NCBI RefSeq assembly: GCF_023634845.1
Contig: NZ_JAMLJL010000004.1
Location: 1-64,000, forward strand
Origin: Flavobacterium amniphilum
GTDB taxonomy: Bacteria; Bacteroidota; Bacteroidia; Flavobacteriales; Flavobacteriaceae
Direction of reading: 5' to 3'
DNA: 64,000 bases
The notes under the pieces are model-generated. The model was not told the DNA's origin, did no database searches, and was given only the letters and a program-made list of their open reading frames with translations. The stretch's first letter is position 1. Each line of letters begins with the position of its first letter. Position numbers and translations under genes: made by a program. Of the stretch, positions 1-64,000 are shown piece by piece.

Positions 1-165
1 GTTCAAAGGGTTGGCAGAGGACTATTGCGCTATATAAGTAACGAGCTTGGCGGATTTGATAGTTCACCTCTGCTTTCCTTTGAAAAAGATAATCATTTTT
101 TATCTAAGACAAAGTAAAGGCGGATTTGCACCCGAGCGTAGCGAACTGACGCAGTAATCCGTGTT
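1..165. other. Structured intergenic DNA, two nested hairpins
   Basis: No gene is seen from the window edge to the tandem array. Positions 2-20 (TTCAAAGG ... CAGAGG) are complementary to 66-84 (CCTCTG ... CCTTTGAA), making a long interrupted stem. A second stem pairs CGGATT near 121 with AATCCG near 157 and encloses a smaller GCGT/ACGC stem. This could be a transcript 3' end, a structured RNA, or an intergenic palindromic repeat. The left edge of the window cuts it, so identity is open. Confidence 0.4.
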
Positions 166-189
166 TTAAAAAATAATTCCCTCTTTTAA

Positions 190-441
190 CCTTTTTGATT
201 CAACGATGAGTCTTTTTGATTCAATGTTGAGCCTTTTTGACTCAATGACGAGTGTTTTTTACTCAACGACGAGTCTTTTTTACTCAATGATGAGTCTTTT
301 TTACTCAATGACGAGTGTTTTTTACTCAACGACGAGTCTTTTTTACTCAACGACGAGTCTTTTTTACTCAATGACGAGTCTTTTTTACTCAATGACGAGC
401 CTTTTTGATTCAATCAAGAACCCTTTTGATTCAATCCAGAG
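190..441. repeat. Tandem array, 12 units of 21 bp
   Basis: Twelve consecutive 21-bp units with no spacers. The core consensus is close to TCTTTTTTACTCAATGACGAG; the first three and last two units carry the variant CTTTTTGATTCAA. Because 21 is a multiple of three, both strands stay open as heptad-repeat ORFs (75 aa on the minus strand, 104 aa on the plus strand), but those peptides have no start context or conserved fold and I do not call them genes. The array lies just upstream of the sulfurtransferase gene. Two other arrays with the same 21-bp period but different sequence lie at 23712 and 49385. Confidence 0.95.
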
Positions 442-516
442 ACTTTACCTTCCTGCAAAAAAGAAAACCTTATCTTTTCGTATATTTGATTCAACTACAA
501 ACAACAAACGAAACAC

Positions 517-1359
517 ATGATCCCTATTATCAATGCAGAAGAACTGCTCAAACGTTACAAACAGGAAAACATACTAATTTTCGATGTTACCAATGGAAAA
601 GATGCCAAGTTAAATTACGATACCAAACATCTTGATGGCGCCCTATTTGTTGACCTAAACACCCAACTCGCTAACATAAAAGAAGATGCTGCAAACGGCG
701 GAAGACATCCTTTACCCAAAATTGAAGCATTTGCAGAAACCTTATCCAATCTGGGAATTAAACCGCAAAGTCATGTTGTTGTTTACGATGATAAAAACGG
801 ATCCAATGCTGCAGCTCGGTTTTGGTGGATGCTAAAAGCCGTTGGCCACGAAAAAGTGCAGGTATTGAACGGTGGAATTCAGGAAGCAAAAAAGGCTGGC
901 TTTCCTGTTAATTCGGATGTCGTAACTATAACAAAACCTGAATCTTATCCGGTTACCAACTGGAAACTCCCAATTACTGATATAAACGAAGTCGAAAACG
1001 TTTCAAAAGACACGAACCATTTAGTTATCGATGTCCGTGAAGCTGCAAGATACAAAGGCCAGACCGAACCCATTGATTTAATTGCCGGTCATATTCCCGG
1101 AGCCGTCAACGTTCCTTTTGCCGGTAATTTAGATGAAAACGGGTTGTTTCTTCCGTCAGAAACCTTAAAAGAAAAATACAGCCAACTCTTCCAAGACAAA
1201 AACTCTGAAAATATCATCATGCATTGCGGCTCCGGTGTTACAGCCTGTCATTCCCTTCTGGCTGTGGCTCATGCCGGCTTGGAAATCCCGAAATTGTATG
1301 TTGGTTCCTGGAGCGAATGGAGCCGTAACGATAAACCGGTTGAAACATCAGCATCCTAA
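517..1359 (+). CDS. sseA: 3-mercaptopyruvate/thiosulfate sulfurtransferase
   Basis: A 280-residue tandem rhodanese protein. It moves sulfane sulfur from 3-mercaptopyruvate or thiosulfate to a thiol acceptor or cyanide, in the cytoplasm. The N-terminal rhodanese fold (about 5-130) is the non-catalytic one. The C-terminal fold (about 155-275) carries the active-site loop CGSGVTAC with the persulfide cysteine at residue 237. The CGSGVT form of the loop is the one associated with mercaptopyruvate preference (family knowledge). The length is normal for SseA/TST. The start ATG follows an A-rich leader right after the 21-bp array. It looks monocistronic; the next gene has its own -7 box. Assignment to the family is secure, substrate preference is inferred. 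Confidence 0.9.
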   Translation: MIPIINAEELLKRYKQENILIFDVTNGKDAKLNYDTKHLDGALFVDLNTQLANIKEDAANGGRHPLPKIEAFAETLSNLGIKPQSHVVVYDDKNGSNAAARFWWMLKAVGHEKVQVLNGGIQEAKKAGFPVNSDVVTITKPESYPVTNWKLPITDINEVENVSKDTNHLVIDVREAARYKGQTEPIDLIAGHIPGAVNVPFAGNLDENGLFLPSETLKEKYSQLFQDKNSENIIMHCGSGVTACHSLLAVAHAGLEIPKLYVGSWSEWSRNDKPVETSAS

Positions 1360-1467
1360 AAACAGTTTATTTAAATTTTAAGAAATAACGCACAATTTCT
1401 TTTGAAAAAAGTAAAAAAACACTAAGTTTACGACTGAATGATTTTTTTAAAATCAACTGGTTTTTAG

Positions 1468-1475
1468 TAAATTTG
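1468..1475 (+). promoter_or_regulatory. -7 box of the Panacea gene
   Basis: TAAATTTG fits the Bacteroidota -7 consensus TAnnTTTG. It lies 42 bp before the ATG at 1518 and overlaps the longer TTG-started frame that opens at 1473, which argues that the ATG at 1518 is the real start. Confidence 0.55.
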
Positions 1476-1517
1476 CAGAAGGAAATAAAATTTGAAACAA
1501 TTCAAAACCAAAACTTT

Positions 1518-1973
1518 ATGATTTACACGCCAAGACAGATAGCAGATTTTTTTCTTTATGTAGGTAAAGATGATCAATCCATGACACCAATGAAAATAAT
1601 CAAATTGGTATACATAGCCCATGGATGGAGCTTAGGACTTTACAATAAACCCCTCATTACCGAATCTCCCCAAGCGTGGAAATATGGTCCGGTTATCCCG
1701 AGTCTATACGATGAATTCAGACAATACGGGAACCAGAAAATAGACATCCCTGTTCCCGAAAATCCAATCCAGGATGAAAAAACAAACAAGCTTTTGGAGA
1801 AAATCTGGAATACTTACGGCAAATATACTGCCATTCAGTTAAGTGCAATGACCCACGAACCGGAGACACCTTGGTCGATTACATGGGAAAAGGCAAAAAA
1901 ACAATACAAAACTTTAAATTTAACGATTCCGGACAATCTGATTCAGGAACATTATACGGCTAAAAAAGCATAA
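1518..1973 (+). CDS. Panacea-domain (DUF4065/SocA-like) protein, probable antitoxin
   Basis: A 151-residue protein matching the Panacea (DUF4065, SocA-like) domain: the N-terminal helix MTPMKIIKLVYIAHGW (about 22-37) and the family's W-KYGPVIPSLYDEF segment (about 54-67) are both present. The domain is known as a promiscuous antitoxin that neutralises many unrelated toxins, and in Caulobacter SocA it acts as a ClpXP adaptor. The frame is open from a TTG at 1473, but a -7 box overlaps that start, so I use the ATG at 1518. Ten bases separate its stop from the next ORF, a small two-TM protein that fits a membrane-acting toxin. The family call is firm; the toxin-antitoxin role rests on pairing. 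Confidence 0.75.
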   Translation: MIYTPRQIADFFLYVGKDDQSMTPMKIIKLVYIAHGWSLGLYNKPLITESPQAWKYGPVIPSLYDEFRQYGNQKIDIPVPENPIQDEKTNKLLEKIWNTYGKYTAIQLSAMTHEPETPWSITWEKAKKQYKTLNLTIPDNLIQEHYTAKKA

Positions 1974-1982
1974 TCTTTAAAA

Positions 1983-2387
1983 ATGGAAGAAAGCTTATTA
2001 GACCGAATACCGGAAAATGTCAAGTCATTGCCCGACGTTAAAGCATCGGCTGAAGAGGTTAGCTATGCCAACAAATCTGACCAACGATCAGAAACAAAAG
2101 ATGAATTAAAAAATGCTCAAATCAAGAAGCTTTTATCTGAAAATGAGCGCTACAGAGAGGACACCTCTCTCCGGAAAGCATTAGCAACTGCTTTTACTAT
2201 GATTATCACGTTCTGGCTTTTAGCAGTTCTTTTAATTTTGATTGGAAATCACTGCAACCATTTCAATCTAAGTGACAATGTACTGATCACTTTGCTTGTT
2301 ACCACAACGGCAAATGTAATTGGTATGATGCTGATTATCCTACGGAATTTATTCCCGTCAAGTGATGCTCCGAATGACAAGTCATAA
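1983..2387 (+). CDS. Small two-TM protein, candidate toxin partner of Panacea
   Basis: A 134-residue protein with a charged, coiled-coil-prone N-terminal half (about 1-64) and two hydrophobic helices (about 68-88 and 99-120) joined by a short loop with Cys and His. The segment around residues 98-115 (NVLITLLVTTTANVIG) resembles a conserved two-TM module that I have seen in many small bacterial membrane proteins, but I cannot name the family. It directly follows the Panacea gene and probably shares its transcript, which ends at the hairpin near 2427. A membrane-perturbing toxin is the simplest reading. A plain membrane accessory protein is possible. Confidence 0.6.
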   Translation: MEESLLDRIPENVKSLPDVKASAEEVSYANKSDQRSETKDELKNAQIKKLLSENERYREDTSLRKALATAFTMIITFWLLAVLLILIGNHCNHFNLSDNVLITLLVTTTANVIGMMLIILRNLFPSSDAPNDKS

Positions 2388-2426
2388 AAAATGCACAAAT
2401 AAATTCACTACCTAAAAATAATCAAC

Positions 2427-2460
2427 TCCCCTATTGTACTACACAGTCGGGGATTTTTTA
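2427..2460 (+). terminator. Terminator after the Panacea/two-TM pair
   Basis: TCCCC at 2427-2431 pairs with GGGGA at 2449-2453, with a short inner TGT/ACA pairing, followed by six T. The T-run overlaps the -7 box of the next gene. Confidence 0.55.
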
Positions 2461-2466
2461 TCTTTG
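2459..2466 (+). promoter_or_regulatory. -7 box, transcript probably leaderless
   Basis: TATCTTTG ends only three bases before the ATG at 2470. With the usual distance from this box to the start site, the RNA should begin at or very near the A of the ATG. Confidence 0.5.
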
Positions 2467-2469
2467 GGT

Positions 2470-3216
2470 ATGAAAAAAACATTCTTATTATTCCTGCTCT
2501 TTCTTCTTAATTTTTCAGCAACACAAATCGGTTCAATCGAAAAAAGCATTAAAGAGAAAGACATTACACTTTTCGACAAAAAAAGAAACAGGGAAATCCC
2601 GGTAACATTATACCTTCCGGAGCATACAAAAAATGCACCATTGGCCATTATAAGCCACGGATATAGCCAGAACCAACTTGGAGCCAACAAAGGCTATTCC
2701 TTTATAGGCAAATCATTAGCAGCAAAAGGTTATTTTGTTGCCAGCATCCAACACGAATTACCAACAGACGAATTAATGCCTACAACCGGTGAAATCAAAA
2801 TAGTCCGGAAACCATTCTGGGAAAGAGGTTCAGAAAACATTCTCTATGTTATCAATGATTTCAGAAAAAGATATCCTAAGCTTAATTTCAATAAAAACAC
2901 AATAATTGGTCATTCGATGGGCGGTGACATTTCGGTTACTTTTTCAATAAAACATCCTGAATTAGTTGACAAACTGATTACACTTGACCAGAGAAGAGTG
3001 GCTTTTCCAAGAGTAAAACAGCCTAAAATCTATTCCTTACGTTCGAGCGACCAACCGGCTGATGAAGACGTAATTCCGTCTGAAACAGAACAAAAAGAAT
3101 TGGGAATAACGATCGTCAAATTGCCGAACACCATCCATAACGTAATGAATGACCATGCTTCTGCAGAACAAAAAAAAGAGATGTTGTCATGGATTTCCAA
3201 ATTCATTACCGAATAA
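2470..3216 (+). CDS. Secreted alpha/beta-hydrolase
   Basis: A 248-residue exported alpha/beta-hydrolase. Residues 1-18 (MKKTFLLFLLFLLNFSAT) form a signal peptide. The nucleophile elbow GHSMGG places the catalytic serine at residue 149. A late Asp and the HNVMNDH region supply plausible acid and histidine residues. The fold resembles dienelactone hydrolase/PET-hydrolase-like esterases rather than peptidases. The frame extends 12 codons upstream but overlaps the -7 box and terminator, so the ATG at 2470 is preferred. The substrate cannot be read from the sequence. The gene appears single, with its own promoter. Confidence 0.7.
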   Translation: MKKTFLLFLLFLLNFSATQIGSIEKSIKEKDITLFDKKRNREIPVTLYLPEHTKNAPLAIISHGYSQNQLGANKGYSFIGKSLAAKGYFVASIQHELPTDELMPTTGEIKIVRKPFWERGSENILYVINDFRKRYPKLNFNKNTIIGHSMGGDISVTFSIKHPELVDKLITLDQRRVAFPRVKQPKIYSLRSSDQPADEDVIPSETEQKELGITIVKLPNTIHNVMNDHASAEQKKEMLSWISKFITE

Positions 3217-3302
3217 AATATGCTTTTCTGGAATTCAAGTATTCTTTTAGCGGATACAAAACCCAGATATACTATGAATACTGCAATAATAAGAGATTTT
3301 CT

Positions 3303-3310
3303 TATCTTTG
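3303..3310 (+). promoter_or_regulatory. -7 box, transcript probably leaderless
   Basis: TATCTTTG, again three bases before the ATG used (3314). The layout is the same as at 2459, so two neighbouring genes seem to make leaderless mRNA. Confidence 0.5.
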
Positions 3311-3313
3311 ATT

Positions 3314-3946
3314 ATGTCTAAAAACTGTCCACTTTGTCATCATTCCAGTACACTCTTTTGTGAATACAAAACCCGTTTGTATTATGAATGTTCTGCCTGT
3401 AAGGGAATTTTTCTGAATCCGAATCAGTACATGGATTTTGAAAACGAAGAGAAACACTATCGTTTTCACAATAATGATGTCAATGACAAAGGCTATCAAA
3501 ACTTTGTATCACCAATCACTACAGGAATTCTTGCTGATTTTACAGATAGTCATTCAGGCTTGGATTTTGGTGCCGGAACAGGTTCTGCGATTTCAAAAGT
3601 TTTACTGGACAATGGTTTCCAAATAGTGCAATACGATCCTTTTTTTCATAATCATCCCGAGTTACTGGAAGCTCAATACGATTATATTGCCTGTTGCGAA
3701 GTAGTTGAGCATTTTCATCATCCCGCAAAAGAATTTGAATTACTTAAAAAACTGTTGAAACCAAACGGAAAACTTTACATCATGACACATTTGTATGACA
3801 AATCTGTTGATTTCACAAACTGGTACTACAAAAACGACCATACCCATGTTTTCATGTATCAACAGGAAACGATGGAGTGGATTGCCAAAACTATCGGGTT
3901 TCGTAAGGTGGAAATTAAAAACCGGCTGGTTATTTTTTCGAATTAA
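3314..3946 (+). CDS. Zinc-ribbon class I SAM methyltransferase
   Basis: A 210-residue protein. It begins with a four-cysteine zinc ribbon (Cys5, Cys8, Cys26, Cys29) followed by a Rossmann methyltransferase domain (Methyltransf_23-like). The SAM-binding motif I (DFGAGTG) lies near residues 83-90 and the acidic/EVVEH segment near 125-130. The C-terminus has DHTHVF, typical of this group. The substrate is unknown; relatives act on small molecules or glycans. The longer frame opens at a TTG inside the -7 box, so the ATG at 3314 is the start. Its stop overlaps the convergent GlcD-like gene by four bases. Confidence 0.75.
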   Translation: MSKNCPLCHHSSTLFCEYKTRLYYECSACKGIFLNPNQYMDFENEEKHYRFHNNDVNDKGYQNFVSPITTGILADFTDSHSGLDFGAGTGSAISKVLLDNGFQIVQYDPFFHNHPELLEAQYDYIACCEVVEHFHHPAKEFELLKKLLKPNGKLYIMTHLYDKSVDFTNWYYKNDHTHVFMYQQETMEWIAKTIGFRKVEIKNRLVIFSN

Positions 3947-5346
3947 TTCCGTTCCGGTAAAATTTTACCCGGATTCATGATATTATTCGGATCGAAAATA
4001 TATTTGATCTGTTCCATGATTTCCAGATGGCTTTTTGAAAATGCCATGTCCATGTAGTTTTTCTGAACATACCCAATTCCGTGTTCACCTGAAAGAGTTC
4101 CCTTAAGAGACAATGTCAAATCAAATATTTCACGGATACCTTTCGGTACTTCCGTTTTCCAGTTTTCATCGGTCATATCGCCTTTTATGATATTCACGTG
4201 GAGATTTCCGTCACCGGCATGGCCGTAGCAAACCGATTTAAATCCGTATTTAGCACCAATGGTTTTAATCCCTTTCAATAAAACCGGTAATTCATAACGT
4301 GGTACAACCGTATCTTCTTCTTTAAACACCGAATTGGACTTAACCGCTTCTGCCACTCCCCTGCGCATTTTCCACAGCGCATTTTTCTGATCATCTGTAT
4401 CGGCGAATAAAACCTCATCGATTTCGAATTGTTCCACTACTGTCATGATTTTTTCAGCCTCCAGCATTAAAACATCCGGATAGTTACCATCCACTTCGAT
4501 TAGTAAATGTGCCTGATGCTCCGGTTTGACTTCCACACTAACACCTTCAATAAAGCGGACTGCCCAGTCAATTGCATCACGTTCCATAAATTCCAGTGCA
4601 CTGGGTACAATTCCCGCCCTGAATATTGCCGAAACCGCTTCGCAGGCCTGTTCTGCCTTGAAGAAAGGAACCAGCATTAATACATTGTGGGAATTTTTGG
4701 GCCATAACTTGAGTACAGCTTTTGTTACAACCCCCAAAGTTCCTTCGCTTCCCACCATCAGTTGTGTCAAGTTATAACCTGTCGAATTTTTAAGCGTATT
4801 GGCACCAGTCCAGATAATTTCACCGTTAGGCAATACAACTTCAAGGTTTAGCACATAATCTTTTGTAACTCCATATTTCACGGCACGTGCACCTCCGGCA
4901 TTTTCGGCAATGTTTCCACCAATGAAACAACTTCCCATACTGCTGGGATCTACTGGATAGAACAAACCTTTTTCCGCGACAGCATCACGCAGTACTTGTG
5001 TAATAACACCCGGTTCGGTAATAACCTGTCCGTTTTTTTCATCAATTTCGATTATTTTATTCAGTCTTTCCGTTGACAAACCGATTCCTTTCAGTATACA
5101 CAATGCGCCACCGCTTAAGCCTGTTCTTCCGCCAATTGGAACTACAGCAGTATAATGTTCGTTAGCCAGTTTCATGATAGCCGATACTTCTTGTGCTGTT
5201 CCCGGCTTTACGACAACTCCGGGAGGAAACACATAATCTTCGGTTTCATCGTGACCATAATGATTACGGGTTTCTTCATCAGTAAAAACATAAGATTCAC
5301 CAACTATTTCTTTTAATTTATGTAGTATTTCGGATGTGATTGTCAT
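3943..5346 (-). CDS. glcD: FAD-linked 2-hydroxyacid oxidase (GlcD/D-lactate dehydrogenase type)
   Basis: A 467-residue flavoprotein of the FAD_binding_4/FAD-oxidase C family. The PP-loop FAD site includes PIGGRTGLSGGAL (about 72-84) and NAGGARAVKYG (about 152-162). The C-terminal cap has GHAGDGNLH (about 381-389) and ends with FDPNNIMNPGKILP, the family's C-terminal signature. It oxidises a D-2-hydroxyacid such as D-lactate or glycolate to the 2-oxoacid and passes electrons to the respiratory chain or an electron-transfer flavoprotein. No GlcE, GlcF or Fe-S subunit gene lies nearby, so a stand-alone D-lactate dehydrogenase role is at least as likely as glycolate oxidase. Confidence 0.85.
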   Translation of the reverse strand: MTITSEILHKLKEIVGESYVFTDEETRNHYGHDETEDYVFPPGVVVKPGTAQEVSAIMKLANEHYTAVVPIGGRTGLSGGALCILKGIGLSTERLNKIIEIDEKNGQVITEPGVITQVLRDAVAEKGLFYPVDPSSMGSCFIGGNIAENAGGARAVKYGVTKDYVLNLEVVLPNGEIIWTGANTLKNSTGYNLTQLMVGSEGTLGVVTKAVLKLWPKNSHNVLMLVPFFKAEQACEAVSAIFRAGIVPSALEFMERDAIDWAVRFIEGVSVEVKPEHQAHLLIEVDGNYPDVLMLEAEKIMTVVEQFEIDEVLFADTDDQKNALWKMRRGVAEAVKSNSVFKEEDTVVPRYELPVLLKGIKTIGAKYGFKSVCYGHAGDGNLHVNIIKGDMTDENWKTEVPKGIREIFDLTLSLKGTLSGEHGIGYVQKNYMDMAFSKSHLEIMEQIKYIFDPNNIMNPGKILPERN

Positions 5347-5427
5347 TTTAATTTATGCGTTGATTTTTAACAAATTTAAGAAACTTACTCTACGGATTGC
5401 AAGAGTTTCCGTCAAATTTTACACACC

Positions 5428-5514
5428 CTAGCCCTGATGGAAACGGCATCCTTTTCCGGTGGCTGAGGCTCCGAAGTCACCGGAAAAGATATAGTGTACA
5501 GCAGGAAATAGCTC
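5428..5514 (+). ncRNA. Structured RNA element, Flavo-1-like, copy A
   Basis: An intergenic element with a homologue on the other strand at 16855-16944. The two share CTAGCCC, GGCATCCTTTT, GGCTGAGGCTC, AAAAGATA and GGAAATAGCT. The central hairpin is CTTTTCCGGTG ... CACCGGAAAAG here and CTTTTTACG ... CGTAAAAAG in the other copy. The outer helix CCTG/CAGG is CCCG/CGGG in the other copy. These compensatory changes show selection on RNA structure. From memory it fits the Flavo-1 motif of Rfam; a covariance-model search would settle this. It sits antisense to, and just beyond the stop codon of, the AEC transporter gene. Confidence 0.6.
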
Positions 5515-5517
5515 CTT

Positions 5518-6429
5518 CTAAACAAATTTCAACACATAATACCAAAAAACAAGCGTTAGAAATGATACCGGAATTCCAAAACCCACCATCATCGAACTCA
5601 GTTTAGGTTTCAAACCGTAAGTAGAGGCCACAATAGTTCCTGTAATCATGGGTGCCATAGCCGATTCGAATAAAGAAACCTGTATTTCCGGGCCGTTCGC
5701 TTTTAAAATCAAAACATACAAAGTATAAAAGAAAGCAGGCATCAGAAATAACTTGAAGAATAAACCAAGACTCAGGAATTTCCAATGTTTACTTTTAAGG
5801 TCAAAATCCAATTGCATTCCAACCGCTACCAAAGCAATAGGTGTTACTGTACTGCCCAAACGCTGAAAAACAGATTGCAGAATTTCCGGAAAATCCATAG
5901 TAATACAATTCAATAAAACAGCAAATGAAAATGCAATGAATGGCGGAAAGAGAAGTACTTTTTTCAAAATTTCGCTTGAACTTGTTTTTCCCCTCGAGAA
6001 AAGTGTTGCCACTAAAATAGCCAAAGTAGATACCACAACAAACGAACCGGGCTGATCAACAATAATGGCCGTTTTTAATCCTTCCTTACCATAAACAGCT
6101 TCCACCAAAGGAAATCCTACAAAAGATGTATTCCCCAAACCGGCAGTTATGATTAAACAGCCTGTCAGTTTTTTAGACCAATTGAATAATCTGCCAAAAA
6201 CAGAAAAAAACACAAATGAAAGTGCAAATCCAAGCCATGCAATTCCTAATGGGAATAACAGTTTTGTGCTGATTTCCAGTTTTGGAATATAATACAGCGC
6301 AATCGACGGAAGTGATATATAAATAACAAACTGATTGAGTGTTTTATAGCTTAATGGCGGAAATGCCGGATTCTTTCTGAGGAAAAAACCCAAAAACATA
6401 CACACAAAGACCAAGAGAATGTTATCCAT
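5518..6429 (-). CDS. AEC (auxin efflux carrier)-family transporter
   Basis: A 303-residue inner-membrane protein with about ten hydrophobic segments arranged as two five-helix halves, the layout of the AEC/BASS-like fold. It starts with MDNILLVFVCMFLGFFLR, typical of the family. Bacterial members move organic anions such as malate or lactate, or are uncharacterised. It lies next to the 2-hydroxyacid oxidase gene on the same strand, separated by 170 bp holding the Flavo-1-like element, so a link to hydroxyacid transport is possible but unproven. Confidence 0.8.
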   Translation of the reverse strand: MDNILLVFVCMFLGFFLRKNPAFPPLSYKTLNQFVIYISLPSIALYYIPKLEISTKLLFPLGIAWLGFALSFVFFSVFGRLFNWSKKLTGCLIITAGLGNTSFVGFPLVEAVYGKEGLKTAIIVDQPGSFVVVSTLAILVATLFSRGKTSSSEILKKVLLFPPFIAFSFAVLLNCITMDFPEILQSVFQRLGSTVTPIALVAVGMQLDFDLKSKHWKFLSLGLFFKLFLMPAFFYTLYVLILKANGPEIQVSLFESAMAPMITGTIVASTYGLKPKLSSMMVGFGIPVSFLTLVFWYYVLKFV

Positions 6430-6528
6430 AATTATTCAACTGACTGACAAAATTAAAGGTAAATCTTATATTATACTGTTGATTTTTAAATTTTAAGTAA
6501 ATTTATGATGCAGATTGAAATCTCTTCT

Positions 6529-6536
6529 TATATTTG
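6529..6536 (+). promoter_or_regulatory. -7 box of the Rrf2-type regulator
   Basis: TATATTTG, 20 bp before the ATG at 6557. It lies inside a longer frame starting with TTG at 6515, supporting the shorter start. Confidence 0.6.
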
Positions 6537-6556
6537 CAATATATTTTATTACAGTT

Positions 6557-6964
6557 ATGATATCCGGCAAGTTTGCAATAACCACTCACATTCTTACGCT
6601 GTTAGCCAAATTCCCAAATGAATTTCTGGCTTCAGAATATATTGCGGGCAGTTTGAATATCCATCCTGTATTAGTCCGGAAAGAAATTGCCAACCTTAAA
6701 AAAAACAACTTAATAGAAAGTAAAGAAGGAAAAAATGGTGGTGTAAAACTTACTGTTTCACCCTCAAGCCTTACTTTGGAAAAAATATTCAAGATCACTT
6801 TTGATAAAGCTTCATTGGGATTTTCGAAAAATGACCCTAATCCGAAATGTCCTGTCGGAAAAAAAATAAATGACAATTTGAGCAATCTATATGAAGATTT
6901 AAACCAAACCATCAGTGAGCAGTTGGCAAAAATCACATTGGAAGAATTTACAGAAAAATTTTAG
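6557..6964 (+). CDS. Rrf2-family transcriptional regulator
   Basis: A 135-residue winged-helix regulator of the Rrf2 family. The HTH spans about residues 20-50 (SEYIAGSLNIHPVLVRKEIANL) followed by the wing KEGKNGGVKL. Only one cysteine (in NPKCPVG) is present, so the three-cysteine Fe-S site of IscR/NsrR is absent. That fits the YwnA-like branch. The gene is 56 bp upstream of an NAD(P)-binding Rossmann gene on the same strand, the same pairing as Bacillus ywnA-ywnB as I recall it, which suggests that it controls that gene, perhaps in redox or electrophile stress. Confidence 0.8.
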   Translation: MISGKFAITTHILTLLAKFPNEFLASEYIAGSLNIHPVLVRKEIANLKKNNLIESKEGKNGGVKLTVSPSSLTLEKIFKITFDKASLGFSKNDPNPKCPVGKKINDNLSNLYEDLNQTISEQLAKITLEEFTEKF

Positions 6965-7020
6965 ACTATTTTTTTATCTAAAACTGTAACTAATTTTATT
7001 ACATAATAAATTTTAAAATC

Positions 7021-7662
7021 ATGAAAGTAGCAATTATCGGAGCCTCAGGATTTGTAGGCTCAAGCATTTTAGAAGAAGTAAAAAACCGTAATCATGAGGT
7101 AACGGCGATAGCAAGAAACGCTAAAACTAAAGAAACTGTAAACTGGATACAGGCAGATATTTTTGATTCAGATCAATTGGCCGAAAACCTTAAAGGACAT
7201 GATGTGATTGTCAGTGCTTACAATCCGGGATGGGCAAACCCAAACATTTATGATGATTTCATTTCGGGGTCAAAATCGATACTGGAGGCTGTAAAAAAAT
7301 CAGGGGTAAATCGATACATTACCATCGGTGGAGCTGGCAGCCTATATGTAGCTCCAGGAGTACAGGCTGTTGACACACCTGATTTTCCGAAAGAATATTA
7401 CAACGCAGCAACTGCAGCCAGGGATTTTTTGAATTATATTAAAGAAGAAAAAGAATTGGATTGGACACTGTTCAGTCCGGCATTTGAAATGTTACCAACG
7501 ACAACAACCGGACGAACAGGAAAATACCGTTTGGGCTTGGAAGAACCAGTATTCAATGACGAACAACGCAGTATCCTTTCGGTAGAAGATTTAGCAGTTG
7601 TGATTGCCGATGAACTTGAAAATCCGAAACATCATCAAGTCCGTTTTACTGCAGCTTATTAA
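7021..7662 (+). CDS. NAD(P)-binding Rossmann protein, YwnB/NmrA-like
   Basis: A 213-residue atypical short-chain dehydrogenase. The dinucleotide site GASGFVGSSI is at residues 7-16, followed by acidic/basic residues after the second strand (IARN) that favour NADP. The middle has YITIGGAGSLY and DWTLFSPAFEM, typical of the NAD(P)H-binding 10/YwnB family. Members are flavin/quinone-type reductases or NADPH sensors, and no substrate can be assigned. It probably shares control with the Rrf2 gene upstream. Confidence 0.75.
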   Translation: MKVAIIGASGFVGSSILEEVKNRNHEVTAIARNAKTKETVNWIQADIFDSDQLAENLKGHDVIVSAYNPGWANPNIYDDFISGSKSILEAVKKSGVNRYITIGGAGSLYVAPGVQAVDTPDFPKEYYNAATAARDFLNYIKEEKELDWTLFSPAFEMLPTTTTGRTGKYRLGLEEPVFNDEQRSILSVEDLAVVIADELENPKHHQVRFTAAY

Positions 7663-7734
7663 GAAATGAAAAAGAAATGTGGGCAATACGCATAAATTTT
7701 GAACATTGTCCACTTTTTCTTTACTTTTACAGGG

Positions 7735-8817
7735 ATGAGCAAACCCATTAAAAAATCGGCTTTAACAGAAAATGACGGTATTGAACCGCCAGAAATCATT
7801 AGTGCAGTATCGGTTCAGCAAATCCAGAAATTCAGAAGAGCACAACCCACTGCAGAAGAGCTGATTGCAGATATCCTTAAAGGAAATAAAACCGCATTAA
7901 GCCGTGCCATCACTTTAGTTGAAAGTACCAGTCCGGTTCATTTGGAAAAAGCAAATCAAGTTATCCAAGGTTGTCTGCCACATGCCAACCAATCGGTACG
8001 CATTGGAATTACAGGAGTTCCCGGAGTTGGTAAAAGTACATTTATCGAAGCTTTCGGAAAATATTTAACATCCCTTGGAAAAAAAGTGGCCGTTTTAGCA
8101 GTTGATCCAAGCAGTTCCATTTCTCATGGAAGTATTTTGGGAGACAAAACCCGGATGGAAGAATTGGTCAAAGATGAAGATGCTTATATCCGCCCAAGTG
8201 CATCAGGAGAAAGTTTAGGAGGAGTAGCCCGAAAAACGAGAGAAAGCATCATGTTGTGTGAAGCTTGCGGTTTTGATACCATTTTAATTGAAACCGTAGG
8301 TGTTGGACAAAGTGAAACAGCCGTTCACAGTATGGCTGACTTCTTCTTATTGCTAAATTTAGCCGGAGCCGGAGATGAGTTACAGGGAATCAAACGCGGT
8401 ATTATGGAAATGGCCGATTTGATTGTCATCAACAAAGCAGATGGAGACAATGTCAATAAAGCGAAACTGGCAAAAACCGAATACAACAGGGCCTTGCATT
8501 TGTTTCCGATGAAGAATTCAGGTTGGTCACCAAAAGTCACAACTTGCAGCGCCATAAAAAAAGAAGGAATTGACAACGTTTGGGAAACCATCAGTTCTTA
8601 TTTTGAACTAACACAGGAAAATGGCTATTTCAGTCAAAAGAGAAAAGAGCAAAATCAATATTGGCTATTGGAAACCATTAATGATCAATTGAAGAATAAT
8701 TTTTATAATAATCCCGAGATCATCAAATTATTAGAAGAAAACAAAAGAGCAGTGCAAAACAATGAAAAATCACCCTTTGCAGCTGCTCAAATGCTATTAG
8801 AGAACTATTTTAAATAA
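7735..8817 (+). CDS. meaB: Methylmalonyl-CoA mutase-associated GTPase MeaB
   Basis: A 360-residue G3E-type P-loop GTPase (MeaB/ArgK). Walker A GVPGVGKST is at about 93-101, the magnesium/switch segment VDPSSSISHGSILGDKTRM follows, then ETVGVGQSE (Walker B/switch) and NKAD for guanine. It loads and protects the adenosylcobalamin cofactor of methylmalonyl-CoA mutase. The two mutase subunits are encoded 35 kb away at 42906 and 44742, so this is the chaperone of that enzyme although not in its operon. The frame opens 12 codons earlier, but the ATG at 7735 gives the normal family N-terminus. Confidence 0.93.
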   Translation: MSKPIKKSALTENDGIEPPEIISAVSVQQIQKFRRAQPTAEELIADILKGNKTALSRAITLVESTSPVHLEKANQVIQGCLPHANQSVRIGITGVPGVGKSTFIEAFGKYLTSLGKKVAVLAVDPSSSISHGSILGDKTRMEELVKDEDAYIRPSASGESLGGVARKTRESIMLCEACGFDTILIETVGVGQSETAVHSMADFFLLLNLAGAGDELQGIKRGIMEMADLIVINKADGDNVNKAKLAKTEYNRALHLFPMKNSGWSPKVTTCSAIKKEGIDNVWETISSYFELTQENGYFSQKRKEQNQYWLLETINDQLKNNFYNNPEIIKLLEENKRAVQNNEKSPFAAAQMLLENYFK

Positions 8818-8835
8818 ACCAACTTCCTCTCTATT

Positions 8836-9726
8836 TTAGTGAATGTATAATGATTCTCTTTGGATAGAGATGAAATTCAAAGTTCCGTCCATCATTCCAG
8901 GTACTACTAACTGGTTTCTGAACACTGTAAAATCAGCCGGACCGCTGATCAATTCTGATAATTTTATTGATGAAACCTTATTATCGGCTAACGACATGGT
9001 TGCAATGATTCCTTTTTTCTCAAAAGCAATCCAATTAGAGAAATAAAGAACCCCATCATAAGCCACCATTCCGTCGTAGTAACCTTCAATTGGTGTAATT
9101 TGGGTAAACTTGTTATTATCAAAGTTAATATAACCAACAATTCCGTTAGGATTTCCTTCTGTACCGAAACCGTTTACATACAAACGTGATGCTTTTTTAT
9201 CAACGTATAGACCGTTAATACCAGCAACTTCTTTATCCATAACAACTTCAACAAAAGTTTTATCAACTAAGTTCACTTTAAAAAGCTTGTTTTTATCTGT
9301 AGCAGAAACGTATAAAGTATTCTTGTCAAAAACTGCAATATCATTTAAAAAGAATGATGCCCCATTAAATTCAATCTCATACAATTTGTTACCGGTTTTT
9401 AAATCAAAAGCTAACAATCTGTCTATATCAGTAGCAAATAACACATCACCGTCAACAGTTAACCCTTTAGGCGCATTTAAAATTTCCTTGATAAAATTGG
9501 CATCAACAACTTTTCCGTTTTTATCTAATTTCAAAATTTTACCGTCTCCATCCTTATTCTTAGGTTTTAAAGCCGTTCCGATATCACCCACGTAAAGAAA
9601 GGTACCGTCATTTGCAACACTTTCGATATGATTAAAACCGCTCACTTTTCTTACTTCCTGCGCGTTTGATACCGTAATACCCAAAACAACAGTTAGAATA
9701 GCATAAATTTTTCCCATTTTTTTCAT
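8836..9726 (-). CDS. Exported SMP-30/NHL-type beta-propeller protein
   Basis: A 296-residue protein with an N-terminal signal peptide ending near VSNA-Q (about residue 22). Repeated blades of the form GNKLYEIEF, DIAVFDKNTLYVSATDKNKLFKV and GINGLYVDKKASRLYVNG point to a six-bladed propeller like SMP-30/strictosidine synthase or NHL proteins. The metal ligands of a gluconolactonase are not evident to me, so no reaction is assigned. It is periplasmic by its signal. It follows the thioesterase gene by 15 bp and is probably part of the same TetR-controlled transcript. Confidence 0.65.
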   Translation of the reverse strand: MKKMGKIYAILTVVLGITVSNAQEVRKVSGFNHIESVANDGTFLYVGDIGTALKPKNKDGDGKILKLDKNGKVVDANFIKEILNAPKGLTVDGDVLFATDIDRLLAFDLKTGNKLYEIEFNGASFFLNDIAVFDKNTLYVSATDKNKLFKVNLVDKTFVEVVMDKEVAGINGLYVDKKASRLYVNGFGTEGNPNGIVGYINFDNNKFTQITPIEGYYDGMVAYDGVLYFSNWIAFEKKGIIATMSLADNKVSSIKLSELISGPADFTVFRNQLVVPGMMDGTLNFISIQRESLYIH

Positions 9727-9741
9727 TACATTTTGTATTAA

Positions 9742-10248
9742 TTAATTTTTACTTGTCGTTACCCTGCCTGATAACTTTAATGCTTCAACTCTTTCTTCAA
9801 AAGAAGTCAATTCGGTTAATGGATTTTCGATTTCGGAGAAAAGTTCCATTAATTCGGCAGAATGTATTGTACTTCGGTTGATTTTCAGATCATAGTGTAC
9901 CAATTTAGTCCACAATATTGCTTTAATGTGTGTTTTCTGTTCGTCCCACATAATCGCTTCAATCAACAGACTTTTGTCATCAAAACTTAATAATTTGGAC
10001 TGAATGGTCACTTTTTCCATAAGCATGGCCGGAAGTAAATAGGCAATCTGGTTTTGTGCCACAACCCAACTTCTCCCTTGCTCTTTTGCCAACTTATAAA
10101 TATCAAAATCATAAAATTCCAGCAGTTGGTCTTCCCTGGCATTGATGATATAATCGATATATTTTGAATTGTTCAGATGATTGAACGGATCACAGTCCGG
10201 AAATCTGATTCTGGTCTGACTTTCAATTACTTTATCTAGTTTTTTCAT
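9742..10248 (-). CDS. Acyl-CoA thioesterase, YbgC/FadM hot-dog fold
   Basis: A 168-residue 4HBT-family protein. The motif DCDPFNHLNNSKYIDYIINARE (about 13-34; it is split here as DCDPFNHLNN and YIDYIINARE) has the catalytic Asp and the HLNN signature of YbgC/FadM thioesterases, which hydrolyse acyl-CoA or acyl-ACP. The frame opens nine codons earlier, but that segment overlaps the putative operator and -7 region, so the Met at 10248 is used. It lies between tetR (27-52 bp upstream) and the propeller gene. A copy of the TetR operator-like palindrome just upstream suggests control by that regulator. Confidence 0.8.
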   Translation of the reverse strand: MKKLDKVIESQTRIRFPDCDPFNHLNNSKYIDYIINAREDQLLEFYDFDIYKLAKEQGRSWVVAQNQIAYLLPAMLMEKVTIQSKLLSFDDKSLLIEAIMWDEQKTHIKAILWTKLVHYDLKINRSTIHSAELMELFSEIENPLTELTSFEERVEALKLSGRVTTSKN

Positions 10249-10268
10249 CTTCTTTTTATTTATAAAAA

Positions 10269-10282
10269 ATACCAAATGGTAT
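10269..10282. promoter_or_regulatory. TetR operator-like palindrome, thioesterase promoter
   Basis: ATACCAAATGGTAT has perfect 5-bp half-sites ATACC/GGTAT, 21 bp before the thioesterase start. The same half-sites with a different 4-bp centre occur upstream of tetR at 10929, and both are preceded by the identical string TATAAAAA. Confidence 0.7.
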
Positions 10283-10300
10283 ATTTTTGTCTAAATTTTT

Positions 10301-10891
10301 TTACTTTTTCAGTGATAAAATATAACGTTCCAGATAATCCATGGATAAATTCATGGATGCCATTTTACGCGTAACCTTCGCCTGCAAAATTCCTCCCTGA
10401 ATAATGGAAATAAATACTGAAATGAACTCATGCACATTAACATCAGATTTTATTTCTCCATTATTGATTGCGTTATTCAAATGATTTTCCAGTGAATTTT
10501 TCCAGAAATTATAAGCTCCTTCCACTTTTGCAGCCAGTAAAGGATGCGTATCATCAGCTTCTGTTGATGTATTCGTTATGGGGCAACCTGAAATTAGAAT
10601 GGGATTTGTTAAAAAATTACGATAGGTTTCAGGATATACCAGTAATTTTTCAATCACCGAATGCTTAGTATCCATTATACCTCTCATATAAGTAACCAAT
10701 CTTTCGAAATTATAATCAAAAGCAGCCAAAGCTACCTGATCTTTGTTTTCAAAATTGCCATAAATACTTCCTTTCGTCAGTCCGGTAGCCGCAATCAAAT
10801 CATTAATAGAAGTGCCGGCATATCCTTTTGTATTAAAAATACAAGCCGTCTTTTCTATAATATACTGTTTTGTACGATCCGCTTTAGACAT
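10301..10891 (-). CDS. TetR/AcrR-family transcriptional repressor
   Basis: A 196-residue TetR regulator. The N-terminal HTH (about 10-55) reads AGTSINDLIAATGLTKGSIYGNFENKDQVALAAF, given here in part (TKGSIYGNFENKDQVA is the recognition helix region), followed by an all-helical ligand domain with a TetR_C_16-like look. It faces the same way as the thioesterase and propeller genes. Palindromes ATACCnnnnGGTAT before tetR and before the thioesterase predict autoregulation and control of both. The ligand may be an acyl-CoA or a drug; this is inference from the thioesterase partner. Confidence 0.85.
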   Translation of the reverse strand: MSKADRTKQYIIEKTACIFNTKGYAGTSINDLIAATGLTKGSIYGNFENKDQVALAAFDYNFERLVTYMRGIMDTKHSVIEKLLVYPETYRNFLTNPILISGCPITNTSTEADDTHPLLAAKVEGAYNFWKNSLENHLNNAINNGEIKSDVNVHEFISVFISIIQGGILQAKVTRKMASMNLSMDYLERYILSLKK

Positions 10892-10914
10892 AGTAAGTCA
10901 CTCATTATGTGATA

Positions 10915-10922
10915 CAAATGTA
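10915..10922 (-). promoter_or_regulatory. -7 box of tetR
   Basis: On the minus strand this reads TACATTTG, fitting TAnnTTTG, 24 bp before the tetR start codon and 7 bp from the operator-like palindrome. Confidence 0.6.
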
Positions 10923-10928
10923 TAAAAA

Positions 10929-10942
10929 ATACCAATCGGTAT
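10929..10942. promoter_or_regulatory. TetR operator-like palindrome, tetR promoter
   Basis: ATACCAATCGGTAT carries the same ATACC/GGTAT half-sites as 10269-10282 and lies just upstream of the tetR -7 box, between the -7 and -33 regions, the right place for repression. Confidence 0.7.
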
Positions 10943-11063
10943 TAAAAATATTTTTCAAAAAAATTCAATATAAGATTTCAAAAAGTACTGAATCCCCAGC
11001 CTACAAAACGCACATACTAAAAAAGAGGGTGTTTTTCCTATTAAACTTTCTAAACAAAAATTT

Positions 11064-11071
11064 TACTTTTG
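11064..11071 (+). promoter_or_regulatory. -7 box of the lipoprotein/two-component operon
   Basis: TACTTTTG fits TAnnTTTG, 24 bp before the ATG at 11095. Confidence 0.6.
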
Positions 11072-11094
11072 TACGTAAAATAATATAAACAACT

Positions 11095-11736
11095 ATGAAA
11101 ACAAATCGAATTATTTTACTAACGGGGGCTTTACTTACCTTAACACTCATTTCATGCGATGCGTTGAAAGGAACAACAAGTGAAGTAAGAGCACCCCACA
11201 ATATTATCCCCGTCAACAAAGGGATAATGATGAAGGATACGTACAAAAATGATGTACAGGCCATTATCGAAAGAAACAGGGAACAGGGAACTTATCAAGC
11301 AACCGAATTTGCATGGGTCAACTTAGATTCTTTGAAAAAATATATAGCATTGCTGGATAAAGTTTCGGAATTAAACAATAAGAAAGTTACGGGAATCCGG
11401 ATTTATTTTTCACAATATCCTTCGAATGCAAATTACAGTCAGGAAGAACGTGACAGACTGATTCCGGGAAGAGAAACTCTTTTCTTTGCACCCACTACCC
11501 AAATAGCATCAACAAGATTATCTAAAATGTTTCCTGTTTTAGAAAATGTTCCGTTTAGCATTCAAAGTACCGGTGCTAATCCATATGTAGGTAATTTCAA
11601 AGTAATTTCCAGATTATTGGGAAGTAACGAGCAAATGCCAGTTGATTCAACAAGAGTTAACCGAAGCCTTACTACTGAGACAGAAACAAGCATACTATTA
11701 AACGAATTAGCTATGTATCCGCCTCCTAAAAATTAA
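11095..11736 (+). CDS. Predicted lipoprotein of unknown function
   Basis: A 213-residue protein with a lipobox (LTLISC, lipidated Cys20) and no Lol-avoidance Asp at +2 rule that I can apply safely. The mature part is mixed alpha/beta, with DSLKKYIALLDKVSELNNKKVTGIRIYFSQ near the middle (quoted only in part: DSLKKYIALL). No known domain is recognised. It is the first gene of a run with a membrane protein, a histidine kinase and a LuxR-type regulator, all on the plus strand with short gaps, so it may be a sensory or envelope component of that system. Confidence 0.7.
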   Translation: MKTNRIILLTGALLTLTLISCDALKGTTSEVRAPHNIIPVNKGIMMKDTYKNDVQAIIERNREQGTYQATEFAWVNLDSLKKYIALLDKVSELNNKKVTGIRIYFSQYPSNANYSQEERDRLIPGRETLFFAPTTQIASTRLSKMFPVLENVPFSIQSTGANPYVGNFKVISRLLGSNEQMPVDSTRVNRSLTTETETSILLNELAMYPPPKN

Positions 11737-11744
11737 CAGCCTAT

Positions 11745-12410
11745 ATGTTTTTAAAAAATATTACAACAGAGGATATTAAATATTTCATGATGCTGTTGCA
11801 ATTTGTAACAGCAATTATCGGAACCGTTTATTACTACAAGTACAAAAATACAGTACTTAAGATTTTTTTATTTATACTTTGGTATACTGCACTAAATGAT
11901 GTGTTGGGTTATTTCTACCAAGATTTAACAAATGCTTCCAACAATTATTTCATTTATAATTTTTACCAAATTTTGCGGTTTTGCATAGTTCTTTACATAT
12001 ATAAATTCTATGTGGAGAGTGTGAGTTATAAAAAGTTAATCATTGGTTTTATCAGTGTTTATTGTCTCTCTGTTGTAATTAATTTTTTTGTAGAAGATTT
12101 CCTGAGCAGTTATTTCCTCAATACATTTATAATCGGCGCAACATTTATAGCAACAGCCGTTCTTTTATATTTATTTGAAGTATTGAAATCAGACAAAGTT
12201 CTCTACGTGACCGAATCATTGATTTTTTGGATCAGTTTTGCCCATCTGGTTTATTTTGTTCCTAATATTCCGTTTTATATTGTCAGAAAATATTACTCAG
12301 ATTCAAGTACAATTCCGTATATTTTCATGATTAATTATTTACTGCTTTTAATGTATTATTTAATTCTAATTTTGGGATTTATATGGAGCAAACCGGAAAC
12401 GAAGGAGTAA
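11745..12410 (+). CDS. Polytopic membrane protein of unknown function
   Basis: A 221-residue protein with about six hydrophobic helices rich in Phe and Tyr, and no soluble domain. It starts eight bases after the lipoprotein gene and its last 28 bases overlap the histidine kinase start, so the two are probably translationally coupled. The layout (membrane protein, then a kinase with only one TM helix) suggests that it is the sensing module for the kinase, an inference from context only. Confidence 0.7.
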   Translation: MFLKNITTEDIKYFMMLLQFVTAIIGTVYYYKYKNTVLKIFLFILWYTALNDVLGYFYQDLTNASNNYFIYNFYQILRFCIVLYIYKFYVESVSYKKLIIGFISVYCLSVVINFFVEDFLSSYFLNTFIIGATFIATAVLLYLFEVLKSDKVLYVTESLIFWISFAHLVYFVPNIPFYIVRKYYSDSSTIPYIFMINYLLLLMYYLILILGFIWSKPETKE

Positions 12411-13141
12411 TTTTTGCCATACTGGGCCTTACCGGGCTCTCTTTTGTCATTGTGTTATTGATAGTTATTTTCCAGAAGAAAAAAAATAAACTTATCACCA
12501 AACAACTCGAAGCACAAAAACATTTTGAAAGGGAACTTGTCGAATCACAAATCGAAATCAGGGAACAAACGTTACGGAATATCAGTTGGGAACTTCATGA
12601 CAATATTGGCCAATTACTGACTTTAGCCAAAATCCAACTGCAAAAAATTAGTGATCAGGACACTACAGAACTAAATGAAAATTTAACTAACATTTTAAAT
12701 GAAGTCAGGGTTTTATCAAAAGTTACCAACCCCGATTATGTAAGTAAAATAAGCCTTGAAGAAGCAGTTTCATTAGAAATTAACCGTTTTAACCGCCTGA
12801 ATTACATCGAATCGTCATTAACAATGGATGGAGAATCCTTTGTCATAAATCCAAAATCGGAGACTATTATTTTCAGGATTTTACAGGAATTCTTTTCCAA
12901 TACCATCAAACATTCGAAAGCATCCAAACTAAGTGTTTCGATAAAATACGAAGAGCCTAAAAAGAAACTCACCATAACCGCCGAAGACAACGGAAAAGGG
13001 TTTGACCCAACTGCTACAAACGAAAGAGGGATTGGGTTAACCAACATGAAAAAAAGAGGACATTTAATTGACGCAGAAGTCAATATAGATTCAGAACCAA
13101 ACTCAGGAACACGCCTATCCATTATTTATCATCAAAAATAA
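12383..13141 (+). CDS. Sensor histidine kinase, NarL/LuxR-coupled (HisKA_3)
   Basis: A 252-residue kinase. One TM helix lies at about 9-30, followed by a coiled coil. The HisKA_3 box SWELHDNIGQ puts the phospho-acceptor at His72. The HATPase domain (about 150-250) has DNGKGFDP and GIGLTNMKKRG. It has no extracytoplasmic sensor of its own, which fits sensing through the membrane protein it overlaps. The partner regulator follows three bases after the stop. Signal unknown. Confidence 0.85.
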   Translation: MEQTGNEGVIFAILGLTGLSFVIVLLIVIFQKKKNKLITKQLEAQKHFERELVESQIEIREQTLRNISWELHDNIGQLLTLAKIQLQKISDQDTTELNENLTNILNEVRVLSKVTNPDYVSKISLEEAVSLEINRFNRLNYIESSLTMDGESFVINPKSETIIFRILQEFFSNTIKHSKASKLSVSIKYEEPKKKLTITAEDNGKGFDPTATNERGIGLTNMKKRGHLIDAEVNIDSEPNSGTRLSIIYHQK

Positions 13142-13143
13142 TC

Positions 13144-13782
13144 ATGAAAAAAAATACAGTTGCCATAATTGAGGACCACACTTTACTATCGGAAGCAATT
13201 GCAGGAGTAGTTGAAAAATTCGATCAGTTTGAAGTGGCCTTTTTATGCAAGAATGGGGCCGATTTAATAGAAACATTAAAAAAGAAGCCCTTACCAAAAA
13301 TTGTTCTGATGGATGTTAACATGCCTATCATGAACGGAATTGAAACTACTAAATGGTTGACTGAAAATCATCCTGAAGTATACGTATTAGCCTTGACTGT
13401 TGAAGAAGACGAAAGTACAATTTTAAAAATGATCAGGGCCGGTGCCAAAGGATATCTATTAAAAGATGTTGACAAAAAAACACTCGAATTTGCCTTATTA
13501 AAAACTATAGAAACAGGATTTTACCATTCCAATATCGTAGTGGATGTATTGGTAAATTCGGTTACGGGAAAAAACGGTCATATGGAAGTATTGAAAGATA
13601 CCGAAATTGAATTCCTTAAATTGCTTTGTACTGAAATGACATACAAGGAAATTGCCAATAAAATGAACCTTAGCCCAAAAACCATTGATGGCTATCGGGA
13701 CAACTTATTTGTGAAACTCAATGTCAAAAACAGAATTGGGCTAGTCATTTATGCCATAAAAAACAAGATTTTCACTTGCTAG
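13144..13782 (+). CDS. LuxR/NarL-family response regulator
   Basis: A 212-residue regulator. The receiver domain (1-120) has the acidic pair near residues 10-11 and phospho-acceptor Asp57 in LMDVNMP. The LuxR-type HTH (about 148-205) has TYKEIANKMNLSPKTIDGYR, the DNA-recognition helix. Cognate to the HisKA_3 kinase immediately upstream. Targets are not visible. It ends two bases before the convergent small acidic gene. Confidence 0.87.
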   Translation: MKKNTVAIIEDHTLLSEAIAGVVEKFDQFEVAFLCKNGADLIETLKKKPLPKIVLMDVNMPIMNGIETTKWLTENHPEVYVLALTVEEDESTILKMIRAGAKGYLLKDVDKKTLEFALLKTIETGFYHSNIVVDVLVNSVTGKNGHMEVLKDTEIEFLKLLCTEMTYKEIANKMNLSPKTIDGYRDNLFVKLNVKNRIGLVIYAIKNKIFTC

Positions 13783-13784
13783 GA

Positions 13785-14012
13785 TTATTCTTCGTATCGC
13801 TCCATTTCGCGGTCATAGAATTCACCGGCAAGTGTAATCAGGTGTTCCATTTCTGATTCCAATTCGTGTTCATCCTCTTCATCCAGTTCTTCTAGAAATT
13901 CAACTGAATCATCTTTAAGGTTGATCAGAAATCTTGGGTATTCTAAATGAATGATGAAAATATCGTCCGGATAATCAGAGTTATCGGCCAGTACAAATTT
14001 TGGTAATTCCAT
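13785..14012 (-). CDS. Small acidic conserved protein
   Basis: A 75-residue, strongly acidic protein; the C-terminal half is nearly all Glu/Asp-rich helix (LEELDEEDEHELESEME). No domain is recognised. It lies six bases downstream of the MATE gene on the same strand, probably in one transcript. Small acidic proteins of this type are common in flavobacteria next to unrelated genes, so the function is open. Confidence 0.65.
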   Translation of the reverse strand: MELPKFVLADNSDYPDDIFIIHLEYPRFLINLKDDSVEFLEELDEEDEHELESEMEHLITLAGEFYDREMERYEE

Positions 14013-14018
14013 ATAAAA

Positions 14019-15395
14019 TTATTTGTGGTGAATTATAAGTTTTTTAGTCAGTTTATTAAAGCGAATATACAAAAATAAAGCAGCAGTGGTAAGACCGGAG
14101 AGTAAGCCAATCCAAACGCCCATTGCTTTTAACTCGGTATACATTCCCAGATAAATTGAAATTGGAAAGCCAATAAGCCAATACGCAACAAATGTAATAT
14201 ACATTGGTATTTTAACATCCTGAAGTCCACGGAGAGCTCCTAAAACAGCAACCTGGATTCCATCAGACAATTGGAAAACCGCTGCAATAAGAATCAGTCC
14301 CGATGCTATCGAAATAACTTCGGAAGTATCGGTGATGGTTTGCAAATTCTCCGAATTGACAAAAAAGCCCGGTAATATTTTATGAAAAGCCACAAACAGA
14401 ACTGCAAATGTTCCCTGTACAATAATAGCCAGTAAAAATATCGAACGTGCTACAATCTGAAGCTTTCTGAAATCTTTAATACCTTTTTGGTTTCCAACGC
14501 GTACCATTCCGGCAACACTCAGTCCCGATACAAACATAAATGTAAACGTAGCCAGTGTCAATGCTATTTGGTTAGCTGCCTGACTTGCCGCTCCGATTTT
14601 TCCGCTTAACCAGATTGCTCCTGTAAATAATGCGACTTCAAAAAACATCTGCATGGCAGAAGGAAAACCCAACTCAATAATTTTTTCAGTCATATTACGG
14701 CCAATTGCTTTCAAACTGAATCCATCAAAATACGGTTTGAATTTCTCTTTCGATTTTAGTGCAAAATGCATGTAGATTACCATTACAAAACGTGAAATCA
14801 CAGTTCCGTAAGCTGCACCGATCATTCCCATCTTTGGAAAAATCCACACACCATAAATCAGGACAATATTCAAAATGAGATGCACCACGTTACAAAGTAA
14901 ATTAGCCCACATCGCATACTTCGTTTCACTCTTACCATCGGCAAATTGCTTGTATCCTTGGAAAATAACCAATGGAATTAAAGAAAAAGCAACCAAATCC
15001 AAAAATGGTTTGGCCAATTCGACTACTTCTTTAGGCTGTCCCATAATCACAATCAAGGGTTTCGCCAGGTAAATCAAACCAAAAAGCGTGAGTCCCAAAA
15101 CAGTACATAAAACCAATCCATGGTGAAAAATACTCCTTCCTTTCACCAGGCTGTTTTCACCGTCAGCTTCGGCAATCAATGGCGTGATAGCAGTTGAAAA
15201 ACCAATTCCAAGCGACATACCCAGAAACACAAAACTATTGGCAAGGGAAACAGCCGCCAATTCATTGGTTCCCAACCTTCCTACCATCACATTATCAACA
15301 ATACTCACTAAGGTATGTCCCAGCATTCCTAAGATTACAGGGTAAGCTAATTTGATATTTTCAGGAAATTCTTTGGTATAAACTGACCACTTCAT
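14019..15395 (-). CDS. MATE-family multidrug efflux transporter (NorM type)
   Basis: A 458-residue membrane protein with twelve predicted helices in two homologous halves, the MATE fold. N-terminal PVILGMLGHTLVSIVDNVMVG is the family hallmark (PVILGMLGHT and DNVMVGRLG shown). It exports cationic drugs with Na+ or H+ exchange. The frame opens nine codons earlier; the Met at 15395 gives the usual family start (MKWSVYTKEF). Probably cotranscribed with the small acidic gene. Confidence 0.88.
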   Translation of the reverse strand: MKWSVYTKEFPENIKLAYPVILGMLGHTLVSIVDNVMVGRLGTNELAAVSLANSFVFLGMSLGIGFSTAITPLIAEADGENSLVKGRSIFHHGLVLCTVLGLTLFGLIYLAKPLIVIMGQPKEVVELAKPFLDLVAFSLIPLVIFQGYKQFADGKSETKYAMWANLLCNVVHLILNIVLIYGVWIFPKMGMIGAAYGTVISRFVMVIYMHFALKSKEKFKPYFDGFSLKAIGRNMTEKIIELGFPSAMQMFFEVALFTGAIWLSGKIGAASQAANQIALTLATFTFMFVSGLSVAGMVRVGNQKGIKDFRKLQIVARSIFLLAIIVQGTFAVLFVAFHKILPGFFVNSENLQTITDTSEVISIASGLILIAAVFQLSDGIQVAVLGALRGLQDVKIPMYITFVAYWLIGFPISIYLGMYTELKAMGVWIGLLSGLTTAALFLYIRFNKLTKKLIIHHK

Positions 15396-15474
15396 GGCAA
15401 AAAAATTTTGACAAAAATACAATAATAAATACCGAATACGAGTTTAGTTTACTACCAATCTACATTAAATCAAC

Positions 15475-15948
15475 ATGAATTTTTTAAAAAACAATCTCGT
15501 ACTATTTACTTTGTTATTATGTTCAACAGCTTTCTTCGCCCAAAAAAAGGCAGGTGATATGCGTTTGGGTTACGGATTCAGTGGTGGTATCCCTTTTAAT
15601 GATTACAGTGGTGCCGTAGGGGTAGACGGTCGCTTCCAATACGATATCACTTTAAAAACTTCTCTTTTGGGAACAGCAGGTTATACGCATTTTTTCAGTA
15701 ATGAAATCCCTGATTTAGCATATGCGCCAGTGAAAGTCGGTTTTAAATCACACATTGGCGAACAGGTTTATGTTCTGGGCGAAATCGGTGCAGCCTTCAG
15801 TACAACCGGCATGGGAATTTCTCCGGTTTGGAATCCGGGCATTGGTATTGCAACTAAGCATATCGACATTAGCCTCCGTTACGAAAACCTGAATAAATTC
15901 GACACATCGCAGGTAGCTTTACGCCTAGCTTACGGATATAAACTATAA
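15475..15948 (+). CDS. Predicted outer-membrane beta-barrel-like protein
   Basis: A 157-residue protein with a signal peptide (about 1-22, ending AFFA-Q). The mature part is a series of amphipathic strands rich in Gly and aromatic residues (GDMRLGYGFSGG, SLLGTAGYTHFF, YVLGEIGAAFS) ending LRLAYGYKL, an outer-membrane-type C-terminus. It resembles small OprW/outer-membrane-beta-barrel proteins. Function unknown. Alone, convergent with ppk2. Confidence 0.65.
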   Translation: MNFLKNNLVLFTLLLCSTAFFAQKKAGDMRLGYGFSGGIPFNDYSGAVGVDGRFQYDITLKTSLLGTAGYTHFFSNEIPDLAYAPVKVGFKSHIGEQVYVLGEIGAAFSTTGMGISPVWNPGIGIATKHIDISLRYENLNKFDTSQVALRLAYGYKL

Positions 15949-15951
15949 GTT

Positions 15952-16824
15952 CTATTCCAACTGCTTTTTATATTCGGCAAAATTGGCTTTTACTTTTTCA
16001 TCCAAAGCCGGTTCTTTAATGTCAGTATACTTCTGCATCTCATCCCAGATAATTTTCCCAACCATATAACGCGCCATTTCCTTGTCATCAGCCGGAATGA
16101 TATACCATGGCGCATTGGGTTTGGACGTTTTATTAATGGCTTCTTCGTAATAATTCATATAATCATCCCAACGCTCACGTTCTTTTAAATCTCCGGGTGA
16201 GAACTTCCAATGGTGCTCTTCTTCTTCCAGCCTGCGCAGTAATCGTTTACGCTGTTCTTCCTTACTCATGTAAAAAAAGAATTTTAAAACAATTGTTCCG
16301 TTTTGGGTGATGTGTTTTTCAAAATTATTGATCTGATCAAATCGGTTTTCCCAAAATTCAGGTGTAATATCTTCCACTTTTTCAATTCCGGGCAAATTTT
16401 CATTCAGAATATATTCAGGATGTACTCGGGTAACCAAAACATTTTCATAATGGGTACGGTTAAAAACCGAAAACTTTCCTTTTTCAGGCAATGCCAGATA
16501 ATGTCTCCATAAATAATCATGCTCCAATTCGGTTGAATTTGGTGTTTTAAAACTATGCACCACCACTCCACGCGGATTAAATTCCTTAAAAACTTCACGG
16601 ATCAGGCTATCTTTTCCCGATGTGTCCATCCCTTGCAGGCAAATCAAAACGCCATAACGGTTGTGGGCATACATCACGTCCTGCAATTCACTCAACGGCT
16701 GCTGCACTTCATCCAGCATTTTTTCTTTCTCTTTATCTTTTAAAGCCGTTTCGATTTCCGTTAGAAAATCAACTAATTTAAAAGGCTTCGTAATCTTAAA
16801 ATCCTCGGTGTTGAATGCAGCCAT
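15952..16824 (-). CDS. ppk2: Polyphosphate:nucleotide phosphotransferase, PPK2 family
   Basis: A 290-residue PPK2 protein. Walker A-like CLQGMDTSGKDSLI (about 61-74), the lid segment with HDYLWRHYLALPEKG, and Walker B NRTHYENVLVTRVHP are all present. It transfers phosphate between polyphosphate and AMP, ADP or GDP. By the single-domain layout it is a class I or III-like enzyme; I cannot fix the preferred nucleotide. On its 5' side, on the same strand, lies Flavo-1-like copy B, which may be part of its leader RNA. Confidence 0.85.
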   Translation of the reverse strand: MAAFNTEDFKITKPFKLVDFLTEIETALKDKEKEKMLDEVQQPLSELQDVMYAHNRYGVLICLQGMDTSGKDSLIREVFKEFNPRGVVVHSFKTPNSTELEHDYLWRHYLALPEKGKFSVFNRTHYENVLVTRVHPEYILNENLPGIEKVEDITPEFWENRFDQINNFEKHITQNGTIVLKFFFYMSKEEQRKRLLRRLEEEEHHWKFSPGDLKERERWDDYMNYYEEAINKTSKPNAPWYIIPADDKEMARYMVGKIIWDEMQKYTDIKEPALDEKVKANFAEYKKQLE

Positions 16825-16854
16825 ATCTTTTTAAAGTATATTTGTTGTTATTTG

Positions 16855-16944
16855 TAGCTATTTCCCGCTATCCGTTCTATCTTTTTACGCAGGCTTCGAG
16901 AGCCTCAGCCGCCGTAAAAAGGATGCCACTGCTATCGGGGCTAG
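16855..16944 (-). ncRNA. Structured RNA element, Flavo-1-like, copy B
   Basis: Homologue of the element at 5428-5514 on the opposite strand. Minus-strand order: CTAGCCCCGATAG, GGCATCCTTTTTACG, GGCTGAGGCTCTCG, CGTAAAAAGATAG, GCGGGAAATAGCTA. The central hairpin uses ACG/CGT where copy A uses CCGG/CCGG, and the outer pair is CCCG/CGGG for CCTG/CAGG, so base-pairing is kept while sequence differs. It lies between divergent genes, in the sense direction of ppk2, 31 bp before its start. Confidence 0.6.
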
Positions 16945-16960
16945 GCCTTATCGTAAATAT

Positions 16961-17788
16961 ATGGAAAAAATTCAACTTATTGCTTTTCTTACCATTCAGG
17001 GCATCGGTGCCGCATCAGGATTGGTATTTCACAACAATTCATTATTTATTGTCAGTGACAATTCCGGTTATTTGTTTGAACAAAAACTGGATTCACCTCA
17101 ATTAATAAAACATTCACTGGTAAAAGACGCATCAGTCAATATTGAAAAAAAACGGAAACCTGATTTTGAAGCCATAACCATAAAAAATAATAAACTTCAC
17201 ATATTCGGTTCCGGTTCTACAACAAACCGGAACCGCATGATGGCTTTCAACCTGTCAACAAATCAGGCAATTGAAAATGATTTTTCAGAAATCTATCAAA
17301 AATTAAAAAATCAGGCGCATATTTCTGACGACGACCTGAATATTGAAGGCGCTTTGTATTTGAATGGCAATTTGCATTTATTCCAACGCGGAAACGGCCT
17401 GAATGCACAAAACGGAATTTTCATAATTGATTCAAATCAAAACATACAATACCACCCAATAAAGCTGCCCAAAATCAAACATGTTGAAACCAGTTTTACA
17501 GATGCCATCGTGTTTGAAAATAAAATTTATTTTCTGGCAGCAGCCGAAGACACCGTATCGACCTATGAAGATGGTGAAGTTCTGGGAACCATTATGGGAG
17601 TAATGAATTCTAAAACATTTGAAATTGAAAAAACAATTCAGTTGTCACCTACACACAAACTGGAAGGATTAACACTATTTGAAAAACAAGGCGACGACCT
17701 TACTTTTCTTCTTTGTGAAGACAATGACACAGAAGATTTGAATGCCACCATCTATAAACTGAAAATAAATTTTAAAAAATTTCAATAG
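16961..17788 (+). CDS. DUF6929-like beta-propeller protein
   Basis: A 275-residue cytoplasmic protein without a signal peptide. Repeating strands such as ASGLVFHNNSLFIVSDNSGYLFEQ (SGLVFHNNSLFIVSDNSGYL shown) and NIEGALYLNGNLHLFQRGNG suggest a beta-propeller. I believe that it matches DUF6929, a family seen in Bacteroidota next to unrelated genes, but the number is from memory. Function unknown. It is divergent from ppk2 with the Flavo-1-like element between them. Confidence 0.6.
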   Translation: MEKIQLIAFLTIQGIGAASGLVFHNNSLFIVSDNSGYLFEQKLDSPQLIKHSLVKDASVNIEKKRKPDFEAITIKNNKLHIFGSGSTTNRNRMMAFNLSTNQAIENDFSEIYQKLKNQAHISDDDLNIEGALYLNGNLHLFQRGNGLNAQNGIFIIDSNQNIQYHPIKLPKIKHVETSFTDAIVFENKIYFLAAAEDTVSTYEDGEVLGTIMGVMNSKTFEIEKTIQLSPTHKLEGLTLFEKQGDDLTFLLCEDNDTEDLNATIYKLKINFKKFQ

Positions 17789-17833
17789 CTTCCCAACCTT
17801 TTTATAAAAACTGTTCTCTTTAGTATAAAGACA

Positions 17834-18376
17834 TTGATTGTGATAGACGAAAAATTAATACAAGCCTGTAAAAAAATGCACCGTGACGCCCAGCGTCAGG
17901 TGTACGAAATCATGGCGCCCAAATTATACCGGACTTGTAAACGGTACCTCAAAAAAGAGGAAGAAATAGAAGAAGTACTTGCTGATGCCTTTTATACCAT
18001 TTTCACCAAAATGGATCAATTAAAGGAAGCGGGCGCTTTTGAAGCATGGGCCAGAAAAATAACAGTGAATCACTGCTTGTATCAATTGCGCAAGAATGTA
18101 AATTTCAACCTATACCTGGAAGATACCAAATTGCAGATACAGCCACAAAGTGCAGAGGAAACACCTTTGGAAGAAGAAGATTTGCTCAAATTACTCAATT
18201 ACATCCCGGAAGGATGCAAAACGGTTTTCAATCTGTTTGTAATTGAAGGATACGGACATAAAGAAATTGCTGCCATGCTGAATATTTCAGAAGGTACATC
18301 AAAATCACAATTGAATGCAGCAAAAACCAAATTGAAGGACTTGATCAACAATTTGTATTATCAACAAGCAAGATAA
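17834..18376 (+). CDS. ECF sigma-70 factor
   Basis: A 180-residue ECF sigma factor. Region 2 (about 20-90) has QVYEIMAPKLYRTCKRYLKK and ADAFYTIFTKM; region 4 (about 125-175) has FNLFVIEGYGHKEIAAMLNISEGTSKSQL, the HTH (GYGHKEIAAMLNISEGTSKS). The start is a TTG at 17834 (or GTG at 17840), because the first ATG at 17876 would cut into region 2. Non-ATG initiation here may limit expression. The gene is followed three bases later by its anti-sigma-like partner. Confidence 0.85.
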   Translation: MIVIDEKLIQACKKMHRDAQRQVYEIMAPKLYRTCKRYLKKEEEIEEVLADAFYTIFTKMDQLKEAGAFEAWARKITVNHCLYQLRKNVNFNLYLEDTKLQIQPQSAEETPLEEEDLLKLLNYIPEGCKTVFNLFVIEGYGHKEIAAMLNISEGTSKSQLNAAKTKLKDLINNLYYQQAR

Positions 18377-18379
18377 GTA

Positions 18380-19330
18380 ATGGAACATCAGGATAATATA
18401 TTCGAAAAGTTTAAAAAAGCGGCAGAAAATTCAGAATCGAACGACTTCCCGGGGTTGGAAAAAGTCTGGTCCCGTGTGGATGCGAAATTGAATACCCAAG
18501 CCTATCAAACACAGAAAAAAGCAAATTCAAGTTGGAAGAAATTTGCAGTAGCAGCATCGGTAGTGGTTGGAACCGCTTTTGCCTATCAGTTTTTTGGTTA
18601 CCGTCTTTTTAAAGAAGCAAAAATCAAACCAACAGTCGAAAGCACTGTCAAAGCTGTTGACCGGGTTAACAAACAATCCATAGATACAACTGTAGCCTCA
18701 AATGACACTATTGAAACAACAAAAGCAGTAACCATTGTAACTTCAAAAGAAGCTAAGAGAATTCTTGAAACACATGTTAATTCACTCAATCAGGTTGCAG
18801 TGAAAGAACCTTCCGGAAGTACTATAAAACACGATACAATTACACTTCTGAAACAAGCAGCAATCTCAAAAACGACTATTGAGACAGAGAAAAGAAATAC
18901 GGGAAGAATGCTTAGGGAAAAAGCGTTTCAGTCAACTGGGGTCAAACGCTATAAAATTGAGGATGATAACGAAGAAGAATATCCAATTAAACAGGAAACA
19001 ACCGAAAGTAAAAAAGTAACATTAAAAAAAGCTCCACCCTTAATTGTCGTTGACGGTAAAGTGGCCAAAACACTCAAAGACGCAGAAGAAGGTGAAACCA
19101 TCATGGAACTGGAAGAACCGTTATATATAGTAAACGGTGTCGAATACAGCGAAAAAGAAATGTTTGGTCCTAATCCAACATCACCTTATTACCCGTTAAA
19201 CAAGCAGGATATAGAATCAGTGGTGATATACGAAGGAAAAGAAGCTATTGAACGTTTTGGTCAGAAAGGTGCAAAAGGAGTTGTTATTGTCAGAACCAAA
19301 GACGGAAAACCTGCAGTTTTAAAAAAATAG
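18380..19330 (+). CDS. Anti-sigma factor with C-terminal TonB plug-like domain
   Basis: A 316-residue protein. The N-terminal about 50 residues are cytoplasmic and helical, followed by one TM helix (about 54-70). The middle is a long disordered Ser/Thr/Lys-rich periplasmic segment. The C-terminal about 90 residues carry two pieces that look like the plug of TonB-dependent receptors: PLIVVDGKV and IESVVIYEGKEAIERFGQKG followed by AKGVVIVRTK. Position after an ECF sigma gene and topology point to an anti-sigma factor. The plug-like tail could touch a receptor or the next gene's product directly. Confidence 0.7.
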   Translation: MEHQDNIFEKFKKAAENSESNDFPGLEKVWSRVDAKLNTQAYQTQKKANSSWKKFAVAASVVVGTAFAYQFFGYRLFKEAKIKPTVESTVKAVDRVNKQSIDTTVASNDTIETTKAVTIVTSKEAKRILETHVNSLNQVAVKEPSGSTIKHDTITLLKQAAISKTTIETEKRNTGRMLREKAFQSTGVKRYKIEDDNEEEYPIKQETTESKKVTLKKAPPLIVVDGKVAKTLKDAEEGETIMELEEPLYIVNGVEYSEKEMFGPNPTSPYYPLNKQDIESVVIYEGKEAIERFGQKGAKGVVIVRTKDGKPAVLKK

Positions 19331-19368
19331 GTTAAAAGAATCATTTCAAACATCTTAAAAAACAAACT

Positions 19369-19740
19369 ATGAATAACGCTAAATGTATTTCATCAGGTAT
19401 TCTTATGCTTTTTTGTTTTACATTATACGGTCAGAAAAATGGCTGTATCCCAAAAAATGTAGTAATGCGTTGTACATTATCCATACAATCTCAAAAAGAC
19501 ACTATATACACTCTAAATAATATTATTGTTGAAAAAAATACAATCAACAAATTAAACCCAGAAGATATAATCTCAAAAACGATTTTAGATAAGCAAAAAG
19601 GTTATGCATTATATGGATCACAGGGAAAAAATGGTGTAGTTATAATCAAAACCAAATTATCCAGACGGAAGATTACTAAAATAATCCGGGAGACGGAAGA
19701 AGGAACAAGAGCGGAAAAAATAATCGATACGATACAATAA
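19369..19740 (+). CDS. Exported TonB plug-like small protein
   Basis: A 123-residue protein with a signal peptide (about 1-20) and no barrel. The core (about 40-105) repeats the plug-like signature of the previous gene: IISKTILDKQKGYALYGSQG then KNGVVIIKTK, matching IESVVIYEGKEAIERFGQKG then AKGVVIVRTK. It is therefore a free plug-like domain encoded next to an anti-sigma factor with the same domain. It probably belongs to the same transcript (39-bp gap). Function unknown; mimicry or competition for a receptor-plug binding site is one idea. Confidence 0.65.
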   Translation: MNNAKCISSGILMLFCFTLYGQKNGCIPKNVVMRCTLSIQSQKDTIYTLNNIIVEKNTINKLNPEDIISKTILDKQKGYALYGSQGKNGVVIIKTKLSRRKITKIIRETEEGTRAEKIIDTIQ

Positions 19741-19840
19741 CATTAAAATCTGATTACAATACAAAACATCATAAAGCAAATAATGTTTCATAGTGTGTTT
19801 TTTGTTTGGTTGTAAACTCTGGATCTCCGGGGTTTGCTTT

Positions 19841-20914
19841 TTAAAACCTTATGAATACTTTGGTTCCTTCATCCGGAATACTTTCAAAATCAATTGTACA
19901 GCCGTTCAGTTCGGCGAAGCATATGACCAACTGCAACCCCATTCCGATACCTTTTTCATTTTCTGTCCCATTAGTTGAACTACAGTTATTCTCTTTAATA
20001 CTATTGATTTTTTCTTCAGACATTCCAACTCCAGAATCCTGAACAACCAATGCATTATCTTTGTAATATATCGATATATCACCACCGGTTGGTGTAAATT
20101 TAATGGCATTGGACAGTAAGTTTCGGATGATGACCGTCATAATTTCCAAATCACAGTCTTTGGTTGAAAAACCTTGTAAATTAATTTGCACATTTATGCT
20201 TTTGTTCTGGATCATGCTGCTGTAACAATCAACAACATTCCGGGCCAGTCTTTGATAATCAATGGCAATGGGAACTATCGAAATCGTGTTAAAATTAAGT
20301 CTCGTCCAATTAAGTATTGTTTCAATCATCCCCAGCAGCAAGTTGGACTCCTGGTAGATTACTTTGACCATTTCCTTGAACTCTTCATTTGTGATATCAT
20401 TTTCTGTCACCATGGAAGAAATAGCAGACAGATTAGCGATGGGATTTCTCAGGTCATGACCTAAAATGGAAAGCATCCGTTCGTTATTGTGATTGATATC
20501 GGTTAATTTTTGCTGCAGAATAACCTCATTGTTGATATCGACAAAAGCAAGAACGAAAAAGTTTTCCATGAAGAACGTTTTGACTTCGTACCATTTTTCA
20601 TCTCTGTCTTTAGGTTTTAAACGGACTTTGATTTTGACTTCTTTTTCGTTATTTATGATGGCTTTCTCAATCTTCTCATTCCATACCTGTCTGATTTCGT
20701 TGCGGTAATTTTCGTCAGGGTACAACAATTCGTACCAGGTATCCACATCGGGTATATCCTGAACAGTATAGCCAAATTCCTTCACCAGATTTTCATTAAA
20801 GAACAAGCTTTCGAAACTCGTATCATGTGTTTCGATTTCTGTAATGATAAACGGATAAGGTAAAAAATTGGCTACTTTTATGACATCTTCTTTTGACTTA
20901 AAAATAGGCTCCAT
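19841..20914 (-). CDS. PAS-domain sensor histidine kinase
   Basis: A 357-residue soluble kinase. A PAS-like domain (about 15-135) with EFGYTVQDIPDVDTWYELLYPDE (DVDTWYELLYPDE shown), then HisKA with LGHDLRNPIA and phospho-acceptor His153, then HATPase with DSGVGM and GIGMGLQLV. No TM segment, so a cytoplasmic signal is sensed. No response regulator is adjacent, making it an orphan here. It is transcribed convergently to the plug-like gene. Confidence 0.85.
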   Translation of the reverse strand: MEPIFKSKEDVIKVANFLPYPFIITEIETHDTSFESLFFNENLVKEFGYTVQDIPDVDTWYELLYPDENYRNEIRQVWNEKIEKAIINNEKEVKIKVRLKPKDRDEKWYEVKTFFMENFFVLAFVDINNEVILQQKLTDINHNNERMLSILGHDLRNPIANLSAISSMVTENDITNEEFKEMVKVIYQESNLLLGMIETILNWTRLNFNTISIVPIAIDYQRLARNVVDCYSSMIQNKSINVQINLQGFSTKDCDLEIMTVIIRNLLSNAIKFTPTGGDISIYYKDNALVVQDSGVGMSEEKINSIKENNCSSTNGTENEKGIGMGLQLVICFAELNGCTIDFESIPDEGTKVFIRF

Positions 20915-21032
20915 AACTATTTTTCAAAAACTCCATTCTAAAATTAGTGATAATTCCTATAAATGGAAAAGAATCAAGTTATGATACCCACTTAAACGAC
21001 TAAAAGCAATTTGATACTGATAACCTTACAAA

Positions 21033-21068
21033 ATAAAAGGGACAAACCATAGAATTTGTCCCTTTTCG
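21033..21068 (-). terminator. Terminator after the ABC-F gene
   Basis: AAAAGGGACAAA (21035-21046) pairs perfectly with TTTGTCCCTTTT (21055-21066), 12 bp. On the minus strand it is followed by TTTTATTTTG, a U-rich tail, 19 bp after the ABC-F stop. Confidence 0.8.
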
Positions 21069-21086
21069 TTATTTGTTATTTATCTA

Positions 21087-22721
21087 TTATTTTTCAATTT
21101 CTTTCAGGTTTTCCATCTTTTTGTATGCCAGGAATCCTTTGATGTCTTCGAAATGTTCTCTTACCCGTTTGTGACCAAATTCGAAAACCTTTTCAGCAAG
21201 ACCGTCAAGGAAATCACGGTCGTGGGAAACAAGGATCAAAGTTCCGTCGAAGTCTTTCAAAGCATCTTTGATGATGTCTTTGGTTTTCATGTCCAAGTGG
21301 TTTGTAGGCTCATCCAGAATCAGGACATTCACCGGTTCCAACAATAATTTGATCATAGCCAGACGGGTTTTCTCACCTCCCGAAAGTACTTTAACTTTCT
21401 TCTGGATATCATCCCCTTTGAACATGAAGGCACCTAAAATATTTTTAATCTGTGTACGGATGTCACCTTCGGCAATGCGGTCGATGGTTTCAAAGATGGT
21501 TGCTTCACCGTCTAATAAGGCAGCCTGGTTTTGGGCAAAGTAACCTATTTGCGAATTGTGTCCAATCTCCAGCTTACCGCCGTTAAAACCGATTTCTTTC
21601 ATGATCGCTTTGATCATGGTTGATTTACCTTCACCGTTTTTACCAACGAAAGCCACTTTTTGACCACGTTCGATTACCATACTGGCATTATTGAACACCA
21701 CATGATCTCCATATGATTTAGACAATTCTTCCACGACGACAGGATATTGACCTGAACGCGGTGAAGGAGGAAATTTTAATTTCAAAGCAGAAGTATCTAC
21801 CTCATCAACTTCAATAGGAACAATTTTTTCTAACATACGCACACGTGACTGCACTTGTTCCGTCTTTGAGAAAGTTCCTCTAAAACGTTCAATAAAAGCC
21901 TGATTATCGGCGATGAACTTTTGTTGTTCGTCGTACGCTTTCTGTTGGTGAACCCTTCTGTCTTTACGCAATTCGAGGTAATCCGTATACTTCGCTTTAT
22001 AATCATAAATACGTCCCATGGTTACTTCAATGGTACGGTTCGTAATGTTATCGACAAAGGCACGGTCGTGCGAAATGACCATAACCGCTTTGGCCTGAGT
22101 GATCAAAAACTCCTCCAGCCATTGGATACTTTCCATGTCCAGGTGGTTTGTAGGCTCATCCAAAAGAATCAAATCCGGTTTTTTCAAAAGGATTTTGGCC
22201 AATTCGATACGCATTCTCCAACCTCCTGAGAATTCAGAAGTCTTACGGGTAAAATCTTCTCTTTCGAAACCTAAACCTTTTAATACTTTTTCAACTTCAG
22301 CTTCGTAATTCACTTCTTCGATTGAATAGAATTTTTCGGAAAGTTCAGAAACACGTTCAATCAACTTCATGTACGCATCACTTTCATAATCGGTACGGAT
22401 CGTTAATTGCTCGTTGATATCATCAATTTCGGCTTTCATCCCCAACACAGCGGCAAAAGCTTTAGAAGCTTCTTCCATAACAGTTGAATCATCATTTAAC
22501 AACAAATGCTGCGGTAAGTAAGCAATTACAGCATCACTTGGAGCCGAAATACCACCGCGTGACGGTTTGTTTTCACCGGCAACAATTTTCAACAAAGTCG
22601 ATTTACCCGCTCCGTTTTTACCCATAAGGGCAATTTTGTCATTTTCATTAATTGCAAAAGTAACGTCACTAAAAAGTGTTGTTCCGCCAAATTCAACGGC
22701 GATATCATTTACTGTAATCAT
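21087..22721 (-). CDS. ABC-F ATPase (ribosome-associated, YbiT-like)
   Basis: A 544-residue protein with two ABC domains and no membrane part. Walker A GKNGAGKST (about 36) and GKNGEGKST (about 352), signatures FSGGWRMRIELAK and LSGGEKTRLAMIK, and Walker B LLDEPTNHLD in each half. The interdomain linker (about 240-290) is charged and helical, the ABC-F hallmark. ABC-F proteins act on the ribosome, in translation rescue or antibiotic protection. The closest type by length and linker is YbiT; no resistance phenotype can be inferred. Confidence 0.87.
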   Translation of the reverse strand: MITVNDIAVEFGGTTLFSDVTFAINENDKIALMGKNGAGKSTLLKIVAGENKPSRGGISAPSDAVIAYLPQHLLLNDDSTVMEEASKAFAAVLGMKAEIDDINEQLTIRTDYESDAYMKLIERVSELSEKFYSIEEVNYEAEVEKVLKGLGFEREDFTRKTSEFSGGWRMRIELAKILLKKPDLILLDEPTNHLDMESIQWLEEFLITQAKAVMVISHDRAFVDNITNRTIEVTMGRIYDYKAKYTDYLELRKDRRVHQQKAYDEQQKFIADNQAFIERFRGTFSKTEQVQSRVRMLEKIVPIEVDEVDTSALKLKFPPSPRSGQYPVVVEELSKSYGDHVVFNNASMVIERGQKVAFVGKNGEGKSTMIKAIMKEIGFNGGKLEIGHNSQIGYFAQNQAALLDGEATIFETIDRIAEGDIRTQIKNILGAFMFKGDDIQKKVKVLSGGEKTRLAMIKLLLEPVNVLILDEPTNHLDMKTKDIIKDALKDFDGTLILVSHDRDFLDGLAEKVFEFGHKRVREHFEDIKGFLAYKKMENLKEIEK

Positions 22722-22794
22722 TTTTCCAGACTGTTAGATTGATAGATTGTCAGATTAATGGATGGTCTGACAAGCTGAATTTTGAAGGTGCAAA

Positions 22795-22862
22795 GATAGT
22801 TTTTTTAGTAATTAGTAACTAGTGATTAGTGAAGAGTAATTAGTGACTGGTAGTTAGTGATT
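22795..22862. repeat. Degenerate TTAGTGAC-type short repeats
   Basis: About eight imperfect copies of TTAGTGA/TAGTAA/TAGTGAC in tandem fill the gap between the ABC-F start and the hydrolase gene and run into that gene's stop codon (22854). It is low-complexity DNA; a similar scrap (TTAGTGACTGGTTAGT) is at 26601. Confidence 0.5.
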
Positions 22863-23660
22863 GTCAATTAGTTTTTTTAGTTCTTCTTGATACTTTATAT
22901 TATCGTTCATACCCAGATGACCTTGGTCTTCCAACAGAAAGAGTTTGTCGGATTTCTTTAAATATTGCTGTAGCTTTTCCGAATTTGCGGCAGCAATCAT
23001 TTGGTCATCAACACCATGGAAGATTGTAATTTGTGATTTCGTTTTACCGATGTATTGATTGGTAGCAAAATCGAACTTTTTAAGAAAATCAGGAAAGAAA
23101 GGTGCTTTTTCGCGGGTTAATTCCAGAAAATTAAAATAGGGAGCCTGCAAAATCAATTGGTTGGGATGGTATTTTGAAGCCAGGAATGTGGCAGGACCAG
23201 TTCCGATGGAATAACCAATGACAATTACATTTTCATACCCTTTGCTTATCTTTTCATACACCAGACTGGCATCGTTTAAAACCTGTTTGCTGTTTTCGAC
23301 AGCGCCGTCACTTTTTCCGAAACCGCGGTAATCCATGATAAAAAAATCATAGCCCAGATTTGTATACTGATTGGCGATTTTGCCCCAGGTATCGAGGGCA
23401 CCGGCATTTCCGTGCAGGTAAAAAACCAAGCCTTTTGGGGCATTTGCTTTAAACAACAAGCCATGGATATTTGTATTTGCTTCAACGGGCGTATTGATTT
23501 CGGTGAAGTCACCGTCAAAATCAAAGGAGTAATTCTTGTCCAGTTTATAATGTATGAAAACCATTTCCTGCTGATTGAAGTAGACATAGGAAACATATAA
23601 CAAATACAGTCCGCCAAACAAAACGGTCAAAGACAATAGAATAAATCGGATTAATTTCAT
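22854..23660 (-). CDS. Membrane-anchored alpha/beta-hydrolase (FrsA/BEM46-like)
   Basis: A 268-residue serine hydrolase with an N-terminal TM anchor (about 7-27). Oxyanion segment LHGNAG (about 83), nucleophile elbow GYSIGT, later HGVDDQMI (acid) and a final DQGHLGMND (His). This is the YqkD/BEM46 or ABHD13-like hydrolase group of unknown substrate. The C-terminal codons lie within the degenerate repeat. The 21/42-bp array starts 52 bp upstream of its start, so promoter elements and the array are close. Confidence 0.78.
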   Translation of the reverse strand: MKLIRFILLSLTVLFGGLYLLYVSYVYFNQQEMVFIHYKLDKNYSFDFDGDFTEINTPVEANTNIHGLLFKANAPKGLVFYLHGNAGALDTWGKIANQYTNLGYDFFIMDYRGFGKSDGAVENSKQVLNDASLVYEKISKGYENVIVIGYSIGTGPATFLASKYHPNQLILQAPYFNFLELTREKAPFFPDFLKKFDFATNQYIGKTKSQITIFHGVDDQMIAAANSEKLQQYLKKSDKLFLLEDQGHLGMNDNIKYQEELKKLIDNH

Positions 23661-23711
23661 TGGTAATTTTAAAAAAATAAAAGTACTTAAAAATAAATAC
23701 TAAATAATGTT

Positions 23712-23942
23712 GGCTGTACAATAAAACATATTGGCTCCACAAGCAGCAATATTAACTTCACAATAGACAACAGAGGCTTCACAAGCAGCAATATTGACTT
23801 CACAATAGACAACAGAGGCTCCACAAGCAGCAATATTGACTTCACAATAGACAACAGAGGCTCCACAAGCAGCAATATTGACTTCACAATAGACAACAGA
23901 GGCTCCACAAGCAATAATAGAGGCTCCACAAGCAGCAATATT
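23712..23942. repeat. Tandem array, 11 units of 21 bp in a 42-bp higher-order pattern
   Basis: Two alternating 21-mers, GGCTCCACAAGCAGCAATATT and GACTTCACAATAGACAACAGA, make a 42-bp repeat; the units quoted are 21 bases each, so only their first 20 should be taken as read here: GGCTCCACAAGCAGCAATAT and GACTTCACAATAGACAACAG. The first unit is divergent and the second-last has a replaced end. No spacers, so not CRISPR. It lies between two minus-strand genes. The period matches the arrays at 190 and 49385, though the sequence does not. Confidence 0.95.
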
Positions 23943-23960
23943 AACTCTCGACCCTATTAA

Positions 23961-23990
23961 ATTAAAAAAGCTACCCTAAAGTAGCTTCTA
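23961..23990 (-). terminator. Terminator after the NtrC-like/DEAD/DUF2007 operon
   Basis: AAGCTAC (23968-23974) pairs with GTAGCTT (23981-23987). On the minus strand the stem is followed by TTTTAATTTAAT. It lies 46 bp past the DUF2007 stop codon. Confidence 0.7.
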
Positions 23991-24035
23991 ATAATTGAAT
24001 TGATTTTGTATTTCCTTTGAAACAGCAATAAAGGT

Positions 24036-24257
24036 TTAGCAAATCCTCAGATTTAAAGCACTTGCAATTTCTTTGGCCTTCTCCATATCTGCCTGCGCAA
24101 CATACACATCGACGGTTTGGTTAAAAATTCCGAAGCCTGCAGAAATGGCTGACTGCACATTGTTTTTGGTCCAGCTCGCTATGCCTTCATCCTCCAGTTT
24201 AACCTGTAACGCCTGCGCGAGGATTTCACTTCCCGAAAAGATTTTCTCTGATTCCAT
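24036..24257 (-). CDS. DUF2007-like small protein
   Basis: A 73-residue protein of the DUF2007 (putative signal-transducing) type: SEILAQALQVKLEDEGI at the N-terminus and YVAQADMEKAKEIASAL near the C-terminus, a ferredoxin-like betaalphabeta layout. Two bases separate it from the DEAD-box-like gene upstream, so the two are coupled. Last gene of a three-gene operon with an NtrC-like regulator. Function unknown. Confidence 0.75.
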   Translation of the reverse strand: MESEKIFSGSEILAQALQVKLEDEGIASWTKNNVQSAISAGFGIFNQTVDVYVAQADMEKAKEIASALNLRIC

Positions 24258-24259
24258 TT

Positions 24260-24895
24260 CTATTCTTCTTCGTCTTCTTCATAATCATCGACTCCGAAAA
24301 GGAACGGTTCGATCATGATTTTATCGGCCATTACCTCCACCCTTTCTGTCAATTCTGCCGAAAAAAACAAGCGCTGTGTTTTTTCCACACTCAATGAAAG
24401 GCGTTGGATAATTGGTTCGTGTCTTAATTTGAAGATTTCATTAGCATCATCCACCACAAAAATCTTAACCGTATTCATGTTAAAACCGGCTGAAGAAAAC
24501 ATGGCATTGATTTTATTGGGTGTTCCGATCAGGACATCCATACCGGCCGAGATGATATTTTTCTCTTCGTCGATATCTGTTTTGTCATTTACCCCAATTA
24601 CTCTAAGATTAGAGTACTTCCCGAATTTTTCGAATAGCTCCACCATTTCGAGTACTGCTTCTTTATCATTTACGACAATTAAAGCACGGGTAGATTCACC
24701 TTGTGGCTTTTCCAGTTTTTGGATAACGGTATAAGCGATGGTTGTTGATTTACCTTCACCATCCGGCATAATCACAACTGCATCGGCACCACTTTTCAGG
24801 GTACCCCAGCAATCTGCCTGCACATCTGTTGGATCTGTCAGACCGCATTCGACCAAGGCTTGTTGAAGATTTTGATTTATTTTTTTTAACTGCAT
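24260..24895 (-). CDS. Single-lobe, degenerate DEAD-box-like protein
   Basis: A 211-residue protein covering only the first RecA lobe of a DEAD-box helicase: a Q-motif-like start, Walker A as MPDGEGKST, GTPNKI (motif Ib-like), DEAD replaced by VVDDANE, and SAT replaced by SAE. No helicase C lobe follows; the ORF ends in an acidic tail and runs straight into DUF2007. The catalytic signatures are altered but not random, so this looks like a conserved non-helicase RNA- or nucleotide-binding protein, not a fresh pseudogene. Clean stop and coupling to both neighbours support a real gene. Confidence 0.75.
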   Translation of the reverse strand: MQLKKINQNLQQALVECGLTDPTDVQADCWGTLKSGADAVVIMPDGEGKSTTIAYTVIQKLEKPQGESTRALIVVNDKEAVLEMVELFEKFGKYSNLRVIGVNDKTDIDEEKNIISAGMDVLIGTPNKINAMFSSAGFNMNTVKIFVVDDANEIFKLRHEPIIQRLSLSVEKTQRLFFSAELTERVEVMADKIMIEPFLFGVDDYEEDEEE

Positions 24896-24902
24896 ATTAC
24901 TT

Positions 24903-26066
24903 TTATTTTGACGCGAACAACTTCACGTCGTTTTCTGAAATTTCGCTACCGCCAAGAATGATAAGGCGTTCCACTACGTTTCTCAATTCACGGATATTCC
25001 CTGTCCAGTCGTATTCCTGTAGCAATTTAATCGCCTGTTTAGAAAACGTTTTTCTGGCACTTCCCTGTTCGTCAGCGATTTTAGCTGCAAAATGTTCGAC
25101 CAAAGCCGGGATATCATCCCTTCTGTCATTCAGCGCAGGCACTTTCACTAAGATAACCGCCAGACGGTGGTATAAATCCTCGCGGAAGCGGCCTTCTTCG
25201 ATTTCTTTCTTCAGATCCTTGTTGGTTGCCGCAACAACACGCACGTTTACTTTAATATCTTTATCGGCACCTACACGCTGGATCAGGTTTTCCTGCAATG
25301 CACGCAACACTTTAGCTTGTGCCGGCAGGCTCATATCCCCGATTTCATCCAGGAAGATTGTTCCGCCATCGGCAGCTTCAAACTTACCGGCGCGGTCTTT
25401 CACGGCAGAGGTAAAAGCCCCTTTAATATGTCCGAACAATTCACTTTCGATCAGTTCAGAAGGAATGGCGGCACAATTCACTTCGATGATTGGGCCTGAA
25501 GAGCGCTCACTTTTTTCATGGATTTGGTGTGCGACCAATTCTTTACCTGTACCGTTTGGCCCGGTAATCAAGACACGTGCTTCTGTTGGTGCCACTTTAT
25601 CGATCATCCCTTTGATTTGGTTGATGGCTTCACTGTCCCCGATCATTTCGTAATTTTTCGAAACTTTCTTTTTCAGGATTTTGTTTTCCACCACCAGTTT
25701 TTTGCGGTCAAGCGCGTTTCGCACGGTATTTAACAAACGGTTCAAATCAGGTGGTTTGGAGATATAATCGAATGCACCCAGGCGCATTGTATTGACTGCT
25801 GTTTCCAGATCACCGTGGCCTGAAATCATGACCATTGGGATTTCCGGTTTGATTTTTTTTACGGCATCCAATACCTCGACACCGTCCATTTTAGGCATTT
25901 TGATGTCACATAAGATCAGATCATAGTCTTCATTTTTGACTTTTTCAAGTCCTTGTGCGCCGTCTTCTGCTTCCTCAACTTTATATGTATCGTTTTCCTC
26001 TGAAAGGATTTTTACCAAAACCCTGCGGATAGCCGCTTCGTCTTCAATGATTAGTATTTTCGACAT
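24903..26066 (-). CDS. Sigma-54-type response regulator lacking a DNA-binding domain
   Basis: A 387-residue protein. Receiver domain (1-120) with phospho-acceptor Asp54 in ILCDIKMP; AAA+ domain (about 140-375) with Walker A TGPNGTGKE, Walker B GGTIFLDEIGD and arginine-rich GNIRELRNVV. The sigma-54 contact loop reads GAFTSA instead of GAFTGA. The protein stops just after the AAA+ lid, without the Fis-type HTH of NtrC. Such forms may activate from solution like FleQ/FlgR-type EBPs. No kinase is adjacent. Operon order: this gene, DEAD-like, DUF2007. Confidence 0.85.
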   Translation of the reverse strand: MSKILIIEDEAAIRRVLVKILSEENDTYKVEEAEDGAQGLEKVKNEDYDLILCDIKMPKMDGVEVLDAVKKIKPEIPMVMISGHGDLETAVNTMRLGAFDYISKPPDLNRLLNTVRNALDRKKLVVENKILKKKVSKNYEMIGDSEAINQIKGMIDKVAPTEARVLITGPNGTGKELVAHQIHEKSERSSGPIIEVNCAAIPSELIESELFGHIKGAFTSAVKDRAGKFEAADGGTIFLDEIGDMSLPAQAKVLRALQENLIQRVGADKDIKVNVRVVAATNKDLKKEIEEGRFREDLYHRLAVILVKVPALNDRRDDIPALVEHFAAKIADEQGSARKTFSKQAIKLLQEYDWTGNIRELRNVVERLIILGGSEISENDVKLFASK

Positions 26067-26076
26067 TATATGAATC

Positions 26077-26514
26077 TTAATTTGTTGTAACTTTTCGTTT
26101 TACTCCTATTCCGGAATAAATAATGGTACTGTACTTATGGCTTTTCTCAAAATCAGTAATAAATAACAATCCGGCTTCTGTTTGACCTTTACCTTTTTTC
26201 ACTCCGATTACCATATCACAGCATTTTTCTTTTGCCCTTGCCTTCAATTCTTTCAATACATCTTCATCGTTAGAATCGATTCCTCCTTCGGATTCTATCA
26301 AACCTATCCGTTCGTATTCAAAGTTTACCGGTTCACCTTCAAATAACAAATTAACTTCCAGTGTTGAATTTAAACAATTTTCTTCGGCAGGCTTAGTCCC
26401 GTCATTTTTTTTATCACTTAAATCGGTAAAAGAAGCATAAGCCCCATAACCAACACAAGATGTTAAATTAACCAATACGAATAATGCGGCTAATTTTTTC
26501 AGAATAACTTTCAT
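26077..26514 (-). CDS. Predicted lipoprotein of unknown function
   Basis: A 145-residue protein with a lipobox (VNLTSC, Cys near 21). The start is the Met of MKVILKKLAALF; the 16 extra upstream codons are hydrophobic and have no start context. The rest includes two Cys in ARAKEKCCDMVIGVKKGKG and a long strand-rich end. No known domain is recognised. It lies ten bases upstream (5') of the NtrC-like gene on the same strand, so the two may be cotranscribed. Confidence 0.65.
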   Translation of the reverse strand: MKVILKKLAALFVLVNLTSCVGYGAYASFTDLSDKKNDGTKPAEENCLNSTLEVNLLFEGEPVNFEYERIGLIESEGGIDSNDEDVLKELKARAKEKCCDMVIGVKKGKGQTEAGLLFITDFEKSHKYSTIIYSGIGVKRKVTTN

Positions 26515-26611
26515 TTTAATTTTTAATTTTTCAGCTGTAAAGATAAAAAGAGAAAAGGACAAAAGATAAAAACCTTTACATCCTTTTCCCTTGAAATTAT
26601 TTAGTGACTGG

Positions 26612-27919
26612 TTAGTATTTTAACCATTTATACAATTCTTTCCAGGTTGGTTTTTTTCCGTACATCAGAATTCCCACGCGGTAAATTTTAGATGCGAACC
26701 ACACTACGGCAAGGAACGTACCGAAAAGCAATACAATCGATAAAACCAATTGCCATACCGGTACTCCGAACGGGATGCGCATCAGCATTACGATAGGTGA
26801 TGTTAGCGGAATCATGGAAAAGACAGTAGCTACGGTTCCGTGCGGATCATTAATAACGGTAAAGAAACCAACATAAACACCCAGCATCAAAGGCATGATG
26901 ATAGGCAATAAAAACTGTTGTGAATCGGTTTCCGAATCGACAGCCGCACCAATGGCCGCATATAAAGAACTATACAGAAAATAACCTCCCGTGAAATAAA
27001 CAAGGAAGAATAACACAGTGCTTAAAACCGGTATTTCATCATAATATAATTTTGCCTGGGCGGTTAGCGATGCCATAAAATTTCCGTTCCCCTGCATTTG
27101 ACCCATTGCTTCGGCAGTGGCATGACTGTCCATTCCTGAACTGAAGAACAGAGAAGCTCCGAAGAACAAAATCAAAGCCAGCACAACCCAGATCATAAAC
27201 TGCAGGATTCCTGCCAATGAATTACCGATGATTTTCCCCATCATCAATTGGAACGGTTTCACTGAAGAAATGATTACTTCAATAATCCTTGATGTTTTTT
27301 CCTCAATAACACTACGCATGACAAAATTTCCGTAGATGATGATAAACATCATGATCAGGTAACCGAATGAACCTCCGAAGATAACTTTGGTAATGTTTAA
27401 ATATTTCAATCCTTCTTCACCTGAAAATTTAGCGATATGCAAATCCGAATCGACTTTGGCTTCTTCTATTTTTTTAGCGTCAAACCCAAGAGACTTCAGG
27501 TTATTTTTAGTTAACTGATTATCGATTACTTTTTCAATATCCGACACAAACTCAAGGCTTGGACTGTCATCGGAAATGTATTGAACCTTTGTTTTCAGTT
27601 CATTTGTATCGGCAACTTTCGGCACATATATTAATCCTTCATAATTTTTTGAAGCCGTATCTTTTGCCAGTTGCAAAGGCATTTTTGACAAGTCGACATA
27701 TACAATTTCCTTAGTGTTTTTGAAATCAGGTTTTAAGATTCCCGCTTCATCATGAATAGCCACCTTAGTCACTTCATCTTTATTCATGTTAGCCAGATAC
27801 CCTATAAAGAAAGACAAACAAACCATTAACAACGGACTCAGGAAAGTCATTACGATAAATGATTTATTACGCACTTTGGCAATAAATTCTCTTTTTATGA
27901 TAAGTTTTAATACTCCCAT
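26612..27919 (-). CDS. ABC-2 type exporter permease (NatB-like)
   Basis: A 435-residue membrane protein. One TM helix near the N-terminus (about 20-42), a periplasmic domain (about 45-175), then five helices (about 178-420), the NatB/ABC-2 membrane layout. The conserved EEKTSRIIEVIISSVKP is the coupling segment (EEKTSRIIEVIISS shown). It overlaps the ATPase gene by one base (TAATG), so translation is coupled. The pair likely exports Na+ or a peptide/lipid; NatAB-type annotation is by homology only. Confidence 0.82.
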   Translation of the reverse strand: MGVLKLIIKREFIAKVRNKSFIVMTFLSPLLMVCLSFFIGYLANMNKDEVTKVAIHDEAGILKPDFKNTKEIVYVDLSKMPLQLAKDTASKNYEGLIYVPKVADTNELKTKVQYISDDSPSLEFVSDIEKVIDNQLTKNNLKSLGFDAKKIEEAKVDSDLHIAKFSGEEGLKYLNITKVIFGGSFGYLIMMFIIIYGNFVMRSVIEEKTSRIIEVIISSVKPFQLMMGKIIGNSLAGILQFMIWVVLALILFFGASLFFSSGMDSHATAEAMGQMQGNGNFMASLTAQAKLYYDEIPVLSTVLFFLVYFTGGYFLYSSLYAAIGAAVDSETDSQQFLLPIIMPLMLGVYVGFFTVINDPHGTVATVFSMIPLTSPIVMLMRIPFGVPVWQLVLSIVLLFGTFLAVVWFASKIYRVGILMYGKKPTWKELYKWLKY

Positions 27920-28845
27920 TAGATCTGATTTGTAACTGTTTGAATAAAAATATCGTTCACACTTGGAATGTTTTCAGTAAAATGAGTCACCTGACCGTTT
28001 CGTGTCAGTACATTCAACAAATCATTCTGGGTATGGTTACCCAGGTCGATTTCCAATTTCAAATCCTCATTCAGTGATTTAAAAGTAGTTTGTCCCACGG
28101 TGAATTTTTGTGTCAGGTCATACATTAAGCCTTCCACATTTGAGCTCAAAATACCCACCTGGAATTTATTGGTACGGTATTCCTTTTTCACATCACTCAA
28201 TTTACCTTCAATAAGCTTGTTTGATTTGTGGATCAGGGCAATATAATCACACATTTCCTCTACGCTTTCCATGCGGTGTGTTGAGAAAATGATTGACGTT
28301 CCTTTTTTATTCAATTCGATGATTTCATCCTTGATTAAATTAGCATTAACCGGGTCAAATCCAGAGAAAGGCTCATCAAGGATTAACAATTTAGGTTCGT
28401 GCAAAACAGTCACAATGAATTGGATTTTTTGCGCCATCCCTTTAGACAGTTCCTGGATTTTTTTATTCCACCAGCCTTCAATTTCAAATTTTTCAAACCA
28501 GTATTTCAGTTGTTTTTTAGCCTGGTCATGTGGCATACCTTTCAGTTGGGCCAAGTACAAAGCCTGTTCCCCTACTTTCATGGTTTTGTACAAACCTCTT
28601 TCTTCCGGCATGTATCCGATATACTGAACATGATTTGGTGCTAATTTTTCACCATCCAGAAAAACCTCTCCGGTATCCGGCATTGTAATTTGGTTGATGA
28701 TACGGATTAACGAAGTCTTTCCGGCTCCGTTAGGACCCAATAATCCATAAATACTGCCTTGCGGTACTTGCAGTGAAACTGAATTCAAGGCGGTATAATC
28801 ACCATACTGTTTCACTACATTTTTTACTTCAAGAATATTATTCAT
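27919..28845 (-). CDS. ABC exporter ATPase (NatA-like)
   Basis: A 308-residue ABC ATPase. Walker A GPNGAGKTS, signature LSKGMAQKIQ, Walker B LLILDEPFSGFDP, H-loop STHRM. The C-terminal extension (about 220-308) is DUF4162-like, as in NatA/YhaQ exporters. The ATG at 28845 (MNNILEVKNVV) is preferred over the one 11 codons upstream. Forms an operon with the permease that follows. Confidence 0.85.
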   Translation of the reverse strand: MNNILEVKNVVKQYGDYTALNSVSLQVPQGSIYGLLGPNGAGKTSLIRIINQITMPDTGEVFLDGEKLAPNHVQYIGYMPEERGLYKTMKVGEQALYLAQLKGMPHDQAKKQLKYWFEKFEIEGWWNKKIQELSKGMAQKIQFIVTVLHEPKLLILDEPFSGFDPVNANLIKDEIIELNKKGTSIIFSTHRMESVEEMCDYIALIHKSNKLIEGKLSDVKKEYRTNKFQVGILSSNVEGLMYDLTQKFTVGQTTFKSLNEDLKLEIDLGNHTQNDLLNVLTRNGQVTHFTENIPSVNDIFIQTVTNQI

Positions 28846-28934
28846 TGTCAAAGTTTGATTTGATTGAAGATTAAGCATTAAAGCCTTATTATTGTAAATT
28901 TACAGAAATTAGATACAGAAGTAGTCCTTTTGTT

Positions 28935-28967
28935 ACAAAAAATCCCAACATTTTACAGTTGGGATTT
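28935..28967 (-). terminator. Terminator after dnaJ
   Basis: AAATCCCAAC (28940-28949) pairs with GTTGGGATTT (28958-28967); the minus strand continues with TTTTTTGTAAC. 22 bp past the dnaJ stop. Confidence 0.75.
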
Positions 28968-28989
28968 AAATTATATCTGATTCAGTCTT

Positions 28990-30108
28990 TTAAGAAAACA
29001 TATCTTTTACTTTCTCGAAGAATGATTTTTCTGATTTTTCAGGTTTCGGAATAAAGTTGGCATCTTCAAGGTTACTTTCGAAAAATTTCTTTTGCTCTTT
29101 TGAAAGGTTTTTCGGTGTCCACACATTAACATGCACTAATAAGTCACCGTTACCGTAACTGTTTAAACTAGGGATTCCTTTTCCTTTCAAACGGAGGATC
29201 TTACCTGACTGAATACCTTCTTCCAGTTTAATTCTCACTTTTCCGTTTACGGCATCGATATCTTTTGAAATACCTAAAACTGCTTCAGGATAGCTTATAT
29301 ACAAGTCATAATGAAGGTTTTCACCTTCACGTTTTAAGAATTCATGTTCCACTTCTTCAATGGCAACAATCAAATCTCCCGGAATACCGTTCCCCGGAGC
29401 ATCATTACCTTTACCGGAAACTTTCAATTGCATGCCGTCAACTACACCTGCTGGGATTTTGATTGATACAGTTTCATCTTCAAGAATCATTCCCTGAGCA
29501 TCTGCATTATTCGGCTTAGAATCGATGGTTTGACCTGTTCCGCCACATACATTACAAGGAGAAGCCGTTTGCATTCTTCCCAAGATTGTGTTCGTCACTC
29601 TTACAACCTGACCGGTACCGTTACAGGTTGGACATGTTTTGTAGCTAACTCCCTGAGCCTGGATTTTACGTTTTACCTTAACTTTTTTCTCGACACCGTT
29701 TGCGATTTCTTCCAAAGTCATTTTTACTTTGATGCGCAGGTTACTTCCTTTGGCTCTGCGTTGACCACCGCCACCGCCGAATCCACCGAATCCGCCACCG
29801 AAAGCGCTTCCGAAAATATCACCGAACTGACTGAAAATATCATCCATGTTCATATGATGACCGCCACCGAAACCTCCTGCACCGTCAAATGCAGCATGAC
29901 CATACTGATCGTAACGTGCACGTTTATTGGCGTCGCTTAAAATCTCATAAGCTTCAGCTGCTTCCTTAAACTTTTCCTCAGCTGCTTTATCGCCCGGATT
30001 TTTATCAGGATGGAACTCAATCGCTTTTTTGCGGTAACCTTTTTTGATTTCAGCTTCAGTAGCTCCTTTGCTAACACCTAATATTTCGTAATAATCTTTT
30101 TTGCTCAT
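28990..30108 (-). CDS. dnaJ: Chaperone DnaJ (Hsp40)
   Basis: A 372-residue type I J-protein. J domain (1-70) with HPD in FHPDKNPGD, a Gly/Phe-rich linker (about 75-120), a zinc domain and C-terminal substrate domains. The usual four CxxCxGxG repeats are reduced: only CPTCNGTGQ and CNVCGGTGQ are seen here, so this is the two-repeat form. It stimulates DnaK ATPase and delivers clients. Downstream of grpE by 81 bp in the same direction; dnaK is not in this window. Confidence 0.93.
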
Positions 30109-30189
30109 AATATCTTAAAATTCCAAATTCCAATCTCAAAAACTCAAAATTCCTTTTCTTTTGGATCTTGGTTTTGGGATTAGTTATTT

Positions 30190-30726
30190 TTAGTTTCCTA
30201 TTACCACTTTTGGGAAACGGATGATTTTGTCTCCTAACTTGTATCCTTTTTCCACTACATCAACGATTTTACCTTTCAAATCGTCACCTGCCGGAATTTG
30301 TGTAATTGCTTCTGCAAAATCAGCGTTAAACACATCGCCAACATTGATATCAACCAACTCCAATCCTTTGGAAATCAATGTTGATTTCAGTTTTTCCTGG
30401 ATTAATTCAACTCCCTTCACCAATGCCTCATCTTCAGATTTAGAGATTTGTGACCATGCTCTGTCAAAATCGTCCAAAACCGGTAACATTGCCTGTAAAA
30501 CTTCCTGTCCGGCAGTTTTGAAAAGCTCAATACGTTCTTTTGAAGTACGTTTCTTGTAATTTTCAAACTCTGCAAATAAACGCAAAAATTTATCTTTTTC
30601 AGCTGCTAATTCTTCCTGTAATTTTTCTTCAGCTGTCATTTCAGGATTAGTAATCTCTTGATTAGCAGAAACTTTTTCATTTTCCAATGCCTCTTTCTCG
30701 ATATTTTCAGTTCCTTCTTGGCTCAT
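30190..30726 (-). CDS. grpE: GrpE, DnaK nucleotide exchange factor
   Basis: A 178-residue protein: a long N-terminal coiled coil (about 40-80: EELAAEKDKFLRLFAEFENYKKRTSK) then the compact beta domain ending DKIIRFPKVVIGN, the GrpE signature. The start at 30726 (MSQEGTENI) gives a normal N-terminus; 26 extra upstream codons are spurious. It promotes ADP/ATP exchange in DnaK. Located before dnaJ; the 81 bp between them is low-complexity AATTCC repeats. Confidence 0.92.
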   Translation of the reverse strand: MSQEGTENIEKEALENEKVSANQEITNPEMTAEEKLQEELAAEKDKFLRLFAEFENYKKRTSKERIELFKTAGQEVLQAMLPVLDDFDRAWSQISKSEDEALVKGVELIQEKLKSTLISKGLELVDINVGDVFNADFAEAITQIPAGDDLKGKIVDVVEKGYKLGDKIIRFPKVVIGN

Positions 30727-30911
30727 ATCTATTGATTCTTTTTTAACAATTATAATTCTTGTTTTCTGATTGCAAAAGTACTGCCAAAGCTTTAAAAATG
30801 CCAAATTGTCATTACTATTTTTATCAAATTCTTGTGAAGACCGATTAACTTGACTAACTTAGTGACAATAAATCTGTTGCAAGAATTTTTCAACCTCAAA
30901 AAAACACAACT

Positions 30912-31574
30912 ATGAAAAAATTTTTTTTAAGCCTCGTTTTAATTTCGCTAATCACACTCAATTCCTGTAAAAAAGAAAAGACTGAAGAACAAAACAACAC
31001 TGCCGTCGAAAGCAAAATAACCGCTGACGGAATTAAGTATACTATTGATTTGAACAATTCGATTGTAAACTGGTCAGGTTCAAAACCAACCGGAAAACAT
31101 ACCGGAACGATTAAATTCAAGGAAGGTTTTGTCACTGTTAAAGACACAGCCATTACTTCAGGAAGATTTTTTATTGACATGAACACTATTACAGTAACCG
31201 ATTTAAAACCCGAAGAAGGAAAAGCAGATTTAGAAAACCACTTAAAAGGAACAGCAGAAAAAGACAAAAAGGATCATTTTTTCAATGTAAAAAAATACCC
31301 GACTTCTGATATCAAAATCACAAAAGTTGTTGAAAAGGATGGAAAGACACACATCTATGGTAACTTATCAATTAAAGGAGTAACCAAAGCAGTTAATTTC
31401 CCTGCCAAAATAAGCATAACTGAAAACGAAGTAATTATCAACAGTGAAAAATTGGTTTTAAACCGAACCTATTTTAATGTAAATTATGCCTCAAAATCAC
31501 TTTTTGCCGATTTAAAAGACAAATTCATCAATGATGAAATCGAAATACAGGTTGATGTGAAATGCCATAAATAA
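30912..31574 (+). CDS. YceI-family lipoprotein
   Basis: A 220-residue protein with a lipobox (ITLNSC, Cys19). The YceI lipocalin-like barrel (about 40-215) has the motifs VNWSGSKPTGKHTGTIKFKEG (partly shown: SGSKPTGKHTGTI) and FFNVKKYPTSDIKIT. YceI proteins bind isoprenoid or other lipids in the periplasm and are often linked to osmotic or redox stress. No lipid partner gene is nearby. Ends at a bidirectional terminator shared with the convergent epimerase. Confidence 0.85.
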   Translation: MKKFFLSLVLISLITLNSCKKEKTEEQNNTAVESKITADGIKYTIDLNNSIVNWSGSKPTGKHTGTIKFKEGFVTVKDTAITSGRFFIDMNTITVTDLKPEEGKADLENHLKGTAEKDKKDHFFNVKKYPTSDIKITKVVEKDGKTHIYGNLSIKGVTKAVNFPAKISITENEVIINSEKLVLNRTYFNVNYASKSLFADLKDKFINDEIEIQVDVKCHK

Positions 31575-31603
31575 AAAAAGCGCCTCAGGCGCTTTTTTTA
31601 TTA
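31575..31603. terminator. Bidirectional terminator, yceI and epimerase
   Basis: AGCGCC TCAG GGCGCT with A-runs before and T-runs after, so each strand sees a GC stem followed by U. It ends both convergent genes. Confidence 0.85.
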
Positions 31604-32512
31604 TTATTTATGAAACAGATTCTTTAAAGCAAAATCAAGGTCTTCAAACTGAAAATCAAATCCTGCATTTTGAATTTTGTTAGAACTGACTTTCTGACTT
31701 TCAAGCAGCAATGTATGCATTTCCCCAAGTATCAATTTTAAAAAGAATTTAGGAACATTGGGCAATAAAACCGGAACATCCAAAACTTGCGCTATTTCTC
31801 TGACTAACTGAGCATTGCTCACCGGATTAGGTGCAACCGCATTAAAAACCCCTGACAACTGGTTTTCCAAAGCGAATAAGAAAATTTCAGACAAATCCTT
31901 AATATGAATCCAAGACTGCCATTGCTTCCCTGATCCAAATGCCGATCCAAATCCCATGCTTATTGGCTTACTCATTTTAGGCAATGCACCTCCCTGAGCA
32001 GACAAAACCAAACCGATACGTATTTTACAGACTTTAATACCCAGTCTTTCAATTTGAGAAGCAGCATCTTCCCATTTTATCACAACATTTGACAAAAATG
32101 AATTTTCAAAACCTGTAAAATCTTCCGAATAAGTAACATCGGAATTACTGGGATACACACCTATCGCTGAAGCAGTAATAAAATGTTTAACCTGATTGGG
32201 ATTGTTTTTCAGTGCGTTGTAAAGAAGATTAATGGCATTCGTACGACTTTCAACTATTTCTTCTTTATATTGCGATGTCCAGCGTTCCGAAATATTGGCG
32301 CCGGCTAAATTAATAACGGTTTCGACATCAATGAAGCAGTTTTCATCTATAATCCCTTCGGTGGGATTCCAGTAATAACCACGATAATTAGGCTGATGCT
32401 GGATTTTATCCTGAGATGTGGTCAGATAATTCACCTTTAAGCCATTTTTCAATAGCAATTCGGTAATTTCATTTCCTACTAATCCTGTCGCTCCTGTAAT
32501 TAAAACCCGCAT
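31604..32512 (-). CDS. NAD-dependent epimerase-like protein, TIGR01777 family
   Basis: A 302-residue atypical SDR. N-terminal GATGLVGNEI is the dinucleotide loop; ASAIGVYP is the family motif with the catalytic-type Tyr; the C-terminal DUF1731-like part ends in a short helix (VSSNKIQNAGFDFQFEDLDFAL). TIGR01777 members are found beside cell division genes in other bacteria (YfcH/SulA-like), and their reaction is unknown. Two genes on this strand follow one another but have separate spacing. Confidence 0.82.
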   Translation of the reverse strand: MRVLITGATGLVGNEITELLLKNGLKVNYLTTSQDKIQHQPNYRGYYWNPTEGIIDENCFIDVETVINLAGANISERWTSQYKEEIVESRTNAINLLYNALKNNPNQVKHFITASAIGVYPSNSDVTYSEDFTGFENSFLSNVVIKWEDAASQIERLGIKVCKIRIGLVLSAQGGALPKMSKPISMGFGSAFGSGKQWQSWIHIKDLSEIFLFALENQLSGVFNAVAPNPVSNAQLVREIAQVLDVPVLLPNVPKFFLKLILGEMHTLLLESQKVSSNKIQNAGFDFQFEDLDFALKNLFHK

Positions 32513-32589
32513 GTGTGAATTTTATTTCAAAATTACGACAGGAAATTCTTAACTAAATATTAATTGTAAGGATTTTAACTTTTGCTTTC

Positions 32590-33045
32590 TTACTTTTTAA
32601 TCCGGATTGTCCATTCAAATTCCAATACAGAAACTTGGTCGCCTTTTTCATCAATTCCTATGGATTTCATCCAGAAAGTCTGCCCTTCACCTGTGTCAAT
32701 TGTTTTTTGGATTGCATCAGTAATCAAATGTCCATCAGTACAGGTAAATGTTAAACGCCCGGTTGCTTTTTTAGTAAAAGTTGCTTTGTTGTTCGCCACC
32801 AACATGGAAATATTCTGTTTACTCTTCTTAATATGCAACATTACTAATGCACCGGTAGACAATTCTGCCGCCATGGCCTGAACTGCAAAATACATCGAAT
32901 TAAATGGATTTTGATTAAACCACCTGTGCTTTACAGATACCACACATTGGTTTTCATTGATCACTTTTGTCCGTACACCACACCAAAAAGCGGATGGTAG
33001 TTTAAAAAATAGGAAAGTATTTAATTTCGACGGTGTAAATTCCAT
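32590..33045 (-). CDS. DUF4442-like hot-dog protein
   Basis: A 151-residue protein of the hot-dog fold: HRWFNQNPFNSMYFAVQAMAAELSTG (its centre NPFNSMYFAVQAMA shown) is the DUF4442 hallmark with the substrate-helix. Relatives are thought to be acyl-CoA thioesterases or acyl-binding proteins; the catalytic Asp or Glu is not obvious, so the activity is unproven. Located just upstream of the epimerase gene on the same strand, 77 bp apart. Confidence 0.72.
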   Translation of the reverse strand: MEFTPSKLNTFLFFKLPSAFWCGVRTKVINENQCVVSVKHRWFNQNPFNSMYFAVQAMAAELSTGALVMLHIKKSKQNISMLVANNKATFTKKATGRLTFTCTDGHLITDAIQKTIDTGEGQTFWMKSIGIDEKGDQVSVLEFEWTIRIKK

Positions 33046-33160
33046 AACATTAGATTTTTCGCTAATCTACAAAAAAATACTATGCATGCCTAATATTTTT
33101 AATTGTTAATATTTTGTTAAATTACACTACTTTGTTTTACATAATACCTTTTTTTAGATT

Positions 33161-33168
33161 TATCTTTG
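33161..33168 (+). promoter_or_regulatory. -7 box of the DUF4870-PspC-headGIN operon
   Basis: TATCTTTG, 95 bp before the first ATG at 33263; the long leader contains ATCATCAATCA strings like those of the repeat at 33731. Confidence 0.6.
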
Positions 33169-33262
33169 CATAAGAAATTAATAGTCTAAAGAAAGTATTA
33201 TTGAGTTTCAATCATCAATCAAACGAATAGTAAACAAAATCATCAATTCAAAAAACAACGTC

Positions 33263-33727
33263 ATGGAAGCATTAACAGTAAGAAACAACGAGAAAAATTT
33301 TGCAACACTTATCCATTTAAGTGCTTTAACAAAATACTTCATCCCTTTTGGAAATTTCATTTTACCAATCGTATTATGGGGAAGTAAAAAAGGAACATCA
33401 GAATTTATTGACCACAACGGAAAGCAAGCCATCAACTTTCAATTAAGCATGCTAACCTATTCATTAATTCTTTTGATAATTTCTGTACCGTCATTCATTT
33501 ATGGATTAGTAAACAACGTAAATCTGGATGATAATAACAACGGAAGAGAAATCATCAGAAACATTGCAGAAGGAAACTTATCGAATGTAATCTTTATAGG
33601 TGTGGTTGCCGCTCTTATATATGGAATAATGAAAGTGGCCGAATTTTTCATCATCATCTATGAATCAATAAAAGCGAATAACGGCGAACAGGTTCAGTAT
33701 CCGTTCACAATCAATTATTTGAAATAA
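33263..33727 (+). CDS. DUF4870-domain membrane protein
   Basis: A 154-residue protein with four hydrophobic helices. FIPFGNFILPIVLWGSKK and FIDHNGKQAINFQLSM are the DUF4870 signatures. Function unknown; often beside PspC or PadR genes in Bacteroidota. First gene of a seven-gene run that includes PadR, PspC, a serine hydrolase, an M23 peptidase and two head-GIN proteins, all plus strand. Confidence 0.8.
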   Translation: MEALTVRNNEKNFATLIHLSALTKYFIPFGNFILPIVLWGSKKGTSEFIDHNGKQAINFQLSMLTYSLILLIISVPSFIYGLVNNVNLDDNNNGREIIRNIAEGNLSNVIFIGVVAALIYGIMKVAEFFIIIYESIKANNGEQVQYPFTINYLK

Positions 33728-33730
33728 AAA

Positions 33731-33787
33731 TCAATCATCATCAATCATCATCAATCATCATCAATCATCATCAATCATCATCAATCA
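33731..33787 (+). repeat. 10-bp tandem repeat in the DUF4870-padR gap
   Basis: Five exact copies of TCAATCATCA and a partial sixth. The 10-bp step is one turn of DNA, so copy-number change would move flanking sites without rotating them. It lies 35 bp before padR and fits a slippage-prone leader or spacing element. The same ATCAATCATC string recurs in the operon leader (33211-33230) and at the starts of 35879 and 37202. Confidence 0.9.
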
Positions 33788-33821
33788 AAAAATGAACAGT
33801 TTAACAAAAAAATGAAATCCT

Positions 33822-34151
33822 ATGAACATTGAGAACACAAAAGCTCAGATGCGTAAAGGAGTTTTAGAATTCTGCATCTTATCTGTTTTAAAAGAAAAAG
33901 ACGCATATACCTCTGAAATACTTGACACACTGAAAAACGCAAAGTTGCTGGTAGTTGAAGGAACTGTGTATCCACTACTAACAAGATTAAAAAATGACGG
34001 ACTTTTAACGTACCGTTGGGAAGAATCAACTTCGGGACCACCAAGAAAATATTATGGTTTAACCGAAGAAGGACAAGAATTTTTAAAAGAATTAAGCATA
34101 ACCTGGAACGAACTTGCAGGTGCAGTAAACACAATAACTATACAAAACTAA
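33822..34151 (+). CDS. PadR-family transcriptional regulator
   Basis: A 109-residue PadR winged helix. LEFCILSVLKEKDAYTSEIL (residues about 12-31), GTVYPLLTRLKNDGLL and SGPPRKYYGLTEEG are the family's three signatures. It should sense a phenolic, drug or envelope cue and repress this operon. Six bases before the PspC gene. Confidence 0.88.
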   Translation: MNIENTKAQMRKGVLEFCILSVLKEKDAYTSEILDTLKNAKLLVVEGTVYPLLTRLKNDGLLTYRWEESTSGPPRKYYGLTEEGQEFLKELSITWNELAGAVNTITIQN

Positions 34152-34157
34152 CGAGCC

Positions 34158-35873
34158 ATGAATAAGACAGTAAATATGAATTTAGGTGGTTATTTCTTTC
34201 ACATTGACGAAGACGCCTATCAAAAATTGAATCGCTACTTCGATGCCATCAAAAGATCTTTATCTGATGAAGCACGCGACGAAATCATGAGCGATATTGA
34301 AAGTAGAATTTCGGAACTGTTTTCAGAAAAACTGCAGAACAATAAACAAGTGCTTAGTTTAAGTGATGTAGACGATGTTATTGCAATCATGGGACAACCC
34401 GAAGATTACAAAATAGAAGATGAAAACAACGGAAACCAGGCAAATTATGCTTATTCAGGAACCGGACGCAGCAAAAAACTATACCGTGACAAAGATACCG
34501 GTATCGTTGCCGGGGTTTGTTCAGGTTTAGGACATTATTTCGGAGTAGATCCGGTTTGGATCAGAATCATCCTTGTATTATTGGTTTTTGCTGGTTTCGG
34601 AACAGGAATATTAGCTTATATCATCCTTTGGGCGGTTACTCCTGAAGCGGTAACAACAAGTGAAAAATTAGAAATGACAGGCGAACCGATTACTATTTCA
34701 AATATCGAGAAAAAAGTAAAGGAAGAATTTGAAGGCGTTTCTGAAAAATTTAAAAACGCCGACTATGGCCAAATGGGAAGCCATGTTAAAACAGGAGCCC
34801 AAAAGGTTGGAAGCTCAATCGGTGATATTCTTGTAACATTGATGAAAGTTTTCGCTAAAGCCGTAGGTGCTTTTATAGTATTGATTTCATCAGTAACAAT
34901 CATCTCACTTTTAATCAGCTTATTCACATTAAGATCAACATCTTTTTCTGATGTGCCTTGGATTGAATATTTCAACTCATTCAATTACACTGACACTTCA
35001 TTGTGGTTCATCGCTTTAATGTTCTTCTTAGCTATCGGAATTCCTTTCTTCTTCTTGTTATTACTTGGATTAAAAATTTTGGTAAACAACCTGAAATCAA
35101 TCGGAAACATTGCTAAATACACTTTATTGGGAGTGTGGATCGTAGCCGTTGGAATCATCATCACTTTATCTGTAAGAACTGCAAGTGAAGTGGCATTTGA
35201 TAACAAAGTTGTGGAAAAAGCCGTAATCAACATTACTCCGGCAGACACTTTGAAAGTTAAATTCGTACACAACGATTTTTACACAAAAGATATCAACCAC
35301 AGAGATGAATTCAGATTAGTGGAAGATCAGGCAGGTCAGGAAAGTATTTACTCAAATGATGTAGATTTTGAAATAATGCCAACAGATGAAAAACAACCTT
35401 ACGTTCAAATCGAGAAAAATGCTAACGGAAGTTCTTTCAGCGAAGCAAAAAAGAAAGCTGAAAAAATCAGATACAACTTCAAAATTGAAGGAAATCAGTT
35501 AATCTTAGACAACTATTTCTTAACTGAAGCAAAAAGCAAATACCGCGGCCAGGAAGTTACCATCTATCTTTATGTACCAAAAGGAACTTATTTGAAATTA
35601 GACGAGTCTGTTCAGGATTATGACGTATCTGATAACGATTTCTTTAACTTACACTACAGCTCTGACGATTATGTTTACAAAGTGGAAGAAGAAAAAGTAA
35701 AATGCTTAAACTGTCCGGCTGACGAAGACGAATGGGACGATACAGACCAAGAACACAAAATAATAATTGATGAAGATGGTGTAACCATTGAAAAAGATAC
35801 AGTTATCTCTAATTCTAAAGAAATCAAGGAATTGAAAATCAACGAAGACGGTATCATCATCAAAACCAAATAA
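34158..35873 (+). CDS. PspC-domain envelope-stress-like membrane protein
   Basis: A 571-residue protein. N-terminal HAAS-like helical part (about 1-90: YQKLNRYFDAIKRSLSDEARDEIM in part), a PspC domain (about 110-175) with KLYRDKDTGIVAGVCSGLGHYFGVDPVWIR (core GIVAGVCSGLGHYFGVDPVW), several further TM helices (about 230-345), then a beta-rich C-terminal domain. PspC usually relays phage-shock/membrane stress. The C-terminal part resembles the DUF2807/head-GIN fold of the genes downstream. Coupled to padR, which likely controls it. Confidence 0.82.
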   Translation: MNKTVNMNLGGYFFHIDEDAYQKLNRYFDAIKRSLSDEARDEIMSDIESRISELFSEKLQNNKQVLSLSDVDDVIAIMGQPEDYKIEDENNGNQANYAYSGTGRSKKLYRDKDTGIVAGVCSGLGHYFGVDPVWIRIILVLLVFAGFGTGILAYIILWAVTPEAVTTSEKLEMTGEPITISNIEKKVKEEFEGVSEKFKNADYGQMGSHVKTGAQKVGSSIGDILVTLMKVFAKAVGAFIVLISSVTIISLLISLFTLRSTSFSDVPWIEYFNSFNYTDTSLWFIALMFFLAIGIPFFFLLLLGLKILVNNLKSIGNIAKYTLLGVWIVAVGIIITLSVRTASEVAFDNKVVEKAVINITPADTLKVKFVHNDFYTKDINHRDEFRLVEDQAGQESIYSNDVDFEIMPTDEKQPYVQIEKNANGSSFSEAKKKAEKIRYNFKIEGNQLILDNYFLTEAKSKYRGQEVTIYLYVPKGTYLKLDESVQDYDVSDNDFFNLHYSSDDYVYKVEEEKVKCLNCPADEDEWDDTDQEHKIIIDEDGVTIEKDTVISNSKEIKELKINEDGIIIKTK

Positions 35874-35878
35874 AAACC

Positions 35879-37198
35879 ATGAAAGCATCAATCATCACAT
35901 CAATAACAATCGGTCTAATCAGCCAACTGGGGTTTTCCCAAACTATTGACAAGCAAAAGCTGGATACTTATTTCAGCCAACTCGAATCAAATAATAAATT
36001 CATGGGAAGTGTTGCAGTGTCCCAAAACGGGACACTGCTTTACACCAAATCCATCGGATATACAGATGTAGAAAAAGCAGTAAAATCAAACGCAGATTCA
36101 AAGTTCAGAATTGGTTCAATTTCAAAAATGTTTACTTCGGTACTAATTTTAAAAGCAGCCGAAGAAAACAAAATCAGTCTTAACCAAACCATCGACAAGT
36201 ATTTTCCGGCTATCACAAATGCCAATAAAATCACAATTACCAATTTATTATCACATCGTAGCGGAATTCACAATTTTACCAGTGACGAAACGTATCTGAC
36301 GTGGAATACAAAACCAAAAACAAGAGAAGAATTGGTAGATTTAATCACTAAAGGCGGAAGTGATTTTGAACCGGACAGCAAATCAAGTTACAGTAACTCC
36401 AACTTTGTTTTATTGACTGTCATTTTGGAAAAAATGTACAACAAACCATACGCAAAGTTATTGGAAACAAAAATCATTCAGCCGTTGGGTTTAAAAAATA
36501 CATTCTTCGGTGGAGCAATTGACACAAAGAAAAATGAGGCTAATTCATATGACTTTGAAAACAAATGGAACAAAGAAACTGAAACTGATATGTCAATTCC
36601 ATTGGGAGCCGGTGCAATCGTTTCGACTCCGTCAGATTTAACAAAATTCGGTGAAGCACTTTTCAACGGAAAATTGATTTCAGCGCAAAGTCTGGAGGAA
36701 ATGAAAACTTTAAGAGACAAATACGGCTTAGGTTTGTTTAGCATTCCTTTACTTGAGAAAAAAGGTTACGGTCACTCAGGAAGTATTGATGGTTTCAAGT
36801 CACATTTAACGTATTTTCCTGATGAAAAAATTACTGTGGCTATTACTTCAAATGGTGAAAATTACGACAGTAAAAATATTGTGACCACTTTAACAAAAGC
36901 TGCTTATAAACAGGAATTTGAAGTTCCGGATTTTAAAGCCTACAAAGTAGAATCAAAAGATTTAGATCAATATTTAGGAACATATGCTACAACTGAAATT
37001 CCTTTAAAACTGACAATAACAAAAGAAGGAACTGTATTATTTGCTCAGGGAACCGGACAACCTTCATTTCCGCTTGACGCCACAGGTAAACACAAATTTA
37101 CTTTTGACAAAGTTGGAGTTGTGATGGAATTCAACCCGGAAACCAAAACATTATTACTAATACAAAGAGGAAAAGAACTAAAATTCACAAAAGAATAA
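35879..37198 (+). CDS. Class C beta-lactamase-like serine hydrolase
   Basis: A 439-residue exported serine hydrolase. Signal peptide about 1-20. Motifs: SISK (SxxK with the nucleophile Ser), YSN (YxN), and HSG (KTG equivalent) in GYGHSGSIDGF. C-terminal about 90 residues form a lipocalin-like barrel. This is the beta-lactamase/esterase/D-aminopeptidase superfamily, so lactamase activity should not be assumed. A role in cell-wall or D-peptide turnover fits the M23 peptidase next to it. Confidence 0.85.
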   Translation: MKASIITSITIGLISQLGFSQTIDKQKLDTYFSQLESNNKFMGSVAVSQNGTLLYTKSIGYTDVEKAVKSNADSKFRIGSISKMFTSVLILKAAEENKISLNQTIDKYFPAITNANKITITNLLSHRSGIHNFTSDETYLTWNTKPKTREELVDLITKGGSDFEPDSKSSYSNSNFVLLTVILEKMYNKPYAKLLETKIIQPLGLKNTFFGGAIDTKKNEANSYDFENKWNKETETDMSIPLGAGAIVSTPSDLTKFGEALFNGKLISAQSLEEMKTLRDKYGLGLFSIPLLEKKGYGHSGSIDGFKSHLTYFPDEKITVAITSNGENYDSKNIVTTLTKAAYKQEFEVPDFKAYKVESKDLDQYLGTYATTEIPLKLTITKEGTVLFAQGTGQPSFPLDATGKHKFTFDKVGVVMEFNPETKTLLLIQRGKELKFTKE

Positions 37199-37201
37199 TA
37201 A

Positions 37202-38275
37202 ATGAAAATCATCAATCAAATCAATCAATCAATTTCTTTATTTATCTTATTTTCAGGGATGACGGTATTGGCTCAGGAAAACATCAAAATAACACACAAA
37301 CCTGAACAGCCATTAATCGAAAAAGTTAATAATTTACAAGTAGCCAACTTCGATTTCATTATTGAAAACACATCAAAGGATACTTTAAAATTAACTAAAC
37401 TGGAAGTACGTCATTTTGACCAAAACAATGTGTTGGTACAGCAAAAATTCTTAGACAATAACGGAACAGCTCCAAGTATAAAAACCATTCCTTCAACCGA
37501 ATGGAACGGAGTTTCGAGAAAATTAATCTTCAATCCGTTCCCGGAACTGAATGAAGTTACAACCCGACTGGAATACATCTTTACGTTCAATGACTCTATC
37601 GAAATCAAACAAACCATAAACCCTAAGGCATACAATCAAACCAAAGATTTCATCTTACCATTAAAAGAGAAACTACTGGTTTACGACGGTCACGATTTCA
37701 ATTCGCATCACCGCCGTTTTGATTACGAGTTCGATTTCATTAAACAATTGGGGTTTTCAGCTAATTTCATGCGTTATGCTTATGATTTTGCAATTGTAAA
37801 CAACGAAAACAAGCAGTTTACCGGTAAAGGAGAAAACAATTCGGATTGGTTTGGTTTTGGCAAAGAAGTAATTGCTGTTGCCGATGGTGAAGTAATTGCA
37901 GTTGAAACATTACAGGCCGATGACAAAAATTTTGATGTTCCTTCCCTTAAAAACAATCCGTTAGCGCTTTACGGAAATTATGTGGTAATCAAACACACTG
38001 ACAATGTTTTAAGCATGTATGCACATCTGAAAAACAAAAGTTCAGAGCATTTAAAACCGGGAACAAAAGTGAAACAAGGACACAAAATAGGACAAATCGG
38101 AACATCGGGAAGTTCATTCTTTCCACACCTTCATTTTGAAGTCCGAAACGGTATAACGCATCAAGCAGAGGGAATTCCGTCATATTTCAACAATTATTCA
38201 CTATTTTTAGGCTCAACAAAAAAAGAAATAAAAAAAGGAACAGTAAACACTGGGGACATTTTACAATCTAAATAA
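37202..38275 (+). CDS. M23-family peptidase
   Basis: A 357-residue exported peptidase with a signal peptide (about 1-24). The C-terminal LytM/M23 domain (about 200-340) has YAYDF (Asp zinc ligand), the loop KHTDNVLSMYAHL and HLHFEVRNG with its two histidines. The first zinc His is not in the usual HxGxD form and may be in HDFNSHHRR. It should cut peptidoglycan cross-links. The N-terminal about 150 residues are beta-rich and unassigned. Two bases separate it from the serine hydrolase gene. Confidence 0.8.
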   Translation: MKIINQINQSISLFILFSGMTVLAQENIKITHKPEQPLIEKVNNLQVANFDFIIENTSKDTLKLTKLEVRHFDQNNVLVQQKFLDNNGTAPSIKTIPSTEWNGVSRKLIFNPFPELNEVTTRLEYIFTFNDSIEIKQTINPKAYNQTKDFILPLKEKLLVYDGHDFNSHHRRFDYEFDFIKQLGFSANFMRYAYDFAIVNNENKQFTGKGENNSDWFGFGKEVIAVADGEVIAVETLQADDKNFDVPSLKNNPLALYGNYVVIKHTDNVLSMYAHLKNKSSEHLKPGTKVKQGHKIGQIGTSGSSFFPHLHFEVRNGITHQAEGIPSYFNNYSLFLGSTKKEIKKGTVNTGDILQSK

Positions 38276-38297
38276 AAAACAAACTAATAAACTGATT

Positions 38298-39041
38298 ATG
38301 ATAAAATTAATGATTCACGTAGTAAAAATAGTAATTGCAACCGTAATTGCTCTGTTATTCGGATCGTGCAAATTTGACGCAAGTGATTTGGGTAAAAGTA
38401 TCACAGGAAGTGGTAATGTGGTATCAAAAGACAGAAATATAAGCGACTTTACAAAAGTCGAAGTAGAAAAAGGACTGGATTGCGAAATCGTACAATCCAA
38501 AACATTCAGGGTTGTTGTCGAAGCCGATGACAACTTACAGGAAGGCATCGTTACCCAGGCATTGAACGGAACATTGACCATTACATCGAAATACAACCGT
38601 TATAAAAATGTAAAAGCAAAAACAGTAAAGGTTTTCATGCCAATAATTGAAGTTCTTGAAACAACCAGTGGATCAAGTTTAAAAACAATCGGAGTTATTA
38701 AAGCTAACAATATCCATTTGAAATCAAGCAGCGGAAGCTCCCTTGATGCCGAAGTAGAATCTGAAAAAGTAACATTGGAATCTACAAGCGGAAGTGACCT
38801 AAATGCTTCAGGAAAAGCAATTTCATTGATTACATTATCTTCAAGCGGTAGTTCTATCGACGCTAAAAAACTATTGGCAAATGATGTAAATTCACAATCG
38901 TCAAGTGGAAGCAGCACTGATGTAAATCCAATCTTAAAGTTAAATGCACAGGCTTCGGGCGGTTCAAGCATTGAATATTTCAATACCCCAAAACAAATCT
39001 CAAAACAGATTTCATCAGGAGGAAGTGTTTCAGCCGACTAA
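38298..39041 (+). CDS. Head-GIN (DUF2807) domain lipoprotein
   Basis: A 247-residue protein. A TM/lipobox start (about 12-25, ending SCKF) then a repeating beta-helix-like core with SSGSS motifs every about 20 residues (SSSGSSLDAE, TSGSDLNASG, SSGSSIDAKK), the hallmark of the head-GIN/DUF2807 fold. Putative adhesin or auto-transporter head; often paired in Bacteroidota. Followed by its own terminator. Confidence 0.82.
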   Translation: MIKLMIHVVKIVIATVIALLFGSCKFDASDLGKSITGSGNVVSKDRNISDFTKVEVEKGLDCEIVQSKTFRVVVEADDNLQEGIVTQALNGTLTITSKYNRYKNVKAKTVKVFMPIIEVLETTSGSSLKTIGVIKANNIHLKSSSGSSLDAEVESEKVTLESTSGSDLNASGKAISLITLSSSGSSIDAKKLLANDVNSQSSSGSSTDVNPILKLNAQASGGSSIEYFNTPKQISKQISSGGSVSAD

Positions 39042-39066
39042 AAAACATACAATATTTCATTTCACA

Positions 39067-39098
39067 AAAATCATTCGCATCACGCGGATGATTTTTTT
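39067..39098 (+). terminator. Terminator after the head-GIN lipoprotein
   Basis: AAATCATTCGC and GCGGATGATTT form a stem with a short loop, followed by seven T. The T-run merges into the next -7 box. Confidence 0.7.
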
Positions 39099-39105
39099 AT
39101 ATTTG
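39098..39105 (+). promoter_or_regulatory. -7 box of the second head-GIN gene
   Basis: TATATTTG, 45 bp before the ATG at 39151, directly after the terminator T-run, so this gene has a separate promoter. Confidence 0.6.
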
Positions 39106-39150
39106 TGCTAGACAAAAGAATTTGAAGAACAAATAAAACATATATACCCA

Positions 39151-39987
39151 ATGAAAAAAATTACTTTTTTAGCATTAGCCCTACTTTGGACTACACTAAC
39201 ATTTGCACAGAAAAAGGAGAAAGTAAAAGGAACCAAACTGGTGACTGTTGAAAAAAGTGACATTGGGAATTTCGACCAACTTGAAATTGAAGACAATGTG
39301 GAAGTTCTTTTAATCAAAGGAGACAGAAACGCCATCGAGGTTGAAGCCGATGATAATTTACACGCAACCATCAACAAACAAATTTACGGAAGCACATTGC
39401 GCATCAATACAAACAAAGAAGTTTCTTCATTTAAAAAATTTGAAATCCGCGTATTTTACAATGACAGTTTAAAATTAATTTCGGTAAAACATGAAGCCAA
39501 ATTAAACTGCATGCAGGAATTGAAATTACCTTCAATAACCATTAAAACATACGATTATTCAAAATCGTTCCTGAATGTCAGTTCGCCTAACTTTGCCATT
39601 ATTGCAACCGATAAGTCAAAAGTTGAATTGAACCTGAAAGGAGGAGACGATTCTTCTATCGAAATGAATAAAAATGCTGAAATCAAAGCACTCATTTCTT
39701 CCAATAAGGTAAAACTGGATATGTACCAGAAAGCAGAAGCCAATATTGAAGGAGACGCCAGTGATATGAAGATGCGTTTGGACAACAACAGTAAATTCAT
39801 CGGTAAAAACTTAACGGCTAAAACCTTAATGATAACTGCCGAAAGTTATTCAAATGCTCAGGTACGCGCTAAAGACAATCTATCCATATCGGCTTCAGGA
39901 AAATCCGAAGTCTACATTTTTGGTGATCCGAAAATAGAAGTTAAAAAGTTCGCTGAAGACGCTACCTTGTACAAGAAATCAAAATAA
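39151..39987 (+). CDS. Head-GIN (DUF2807) domain protein, exported
   Basis: A 278-residue protein with a signal peptide (about 1-19, ending TFA-Q) and a head-GIN domain (about 45-240). It shares with the previous gene the segment EVEADDNLHATI (there VVEADDNLQEGI), the start of the domain. Unlike its neighbour it lacks the SSGSS ladder, so the pair has diverged. Own promoter and terminator. Function unknown; surface display is the family's suggested role. Confidence 0.82.
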   Translation: MKKITFLALALLWTTLTFAQKKEKVKGTKLVTVEKSDIGNFDQLEIEDNVEVLLIKGDRNAIEVEADDNLHATINKQIYGSTLRINTNKEVSSFKKFEIRVFYNDSLKLISVKHEAKLNCMQELKLPSITIKTYDYSKSFLNVSSPNFAIIATDKSKVELNLKGGDDSSIEMNKNAEIKALISSNKVKLDMYQKAEANIEGDASDMKMRLDNNSKFIGKNLTAKTLMITAESYSNAQVRAKDNLSISASGKSEVYIFGDPKIEVKKFAEDATLYKKSK

Positions 39988-39994
39988 TACCCAT

Positions 39995-40025
39995 AAAAAA
40001 ACCAGCTTGAAAGCTGGTTTTTTTT
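39995..40025. terminator. Bidirectional terminator, head-GIN and trxB
   Basis: AACCAGCTT GAA AAGCTGGTT with A-run before and T-run after; ends both convergent transcripts. Confidence 0.85.
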
Positions 40026-40043
40026 ATCTATAACCTAAAATTA

Positions 40044-40994
40044 TCAATGACCTTTAGCAGCTAAATATCTTTCAGCATCCAAAGCAGCCATACATCCCGT
40101 TCCTGCAGCAGTAATCGCCTGACGGTATACATGATCAGCAGCATCACCTCCCACAAATACACCCGGAACATTGGTTTTTGCCGTACCCGGTTCGTTAACG
40201 ATATATCCGGTTTCATCTAATGTAAGGTAATCTTTAAAAATATCTGTGTTTGGTTTATGACCGATAGCCACAAAGAAACCGGTTGCAGGAATATCAATCA
40301 ATTCACCTGTTGCTTTATTTTTGGCACGCACTCCTGTTACAACGTTCCCGTCTCCTAAAACTTCTTCAGTTTCAGTGTGCATCAAAATTTCAATGTTTTC
40401 TGTTTTACGAACACGGTCTTCCATGATTTTTGAAGCTCTGAATTGCTCACTACGAACAAGCATTGTCACTTTTTTACACATTTTAGCTAAATAATGTGCT
40501 TCTTCACAGGCACTGTCTCCTGCTCCAACGATCACTACCTCCTGGTTTCTGTAAAAGAATCCGTCACATACTGCACAGGCAGAAACACCTCCACCCATAT
40601 TCAGGTAATGTTGTTCAGAAGGCAATCCTAAATATTTTGCCGATGCACCTGTAGAAATAATTACTGTTTCACAGTGCAATTCAATTGAATCATTAATCCA
40701 TACTTTATGGATATCACCCGAAAAATCAACTTTTGTAGCCCAACCGTCACGTACATCTGTTCCGAAACGCTTTGCCTGCGCTTCTAATTGCACCATCATT
40801 TCCGGACCGGTAACTCCGTCAGGATAACCCGGAAAGTTTTCCACTTCATTTGTTGTTGTTAATTGTCCGCCCGGTTGTGTTCCTTGGTATAAAACCGGAT
40901 TCATACTGGCTCTGGCTGCGTAAATTGCTGCAGTATACCCTGCAGGTCCAGAACCTATAATAAGACATTTTATCTTTTCAATTGAGTTTGACAT
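40044..40994 (-). CDS. trxB: Thioredoxin reductase
   Basis: A 316-residue FAD/NADPH enzyme. FAD site GSGPAGYTAAIYAARA (about 15-30), redox disulfide in CAVCDG (Cys140, Cys143), NADPH loop VGAGDSACEEA and FAD-phosphate signature at the C-terminus (TNVPGVFVGGDAAD). It reduces thioredoxin. The N-terminal extension is short, a normal low-Mr TrxB length. No thioredoxin gene in the window. Confidence 0.95.
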   Translation of the reverse strand: MSNSIEKIKCLIIGSGPAGYTAAIYAARASMNPVLYQGTQPGGQLTTTNEVENFPGYPDGVTGPEMMVQLEAQAKRFGTDVRDGWATKVDFSGDIHKVWINDSIELHCETVIISTGASAKYLGLPSEQHYLNMGGGVSACAVCDGFFYRNQEVVIVGAGDSACEEAHYLAKMCKKVTMLVRSEQFRASKIMEDRVRKTENIEILMHTETEEVLGDGNVVTGVRAKNKATGELIDIPATGFFVAIGHKPNTDIFKDYLTLDETGYIVNEPGTAKTNVPGVFVGGDAADHVYRQAITAAGTGCMAALDAERYLAAKGH

Positions 40995-41139
40995 AACATG
41001 TAATTTTTGTGGGTCAAAAATACTTAATTTATAACCGAAAAACCGAAACCAGGATTACACTTTTCAATAGTTTTATAAACAATTTTGATAATCCCTTCAA
41101 AAAAAAATTAAAAACACTTTTTTTACTAAAAAAACTTCT

Positions 41140-41147
41140 TATATTTG
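41140..41147 (+). promoter_or_regulatory. -7 box of tRNA-Pro
   Basis: TATATTTG, 11 bp before the first base of the tRNA. Confidence 0.65.
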
Positions 41148-41157
41148 CACCCGCTTT

Positions 41158-41232
41158 CGGGGTGTAGCGTAGCCCGGTCATCGCGCCTGGTTTGGGACCA
41201 GGAGGTCGCAGGTTCGAATCCTGCCACCCCGA
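41158..41232 (+). tRNA. tRNA-Pro(TGG)
   Basis: Acceptor CGGGGTG pairs with CACCCCG; anticodon stem CCTGG/CCAGG with loop TTTGGGA (anticodon TGG, Pro); T-arm GCAGG TTCGAAT CCTGC. 75 nt with discriminator A and no encoded CCA. D-arm GTAGCGTAGCCCGGTCA in expected place. A terminator follows. Confidence 0.96.
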
Positions 41233-41240
41233 CGAAAGTA

Positions 41241-41274
41241 AATCCTCTTTGTTCTGCAAAGAGGATTTTTTTAT
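41241..41274 (+). terminator. tRNA-Pro terminator
   Basis: AATCCTCTTTG / CAAAGAGGATT, an 11-bp stem with a 5-base loop, followed by seven T. Confidence 0.85.
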
Positions 41275-41281
41275 TTAAAAA

Positions 41282-41720
41282 ATACCTGAACCCGTTCAAA
41301 GGTATTTTTAAATAAAAAAAGACTGCGGGTTTGCAAAACCAGTTAAGGATTTACTTTCAGCAACAAACCCAAAATCAGGATATCTAATCCTGCTCTCTCA
41401 ATTCAAAATATTCTTAAATAAAAAAACGACGGTTTTGCAAAAACCGGAAAGGCTTTACTTTCAGCAACAAACCCCTAATCAAGATATCCAATCCTGCTTT
41501 TACAACCCAAAACATTTCCAGATAAAAAAGCCGACGGCTTTGTAAAAACCGAAAAGGATTTACTTTCAGGAGCAAATCTCTTTCAGAATATCTAATCCTG
41601 CCTTAACTCTCAAAAAATATCCACGAGCAAAAAGGCTGTAGATTTAAAACCCAGTTATGGATTTACTTCCTGAAGCAAAGCCACAATTTATTCTCATCCA
41701 TTCCAAAATATCACTCAAAA
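41282..41720 (-). repeat. Four decayed ~104-bp inverted copies of the tRNA-Pro 3' end and terminator
   Basis: Four units start with GGATTTACTTTC-type strings at 41347, 41451, 41556 and 41659 (steps 104, 105, 103). Read on the minus strand each unit runs GCAGGATTAGATATCCTG (T-arm-like), GAAAGTAAATCC, a GC hairpin and TTTTTTTATTTAAAAATACC; the plus-strand tRNA flank runs GCAGGTTCGAATCCTGC, GAAAGTAAATCC, a hairpin and TTTTTTTATTTAAAAAATACC. So they are inverted, degenerate duplicates of the tRNA's T-arm, trailer and terminator, without a full tRNA body. Otherwise no gene is seen from 41275 to 41870. Confidence 0.7.
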
Positions 41721-41870
41721 GAATAAAGCAAAAAAGCATCAATAGCGATCTCAGGATTCATAACTCTGCTTTCTTCGGCAAAAAACTGTTCAAAACAGCA
41801 AACTTTTCCGGCTTTTGAATACTTCTCAAAAAACATTACGGCAAACAAAAATATCTCTAAAATAATTTCC

Positions 41871-41878
41871 TATTTTTG
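41871..41878 (+). promoter_or_regulatory. -7 box of udk
   Basis: TATTTTTG, 24 bp before the ATG at 41903; the longer TTG frame at 41876 starts inside this box and is rejected. Confidence 0.6.
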
Positions 41879-41902
41879 CCATTTAGATTCAACAAAATTC
41901 AT

Positions 41903-42511
41903 ATGTTAATTATTGGTATTGCAGGGGGCACGGGCTCAGGAAAAACAACGGTTGTTCATCAAATTATGAATGAACTGCCAGAAACTGAAGTAGGGATTAT
42001 TTCACAGGATCATTATTACAAGGAGACCAGTGATTTATCTTTGGAAGAACGTACAAAAATTAATTTTGACCATCCCCGCTCAATAGATTTTGAACTTTTA
42101 GTACAACACTTAAAAGACTTAAAAAACGAAAAAGCTATTGACCAACCGGTGTATTCTTTCGTAAAACACAACCGTACTGGTGACACTATCCATACTTTAC
42201 CAAGAAAAGTAATGATCGTGGAAGGCATTCTGATCCTGACTAATCCTGAATTGAGGGAGATGTTTGATATCAAAATTTACGTACATGCCGATTCAGATGA
42301 AAGACTGATCAGAAGATTAAAACGTGATATCGCAGAACGCGGACGTGATATGGAAGAAGTTTTAAACCGTTACCAAACTACTTTAAAGCCAATGCATGAG
42401 CAATTCATTGAACCTACAAAAGCATACGCAGATATCATCATCCCCAACGACAAATACAATACGGTTGCAATCGACGTGGTACGTGCGGTTATCAATCAGA
42501 AAATAGCTTAA
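41903..42511 (+). CDS. udk: Uridine kinase
   Basis: A 202-residue P-loop kinase. Walker A GGTGSGKTT at residues 8-16, followed by the Udk segments ISQDHYYKE and FDHPRSIDF. It phosphorylates uridine and cytidine in pyrimidine salvage. Four bases before the FtsB/DivIC-like gene and probably its co-transcribed leader gene. Confidence 0.93.
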   Translation: MLIIGIAGGTGSGKTTVVHQIMNELPETEVGIISQDHYYKETSDLSLEERTKINFDHPRSIDFELLVQHLKDLKNEKAIDQPVYSFVKHNRTGDTIHTLPRKVMIVEGILILTNPELREMFDIKIYVHADSDERLIRRLKRDIAERGRDMEEVLNRYQTTLKPMHEQFIEPTKAYADIIIPNDKYNTVAIDVVRAVINQKIA

Positions 42512-42515
42512 CTTT

Positions 42516-42854
42516 ATGAAAGAAAGAGTCACTAACTTTTTAGCAGAACATAACTGGCTGAAATTTTTGGGAAATAAATATTTCCTGGTGACTTTATTTT
42601 TTATCATCTGGATGTTGTTCCTTGACAACTATTCTTATCTGGATCACCGGATCTTAAATAAAGACATTGAAGAATTAAAGGACAACAAAGCTTATTATCA
42701 GGATGAAATCAGAAAGGACAAAGAGCAGATTAAAAAGCTAAAAAGTCCGAACGAAATTGAAAAATATGCGCGTGAAAAATATTATATGAAGCGCGAAAAA
42801 GAAGATATTTACATAATAGAATTTGAAGGGGATTCCATCGAGGAAGCCCAATAA
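42516..42854 (+). CDS. FtsB/DivIC-type septum initiator
   Basis: A 112-residue bitopic protein: short cytoplasmic N-terminus, TM helix (about 20-40), then a coiled coil (about 45-80: LNKDIEELKDNKAYYQDEI) and the DivIC/FtsB motif NEIEKYAREKYYMKREKEDIYII (part: IEKYAREKYYMKREKED). It belongs to the FtsQLB complex that activates septal peptidoglycan synthesis. Placed between udk and the mutase small subunit. Confidence 0.87.
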   Translation: MKERVTNFLAEHNWLKFLGNKYFLVTLFFIIWMLFLDNYSYLDHRILNKDIEELKDNKAYYQDEIRKDKEQIKKLKSPNEIEKYAREKYYMKREKEDIYIIEFEGDSIEEAQ

Positions 42855-42905
42855 AAAACATACAAAACCGACGCAGTTCAGGGATTGTATTTGGAATTTC
42901 AAGTC

Positions 42906-44276
42906 ATGAAAGAAAAACTATTCAACGAATTCAGTGCCGTTTCATCCAAACAATGGAAACAACAGATCCAATATGAACTGAAAGGTGCTGATTACAACGA
43001 AACACTGGTTTGGGAAAGTCCGGAAGGAATCAAGGTAAAACCATTTTACCACCGTGATGAGGATAATATCATCAAAACATCTTCAAACCAAAACCATGCC
43101 TTCAAAATTGTTCAGAATATTTTTGTCTTTGACTTGGAGAAATCCATTAAGAAAGCAAACAATTCGTTAAGCCGTGGAGCAGAAAGCATCCGTTTCACAA
43201 TTGAAAACGATTCGGTTGACATTCAAAAGCTACTTGGCGAAATTGACATCAAAAATCACACAGTTTATCTTAATCTTAAATTTCTTTCGGCTGAATTTCT
43301 TAAAAAAGTAAATCAGATTGCCAAAGAAAAAGACACACTGATGTATTGTTTGATTGATCCGATACATCAATTGGCTTTTGACGGAAATTGGTACAAAGCT
43401 GAAGAAAAAGACAATTTCGAATCACTTTCGTCACTAATTACCGGATGTCAAAACATAAGTTTTATCAACATTAATAGTTCTTTATACCAAAATGCAGGTG
43501 CGAACATGGTTCAGCAATTGGCTTATACGCTGGCGCATGCAAATGAATATTTCAACACAATAGAGAATTACACCCAACCTATTACGATTGAAGTTGCCGT
43601 AGGAACCAATTACTTTTTCGAAATAGCCAAAATCAGGGCATTGCGTCAATTATTCAAAACCTTGGCATCCGAATACAATTTTACAGGAGAACTTCATATA
43701 ATCGCCACTCCTACCCGACGCAACAAAACGTTATATGATTACAACGTAAACATGCTCCGTACCACAACCGAGTGCATGAGTGCCATTTTAGGAGGTGCCG
43801 ATGCCGTTGCAAATCTGGCTTATGATGCACTTTACCACAAAGACAACGAATTCGGAGACAGGATTTCAAGAAATCAATTATTGGTTTTAAAACACGAAAG
43901 CTATTTTGATATCGTACAAAATGCTTCGGACGGAGCTTACTATATCGAAAACCTGACTTCCCAATTAGCTGAAAAAGCATTAATTCTGTTCAAAGACATT
44001 GAAGCGAATGGCGGTTTGCTAAAACAACTGAAAGAAGGAACCATCCAAAAGAAAATACAGGAAAGCGCACAAAAAGAACAGGAATTATTCGATTCCGGAA
44101 AGGAAATTTTATTGGGAACCAACAAATATCCTAACAAAAACGATCATATGTCAGGTGATTTGGAATTGTATCCTTTCGTAAAAATCAATCCGAGAAAAAC
44201 ATTAATCACACCGGTAATCGAAAAACGATTAGCGGAAAAAATGGAGCAGGAAAGACTTGCTTCGGAAAACCAATAA
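42906..44276 (+). CDS. mutA: Methylmalonyl-CoA mutase small (beta) subunit
   Basis: A 456-residue subunit, the TIM-barrel half without the B12 domain. It lines up with the N-terminal part of the large subunit (e.g. TTECMSAILGGADAVANLAYDALY and WYKAEEKDNF) but lacks DxHxxG. It is structural/regulatory and forms the heterodimer with MutB that interconverts succinyl-CoA and methylmalonyl-CoA, for propionate metabolism. Met at 42906 (MKEKLFNEFSAV) is preferred over the ATG seven codons upstream. The two subunit genes are split by a 151-residue gene. Confidence 0.88.
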   Translation: MKEKLFNEFSAVSSKQWKQQIQYELKGADYNETLVWESPEGIKVKPFYHRDEDNIIKTSSNQNHAFKIVQNIFVFDLEKSIKKANNSLSRGAESIRFTIENDSVDIQKLLGEIDIKNHTVYLNLKFLSAEFLKKVNQIAKEKDTLMYCLIDPIHQLAFDGNWYKAEEKDNFESLSSLITGCQNISFININSSLYQNAGANMVQQLAYTLAHANEYFNTIENYTQPITIEVAVGTNYFFEIAKIRALRQLFKTLASEYNFTGELHIIATPTRRNKTLYDYNVNMLRTTTECMSAILGGADAVANLAYDALYHKDNEFGDRISRNQLLVLKHESYFDIVQNASDGAYYIENLTSQLAEKALILFKDIEANGGLLKQLKEGTIQKKIQESAQKEQELFDSGKEILLGTNKYPNKNDHMSGDLELYPFVKINPRKTLITPVIEKRLAEKMEQERLASENQ

Positions 44277-44286
44277 ACAACCAACC

Positions 44287-44739
44287 ATGAAAAAACTACT
44301 GTCACTTGCCTTACTATTGCTTTCACTAACGGTTTTTAGCCAAACCAGAAAACTGGAAGCCACGCACAAAGAAAACGGAAAAGCATTTACGTTCACTGAA
44401 GGCCAAAGAGTAAAAGTAACCACGAGTGACCGTAAAAAATTAGTGGGGGTTTTAGTGATAAAAGATGCTCAGACACTTAATATTGAGGACACCGACATTA
44501 AAATTGAAAACTTAAGCAGTATCAAATTCTTTCCTAAAAAAGGACGTACTGCCAAAAACATTTTATTCGGGGTTGGTGCCGCTTTATTAGCGACATCCGG
44601 AGTTTTGGCAGCCGATAACAACGGAGCTGCCTTTACAACATTTGCAGGAGGAACCACTTCAATTGTTGTAGGTGCATTGGTTAACAACAAACATAAAACA
44701 CTGATTCACCGTCATTATTTATATAAGATTGTAGAATAG
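44287..44739 (+). CDS. Exported protein of unknown function within the mut operon
   Basis: A 150-residue protein with a signal peptide (about 1-19: [18 protein letters not shown]). The rest has [20 protein letters not shown] and one membrane helix (about 93-118: [20 protein letters not shown]); a short SH3-like or LysM-like domain is possible. No known function. It begins 10 bases after mutA and ends 2 bases before mutB, so it rides in the operon. The start ATG at 44287 avoids the overlap with mutA. Confidence 0.6.
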
Positions 44740-44741
44740 TA

Positions 44742-46871
44742 ATGAGAAAAAACATTCAACATATTACTTTGGAAAATTCCAAAGATCAAACTTCAAATTC
44801 CAACAATCAGGACCTAAACTTTCTGACTGCAGAAGGCATTGAAGTTAAACCGAATTATTCTGAAGCTGATTTAGAAGGTTTGGAACATTTGGATTTCGGA
44901 GCAGGATTTGCACCAAATTTACGAGGCCCATACGCTACCATGTACGTACGCCGTCCCTGGACCATCCGTCAGTATGCCGGTTTCTCGACCGCTGAAGAAA
45001 GTAATGCTTTTTACCGCCGTAATCTGGCTGCCGGACAAAAAGGTTTATCGGTTGCTTTCGACTTAGCCACGCACCGCGGTTACGATTCAGATCACGAAAG
45101 AGTTGTGGGTGACGTAGGAAAAGCCGGAGTGGCAATCGATTCGGTTGAGGATATGAAAATCCTTTTTGACCAAATCCCTTTAGGCGAAATGTCAGTTTCG
45201 ATGACCATGAACGGTGCCGTTTTACCCATCATGGCCTTTTATATTGTTGCTGCCGAAGAACAGGGAGTAGCACCCGGTTTATTATCGGGAACCATCCAAA
45301 ATGACATTCTGAAGGAGTTCATGGTGCGTAATACTTATATTTATCCGCCAACACCTTCCATGAAAATCATTGCTGATATTTTTGAATACACCAGTAATTT
45401 CATGCCAAAGTTCAACTCGATTTCCATTTCAGGTTACCATATGCAGGAAGCCGGTGCCACAGCCGATATTGAATTAGCTTACACCCTTGCCGACGGTTTG
45501 GAATACATCCGTACCGGATTAGCAGCGGGGATGGATGTTGATACTTTTGCTCCAAGACTTTCGTTCTTCTGGGCGATTGGAATGAACCATTTCATGGAGA
45601 TTGCCAAAATGAGAGCCGGACGTATGCTTTGGGCCAAACTATTGAAACAGTTTGAACCGAAAGATGAAAAATCATTAGCATTGCGTACCCACTGTCAAAC
45701 ATCTGGATGGAGTTTAACCGAGCAGGATCCGTTCAATAATGTAGCACGAACTGCCATTGAAGCGACAGCTGCAGCATTTGGGGGAACCCAATCATTACAT
45801 ACTAATGCTTTGGACGAGGCCATTGCCTTACCTACCGACTTCTCAGCACGTATTGCCCGTAATACCCAAATCTTCTTACAGGAAGAAACCAAAATCTGCA
45901 AAACGGTTGACCCTTGGGCCGGTAGTTATTATGTAGAAAGCTTAACAGCCGAAATCGCTGAAAAAGCTTGGGCTCTAATTGAAGAAGTGGAAGCATTGGG
46001 TGGTATGACCAAAGCTATTGAAGCCGGAATTCCGAAACTAAGAATTGAAGAAGCGGCAGCAAGAAAACAAGCCCGTATTGACAGTGGACAAGACATTATT
46101 GTAGGGGTGAACAAATACCGATTGGAGAAAGAAGATCCGTTGCATATTTTAGAAGTAGACAACCAAACCGTACGTAAACAACAAATCGAACGTTTGGATA
46201 ACATAAAAGCATCCCGTGACAATGCCAAAGTACAGGAGTGTTTAGCCAAGCTGACCGCCTGTGCCAAAGGTGAAGCCGGGAACTTATTGGATTTAGCAGT
46301 AAATGCCGCACGTAACAGAGCCACTTTAGGTGAGATCAGTGATGCATTGGAAACTGTTTTCGGGAGATACAAAGCACAAATCAGAAGTTTTAGCGGCGTG
46401 TACAGTAAAGAAATCAAGAATGACGAAAGCTTTGAAAAAGCAAAACAATTAGCAGACGAGTTTGCTAAGAAAGAAGGACGACGTCCCCGTATCATGATTG
46501 CCAAAATGGGTCAGGACGGACATGACCGTGGCGCCAAAGTAGTGGCTACCGGTTATGCCGACGTAGGATTCGACGTAGACATTGGGCCCTTGTTCCAGAC
46601 GCCTGCCGAAGCAGCCAAACAAGCGGTAGAAAACGACGTACACATTTTAGGTGTATCTTCATTAGCAGCCGGACACAAAACATTGGTACCGCAAGTGATT
46701 GAAGAACTTAAGAAATATGGCCGTGAAGACATCATGGTGATTGTGGGCGGTGTAATCCCGGCGCAGGATTACCAGTATTTATTCGATGCAGGAGCGGTAG
46801 CGGTTTTCGGACCGGGCACCAAGATCAGTGAAGCAGCCATTACTATTTTGAAAGTACTGATTGAAGATTAA
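44742..46871 (+). CDS. mutB: Methylmalonyl-CoA mutase large (alpha) subunit
   Basis: A 709-residue adenosylcobalamin enzyme. TIM barrel (about 50-500) with [25 protein letters not shown] (core [19 protein letters not shown]), [15 protein letters not shown], and C-terminal B12-binding domain (about 570-700) with [15 protein letters not shown] giving the cobalamin-coordinating His, plus SSLAAGH and GGVIP. It isomerises methylmalonyl-CoA and succinyl-CoA. MeaB for this enzyme is at 7735. Confidence 0.95.
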
Positions 46872-46893
46872 TTCAATACGATCATAAAATAAA

Positions 46894-46920
46894 CAAAACC
46901 AGCCTTGAGGCTGGTTTTGT
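46894..46920. terminator. Bidirectional terminator, mutB and MBL hydrolase
   Basis: AAAACCAGCC TTGA GGCTGGTTTT, ten pairs, ending both convergent transcripts. Confidence 0.8.
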
Positions 46921-46928
46921 ATTTAAAG

Positions 46929-47873
46929 TTAATTGGAAAATTCATTAGTAAACTCTTCCAGGATCATTTCGACATCGTCTTCATTATATTTTCGGGAGAA
47001 ATGAACCGGAATAGCATTTTGAACATTGCATTTTTTCATAACCCGGGCCGATTCAAGTGAATAACTGTGGAAATTCTGTTGGGCCTGTTCTTTATCTTCC
47101 GCTTTATAAAAACTTTCTATATATACCGTATTGCAGTTTTCAAACACTTTTGTGATGGCTGCATGATTATCCTGATGAGCAGCATGATCCATAATAACCC
47201 CAAGACTATCTCCTTTTTTTATCTCCAGTAAATGGTACAGATCTTTAGCTTTGAATTCGTTGGCATCAATTTTAATTACGGTATCGTCCTGTTTAGCCAT
47301 AAAGGCATTCTTCAGTTCATTTACCCAGGCACCTCCTTTAAAATCAGACTTATTAAGATCAATTTTTACGGTATCCCTTTCTTTAAAAAGATAAGCGACC
47401 GAACTCGTTTTATGATCCAACTGCACAAATTCAACCGTGAATTTATCATTACTGTATAAACAGTCGAGTTCCTTTGTAAGCGGTGTAATTTCCCATGAAG
47501 CCGGTTTTATTTCGGAGCAAACAATGGAATTATCTTCTTTAATTTCCCTAACCTCATATAGGATAGCATCATCACTGATCAAATTCCATTGATAAGCCTG
47601 TATTTTTGACTGGACTTGTTTAGTAATTCCGGCAGGTCCGCAGATAATTACCCTTCTTTGGATACCAATCTGGTGTCTTAAAATCGTATCAAAGTTGGCA
47701 AAATGATCAATATGTGTATGACTTATGAAAACAGCTTCGGTGTTTTGACATTCCTTTACTGTTAGTTCACTGGCATCCCCACACTCACAAATAAAATTAT
47801 AGGAATAATTATCGGGTTTAATCAAGAGACAGATATCCTCTCCTCTTTTACTTTTTATTTCGGATGTAAACAT
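46929..47873 (-). CDS. MBL-fold metallohydrolase
   Basis: A 314-residue metallo-beta-lactamase-fold protein. FISHTHIDHFANFD carries the HxHxDH zinc motif (about 52-65); further His and Asp come later (LGVIMDHAAHQDNHAA). Similar to RNase Z/ComEC-type or phosphodiesterase-like MBL proteins; activity unassigned. Convergent with mutB. Confidence 0.8.
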   Translation of the reverse strand: MFTSEIKSKRGEDICLLIKPDNYSYNFICECGDASELTVKECQNTEAVFISHTHIDHFANFDTILRHQIGIQRRVIICGPAGITKQVQSKIQAYQWNLISDDAILYEVREIKEDNSIVCSEIKPASWEITPLTKELDCLYSNDKFTVEFVQLDHKTSSVAYLFKERDTVKIDLNKSDFKGGAWVNELKNAFMAKQDDTVIKIDANEFKAKDLYHLLEIKKGDSLGVIMDHAAHQDNHAAITKVFENCNTVYIESFYKAEDKEQAQQNFHSYSLESARVMKKCNVQNAIPVHFSRKYNEDDVEMILEEFTNEFSN

Positions 47874-48073
47874 TTTTCAAATCAATAATTAAATATTACA
47901 ATCAGTCACTGTCCATAAATTGGCAGAAAAAATACTTTCCCACCCCCTTTTAAACAACTTCCGATAAGCCTTACAAATGTAATTTTTTATAGTTTCATAT
48001 TAAACCTTCATATTCTTATATCCGGTCAGTACTTTTTATAAATTATTTCCTACAAAAAATACAACAAAAGCAC

Positions 48074-48081
48074 TACTTTTG
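48074..48081 (+). promoter_or_regulatory. -7 box of the prolyl aminopeptidase-like gene
   Basis: TACTTTTG, 33 bp before the ATG at 48114. Nothing else is seen in the gap from 47874. Confidence 0.6.
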
Positions 48082-48113
48082 CATCTATTTTCAAAATATC
48101 AAACTAAACCTAC

Positions 48114-49214
48114 ATGAAAACTAAAATTACTCCCAGGTCAAATGCTTTATTCTTCGGTAAAGTATTCCAAATTACATTACTGCTTGTCACCTTTTCCGTA
48201 ACCTCCCAGAAAGCCAGCCAACCTATTGAAAACATAGTAAAAGAAGGCCGGATAGAAGAAGAACGGTTTATCACCATCAACGGAATCGAGCAATGGGTAA
48301 CCATCAAAGGCGAAAGATCCAAACCGGCCATATTATTCCTGCATGGCGGACCGGGAAGCCCTATCAGTCCGTATTCCCATATTTTATACGGACCATTGGA
48401 AAAAGATTTCATCATCATACAATGGGACCAAAGAGGCGCCGGGAGAACTTATGGACGTATAGCTCCGGCCGAATTAACCCCAGCCTATTTAAAAGCAAAC
48501 CCTTTGACAGTTGACCAAATCACCAATGACGGGATTGCACTTACCGAATACCTGACCCAATACCTTGGCAAACAAAAAATAACACTATTCGGGACATCGT
48601 GGGGTTCTGTTCCGGGAGTAAGAATGGCGGCTAAACGTCCGGATTTATTTACTGCCTATGTGGGCCATTCCCAAGTTGTGAACGAAACAGGCAATGATGT
48701 TACGACCTATCTGAAAGTAACCGATATGGCACAGGAAGCAAATGATCAGGAATCGTTGGAAATCCTGAAAACAATTGGCCCACCCCCTTACAGTCAGGCG
48801 AAAAATACCGGTATATTTTACCGTGTTATCAAAAAATACGAAAGAAAAAATGCTGTTCCTGCCCCCGATTACTGGTTTATACTTGCCCCGGATTACGACA
48901 ATAGCAAAGACAAACAAAACAGTGCCGACGGTGATGATTACTCTTTTGTCAATTTTGCAGGCGACAGCAAACTGGGCGTTCAACCGATGAGTGTTACCAT
49001 TAACAATATTAGGGATTATACAGATTTCAAAATACCCGTTTATTTCATTCAGGGAGAAGAAGACATTTTAACTCCGGCAGAAAGTACCAAAACCTATTTT
49101 GAAAAAATCAGCGCACCTAAGAAAAAATATATTGAGCTGGCGAAAACAGCACACGGTTTTAATCAGGCTGTACTTGATGCCCAGTACCAACTCTTCAGAA
49201 CCATCAACCGATAA
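48114..49214 (+). CDS. Exported alpha/beta-hydrolase, proline iminopeptidase-like
   Basis: A 366-residue protein with a hydrophobic N-terminal signal/anchor (about 12-33). LHGGPGSPISPY and QWDQRGAGRTYG are the oxyanion and family loops of proline iminopeptidase-type hydrolases; LFGTSWGSVPG gives the nucleophile Ser; FIQGEEDILTP and TAHGFNQ supply Asp and His. Releases N-terminal residues or hydrolyses an amide or ester; substrate not set. Alone, with its own promoter, then a hairpin near 49293. Confidence 0.82.
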   Translation: MKTKITPRSNALFFGKVFQITLLLVTFSVTSQKASQPIENIVKEGRIEEERFITINGIEQWVTIKGERSKPAILFLHGGPGSPISPYSHILYGPLEKDFIIIQWDQRGAGRTYGRIAPAELTPAYLKANPLTVDQITNDGIALTEYLTQYLGKQKITLFGTSWGSVPGVRMAAKRPDLFTAYVGHSQVVNETGNDVTTYLKVTDMAQEANDQESLEILKTIGPPPYSQAKNTGIFYRVIKKYERKNAVPAPDYWFILAPDYDNSKDKQNSADGDDYSFVNFAGDSKLGVQPMSVTINNIRDYTDFKIPVYFIQGEEDILTPAESTKTYFEKISAPKKKYIELAKTAHGFNQAVLDAQYQLFRTINR

Positions 49215-49292
49215 TACAAAATAAACAGTAAAACATTCAATATCAATACTTTTTAGTATATTAGGGGTTCTAAAATCAAAGACAACAAACTT

Positions 49293-49332
49293 AAAGCCCG
49301 GCCGTTTAACCTTTAAACGCGTCGGGTTTGTC
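49293..49332 (+). terminator. Hairpin terminator-like structure
   Basis: AAAGCCCGGCCGTTTAA pairs with TTTAAACGCGTCGGGTTT through an internal loop. It is followed by a short T-rich stretch only (TTTGTCTATT), so the call is moderate. Ends the hydrolase gene. Confidence 0.55.
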
Positions 49333-49384
49333 TATTAAAATCAGCCGAAATCTTTATAGGCCACAAAAAAGTACTCAGTTCATA

Positions 49385-49604
49385 GAACAAAGTCCCTTCC
49401 GTATAAAACAAAGTCACCTACACATAAAACAAATTCCCTTCCATATAAAACAAAATCACCTATCCACAAAACAAAGTCACTTCCATATAAAACAAAGTCC
49501 CCTACCCATAAAACAAAGTCACTTCCATATAAAACAAATTCACCTACTCATAAAACAAAGTCCCTTCTGTATAAAACAAAGTCCCTTCCGCATAAAACAA
49601 CTTA
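49385..49604. repeat. Tandem array, 10.5 units of 21 bp
   Basis: Ten full 21-bp units and a partial one, consensus near AAACAAAGTCACTTCCATATA; variable positions are mostly CTT/CCT and the last four bases. No spacers. Reading through it gives a heptad-repeat peptide, as expected from a 21-bp period, and I do not take that as a gene. It lies between convergent genes. Same period as the arrays at 190 and 23712, sequence unrelated. Confidence 0.95.
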
Positions 49605-49680
49605 GGCAATAACAAAAGAAAAGAATCATAATGAACATAAAACCCGGTCAATTCCATGAGAGAACTGCCGGGCTTATTGA

Positions 49681-49710
49681 TTTCAGCCACTCAACAACAC
49701 AAGGCTGAAA
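49681..49710. terminator. Hairpin between converging genes
   Basis: TTTCAGCC (49681-49688) pairs with GGCTGAAA (49703-49710), loop 14. A GC-rich CCCGG/CCGGG pair at 49643-49672 lies beside it. Likely end of the EamA transcript on the minus strand, where the T-rich flank is weak. Confidence 0.4.
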
Positions 49711-49732
49711 TTCAGTTTATAGTATCATTTAA

Positions 49733-50734
49733 TCATTGTGCAACAGACCTTGGGGTATTCAATAGCGCTTTGGCCAAAATCCATACCCTCCTTATCCTTA
49801 CCTGTACCCGTTTACTCGGTTTATAATTGGCACTATTAGTGAGCAAAACGCCGGACAGGATAACAAAAAGTCCCAGTAATTGGTTACTTCCGATTTGCTC
49901 ATTAGCGATGAACCATCCCAACAAAACAGCCACAATCGGGTTGATATAAGTATGCGTACTCACCAAAACCGGATCTTTCACTCCGAGCAACCAGATGTAA
50001 GACATATAAGCCACAATTGACCCGAAGAAAATCAGGAAAGCGAGTCCGAACCAGGCACCGGAGGTCACTTCAGTCACCTCAAACGTCTGCCATTCCCCTT
50101 TCAACAAAGCGATGAAGAAACTCGCCACACCTGCCGCGATAAGTTGTTGCGCCGTATTCATGAAAGTGGGCTGGTTTGCCGGATTACGTTTCGAATACAA
50201 AGAACCCAACACCCAGGAAATTGAACTTAAGGTCAGTACACCAAAGGCTATGATACGCTGAGTGCCGTTTGCATTAAGATTTTCCGTAGACACACTTCCC
50301 TTCAGGAACAGAATCAAACCGATGAAACCGATAATTAACCCCAGGACAATTGGCACATTCGAGAAATAATGCTTCCAGTTTTTCTTATCCAAAGCCACAA
50401 ACCAGAACGGTCCGGTTGCGATGGCGATAGCTGCTTCGGTCGAGGAAACATATTGTTCCCCCCACGCTACGAGTCCGCTCCCACCAGTTAAAATCAGAAT
50501 TCCCACGATTGCATTCTTCCGCCAGTTAACAAAAGAATTCCCTTTATGTCCTTTGGAACGCTGCCATACAAACAAAATCAGCCCGGCGGTAAAGAACCGC
50601 AAACCTGAAAGTACAAAAGGCGGAAAACTATGCAATGCAATTGCTATGGCCAAAAAAGTAGATCCCCAGATTATGTAAATACTCGCAAAAGCGATGAGAA
50701 CCTGTATTGTGAATTTAGTATTAGATATTGACAT
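49733..50734 (-). CDS. EamA-family DMT transporter, attenuator-controlled
   Basis: A 333-residue protein of ten TM helices in two five-helix EamA repeats (YIIWGSTFLAIAIALHSFPPF... start; family loop YVSSTEAAIAIATGPFW in part). EamA/DMT proteins include the E. coli O-acetylserine/cysteine exporter EamA, a family fact not proof here. Its leader holds two Cys/Met-rich leader ORFs each followed by a terminator (50755-51066), so its expression should respond to supply of charged Cys or Met tRNA. A sulfur-metabolite transporter is the best reading. Confidence 0.8.
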   Translation of the reverse strand: MSISNTKFTIQVLIAFASIYIIWGSTFLAIAIALHSFPPFVLSGLRFFTAGLILFVWQRSKGHKGNSFVNWRKNAIVGILILTGGSGLVAWGEQYVSSTEAAIAIATGPFWFVALDKKNWKHYFSNVPIVLGLIIGFIGLILFLKGSVSTENLNANGTQRIIAFGVLTLSSISWVLGSLYSKRNPANQPTFMNTAQQLIAAGVASFFIALLKGEWQTFEVTEVTSGAWFGLAFLIFFGSIVAYMSYIWLLGVKDPVLVSTHTYINPIVAVLLGWFIANEQIGSNQLLGLFVILSGVLLTNSANYKPSKRVQVRIRRVWILAKALLNTPRSVAQ

Positions 50735-50754
50735 TTTTGATGATTTTAAGATTT

Positions 50755-50793
50755 AAAAAAAAGACCCTTTTCCATGGCGTTGAAAAAGGGTCT
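50755..50793 (-). terminator. Attenuator terminator T2 (proximal to eamA)
   Basis: Stem AGACCCTTTT (50762-50771) with AAAAGGGTCT (50784-50793) and an eight-base U-tract on the minus strand (50756-50761). Its 5' part TTTTTCAAC on the minus strand can pair with GTTGGAAAA of leader ORF L2 (50828-50836), a possible antiterminator. Confidence 0.75.
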
Positions 50794-50816
50794 GTTTACA
50801 ATTTGATTTAACTTGG

Positions 50817-50903
50817 TTACAGCATAATTTTCCAACAACAGCGCATTCGCATGATGCAAATACAATTATTCTTGACGATGTTTTTTTGAATTAAAGCTTT
50901 CAT
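50817..50903 (-). CDS. Leader peptide L2 (Cys/Met-rich), eamA attenuator
   Basis: A 28-codon ORF (ATG 50903, TAA) with Cys at codons 14, 16, 22 and 23 and Met at 18, 20 and 27; the core reads CICIMRMRCCW. It lies in the non-coding leader of eamA and ends 24 bases before terminator T2. It has no homology to a protein domain. Codon bias to sulfur amino acids and position mark it as a leader peptide whose translation tests Cys/Met-tRNA supply. Whether the stalled ribosome would leave the GTTGGAAAA segment free depends on which Cys codon it stops at; the late Cys22-23 would cover it. Confidence 0.75.
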   Translation of the reverse strand: MKALIQKNIVKNNCICIMRMRCCWKIML

Positions 50904-50920
50904 AACAGTTAAATTTAAGA

Positions 50921-50957
50921 TTAAAAAAAAGAGCCGCTCAACAAATGAACGGCTCTT
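50921..50957 (-). terminator. Attenuator terminator T1 (distal)
   Basis: AAGAGCCG (50929-50936) pairs with CGGCTCTT (50950-50957); minus-strand U-tract of eight at 50923-50930. Leader ORF L1 contains AACGGC (minus strand, 50987-50992) that can pair with GCCGTT inside this stem's 5' part (plus 50948-50953). Confidence 0.8.
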
Positions 50958-50982
50958 GGTGATATAAAATATACAATTATTT

Positions 50983-51066
50983 TCAGGCCGTTACATTCCA
51001 CGAGATTTGCTTGCGACATACCATGTTGCATACACTATTCACGTTATTTAGGCTCTTGTTATTCAT
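50983..51066 (-). CDS. Leader peptide L1 (Cys/Met-containing), eamA attenuator
   Basis: A 27-codon ORF (ATG 51066, TGA 50985-50983) with Cys at 13 and 17 and Met at 15 (VCNMVC) and Trp at 23. A -7 box (TATCTTTG, minus strand) lies 11 bp upstream. Codons 25-27 and the stop overlap the AACGGC antiterminator segment: a ribosome stalled at Cys13-17 leaves it free (readthrough), a ribosome at the stop covers it (termination). That is the textbook attenuator geometry. Confidence 0.75.
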   Translation of the reverse strand: MNNKSLNNVNSVCNMVCRKQISWNVTA

Positions 51067-51076
51067 AATTCTTTGG

Positions 51077-51084
51077 CAAAGATA
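51077..51084 (-). promoter_or_regulatory. -7 box of the eamA leader transcript
   Basis: On the minus strand TATCTTTG, 11 bp before the L1 start, putting the start site only a few bases before L1. Confidence 0.65.
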
Positions 51085-51191
51085 AAGTCATATTTTCAAG
51101 CTTTCCAAATAAAATTGCAAAAATTCTTACCCGTATACTGAAGATAATGCAACATTTCCCTTGTTATCCCTGATTAAAAAACGGAAAACAC

Positions 51192-51222
51192 AATAAAAAA
51201 ACACCAACGTTCCGGTTGGTGT
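51192..51222 (-). terminator. Terminator after the 109-residue gene
   Basis: ACACCAAC (51201-51208) pairs with GTTGGTGT (51215-51222); the minus strand continues TTTTTTATT. 42 bp after that gene's stop. Confidence 0.8.
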
Positions 51223-51263
51223 TTTAGATATAAAAAGTTTAATTACATGCCCAATCCAGGGAT

Positions 51264-51593
51264 TCAATTATGATGTATGACCGGGACATCCTGCCATTTT
51301 TTGGCCAGTTGTGTCATATTCGCTTTCATCAAATCTTCCGGGGTCATGGCGATTCTGAATTCGCAGTGCGCTTCAAAATTTAAAAACCAAGGTTCAGCAA
51401 TGGCCGGGATAGCAGAAGCATCGGCTACCTCAACAATCATAACCGCACCACGGTTACCTTCCTGTTCTGAAAAATAAATACTTTCAGGCTTAATATCTTC
51501 CACAACCCTATTGAGAAGTTCACCGGCAACGCCATTTCGAACCAATGTATTGAAAGGTTCAATAGGCATGATAACATTAACTAACATTTTCAT
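51264..51593 (-). CDS. Small alpha/beta-barrel-like protein, unassigned
   Basis: A 109-residue protein, MKMLVNVIMPIEPFNTLVRNG at the start and FEAHCEFRIAMTPEDLMKA at the end, looking like a dimeric alpha-beta barrel or DUF3303-like fold; not certain. A -7 box on the minus strand at 51618-51625 (TACCTTTG) supports the Met at 51593 rather than the ATG 18 codons upstream. It sits between the divergent eamA and metY leaders and has its own terminator, so it is probably independent of them. Confidence 0.6.
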   Translation of the reverse strand: MKMLVNVIMPIEPFNTLVRNGVAGELLNRVVEDIKPESIYFSEQEGNRGAVMIVEVADASAIPAIAEPWFLNFEAHCEFRIAMTPEDLMKANMTQLAKKWQDVPVIHHN

Positions 51594-51617
51594 AGCAATT
51601 GATTTAGAATTAACTCC

Positions 51618-51625
51618 CAAAGGTA
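51618..51625 (-). promoter_or_regulatory. -7 box of the 109-residue gene
   Basis: TACCTTTG on the minus strand, 24 bp before the start used. Confidence 0.55.
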
Positions 51626-51756
51626 CAAAATCAACACGGCATAACATATTGCAATCAACTAAATATCAACACATTAACAACTATAAAATTGTTACCAAAA
51701 AATCAAACACAAAACTGTATCAAATGTTAAATTTTTAAATTTTTAAAAAAAATCCA

Positions 51757-51786
51757 TTGTCAATTCAAAATAACTTCTCAAGTTTG
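51757..51786 (+). promoter_or_regulatory. Promoter of the metY leader transcript
   Basis: TTG at 51757-51759 and CAAGTTTG at 51779-51786 (one mismatch to TAnnTTTG) are separated by 19 bp, the usual spacing. Transcription should start about 8 bases later, about 20 bp before L3. Confidence 0.5.
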
Positions 51787-51811
51787 CAGTAACGAAAAAA
51801 GTAAGAAAAAA

Positions 51812-51880
51812 ATGAAATTAATGATTTGCAATATGTGTTGTTCAGTGTGGAAGACTTCTGCAGGGAAACCTATTGCATAA
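51812..51880 (+). CDS. Leader peptide L3 (Cys/Met-rich), metY attenuator
   Basis: A 22-codon ORF (ATG 51812, TAA 51878-51880) with Met at 4 and 8, Cys at 6, 9 and 10, and Trp at 13 (core MICNMCCSVW). Codons 16-18 hold TGCAGGG (51859-51865), which pairs with the 5' arm of terminator T3 (CCTCTGCA, 51910-51917), seven pairs including one G-U. A ribosome stalled on the Cys-Cys codons at 51836-51841 leaves that segment free to pair (antitermination); one that finishes the peptide covers it (termination). Confidence 0.8.
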   Translation: MKLMICNMCCSVWKTSAGKPIA

Positions 51881-51907
51881 ATTTTAATTTTTAAAATATA
51901 TCCAATT

Positions 51908-51937
51908 AACCTCTGCACACCGCAGGGGTTTTTTTAT
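51908..51937 (+). terminator. Attenuator terminator T3
   Basis: AACCTCTGC (51908-51916) pairs with GCAGGGGTT (51922-51930), a nine-pair stem with a five-base loop, then TTTTTTTATT. 28 bp after L3. Confidence 0.85.
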
Positions 51938-51991
51938 TCCCAAAACCAAACCAACCAAACTAAAAAAGAAAACCATTTAAATTCAATAATC

Positions 51992-52087
51992 ATGTACACA
52001 ACAGCAAACACCCGAATGAGTATTTCCATGATGAACACCTTGTGTTGCATTCGATGTTGCCGTTGCCAGAAGATACTGAAAACTTAG
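51992..52087 (+). CDS. Leader peptide L4 (Cys/Met-rich), metY attenuator
   Basis: A 31-codon ORF (ATG 51992, TAG 52085-52087) with Met at 9, 13 and 14 and Cys at 18, 19, 22, 23 and 25 (core CCIRCCRC). No promoter-like box separates it from T3, so it is in the same leader RNA and the two attenuators act in series. Segment CCAGAAG (52066-52072) can pair with CTTCCGG in T4 (52117-52123) with one mismatch, a weaker antiterminator than in L3. Confidence 0.78.
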   Translation: MYTTANTRMSISMMNTLCCIRCCRCQKILKT

Positions 52088-52112
52088 TCTAAGTTGATAT
52101 ACTTGTTTTTGT

Positions 52113-52151
52113 AGTCCTTCCGGTAACACACCTCCGGAGGGACTTTTTTTA
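52113..52151 (+). terminator. Attenuator terminator T4 (proximal to metY)
   Basis: AGTCCTTCCGG (52113-52123) pairs with CCGGAGGGACT (52134-52144), eleven pairs (one G-U), followed by seven T. The T-tract ends 82 bp before the metY start. Confidence 0.85.
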
Positions 52152-52232
52152 TGCAATGCATACCCCCTTAAAGTCTGGGGATTTTAAACTTTAATAATCA
52201 AAATTCGATAACATTTTTAAAAAACATATACC

Positions 52233-53525
52233 ATGAGTACACAAAAATTTGCAACAAACGCTTTACACGCAGGACATGACGTAACTAAAAATGCAGGAAC
52301 CAGAGCTGTCCCCATTTACCAAACCAGTTCGTATGTATTTAATAATTCGGAACATGCCGCCAATTTATTCGGATTGGCCGAAAGCGGATTCATTTACACC
52401 CGCTTGAACAACCCGACCAACGATATTTTGGAACAACGTCTGGCAAAACTCGAAGGCGGCGTTGGTGCAGTTGTTACCGCATCCGGAACCGCTGCGATTG
52501 CCACCACATTATTAACACTTTTAAAAGCAGGAGATCACATCGTTGCTTCCAACAGTTTATACGGCGGAACCTACAATCTTTTGAGCGTGACCCTACCGAG
52601 ACTGGGTATCACCACTACCTTTGTTGATCCGTCAAAACCTGAGAACTTCACTAAAGCCACCAAAGAAAACACCCGTGTCTTTTTTGCAGAGAGCTTAGGT
52701 AATCCCAAGCTCGATGTATTAGACTTAAAAGCCATTTCCAAAGAAGCAAGAAACTTCAAAGTGCCTTTTATCGTTGACAATACCGTGGCCACACCTTATC
52801 TTTTAAATCCTATTCAATACGGAGCCGATATTGTAATCCATTCATTGACCAAATACATTACCGGAAACGGAACATCGCTTGGCGGAGTGATTATCGATGC
52901 CGGTAACTTTGACTGGAGCAACGGTAAATTCCCTGAATTCACAGAACCATCGGCGGGCTATCACGGATTGAAATACCATGAAGCCTTGGGGCCGATTGCT
53001 TTCATAGCCAAAGTACGCATCGAAGGGTTGAGGGATTTCGGCGCCGCATTAAGTCCGTTCAATGCTTTTCAAACCATTCAGGGATTGGAGACATTGGAAA
53101 TCCGAATCAAGAAACATAGTGAGAATGCACTCGCTTTGGCCAAATGGTTACAGGCACAGGAAGAAGTGGCATGGGTAAATTATCCCGGATTAGCCACTTC
53201 GGATTATAAAAAACTGGCCGAAAAATACCTCCCGGAAGGACAAAGCGGTATTGTGACCTTTGGACTGAAAGGCGGCTATGAAGCAGCGAAGAAAGTAGCC
53301 GATGAAACCAAATTATTCTCACTGTTGGCCAATATCGGTGATACCAAATCACTGATTATCCATCCGGCCAGTACGACCCACCAACAATTATCCGAGACCG
53401 AGCAATTAACAACCGGAGTAACCAAAGACCTCATCCGCTTATCGGTGGGACTGGAAGATATTGAAGACCTGAAAGCCGATTTAAAAGAAGTGTTTGCTAA
53501 CATCAAAACACCTCAATTGGCGTAA
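52233..53525 (+). CDS. metY: O-acetylhomoserine sulfhydrylase (PLP enzyme)
   Basis: A 430-residue Cys/Met metabolism PLP enzyme. YTRLNNPTNDILEQRLAKLEGG (start YTRLNNPTNDILEQRL) and ASGTAAI are family signatures; Lys207 in HSLTKY holds PLP. The insert AGYHGLKYHEALGPIAFI and the 430-residue length fit MetY rather than cystathionine gamma-synthase. It makes homocysteine from O-acetylhomoserine and sulfide in methionine synthesis. It lies behind the two L3/L4 attenuators and 123 bp before the homoserine dehydrogenase gene. An O-acetyltransferase gene is not in the window. Confidence 0.9.
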   Translation: MSTQKFATNALHAGHDVTKNAGTRAVPIYQTSSYVFNNSEHAANLFGLAESGFIYTRLNNPTNDILEQRLAKLEGGVGAVVTASGTAAIATTLLTLLKAGDHIVASNSLYGGTYNLLSVTLPRLGITTTFVDPSKPENFTKATKENTRVFFAESLGNPKLDVLDLKAISKEARNFKVPFIVDNTVATPYLLNPIQYGADIVIHSLTKYITGNGTSLGGVIIDAGNFDWSNGKFPEFTEPSAGYHGLKYHEALGPIAFIAKVRIEGLRDFGAALSPFNAFQTIQGLETLEIRIKKHSENALALAKWLQAQEEVAWVNYPGLATSDYKKLAEKYLPEGQSGIVTFGLKGGYEAAKKVADETKLFSLLANIGDTKSLIIHPASTTHQQLSETEQLTTGVTKDLIRLSVGLEDIEDLKADLKEVFANIKTPQLA

Positions 53526-53648
53526 AAACATCAGGCAGCGGCTGGTTGAACTGTCTGATTTGATTTGGAAAAGGGAGACTGTGAAACCCCATCTCCCTGT
53601 TTCCATTTCTTCAACCAACATAATAAAAACAGAATAAATACTTATACT

Positions 53649-54749
53649 ATGTCTGCGATCAGAATCAATATAGTGCTTTTCGGCATTGGGAATGTGGGAA
53701 GCAAATTAATCAGTCAAATACTGGAAAGCCAAAAGTTCTTTCTGGAAAAAAGAAACATAGAATTGCGTTTTCCAGTGATTACCAATTCGACTTTGGCCTT
53801 TTTTGAGAAAGACGGAATCGCCAACCAATGGGAAGCCGACTTCAGGAGATCAGCTTTTCCTTATACGTTTGGCGACATCATCAGTTATGTGCAGGAACAG
53901 CAGTTGGACAACCTTATTGCCATAGATGCGACCAACAGTGATACCTTGATTAAGAATTATATTTCTTTGGTCCAAAACGGATTCGACATTGTATCAGCCA
54001 ATAAGAATGCCAATACCGTGCACATTGACTTTTACAAGGAACTCCGCCGCAACCTGAAAAAATTTGACAAAACATTTCATTACGGAGCATCAGTTTCGGG
54101 CGGATTACCCATACTCGATACCATCAGGGATTTATACTTATCCGGAGAAGAAATCACCAAAGTGAGGGGTGTGTTTTCGGAATCCTTAAGTTATATTTTC
54201 AATAGGTTTTCAAGGGAAGATGTTTCGTTTTCAACCTTATTGGAAGAGGCCGAAAAACTAAAATTGGCCCCGTCTGACTCGCGCTTGGATCTGGCAACAG
54301 CAGAAGTCGCTGAAAAAGTACTGATTCTCGCAAGAGAACTTGGTTTGGAGGCCGATTATACGGATGTGCGGATTAATTCCCTGCACTATCCGAATGCGAA
54401 CCATCCGCAATTAAAGCCGGATTCAACCATTCAGAAAAAGCTATTGGACAGCTCGTATCAGGTAGCCAAGCTCAGCCAGTCGAGAAGCCGTGTTTTGCGG
54501 TACATTGGGGAGATTGATTTGAAAGAAAAAACAGTTGAAGCCAAGCTTGTATCAGAATCGGAAGTCACACCGATTGGACAACTGAACGGAGCTACTACCT
54601 TGGTTGAAATATATACCGGTTCAAATCCGGACAACCCTATCGTGATTCAGGGTTCGGGAACTGAAAGCAGCAGTATTGCCAGAAGTATTCTGAAAGATAT
54701 TCTTAAAATCGCCGAACAAGTTAAGGTTAGGGAGGCGGTTTGGGCCTAA
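53649..54749 (+). CDS. hom: Homoserine dehydrogenase
   Basis: A 366-residue enzyme. NAD(P) site LFGIGNVGSKL (about 9-19), family core VSANKNANTV and HYGASVSGGLPILDTIRDL (SVSGGLPILDTI), with DSRLDLATAEVAEK as the catalytic part. It reduces aspartate semialdehyde to homoserine, feeding the metY branch. No ACT domain, so no allosteric threonine site is seen. The frame extends 28 codons upstream but the ATG at 53649 gives the normal family start. Same operon as metY, ending at a hairpin. Confidence 0.9.
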   Translation: MSAIRINIVLFGIGNVGSKLISQILESQKFFLEKRNIELRFPVITNSTLAFFEKDGIANQWEADFRRSAFPYTFGDIISYVQEQQLDNLIAIDATNSDTLIKNYISLVQNGFDIVSANKNANTVHIDFYKELRRNLKKFDKTFHYGASVSGGLPILDTIRDLYLSGEEITKVRGVFSESLSYIFNRFSREDVSFSTLLEEAEKLKLAPSDSRLDLATAEVAEKVLILARELGLEADYTDVRINSLHYPNANHPQLKPDSTIQKKLLDSSYQVAKLSQSRSRVLRYIGEIDLKEKTVEAKLVSESEVTPIGQLNGATTLVEIYTGSNPDNPIVIQGSGTESSSIARSILKDILKIAEQVKVREAVWA

Positions 54750-54775
54750 AAGCCTGTTTTTGTTTTTTATTTAGT

Positions 54776-54815
54776 AAAACCTGACTGGTTATGGGGACCG
54801 GTCAGGTTTTTAATT
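54776..54815 (+). terminator. Terminator after metY-hom
   Basis: AAAACCTGACTGG and CCGGTCAGGTTTT form a 13-pair stem (one G-U), followed by TTTAATT. 26 bp after the hom stop. Confidence 0.8.
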
Positions 54816-54830
54816 ATTTATAGGTTTACC

Positions 54831-55406
54831 TTAGTTGGTTTCCACGGCAACATCCATAGCTTCCACTGCTTCGATGGCTTGTATAAAACGGATGGGTTTT
54901 ACTTCTTCGAAGAAATCTATTTCTTTTGTATGCGGCAGGAAATCAGAAATAATCCTGACAATAAAGTCCTGCGGGTTCTTGAGGTACATAAAGGTGTAAT
55001 CTTCCATGTTGACTACGGTTCCGGTGTTTAGATCGGTCGTTCGTACAAACTTATCGGAGGTAAGTGAGGATAAACATGGTAATTGTAACTTGTTGCCAAC
55101 TTCTATTGGCTTGCCGTTTTCGAACAGTCCGCCTTCATAGCCGTACAGCGAGGCATTGGTAATTTCGATGGGCATCCCGAAGCCGAGCTCCTTCGGCAGT
55201 TCTTCTTCTGTTCCTACTATGGCGGCGAATCCCATTAATATGCATAGATCGTGCTGTGGTATGTTTAACATGGCTTTGGCGGTGCTCTCCCGCCCTATTC
55301 CGCTTACAATCACTTTATAGGTGTGCCTCGGATTTTCGAGTGTAGCAATGGCAGCGAGAATTTTTTCGCGCTCGATGTCCATGGGGGTTAGGATGAGGAT
55401 TTTCAA
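54831..55406 (-). CDS. Nucleoside phosphorylase-like protein, MTAN-type fold
   Basis: A 191-residue protein. VIVSGIGRESTAKAMLNI near the N-terminus is the ribose/phosphate-binding GIG(x)E type segment, and VVNMEDYTFM resembles the MEGAA/ME-Y motif of MTA/SAH nucleosidases. It is shorter than typical MTAN (about 230), so an atypical member is likely. A role in recycling 5'-methylthioadenosine or SAH would fit the methionine neighbourhood; this is inference. Confidence 0.65.
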   Translation of the reverse strand: MKILILTPMDIEREKILAAIATLENPRHTYKVIVSGIGRESTAKAMLNIPQHDLCILMGFAAIVGTEEELPKELGFGMPIEITNASLYGYEGGLFENGKPIEVGNKLQLPCLSSLTSDKFVRTTDLNTGTVVNMEDYTFMYLKNPQDFIVRIISDFLPHTKEIDFFEEVKPIRFIQAIEAVEAMDVAVETN

Positions 55407-55567
55407 GGTTTTTTTGATGGCAAATTTAAGTAAATTGAAAGATTACGTATTTATACTGAAAGGAATTTGTGGGGGAATTGGTTAATTTACGTGCTGATTA
55501 GTTTAGAAATGTTTACACTAAAGTTTATATTAATTCGTATTAATGCTAATTAAGTTTATATTTTATA

Positions 55568-55575
55568 TATTTTTG
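55568..55575 (+). promoter_or_regulatory. -7 box of the methyltransferase gene
   Basis: TATTTTTG. It lies downstream of the first possible start (55543), so that start cannot be on the transcript from here and the Met at 55708 is preferred. The about 300 bp from 55407 otherwise shows no gene. Confidence 0.55.
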
Positions 55576-55707
55576 TTTAACAACCTTTCATTAAGTCTGG
55601 AAAAGACAGAGTGGAAAAATCTATCTGCAATTAAAAAACACCTCTATGTTTTTAGCTATTGCCACAAACAAAATTATAATATCATTAAATTACAAGTCAG
55701 TCTAATG

Positions 55708-57366
55708 CCTCCAATACCAATTATAGATGTTTTCGCTGGTCCCGGCGGTTTGGCAGAAGGGTTTTCTTCGTTACTCAATGAAAGAAATGAGCGAATTTTT
55801 AAAATAGCTCTTTCCATTGAGAAAGATGAAACCGCACACAAAACACTTAAACTAAGAAGTTTCTACAGACAGTTCCCCGTTGGACAAGTACCGGATGAAT
55901 ATTACGAGTTCATCCGAGGAAACATTACTATCGAACAATTATACCAATTATATCCCAACGAAAAACAATTAGCTGAAGAAGAAGCCTGGTGCGGTACATT
56001 AGGCACACCAGATGAAAAAGATAAAAACGGAATTTCTGACGAAGAAGTTGACATAAGAATAAGACAGGCTCTCAATGGCGAAGCCAACTGGGCACTTATT
56101 GGCGGCCCTCCCTGTCAGGCATATTCCTTGGTAGGAAGAGCAAGGAGACAGGAACTGACATTAAATGCAGAAACCGACAAAAGGGTTAATCTTTATAAAG
56201 AATATCTAAGAATAATTGCCGCTCATAATCCCTCTGTTTTTGTGATGGAAAACGTAAAAGGTATGCTTTCGGCAGAAACGCAGCATACCAATGTATTCCA
56301 GAAAATTCTGCGTGATTTGAAAAAGCCGAAGTTTGCCTGCGAGGCAGAAGGCATCTATATCAATAACGAACAGAACTTCCAATACAGAATTTATTCACTT
56401 ACAACACCTCCAAGAGATTTTACAGAAGAAGAACCCATTTTCAGGCCTCAGGACTTTATCATAAAAGCAGAGGATTATGGGGTCCCACAAAGAAGACATA
56501 GAGTTATCTTACTGGGTATTAGAGAAGATATCAACCAAGAATTCGAAGTTCTGACACAAAAAGAACAAGTAAGCCTAAAGTCATTAATCAGTAATTTACC
56601 AAAAATAAGAAGCGGAGTTACCAAATCATTCACACACAGTGAAATTGTCTTTGATGACTCAGGAAAACCTAAAAAGAAAAGATATTATAAGGGATTAACT
56701 GACTCTGAAACTGAATGGAAGAAACATATCACAGGTCTCAATAAAAAATTAAATTCTTTTCTGCCACGTTTTGAAATTCAAGAAAAGGAATTGCCTACAT
56801 CATTAGGATCAGGCTTCATAGAATCAAACAATTTCAACTTAAATGACAATCACCCATTAAGAAATTGGTTTGCAGACGACAGACTCAATGGGGTTTTACA
56901 CCATAACTCCAGAAAACATCTGCTGGAAGATTTAAAAAGGTATTTATTTGCATCACGTTACACACAAATATATAATGATTTCCCACGACTGGAACATTAT
57001 AAAAAAGCGAGTGAAGATTTATTGCCTGATCATGAAAATACGAATTCTGGTAAATTCACAGACCGTTTCCGAGTGCAATTACCGAACATTCCGGCCACAA
57101 CGGTTACGAGCCATATTTCAAAAGACGGTCATTATTTTATTCATTATGACCCTGTCCAATGCAGAAGTTTAACCGTTAGGGAAGCAGCCAGAATACAAAC
57201 TTTTCCGGATAATTATTATTTCTGCGGTGAAAGAACCAATCAGTATCATCAGGTTGGAAATGCTGTACCGCCTTATCTGGCTTTTCAGATTGCGGAAGTT
57301 GTTTCGGGGATTTTTGAAAATCAGAATGTAAATAACGAATATTTAATAGAAAGAATTAATGAATAA
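55708..57366 (+). CDS. C5-cytosine DNA methyltransferase
   Basis: A 552-residue m5C methyltransferase. Motif I DVFAGPGGLAEGF (residues about 7-19), motif IV GGPPCQ with catalytic Cys136, motif VI ENVKG (about 180), motif VIII PQRRHRVILLG, motif X QVGNAVPPYLAFQIA at the C-terminus. The target-recognition region (about 270-460) is large and unassigned, so the sequence specificity is unknown. It is the first of a four-gene module with a two-GHKL protein, a receiver protein and a Vsr nuclease; it lies 94 bp before the second gene. AT-rich composition differs from the housekeeping genes upstream. Confidence 0.92.
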   Translation, partial: PPIPIIDVFAGPGGLAEGFSSLLNERNERIFKIALSIEKDETAHKTLKLRSFYRQFPVGQVPDEYYEFIRGNITIEQLYQLYPNEKQLAEEEAWCGTLGTPDEKDKNGISDEEVDIRIRQALNGEANWALIGGPPCQAYSLVGRARRQELTLNAETDKRVNLYKEYLRIIAAHNPSVFVMENVKGMLSAETQHTNVFQKILRDLKKPKFACEAEGIYINNEQNFQYRIYSLTTPPRDFTEEEPIFRPQDFIIKAEDYGVPQRRHRVILLGIREDINQEFEVLTQKEQVSLKSLISNLPKIRSGVTKSFTHSEIVFDDSGKPKKKRYYKGLTDSETEWKKHITGLNKKLNSFLPRFEIQEKELPTSLGSGFIESNNFNLNDNHPLRNWFADDRLNGVLHHNSRKHLLEDLKRYLFASRYTQIYNDFPRLEHYKKASEDLLPDHENTNSGKFTDRFRVQLPNIPATTVTSHISKDGHYFIHYDPVQCRSLTVREAARIQTFPDNYYFCGERTNQYHQVGNAVPPYLAFQIAEVVSGIFENQNVNNEYLIERINE

Positions 57367-57460
57367 AGAAAATTTTAAAGCTTAGCAAAAAACAGAATAT
57401 ACAACACAGATTAATAAGAGTATCAAATCAAAAGCGCTTAACAGGATAAAAAAAAATATT

Positions 57461-59653
57461 ATGTCAGTAGAGTTAACAAATGGTTACTATAAGATAAGAC
57501 CTGCCGCAAGATTAATTCATACTATTGGAAGCGATCTAATTGGAGACTCATATGCAGCTTTAGTAGAGTTAGTTAAAAATTCCTATGATGCTGACGCTTC
57601 ATTTGTAAATATAATTTTTGAATATAAAATAATTGACGGTCAAAATTCATTATTAATAAAAATTACTGACGACGGTCATGGAATGGATTTCGACACAGTT
57701 GTTAACAAATGGTTAGTTCCTGCAACAAATGACAAACTCAAACGTAAAATAAGTCCGGAGAAGAAAAGATTATTTCAAGGAAGAAAAGGAATTGGAAGAT
57801 TTGCTGCTTCAATTTTAGGGCAGGAAATGGCGATGACAACAGTAGATAAGTTTGGAGAAAAAACAATAACCGTGATTGATTGGAGAGTTTTTAATGCTGA
57901 TGATTTTCTTGAAAATGTAGAATTACTTGTTGAAAAAGTCATAACCGATGAAAATTCATATACAGATATTGAAATTATTGCAAAAAATGAAACAGATGAC
58001 GAAAAGGTATCTGTCTGGGACAAAAAAACAATTGACGAATTAATTAATGAATTAAGAAAACTTATTTCTCCTTTTAAAGATTTTGACGCAGATAAATTCA
58101 AAATCAATTTATCATTCATTAATTCCCCTGTAGAATCATACAATGATATAGCATTTGACATAGAAACTTATCCAATAATTGATCTATATGATTATAGAAT
58201 AAGTGGAGAGATTGACAAAGGAGGAAATTTCAACTTAGTGTATGAAAATAACGTAACTGACATCAAACAATCTGAAACTATTAAAGGAAATTATAAACTT
58301 GAGAATCATGGCAAATATTGCGGTAAACTAATTATTGATTTTAGGGTTTTTGATAGAGAACCTGAGGCAATTGACAATTTAATTAACAAAGGCTTAATCG
58401 ACCCTGTCTCAAAAAAATTTGCCGGTAAAAATGAAGCAAAAAGGATGCTTAACGATACTTATGGTGTAAACATTTATAAAAATCTATTTAGAATTCGTCC
58501 TTATGGGAATGGAGGTATAGATTGGCTTGATTTAGATAAGGAAAGAATACAAAATTTTACGCTTAAAATAAGTAACAATCAAATCATTGGTTTCATAACA
58601 ATTGAACCAGAGGAATTATCAGGTTTAGAAGAAAAAAGCGCTAGAGATGGTCTAAAAGAGAATGATCATTATTTTGGTCTAAAAGAATTGGCCCAAAAAG
58701 CATTAAAAGAATTAGAGCTACGTAGACTGATTTTTAGAGAACGGAGTTTGAAAAGCAGAAAAGTTAGAAATACAATTAACGATAGTGTTCAAAATCTTTT
58801 TAGTTTTTCAAGCTTATCAAAAAACATTGAAACTAAACTTGAGCAATTTAATGTTGATAAAGAAAATATTTCTCAAATCAAATCAATTTTAAAACAAGAA
58901 GAAGAAAATAAAGCAGAACTTTTAGAAGATATTCAAAAAACAATTGCAATTTATCAAGGGCAAGCAACTTTAGGAAAAATAGTGAGTTTCATTCTTCACG
59001 AAGGAAGAAAACCTGTTCATTTTTTTAATACAGAAGCTAATGTTATAGAGAGATACGTCAAACATTATAAGATTACAAAGGATTCTGATTTATTAGACTA
59101 TTTAGATGAAAGCGCAAAAGGAATTAGACGAAATAGTAAATTAATTTCTGATTTATTCAAACGAATCACCCCTCTTGCAGGTCAAAAAAGAGGACATAAA
59201 ACTGACTTTTTAGTTTTAGAAACAATTGAAAATTCTTATCGAATATTCTCTAGTACGATGAAAGACTACAATATAGATTTTAGTTTAAATTGTAGCAAAT
59301 CTATTTTAATTAACGGATGGGAAGAGGATCTTTTTACCTCAATTACAAATCTTATTGAAAATAGTATATACTGGCTAAATTTATATGACATCGAAAACAA
59401 GAAGATTGAAATAACTGTTCTAGAAACAGTTGATGCTGTCTTAATTAATTTTACTGATAATGGCCCCGGATTAACCGATAATGAAATTGAAACGGAAATA
59501 ATTTTTGAACCCGGTTACTCTAAAAAACATAATGGAACAGGTTTAGGTTTAGCAATTGCGGGCGAAGCAACTGATAGATTAAATGGCAAATTAAAAGCAC
59601 TGAAAGTTGAGAAAGGTGTTTATTTTCAAATAGAAATTGATAAAAATGAATGA
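57461..59653 (+). CDS. Dual GHKL ATPase: MORC/Hsp90-like N-terminus and histidine-kinase-like C-terminus
   Basis: A 730-residue protein. N-terminal GHKL domain (about 10-130): VELVKNSYDA (N-box), DDGHGMDF (G1) and GRKGIGRFA (G2), typical of MORC/MutL/Hsp90-like ATPases. The middle (about 150-440) has no known domain. The C-terminus (about 450-730) is histidine-kinase-like: a coiled coil, FILHEGRKPVHFF with His near 510, NLIENSIYW (N-box), DNGPGLTD (G1) and GTGLGLAIAGEA (G2). Both nucleotide sites look intact. It is followed by an overlapping receiver-domain gene. I know of MORC-like ATPases beside methyltransferases in restriction systems, but not with a second, kinase-type domain. Confidence 0.85.
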   Translation: MSVELTNGYYKIRPAARLIHTIGSDLIGDSYAALVELVKNSYDADASFVNIIFEYKIIDGQNSLLIKITDDGHGMDFDTVVNKWLVPATNDKLKRKISPEKKRLFQGRKGIGRFAASILGQEMAMTTVDKFGEKTITVIDWRVFNADDFLENVELLVEKVITDENSYTDIEIIAKNETDDEKVSVWDKKTIDELINELRKLISPFKDFDADKFKINLSFINSPVESYNDIAFDIETYPIIDLYDYRISGEIDKGGNFNLVYENNVTDIKQSETIKGNYKLENHGKYCGKLIIDFRVFDREPEAIDNLINKGLIDPVSKKFAGKNEAKRMLNDTYGVNIYKNLFRIRPYGNGGIDWLDLDKERIQNFTLKISNNQIIGFITIEPEELSGLEEKSARDGLKENDHYFGLKELAQKALKELELRRLIFRERSLKSRKVRNTINDSVQNLFSFSSLSKNIETKLEQFNVDKENISQIKSILKQEEENKAELLEDIQKTIAIYQGQATLGKIVSFILHEGRKPVHFFNTEANVIERYVKHYKITKDSDLLDYLDESAKGIRRNSKLISDLFKRITPLAGQKRGHKTDFLVLETIENSYRIFSSTMKDYNIDFSLNCSKSILINGWEEDLFTSITNLIENSIYWLNLYDIENKKIEITVLETVDAVLINFTDNGPGLTDNEIETEIIFEPGYSKKHNGTGLGLAIAGEATDRLNGKLKALKVEKGVYFQIEIDKNE

Positions 59654-60755
59654 ACTAAAATTACTTATCGTTGAAGATGATCCTGAATTAATAACTTCAT
59701 ACAAAAGAGACATTGCCTCTTTTAACTTAGATAGCGAAGTTAAAATAAACCATGAACAAGTATCAGACAAAGAAGCAGCTCTTAACATCCTAAAAGACAA
59801 AAAAAAATATTTTGATGCAGCTATAGTTGATTTAAAATTAGATTCCAATGAAAAGTCCGATGATGACTATTCAGGTAATGATGTTATTAGAGAAATAAAA
59901 TCTAATTTACGATTTCCCGTTTTTGTAGTAACAGGTACACCTCAACATATTTCTGAAGATTTAAAAAATGAAAATAGTTTTTTTAAAATAAAAACTAGAG
60001 GAGAAGAAGACAATCATCTTGAACAATTAGTTGACATTTATAAAACAGGAATAACAAAAATTATAAATAGTAAAGGTCATATTGAAGATTTTCTTAATAA
60101 TATATTTTGGAATCATTTATCAAATTCAATGGAGAACTGGATTAAAGATGATTCAAGGAGTCCTGAGGAAAAGCAAAAATCTCTCTTAAGATATACATTA
60201 ATGCATATGCAAGAATATATCGATGAAGATATTGAAAAATACCACCCAAGTGAATTTTACATTACAGAACCTATAAAAAAAAACATTTTCACTGGTGACA
60301 TAGTTACTTATGATGGAAATAGATACATTGTTCTAACCCCTTCCTGTGATATAGTTATCAGAGAAGATGGCTCTAGAAATACTACTATGATATTATTAGT
60401 TCAGATTAGGAGTTTAAATGATGTGGTAAAAAACTTTGATAGCTTAAATTCAGGAACAAGTGAAAAGAATGATAACCGCGTGAGATTAAACAGTTTTATT
60501 GAAAATAAAAAACAGAATTATCATTTTATACCAAAAACAAATATAGTCGAAGCAGGATTGGTAGATTTTCAAAATAAATTAACTCTTCCTGAATCAAACA
60601 TTAACAAACTTATAGAAGAGCGACAAATAATAAGAATTGCCACTGTATCAACTCCATTTCTAAAAGATATAATTTCAAGATATTCTAACTATTATTCTAG
60701 ACAAGGTTCTCCTGATTTCGATACAAATGAAATATACACATCCCTTTTCGAATAG
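59646..60755 (+). CDS. Response-regulator receiver protein with unknown C-terminal domain
   Basis: A 369-residue protein. The receiver domain (1-125) has acidic residues Asp11-Asp12 (VEDD), phospho-acceptor Asp near 61 (AIVDLKLD) and VTGTP (Thr about 97). The remaining about 240 residues include a helical part and a beta-rich segment (about 210-270) with TGDIVTYDGNRYIVLTPSCDIVI; no DNA-binding domain is recognised. ATG at 59646 overlaps the previous gene's stop by eight bases, so the two are coupled and form kinase/receiver-like partners. The TTG at 59637 is a rival start. Confidence 0.8.
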   Translation: MNELKLLIVEDDPELITSYKRDIASFNLDSEVKINHEQVSDKEAALNILKDKKKYFDAAIVDLKLDSNEKSDDDYSGNDVIREIKSNLRFPVFVVTGTPQHISEDLKNENSFFKIKTRGEEDNHLEQLVDIYKTGITKIINSKGHIEDFLNNIFWNHLSNSMENWIKDDSRSPEEKQKSLLRYTLMHMQEYIDEDIEKYHPSEFYITEPIKKNIFTGDIVTYDGNRYIVLTPSCDIVIREDGSRNTTMILLVQIRSLNDVVKNFDSLNSGTSEKNDNRVRLNSFIENKKQNYHFIPKTNIVEAGLVDFQNKLTLPESNINKLIEERQIIRIATVSTPFLKDIISRYSNYYSRQGSPDFDTNEIYTSLFE

Positions 60756-60761
60756 TCCAAA

Positions 60762-61178
60762 ATGAACGTTCCCTCACCTCAACGCTCCCGCAATATGGCT
60801 GCCATCAAAAGCACCGGCACGAAGAGCGAAGTAAAGCTGGCAAAAGCATTATGGCATCTGGGATACCGTTACCGGAAGAATGATAAAACTGTTTTTGGGA
60901 AACCGGATTTAACCTTTAAAAAATATAAACTCGCTGTTTTTGTCGACAGCGAGTTTTTTCATGGTAAAAACTGGGAAACAGAAAAACACCGCATCAAGAC
61001 TAACATCGATTTCTGGCATAAAAAGATTGAACGCAATATAGAGCGTGACAAAGAAGTCAATACCTTTCTACAAGAAAACGGATGGACTATTTTAAGGTTC
61101 TGGGATAAGGAAATCATGAAAAATATTGATGATTGCATTGCTGAAATTCAGAAGCATCTTTCTTTACCACCACAGTAA
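60762..61178 (+). CDS. vsr: Very-short-patch-repair (Vsr)-type endonuclease
   Basis: A 138-residue Vsr-like nuclease. SRNMAAIKSTGTKSEV is the N-terminal signature; GKPDLTFKKYKLAVFVDSEFFHGKNW (parts: GKPDL, FVDSEFFHGKNW) has Asp49 and His67 in the active-site positions. The structural zinc cysteines of E. coli Vsr are absent; Ser/Glu stand where Gly-Cys does. Vsr nicks T:G mismatches that arise from deaminated m5C, matching the methyltransferase in this module; a restriction role is the alternative. Six bases after the receiver gene. Confidence 0.88.
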   Translation: MNVPSPQRSRNMAAIKSTGTKSEVKLAKALWHLGYRYRKNDKTVFGKPDLTFKKYKLAVFVDSEFFHGKNWETEKHRIKTNIDFWHKKIERNIERDKEVNTFLQENGWTILRFWDKEIMKNIDDCIAEIQKHLSLPPQ

Positions 61179-61271
61179 TGCATCTGTCATTAAATAAATA
61201 ATATCCGAAATTCAGGAATTCCTTGCACAGATAATTTCTTTTTATTTATTTTCGCTGAAATTTCGTACAAA

Positions 61272-62963
61272 ATGAATTGGATTAAGATATACACCACACT
61301 ATTTTTGATTTTAAAATTTGGTTCTACTTATGCACAGGTAAATGAAAAGGAACTAAGTAAAATACCTTTCAAAAAATTGTATATGCTTTACTTTGAGAAT
61401 TCGGAGAAAAAGGATTTACAAAAAAGAATACTGAAAACCTATTATAATAAAGCCATACAATCAGACAGTAGCATAAATAAAGCCCGATACTACTATATGC
61501 GTTTACAATCTGAAACGCCAAAACAAGCTATCAGTTCATTTGACAGTGTGATTAAGTATTCTTTGAATACGGGGGATAAATCGTTCCCTTTTGCTGCTTA
61601 CAGAGAGAAAGCCTATAAACATATTCAATTATACCAGTATGATAAAGCAATTCAAAGTTTTACAAAAGCGGAAAATCATGTACGGAATAAAGACTGGAAT
61701 TTATACTATAAAATAAGGTTAGATGTCGCCATATTCAAATCGGAAGAACTAGGTAATGTAAAAGAAGCACTAGAGATTTATAAAGAATGTTATAAATATA
61801 GTAAAAAGCAAAAATGGGATGGAAACACGCATTTGTATCTGAATAACACAATTCTTTTTTGCCTGGCAGATGCTTACAAAACACTTAAAGTTCCTGATTC
61901 TTCATCATTTTACAACCGCTTAGGATATAAAAGCTCTGTTTTGATTAAAAATGATATAATGAAAAACCTATTTACCCTTAATGAAGGAGCAAATCTTATA
62001 TCGAAAAAAAATTATAAAACCGCCTTGGATAGTATTAAAATAGCTTTACCTAAAGTTATTGCTCTTAAGGATACTGATAATACTATGGCAGGATATTTCT
62101 ATCGAGGAAAAGCATATGAAGGACTAGGCAACAAGTCTCTAGCGGTTAAAAACTTTACTCTTGTAGATTCAATGTATCAAAAAAGCAAATATATTTTCCC
62201 AGAAGTTGTTGACGGTTATCCTTTCTTGGTAAATTATTATAAAGAATCTGGAAATAAAGAGATGCATATTAAATACCTGACAGCTCTAATATCTGTTGAC
62301 AGTCTAATGAATAAAAAATTCCGGAACTTTGATAAAATAATCCATAAAAATTATGAAATCCCTCACTTATTAAAAGAGAAGGAAGATGCAATACAAGATT
62401 TAGAAAGTAGATACTCAATTGCTTTATATTGTGTTGCTCTTTTTATAATAGCGGTTTTAGCATTATTTTGGTACAATGGCCGTCAAAAAGAGATTTACAA
62501 AAAACGCTTTGATGCTTTGATTTTAAAGCTTAACGAACCAACTCCGGTTATTGATAATAATGAAGAAAAAAGCAATCATTCAACAAAAGAGATTATAATT
62601 GCTGATGAGGTAATCAATTCTATCTTAAAAAAACTGCAGGAGTTTGAAAAGAAAAAGGGATATCTGGACAGTACCCTAAATATGCAGTTTTTGGCTGATC
62701 AATTTGACACTAATACGAAGTATCTGTCTAAAATTATCAATGAACAAAAGCAAGTTAATTTTGTACAATACATCAATGATCTACGAATCGATTATGCATT
62801 AAAAAAACTACAGAACAATTCTAAATTACGAAAATACACCTTGATTGCCCTGGCAAATGAGTTTGGTTTTAATACAGCGGAGTCATTTTCGAACGCGTTT
62901 TTCAGGAAAACCGGGATCAAACCAAGTTATTATCTCAAGGAACTAAACAATACAAACAACTGA
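61272..62963 (+). CDS. TPR-containing AraC-family regulator
   Basis: A 563-residue protein. Signal peptide (about 1-21, ending STYA-Q), periplasmic tetratricopeptide repeats (about 60-370), one TM helix (about 383-403: IALYCVALFIIAVLALFWY), then a cytoplasmic AraC-type HTH (about 450-560: FLADQFDTNTKYLSKIINE and IALANEFGFNTAESFSNAFFRKTG). This is the transmembrane one-component layout common in Bacteroidota. It precedes a GG-leader peptide and a subtilisin-like gene and may control them, perhaps sensing a peptide through the TPRs. Confidence 0.85.
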   Translation: MNWIKIYTTLFLILKFGSTYAQVNEKELSKIPFKKLYMLYFENSEKKDLQKRILKTYYNKAIQSDSSINKARYYYMRLQSETPKQAISSFDSVIKYSLNTGDKSFPFAAYREKAYKHIQLYQYDKAIQSFTKAENHVRNKDWNLYYKIRLDVAIFKSEELGNVKEALEIYKECYKYSKKQKWDGNTHLYLNNTILFCLADAYKTLKVPDSSSFYNRLGYKSSVLIKNDIMKNLFTLNEGANLISKKNYKTALDSIKIALPKVIALKDTDNTMAGYFYRGKAYEGLGNKSLAVKNFTLVDSMYQKSKYIFPEVVDGYPFLVNYYKESGNKEMHIKYLTALISVDSLMNKKFRNFDKIIHKNYEIPHLLKEKEDAIQDLESRYSIALYCVALFIIAVLALFWYNGRQKEIYKKRFDALILKLNEPTPVIDNNEEKSNHSTKEIIIADEVINSILKKLQEFEKKKGYLDSTLNMQFLADQFDTNTKYLSKIINEQKQVNFVQYINDLRIDYALKKLQNNSKLRKYTLIALANEFGFNTAESFSNAFFRKTGIKPSYYLKELNNTNN

Positions 62964-63054
62964 TTTTCAAAAACAAAACAAACATTAAAACCCAAAATTC
63001 ATGAATTCCGATAAGCATATGATTTTAAAGTTTATAATTTAAAAATTGCAATTT

Positions 63055-63062
63055 TATATTTG
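63055..63062 (+). promoter_or_regulatory. -7 box of the GG-leader peptide gene
   Basis: TATATTTG, 27 bp before the ATG at 63089. Confidence 0.6.
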
Positions 63063-63088
63063 TCCGGAATCATAAAAACAAAACTAAA

Positions 63089-63268
63089 ATGAAAAAACAA
63101 ACTAAAACAAAATGGGATTTTATCAAAAGAAGTGTTGTTGAATTAAATGATAATGCTTTAAAAAAAATTAAAGGTGGAGATAATGACAATAATGGTACGG
63201 GAGATGCAAATGAAACAACTAAGGTTGGTACACAAGATGGTAACGCAATTTCAACCAGCGTTTGCTAA
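63089..63268 (+). CDS. Double-glycine-leader precursor peptide
   Basis: A 59-residue peptide: Lys-rich start, VELNDNALKKIKGGD with GG at 29-30, then a 29-residue core rich in Asn, Asp, Gly and Thr that ends in SVC with a single terminal Cys. The leader fits the GG-Bacteroidetes natural-product precursor type (TIGR04149-like; named from memory). The core could be cleaved after GG by a peptidase/exporter such as a C39-type ABC protein, not seen here. Thr, Ser and one Cys permit lanthionine formation but no LanB/LanC gene is in the window. Starts with its own -7 box. Confidence 0.75.
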   Translation: MKKQTKTKWDFIKRSVVELNDNALKKIKGGDNDNNGTGDANETTKVGTQDGNAISTSVC

Positions 63269-63276
63269 ACTTACAA

Positions 63277-63307
63277 AAGGAGACTCTTTCAAAAAAAGAG
63301 TCTCCTT
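63277..63307 (+). terminator. 13-bp perfect hairpin after the precursor peptide
   Basis: AAGGAGACTCTTT pairs with AAAGAGTCTCCTT, 13 of 13, loop five bases. The plus strand continues CAACAATA rather than T, so terminator function on this strand is uncertain; it could protect or regulate the peptide mRNA. Confidence 0.55.
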
Positions 63308-63331
63308 CAACAATAACAAAAAACCAAACAA

Positions 63332-64000
63332 ATGAAACTAAATTCTCTTTACACAATACTCATTACCCTATTAATTTATAGTTGCTCTTCGAATAAAATT
63401 TCTAAGACTTCTTTAAAAGATGATTTATCTAAAAATTGGCATCATGAAGATTATACAGTCTCAAATGTTCCAGGCATCAGTCTTGAGAAAGCAGTAGTGA
63501 ATTTAAAAGGTTTAAAACCACAAAAACAGATCATTGTAGCCACAATAGACAACCTCATCGATTCTAATCATGAAGATTTAAAGGATAATATCTGGATTAA
63601 TGAAAAAGAAATTCCCGGAAATAAAATTGACGATGATCATAATGGATATGTCGATGATGTTAAAGGGTGGAATTTCTTGGGAACAAAATCAGGAAATTAT
63701 ATTGTATGGGGCAATTTTGAATACACAAGGGTCATAAGGGAATATGAACCTTTATTTAAAGATAAAAAAGAAGAAGAAATTTTCGGTGAGGATTTAAAAA
63801 AATATAAAGAATATAAAAGGGCATTAATTTTTCAGGAGGAAAAATACAAGTACTATGCTAATTATTTAAAATCCATGATTTTTTGTGTTAAAATTGAACC
63901 TAAAGCAAAAGACACTCTTAAGTCTATCTTTCCTAGAGAAGATTATACTGTAAAACAATTAGACAGTCTGTTCAATAAATATAAAACAAGCGACAAAACT
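63332..64000 (+). CDS. Subtilisin-like (S8) lipoprotein, 5' part only
   Basis: The first 223 codons; the gene runs off the window. Lipobox LIYSC (Cys18). IIVATIDNLIDSNHEDL (about 67-83) is the S8 catalytic-Asp strand with Asp73. The His and Ser of the triad lie beyond the window. A surface or periplasmic protease beside a GG-leader peptide suggests peptide maturation or target cleavage. An about 70-residue insertion follows the Asp (residues about 110-200, charged and helical). Confidence 0.75.
   Translation, partial: MKLNSLYTILITLLIYSCSSNKISKTSLKDDLSKNWHHEDYTVSNVPGISLEKAVVNLKGLKPQKQIIVATIDNLIDSNHEDLKDNIWINEKEIPGNKIDDDHNGYVDDVKGWNFLGTKSGNYIVWGNFEYTRVIREYEPLFKDKKEEEIFGEDLKKYKEYKRALIFQEEKYKYYANYLKSMIFCVKIEPKAKDTLKSIFPREDYTVKQLDSLFNKYKTSDKT

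Follow-up and report, generated by a model that had tools for sequence, protein, structure and literature searches.

The window analysed here, a stretch of 64,000 nucleotides from Flavobacterium amniphilum (positions 1 to 64,000 of contig NZ_JAMLJL010000004.1), carries four very short ORFs rich in cysteine and methionine codons, two upstream of eamA and two upstream of metY, which raises the question of what such ORFs do in front of these genes. The earlier note on this DNA took them for leader peptides which, together with terminator/antiterminator pairs, constitute ribosome-mediated attenuators. This proposal is well supported by anatomy, conservation and the kind of genes controlled, as well as by alternative pairing in silico and codon placement. 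Judged from the sequence, each ORF-terminator unit very probably works by ribosome-mediated transcription attenuation, with the charging state of the Met and Cys tRNAs as its signal.

On the plus strand, a promoter-like -7 box read from the sequence (51779..51786, 5/6 matches to TAnnTTTG) is followed by metY leader peptide 1 (MKLMICNMCCSVWKTSAGKPIA, 22 aa, 51812..51880), counterparts of which are carried by relatives. This ORF includes the predicted antiterminator 5' strand GCAGGG (51860..51865), whose partner is the 5' arm of terminator T3 (51908..51930, then a U-tract; consensus scan and folding). Leader peptide 2 (MYTTANTRMSISMMNTLCCIRCCRCQKILKT, 31 aa, 51992..52087) contains a putative antiterminator 5' strand with imperfect pairing (52066..52077) and precedes terminator T4 and its U-tract (52113..52144; dG -18.7), which was found by folding, since its loop of 10 nt exceeded the limit of 8 nt in the terminator scan. 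The genes that follow are metY (O-acetylhomoserine sulfhydrylase; TIGR01326, PF01053; 52233..53525) and hom (homoserine dehydrogenase; PF00742; 53649..54749), both on the plus strand and both encoding proteins with 0 Cys and 0 internal Met.

The eamA locus lies on the minus strand and has the same layout. Its promoter-like -7 box TATCTTTG (51077..51084), also read from the sequence, recurs as an identical octamer in one relative (L117) and precedes eamA leader peptide 1 (MNNKSLNNVNSVCNMVCRKQISWNVTA, 27 aa, 50983..51066), with the predicted antiterminator 5' strand AACGGC (50987..50992) and terminator T2 (50929..50957, consensus scan). Next come leader peptide 2 (MKALIQKNIVKNNCICIMRMRCCWKIML, 28 aa, 50817..50903), in which the predicted antiterminator 5' strand TGGAAAA (50828..50834) is weak, terminator T1 (50762..50793, consensus scan) and the gene for an EamA-family transporter (49733..50734; PF00892), whose top NCBIfam model, the YedA exporter, scored under its cut-off.

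The four ORFs (27, 28, 22 and 31 codons) and the terminator behind each of them (T1, T2 and T3 from the consensus scan, T4 from folding) are thus present as had been claimed, and the earlier tally, 14 Cys and 9 non-start Met, is correct (104 non-start residues). The enrichment is also confirmed, with binomial P values of 2.4e-8 for Cys (background 2%) and 1.2e-3 for Met (background 2.5%); ordinary usage in the window is 0.59% Cys and 1.75% Met overall (54 ORFs of at least 150 aa). The picture of four separate attenuators probably has to be revised, because only the first leader of each pair has a promoter-like box ahead of it: metY and eamA are probably each placed under two attenuators in series, read from one promoter. 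Among two-leader loci, a -7 box with 5 or 6 of 6 matches was found before the first leader in 50/50 and before the second in 18/50 (229/550 in shuffled sequences).

In the mechanism that we propose, RNA polymerase would transcribe a short ORF in which the Met/Cys codons are followed, close to the ORF end, by a segment capable of pairing with the next terminator's 5' arm. With ample Met and Cys, the ribosome would reach the stop codon and cover the segment, which would allow the terminator to fold and stop transcription. A shortage of charged tRNA would stall the ribosome at the Met/Cys codons and leave the segment free to capture the 5' arm as an antiterminator, and transcription would go on. 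For metY and eamA the order would be leader 1, terminator, leader 2, terminator, gene. We infer here that the ORFs are translated, that ribosomes stall on them, that the response runs in this direction and that single transcripts span each series. Methionine starvation should also cut the charging of initiator tRNA, which would oppose leader translation and counts against the model; if the model is true, it raises the puzzle of a ribosome that reports Met shortage although initiation itself needs Met-tRNA.

Conservation within the genus is extensive. A Met/Cys-rich ORF followed by a terminator precedes metY in 105 of the 110 loci examined and eamA in 3/3, while the antisense control gave 0/110 and shuffling 0-1/110 in each of 10 rounds. 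The 110 loci are 115 matches minus five (G014, G076, G144, G168 and G169), of which G014 and G076 were later found to have leaders; among the five loci that failed the leader criteria, one was barely below the threshold. At cysH, 25/30 loci have no leader. The earlier note had named, as a finding that would speak against attenuation, ORFs or Met/Cys codons left unconserved in relatives while the terminators drift; in the sequence half of this test, which was run, the ORFs with their Met/Cys codons proved to be retained.

Leader length and sequence differ widely among relatives, and only the Met/Cys columns of the leader alignments are less variable, other residues varying more. A low pN/pS, as a sign of selection on the peptide, was not seen in the leaders: the ratio was 1.0 for 26 distinct leaders of 26 codons (codons 2-21) and 0.68 for 31 distinct leaders of 22 codons (codons 2-14), compared with 0.20 over the first 20 codons of metY. 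Moreover, GCAGRG in leader 1 is preserved although 31 leaders read it in one frame and 19 in another, therefore its RNA, not its peptide, appears to be under selection. The relative conservation of the Met/Cys columns would suit functional small proteins whose transcripts are merely ended by the terminators, yet the widely variable length and sequence and the reading of GCAGRG in two frames argue against this explanation, which also leaves the pairing between ORF end and terminator unaccounted for; we consider it extremely unlikely.

The claim that each ORF is able to pair with the 5' arm of its own terminator stands when a ribosome footprint is modelled, but is weaker in a plain duplex test; the pairing is plain for first leaders and less so for the rest when each is taken by itself. 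In footprint folding, arm sequestration with the ribosome stalled and at the stop codon, respectively, was 0.57 and 0.01 for metY leader 1, 0.70 and 0.15 for metY leader 2, 0.81 and 0.04 for eamA leader 1, and 0.60 and 0.07 for eamA leader 2 (shuffle P of 0.06, 0.005, 0.005 and 0.055, in the same order); the plain duplex P values were 0.03, 0.13, 0.07 and 0.37. Over 155 leaders, with the stall placed at the median Met/Cys codon, the arm was sequestered at 0.72 stalled versus 0.22 at the stop (shuffled, 0.38 versus 0.31), and P<=0.065 was obtained for 125 of them. An earlier version with the stall at the densest Met/Cys cluster gave 0.63 and 0.22 (156 leaders), with low values for metY leader 2 (0.24/0.15) and eamA leader 2 (0.07/0.07), because late Cys codons were then used as stall sites in both second leaders. 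Single duplex tests reached P<=0.05 in 87/167 metY, 7/10 cysH, 1/6 eamA and 1/8 metN leaders. Ungapped pairing scores did so in 106/155 leaders against mononucleotide shuffles and were weak for many second leaders; many second leaders enclose two further hairpins. In the two-leader loci, the summed pairing of tails with their own arms exceeded the crossed pairing in 49/50 (44 for first leaders by themselves, 45 for second leaders), and in a set of 20 representative switches only 3 arms had their cognate tail as the top-ranking partner.

Codon placement agrees with a stalled ribosome. In the 125/155 leaders with a clear pairing segment, the Met share was 38-56% for codons whose end lies 12-29 nt upstream of the segment start and 12% for those at 6-11 nt, and it was 0% in the stretch from 5 nt upstream of this start to 12 nt beyond. 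Met codons, in other words, avoid the zone in which a stalled ribosome would cover the predicted antiterminator segment. The same codon logic was found with unrelated terminator sequences, which argues against a translation-independent RNA element (a riboswitch or a tRNA-binding RNA) that is accompanied by Met/Cys ORFs by coincidence. The extra conserved hairpins that follow leader 2, ahead of its terminator, speak for such an element; however, the leaders of the window have no Rfam match and the ORF-terminator combination occurs in 105/110 loci in sense and in 0 in antisense, and we regard this explanation as very unlikely. In the second-leader class (23 sequences), 5 base pairs have changed on both sides, all in two hairpins outside the search pattern, and when partner columns were slid in the covariation test there were still 0-4 such pairs.

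Which amino acid is read is a separate matter. The earlier note proposed Cys or Met tRNA charging as the signal; the leaders are indeed rich in both, but the dominance of Cys is a trait of the metY and eamA copies of this species. The 143 metY leaders of the genus contain 20.4% Met and 13.6% Cys, and some leaders have 6-8 Met and 0 Cys, or 10 Met and 1 Cys. Cysteine as the main signal across the genus was discarded; leaders of distant species hold on to Met and drop Cys. In the F. amniphilum genome itself, the leader of a cystathionine-synthase-like (PLP) gene has 6 Met and 0 Cys, and the cysH leaders are Cys-rich (3 Met, 9 Cys), so codon choice within one genome fits the gene that would be controlled. 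Cys and Met also bind metals and are oxidised, and peptides rich in them might sense copper, oxidants or thiol state by stalling or folding and work the same terminator switch. In line with such nascent-peptide or redox/metal sensing, a Cys run adjoins the antiterminator, and Cys homeostasis or redox status has been raised for mycobacterial Cys-rich upstream ORFs in the part of Shell et al. (PMC4633059) available to us. Nevertheless, the downstream genes serve mostly Met/Cys synthesis and uptake, some leaders have no Cys and up to 8 Met, and residues other than Met/Cys are more variable, all of which makes sensing of this kind quite improbable.

Within the attenuation model, the late Cys codons deserve a remark. 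In 59 second-type leaders, a further, conserved run of Cys touches the antiterminator segment: Cys occupies 63-84% of the codons that end between 3 nt upstream of the segment start and 3 nt past it. When footprint folding was repeated at every Met/Cys codon, predicted sequestration in metY leader 2 was 0.24-0.30 at C22, C23 and C25 versus 0.69-0.70 at M9 to C19, and in eamA leader 2 it was 0.15-0.17 at C22 and C23 versus 0.56-0.60 at C14 to M18. Second leaders might accordingly be two-input gates, in which a stall at Met or early Cys codons turns the gene on and a stall at late Cys codons covers the antiterminator and turns it off; metY would therefore be made if Met is short and shut if Cys is short, sparing sulfide for cysteine. 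We put this forward tentatively and consider it rather doubtful. A duller alternative may be an RNA-level preference for TRY codons, as Tyr often replaces Cys at the late positions.

The genus metY proteins lack Cys and internal Met (30/30) and therefore could be made during starvation. This is a weak argument, because the metY proteins of genera without leaders hold hardly any Cys or Met either, and other proteins under such switches contain them (PLP enzyme of the same genome, 7 Cys and 4 Met; its cysH, 5 Cys; metN, 3 Cys and 5 Met).

Similar switches were found before some copies of cysH, cysE, metN, metX, hom, the cystathionine-synthase-like gene and a TonB receptor gene. The pattern GCAGRG-N-CCTCTGC-N-GCAGRGGTTT, which specifies nothing about codons, had 53 matches in 50/150 genomes, and the reversed pattern had 0. 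All 30 of the matches that were fetched had a leader ORF with at least three Met/Cys; the next genes, most of them named by likeness, were those for a TonB receptor (13), metY (10), a PLP enzyme (2), cysH, cysE, metX and hom (1 each) and one unidentified. Beyond these 30, downstream genes were read at the matches within the F. amniphilum genome, at one match in G038 and at the metY loci of the main set. The peptide pattern MMMCC gave 30 matches in 28/150 genomes (control, 4), 20 of them leaders before metY (14), cysH (3) and metN (3), the other 10 not being recognised as leaders. If the switches are real, a sulfur regulon has been predicted from sequence alone, its sets varying by species: metY, metX, hom, cysH, cysE, metN, eamA, the PLP enzyme, the TonB receptor and an OsmC-like protein.

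Classical ribosome-mediated attenuators are those of the trp, his, leu, ilv, thr and phe operons of Proteobacteria. The Flavobacterium leaders resemble them in having a short ORF with codons for the end product, a segment that is covered once a ribosome has reached the stop codon, and mutually exclusive antiterminator and terminator; they differ in that Met and Cys would be sensed, often mixed, in that two complete attenuators often stand in series, and in belonging to Bacteroidota. Methionine control in bacteria is known to be exerted by SAM riboswitches, T-boxes or repressors, and no case of a leader-peptide system for methionine was found in the literature searched; the present one, if true, would be such a system. 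Cys-rich leader peptides of cys genes are described for Actinobacteria in the portions of PMC1262725 and PMC4633059 at hand, likewise as short ORFs with a Cys codon run upstream of sulfur genes. In the available text of PMC1262725 the Cys codons stand close to the stop and a terminator hairpin was not detected, whereas in Flavobacterium Met codons prevail at metY and there is an intrinsic terminator as well as a predicted antiterminator. The statement that no such system is described in Bacteroidota was too strong, given the accessible parts of two papers: leader-peptide attenuation has been inferred for amino-acid operons of F. psychrophilum, where structured 5' elements, e.g. of pheA and hisG, are conserved beyond the genus (PMC9723704), and leader-peptide-like short ORFs have been noted in Bacteroides (PMC7366714). 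Met/Cys leaders, the tandem layout and the exchange with SAM-I are absent from the available text of PMC9723704, though its Table S7 may list metY; that table aside, no Met or Cys version in Bacteroidota was found in the literature searched.

In the related genera examined (the 28 loci most like the metY of the window, among 135 further genomes with a match; 20 of the 28 scanned with Rfam), an S-adenosylmethionine riboswitch takes the place of the leaders before metY in most cases. The SAM-I riboswitch (RF00162) senses S-adenosylmethionine, whereas the Flavobacterium leaders are proposed to sense tRNA charging; if this is true, a single gene has changed its sensor within one family, the alternatives being the SAM-I riboswitch and tandem leader peptides. 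No SAM-I aptamer was detected at metY in the window or in 18 genus metY loci scanned, and the covariance model found no T-box at gathering score in the window or 20 related loci. A known RNA family was dismissed, there being no Rfam match at the leaders in the window or related loci; the only Rfam matches in the 20 related loci were SAM-II motifs, and these lay in antisense orientation to metY. The F. amniphilum genome has one SAM-I copy of its own, located before metH.

The window comes from a draft genome of 4.3 Mb. Its metY (52233-53525, +; TIGR01326, PF01053) and hom (53649-54749, +; PF00742) genes run rightward, and the gene of an EamA-family transporter, eamA, runs leftward (50734-49733, -; PF00892). 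The four short ORFs and four terminators described in the earlier note are all present as claimed; their Met and Cys residues were counted and a binomial test was performed. On the metY side the order is leader 1 (51812-51880, +), terminator T3 (51908-51930, +), leader 2 (51992-52087, +), T4 (52113-52144, +) and metY, and on the eamA side leader 1 (51066-50983, -), T2 (50957-50929, -), leader 2 (50903-50817, -), T1 (50793-50762, -) and eamA. Between the eamA and metY leaders lies a 127-aa ORF (51264-51647, -), for which no Pfam or NCBIfam match was found at E 0.001, with a terminator-like hairpin past its end (51225-51198). The gap separating the 3' end of eamA from the ORF that ends at 49214 contains a tandem array of a 42-base unit (49381-49600; 5.2 copies, 86% matches).

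The earlier note had proposed looking for these Met/Cys ORFs and terminators in flavobacterial relatives, and they are conserved there. At E<=1e-150, metY was found in 113 of the 199 genus genomes, and upstream DNA was examined for 110 of the 115 matches (30 loci and 80 further stretches). A leader was defined as an ORF with at least three Met plus Cys residues, exceeding 15% of its length, and a terminator of -9 kcal/mol or better at most 90 nt away. This rule detected a leader at 105/110 metY loci and at 0/110 in antisense; ten shuffled rounds of 110 gave 1, 0, 0, 0, 0, 0, 0, 1, 0 and 0. A stricter rule retained 100/110 and detected none in antisense or in any of five shuffled rounds. At least two leaders within 900 nt occur at 50 of the 110 loci. 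Among the five failing loci, one (L101) has a leader just under the rule, and inspection of the other four revealed no leader with a terminator. The eamA gene is rare in the genus (3/199 genomes at E<=1e-80), and each of its three copies is accompanied by two leaders and two terminators. The window's metY leader 1 lacks Met codons kept by many relatives (NMCCSVW versus NMCCMMW). The leaders do not show a low pN/pS, which counts against the attenuator reading.

In leader 1, GCAGRG near the ORF end pairs with the terminator sequence CCTCTGC. As GCAGRG is kept in two reading frames, e.g. PQR versus SAE (31 and 19 leaders), selection acts on the RNA. A changed terminator often goes with a changed ORF end; GCAGGGCTT pairs with AAGCCCTTGC, with one bulge, at locus L109, CAAGAGGC with GCCTCTTG at the cysH locus L208, and AACGGC with GCCGTT at eamA. 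Summed own pairings exceed crossed pairings in 49/50 two-leader loci. Against pairing specificity, only 3 of 20 representative switches have an arm whose best-ranking tail is the cognate one, and duplex tests on single leaders were often not significant, a result unfavourable to the attenuator reading. Two small hairpins lie inside the pairing of leader 2. In the 23 sequences compared, 93.9% of cells are paired, and both sides have changed in five base pairs, all of them within these hairpins; the outer helix is part of the search pattern, so it was not counted as covariation evidence. Sliding the partner as a control reduced pairing to at most 59.1%, yet gave 0-4 pairs with changes on both sides.

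Among codons whose last base falls between 5 nt before the start of the pairing segment and 12 nt past it, Met makes up 0%; its share is 12% in codons that end 6-11 nt upstream and 38-56% in those that end 12-29 nt upstream (125/155 leaders). Such a placement is what one would predict for a switch in which the stalled ribosome has to keep off the pairing segment. When the 155 leaders were folded with a ribosome footprint, sequestration of the terminator arm was 0.72 for a stalled ribosome and 0.22 for one at the stop codon (shuffles, 30 per leader: 0.38 and 0.31). The corresponding values in the window are 0.57/0.01 and 0.70/0.15 for metY leaders 1 and 2, and 0.81/0.04 and 0.60/0.07 for eamA leaders 1 and 2. 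The Cys (or Tyr) codons that second leaders carry in a late run reach the antiterminator, and a stall there would favour termination. A single transcript probably carries both leader-terminator units, which would then work in series: all 50 two-leader loci have a TAnnTTTG-like box (5 or 6 of 6) ahead of the first leader, and 18/50 have one ahead of the second (shuffled level 229/550).

The 143 metY leaders passing the strict rule are 20.4% Met and 13.6% Cys. Of the metY leaders from distant species, MNTVYTMMMTMMMWRNPQGLLFA has 6 Met and no Cys, and MIFNTNTMMMAMMMMNMMMFTTPYCLKSTS has 10 Met and a single late Cys; one further leader of that set has 8 Met and no Cys. In the window's own genome, Cys is absent from the leader of a cystathionine-synthase-like PLP enzyme (cystathionine synthase/lyase family, contig C5), which has 6 Met; Cys and Met number 9 and 3 in the two cysH leaders, 8 and 5 in the metY leaders, and 6 and 4 in the eamA leaders. 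Judged by these codons, leader composition in this genome fits the downstream gene. The rule is not strict, because the cysH leaders of two other genomes hold 17 Met and 12 Cys. We conclude that both Met and Cys would be sensed. A shortage of Met should also hinder initiation, which is a point against Met-sensing by the leaders.

Bacteroid-trp is a trp leader. One source lists it among Bacteroidetes motifs (PMC2864571), another notes short ORFs resembling leader peptides in B. thetaiotaomicron (PMC7366714), and a third infers leader-peptide attenuation in F. psychrophilum (PMC9723704). The last of these narrows the earlier note's statement that no such system was known from Bacteroidota; searches of open-access literature yielded no Met/Cys case in Bacteroidota and no Met leader-peptide attenuator. 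Cys-rich leaders are known from Actinobacteria, where they are without terminators in a 2005 study (PMC1262725, PMC4633059).

Leaders also precede other genes. By homology, cysH occurs in 37/61 genomes, with leaders at 5 of the 30 loci read (own genome included); the 25 without are mostly more distant copies. Similarly identified, metN occurs in 10/61 genomes and has a leader at 8/10. DNA patterns specifying the antiterminator and terminator alone gave 53 matches in 50/150 genomes for leader 1 (reversed control 0) and 47 in 45/150 for leader 2 (control 1). Met/Cys leaders were present at 30/30 fetched leader-1 loci (of the 53 matches), followed by a TonB receptor (13), metY (10), the PLP enzyme (2), and cysH, cysE, metX, hom and an unidentified gene (1 each). 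They were present at 27/30 fetched leader-2 loci (of the 47), followed by metY (22), an OsmC-like protein (3), hom (1) and metX (1). In G109, the single genome whose TonB region of this kind was read whole, the receptor sits between metY leaders 1 and 2. Family tests covered one member each of cysH, metN, cysE, the PLP enzyme and the TonB receptor, and a 60-residue metX piece; cysH, metN, an EpsC-type serine acetyltransferase (cysE) and the Pfam domains of the PLP enzyme and TonB receptor scored above the cut-off, and the metX piece far below it. Remaining family members, the OsmC-like proteins and hom next to leaders outside the window were named by likeness alone. The OsmC-like genes behind Met/Cys leaders (L306, L319, L335) are possibly thiol-related.

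Scanning the genome_contigs collection for NMCCMMW returned 22 stretches, 21 of them with the leader-1 terminator and the other a Cytophagales contig; the next gene was metY in 15, cysE in 5 (one cut by the contig end) and cysH in 1. One contig of a Candidatus Nitrotoga MAG (L256, CALQCV020000158.1) encodes a metY of Flavobacterium type (91% identical) together with leaders; its placement in this MAG is probably a misbinning.

Neither Cys nor internal Met occurs in the window's metY and hom products, which rank in the bottom three for Cys/Met when its 54 ORFs of 150 aa or longer are compared. All 30 genus metY proteins checked are likewise free of both, and 24 from other genera without leaders average 0.08 each; the near-absence is therefore a property of the enzyme. 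Sulfur residues do occur in other regulated proteins: the own genome's PLP enzyme has 7 Cys and 4 Met, its cysH product has 5 Cys, and metN has 3 Cys and 5 Met. Sulfur-free metY and hom are compatible with synthesis under starvation and do not prove attenuation.

A family-wide search (one genome per genus, two for the own genus) found metY in 136/199 genomes, i.e. 135/198 genera. Leaders occur at 4 of the 28 other-genus metY loci read, those closest to the window's metY. An Rfam scan of 20 of these 28 loci placed a SAM-I riboswitch directly upstream of metY in all 16 without leaders, and none upstream of metY at the 4 with leaders. SAM-I is still present in 104/121 genus genomes and in 0/18 genus metY loci scanned. 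The own genome has a single SAM-I, ahead of metH (named from sequence), and metH adjoins SAM-I in 5/9 further genus loci read. Since SAM-I precedes metH and is absent at the scanned metY loci, SAM would control metH, and Met and Cys tRNA charging would control metY. Within the family, metY would have exchanged one sensor for the other. Switches of sensing system at one gene are already known (PMC2965389). SAM-II (RF01726) lies on the strand opposite to metY in 4 of the 18 genus metY loci scanned (L097:818-921, L102:886-990, L103:531-635, L112:712-771), where it apparently sits before metY's divergent neighbour. The window itself holds two Flavo-1 RNA motifs (RF01705; 5426-5512, + and 16857-16946, -).
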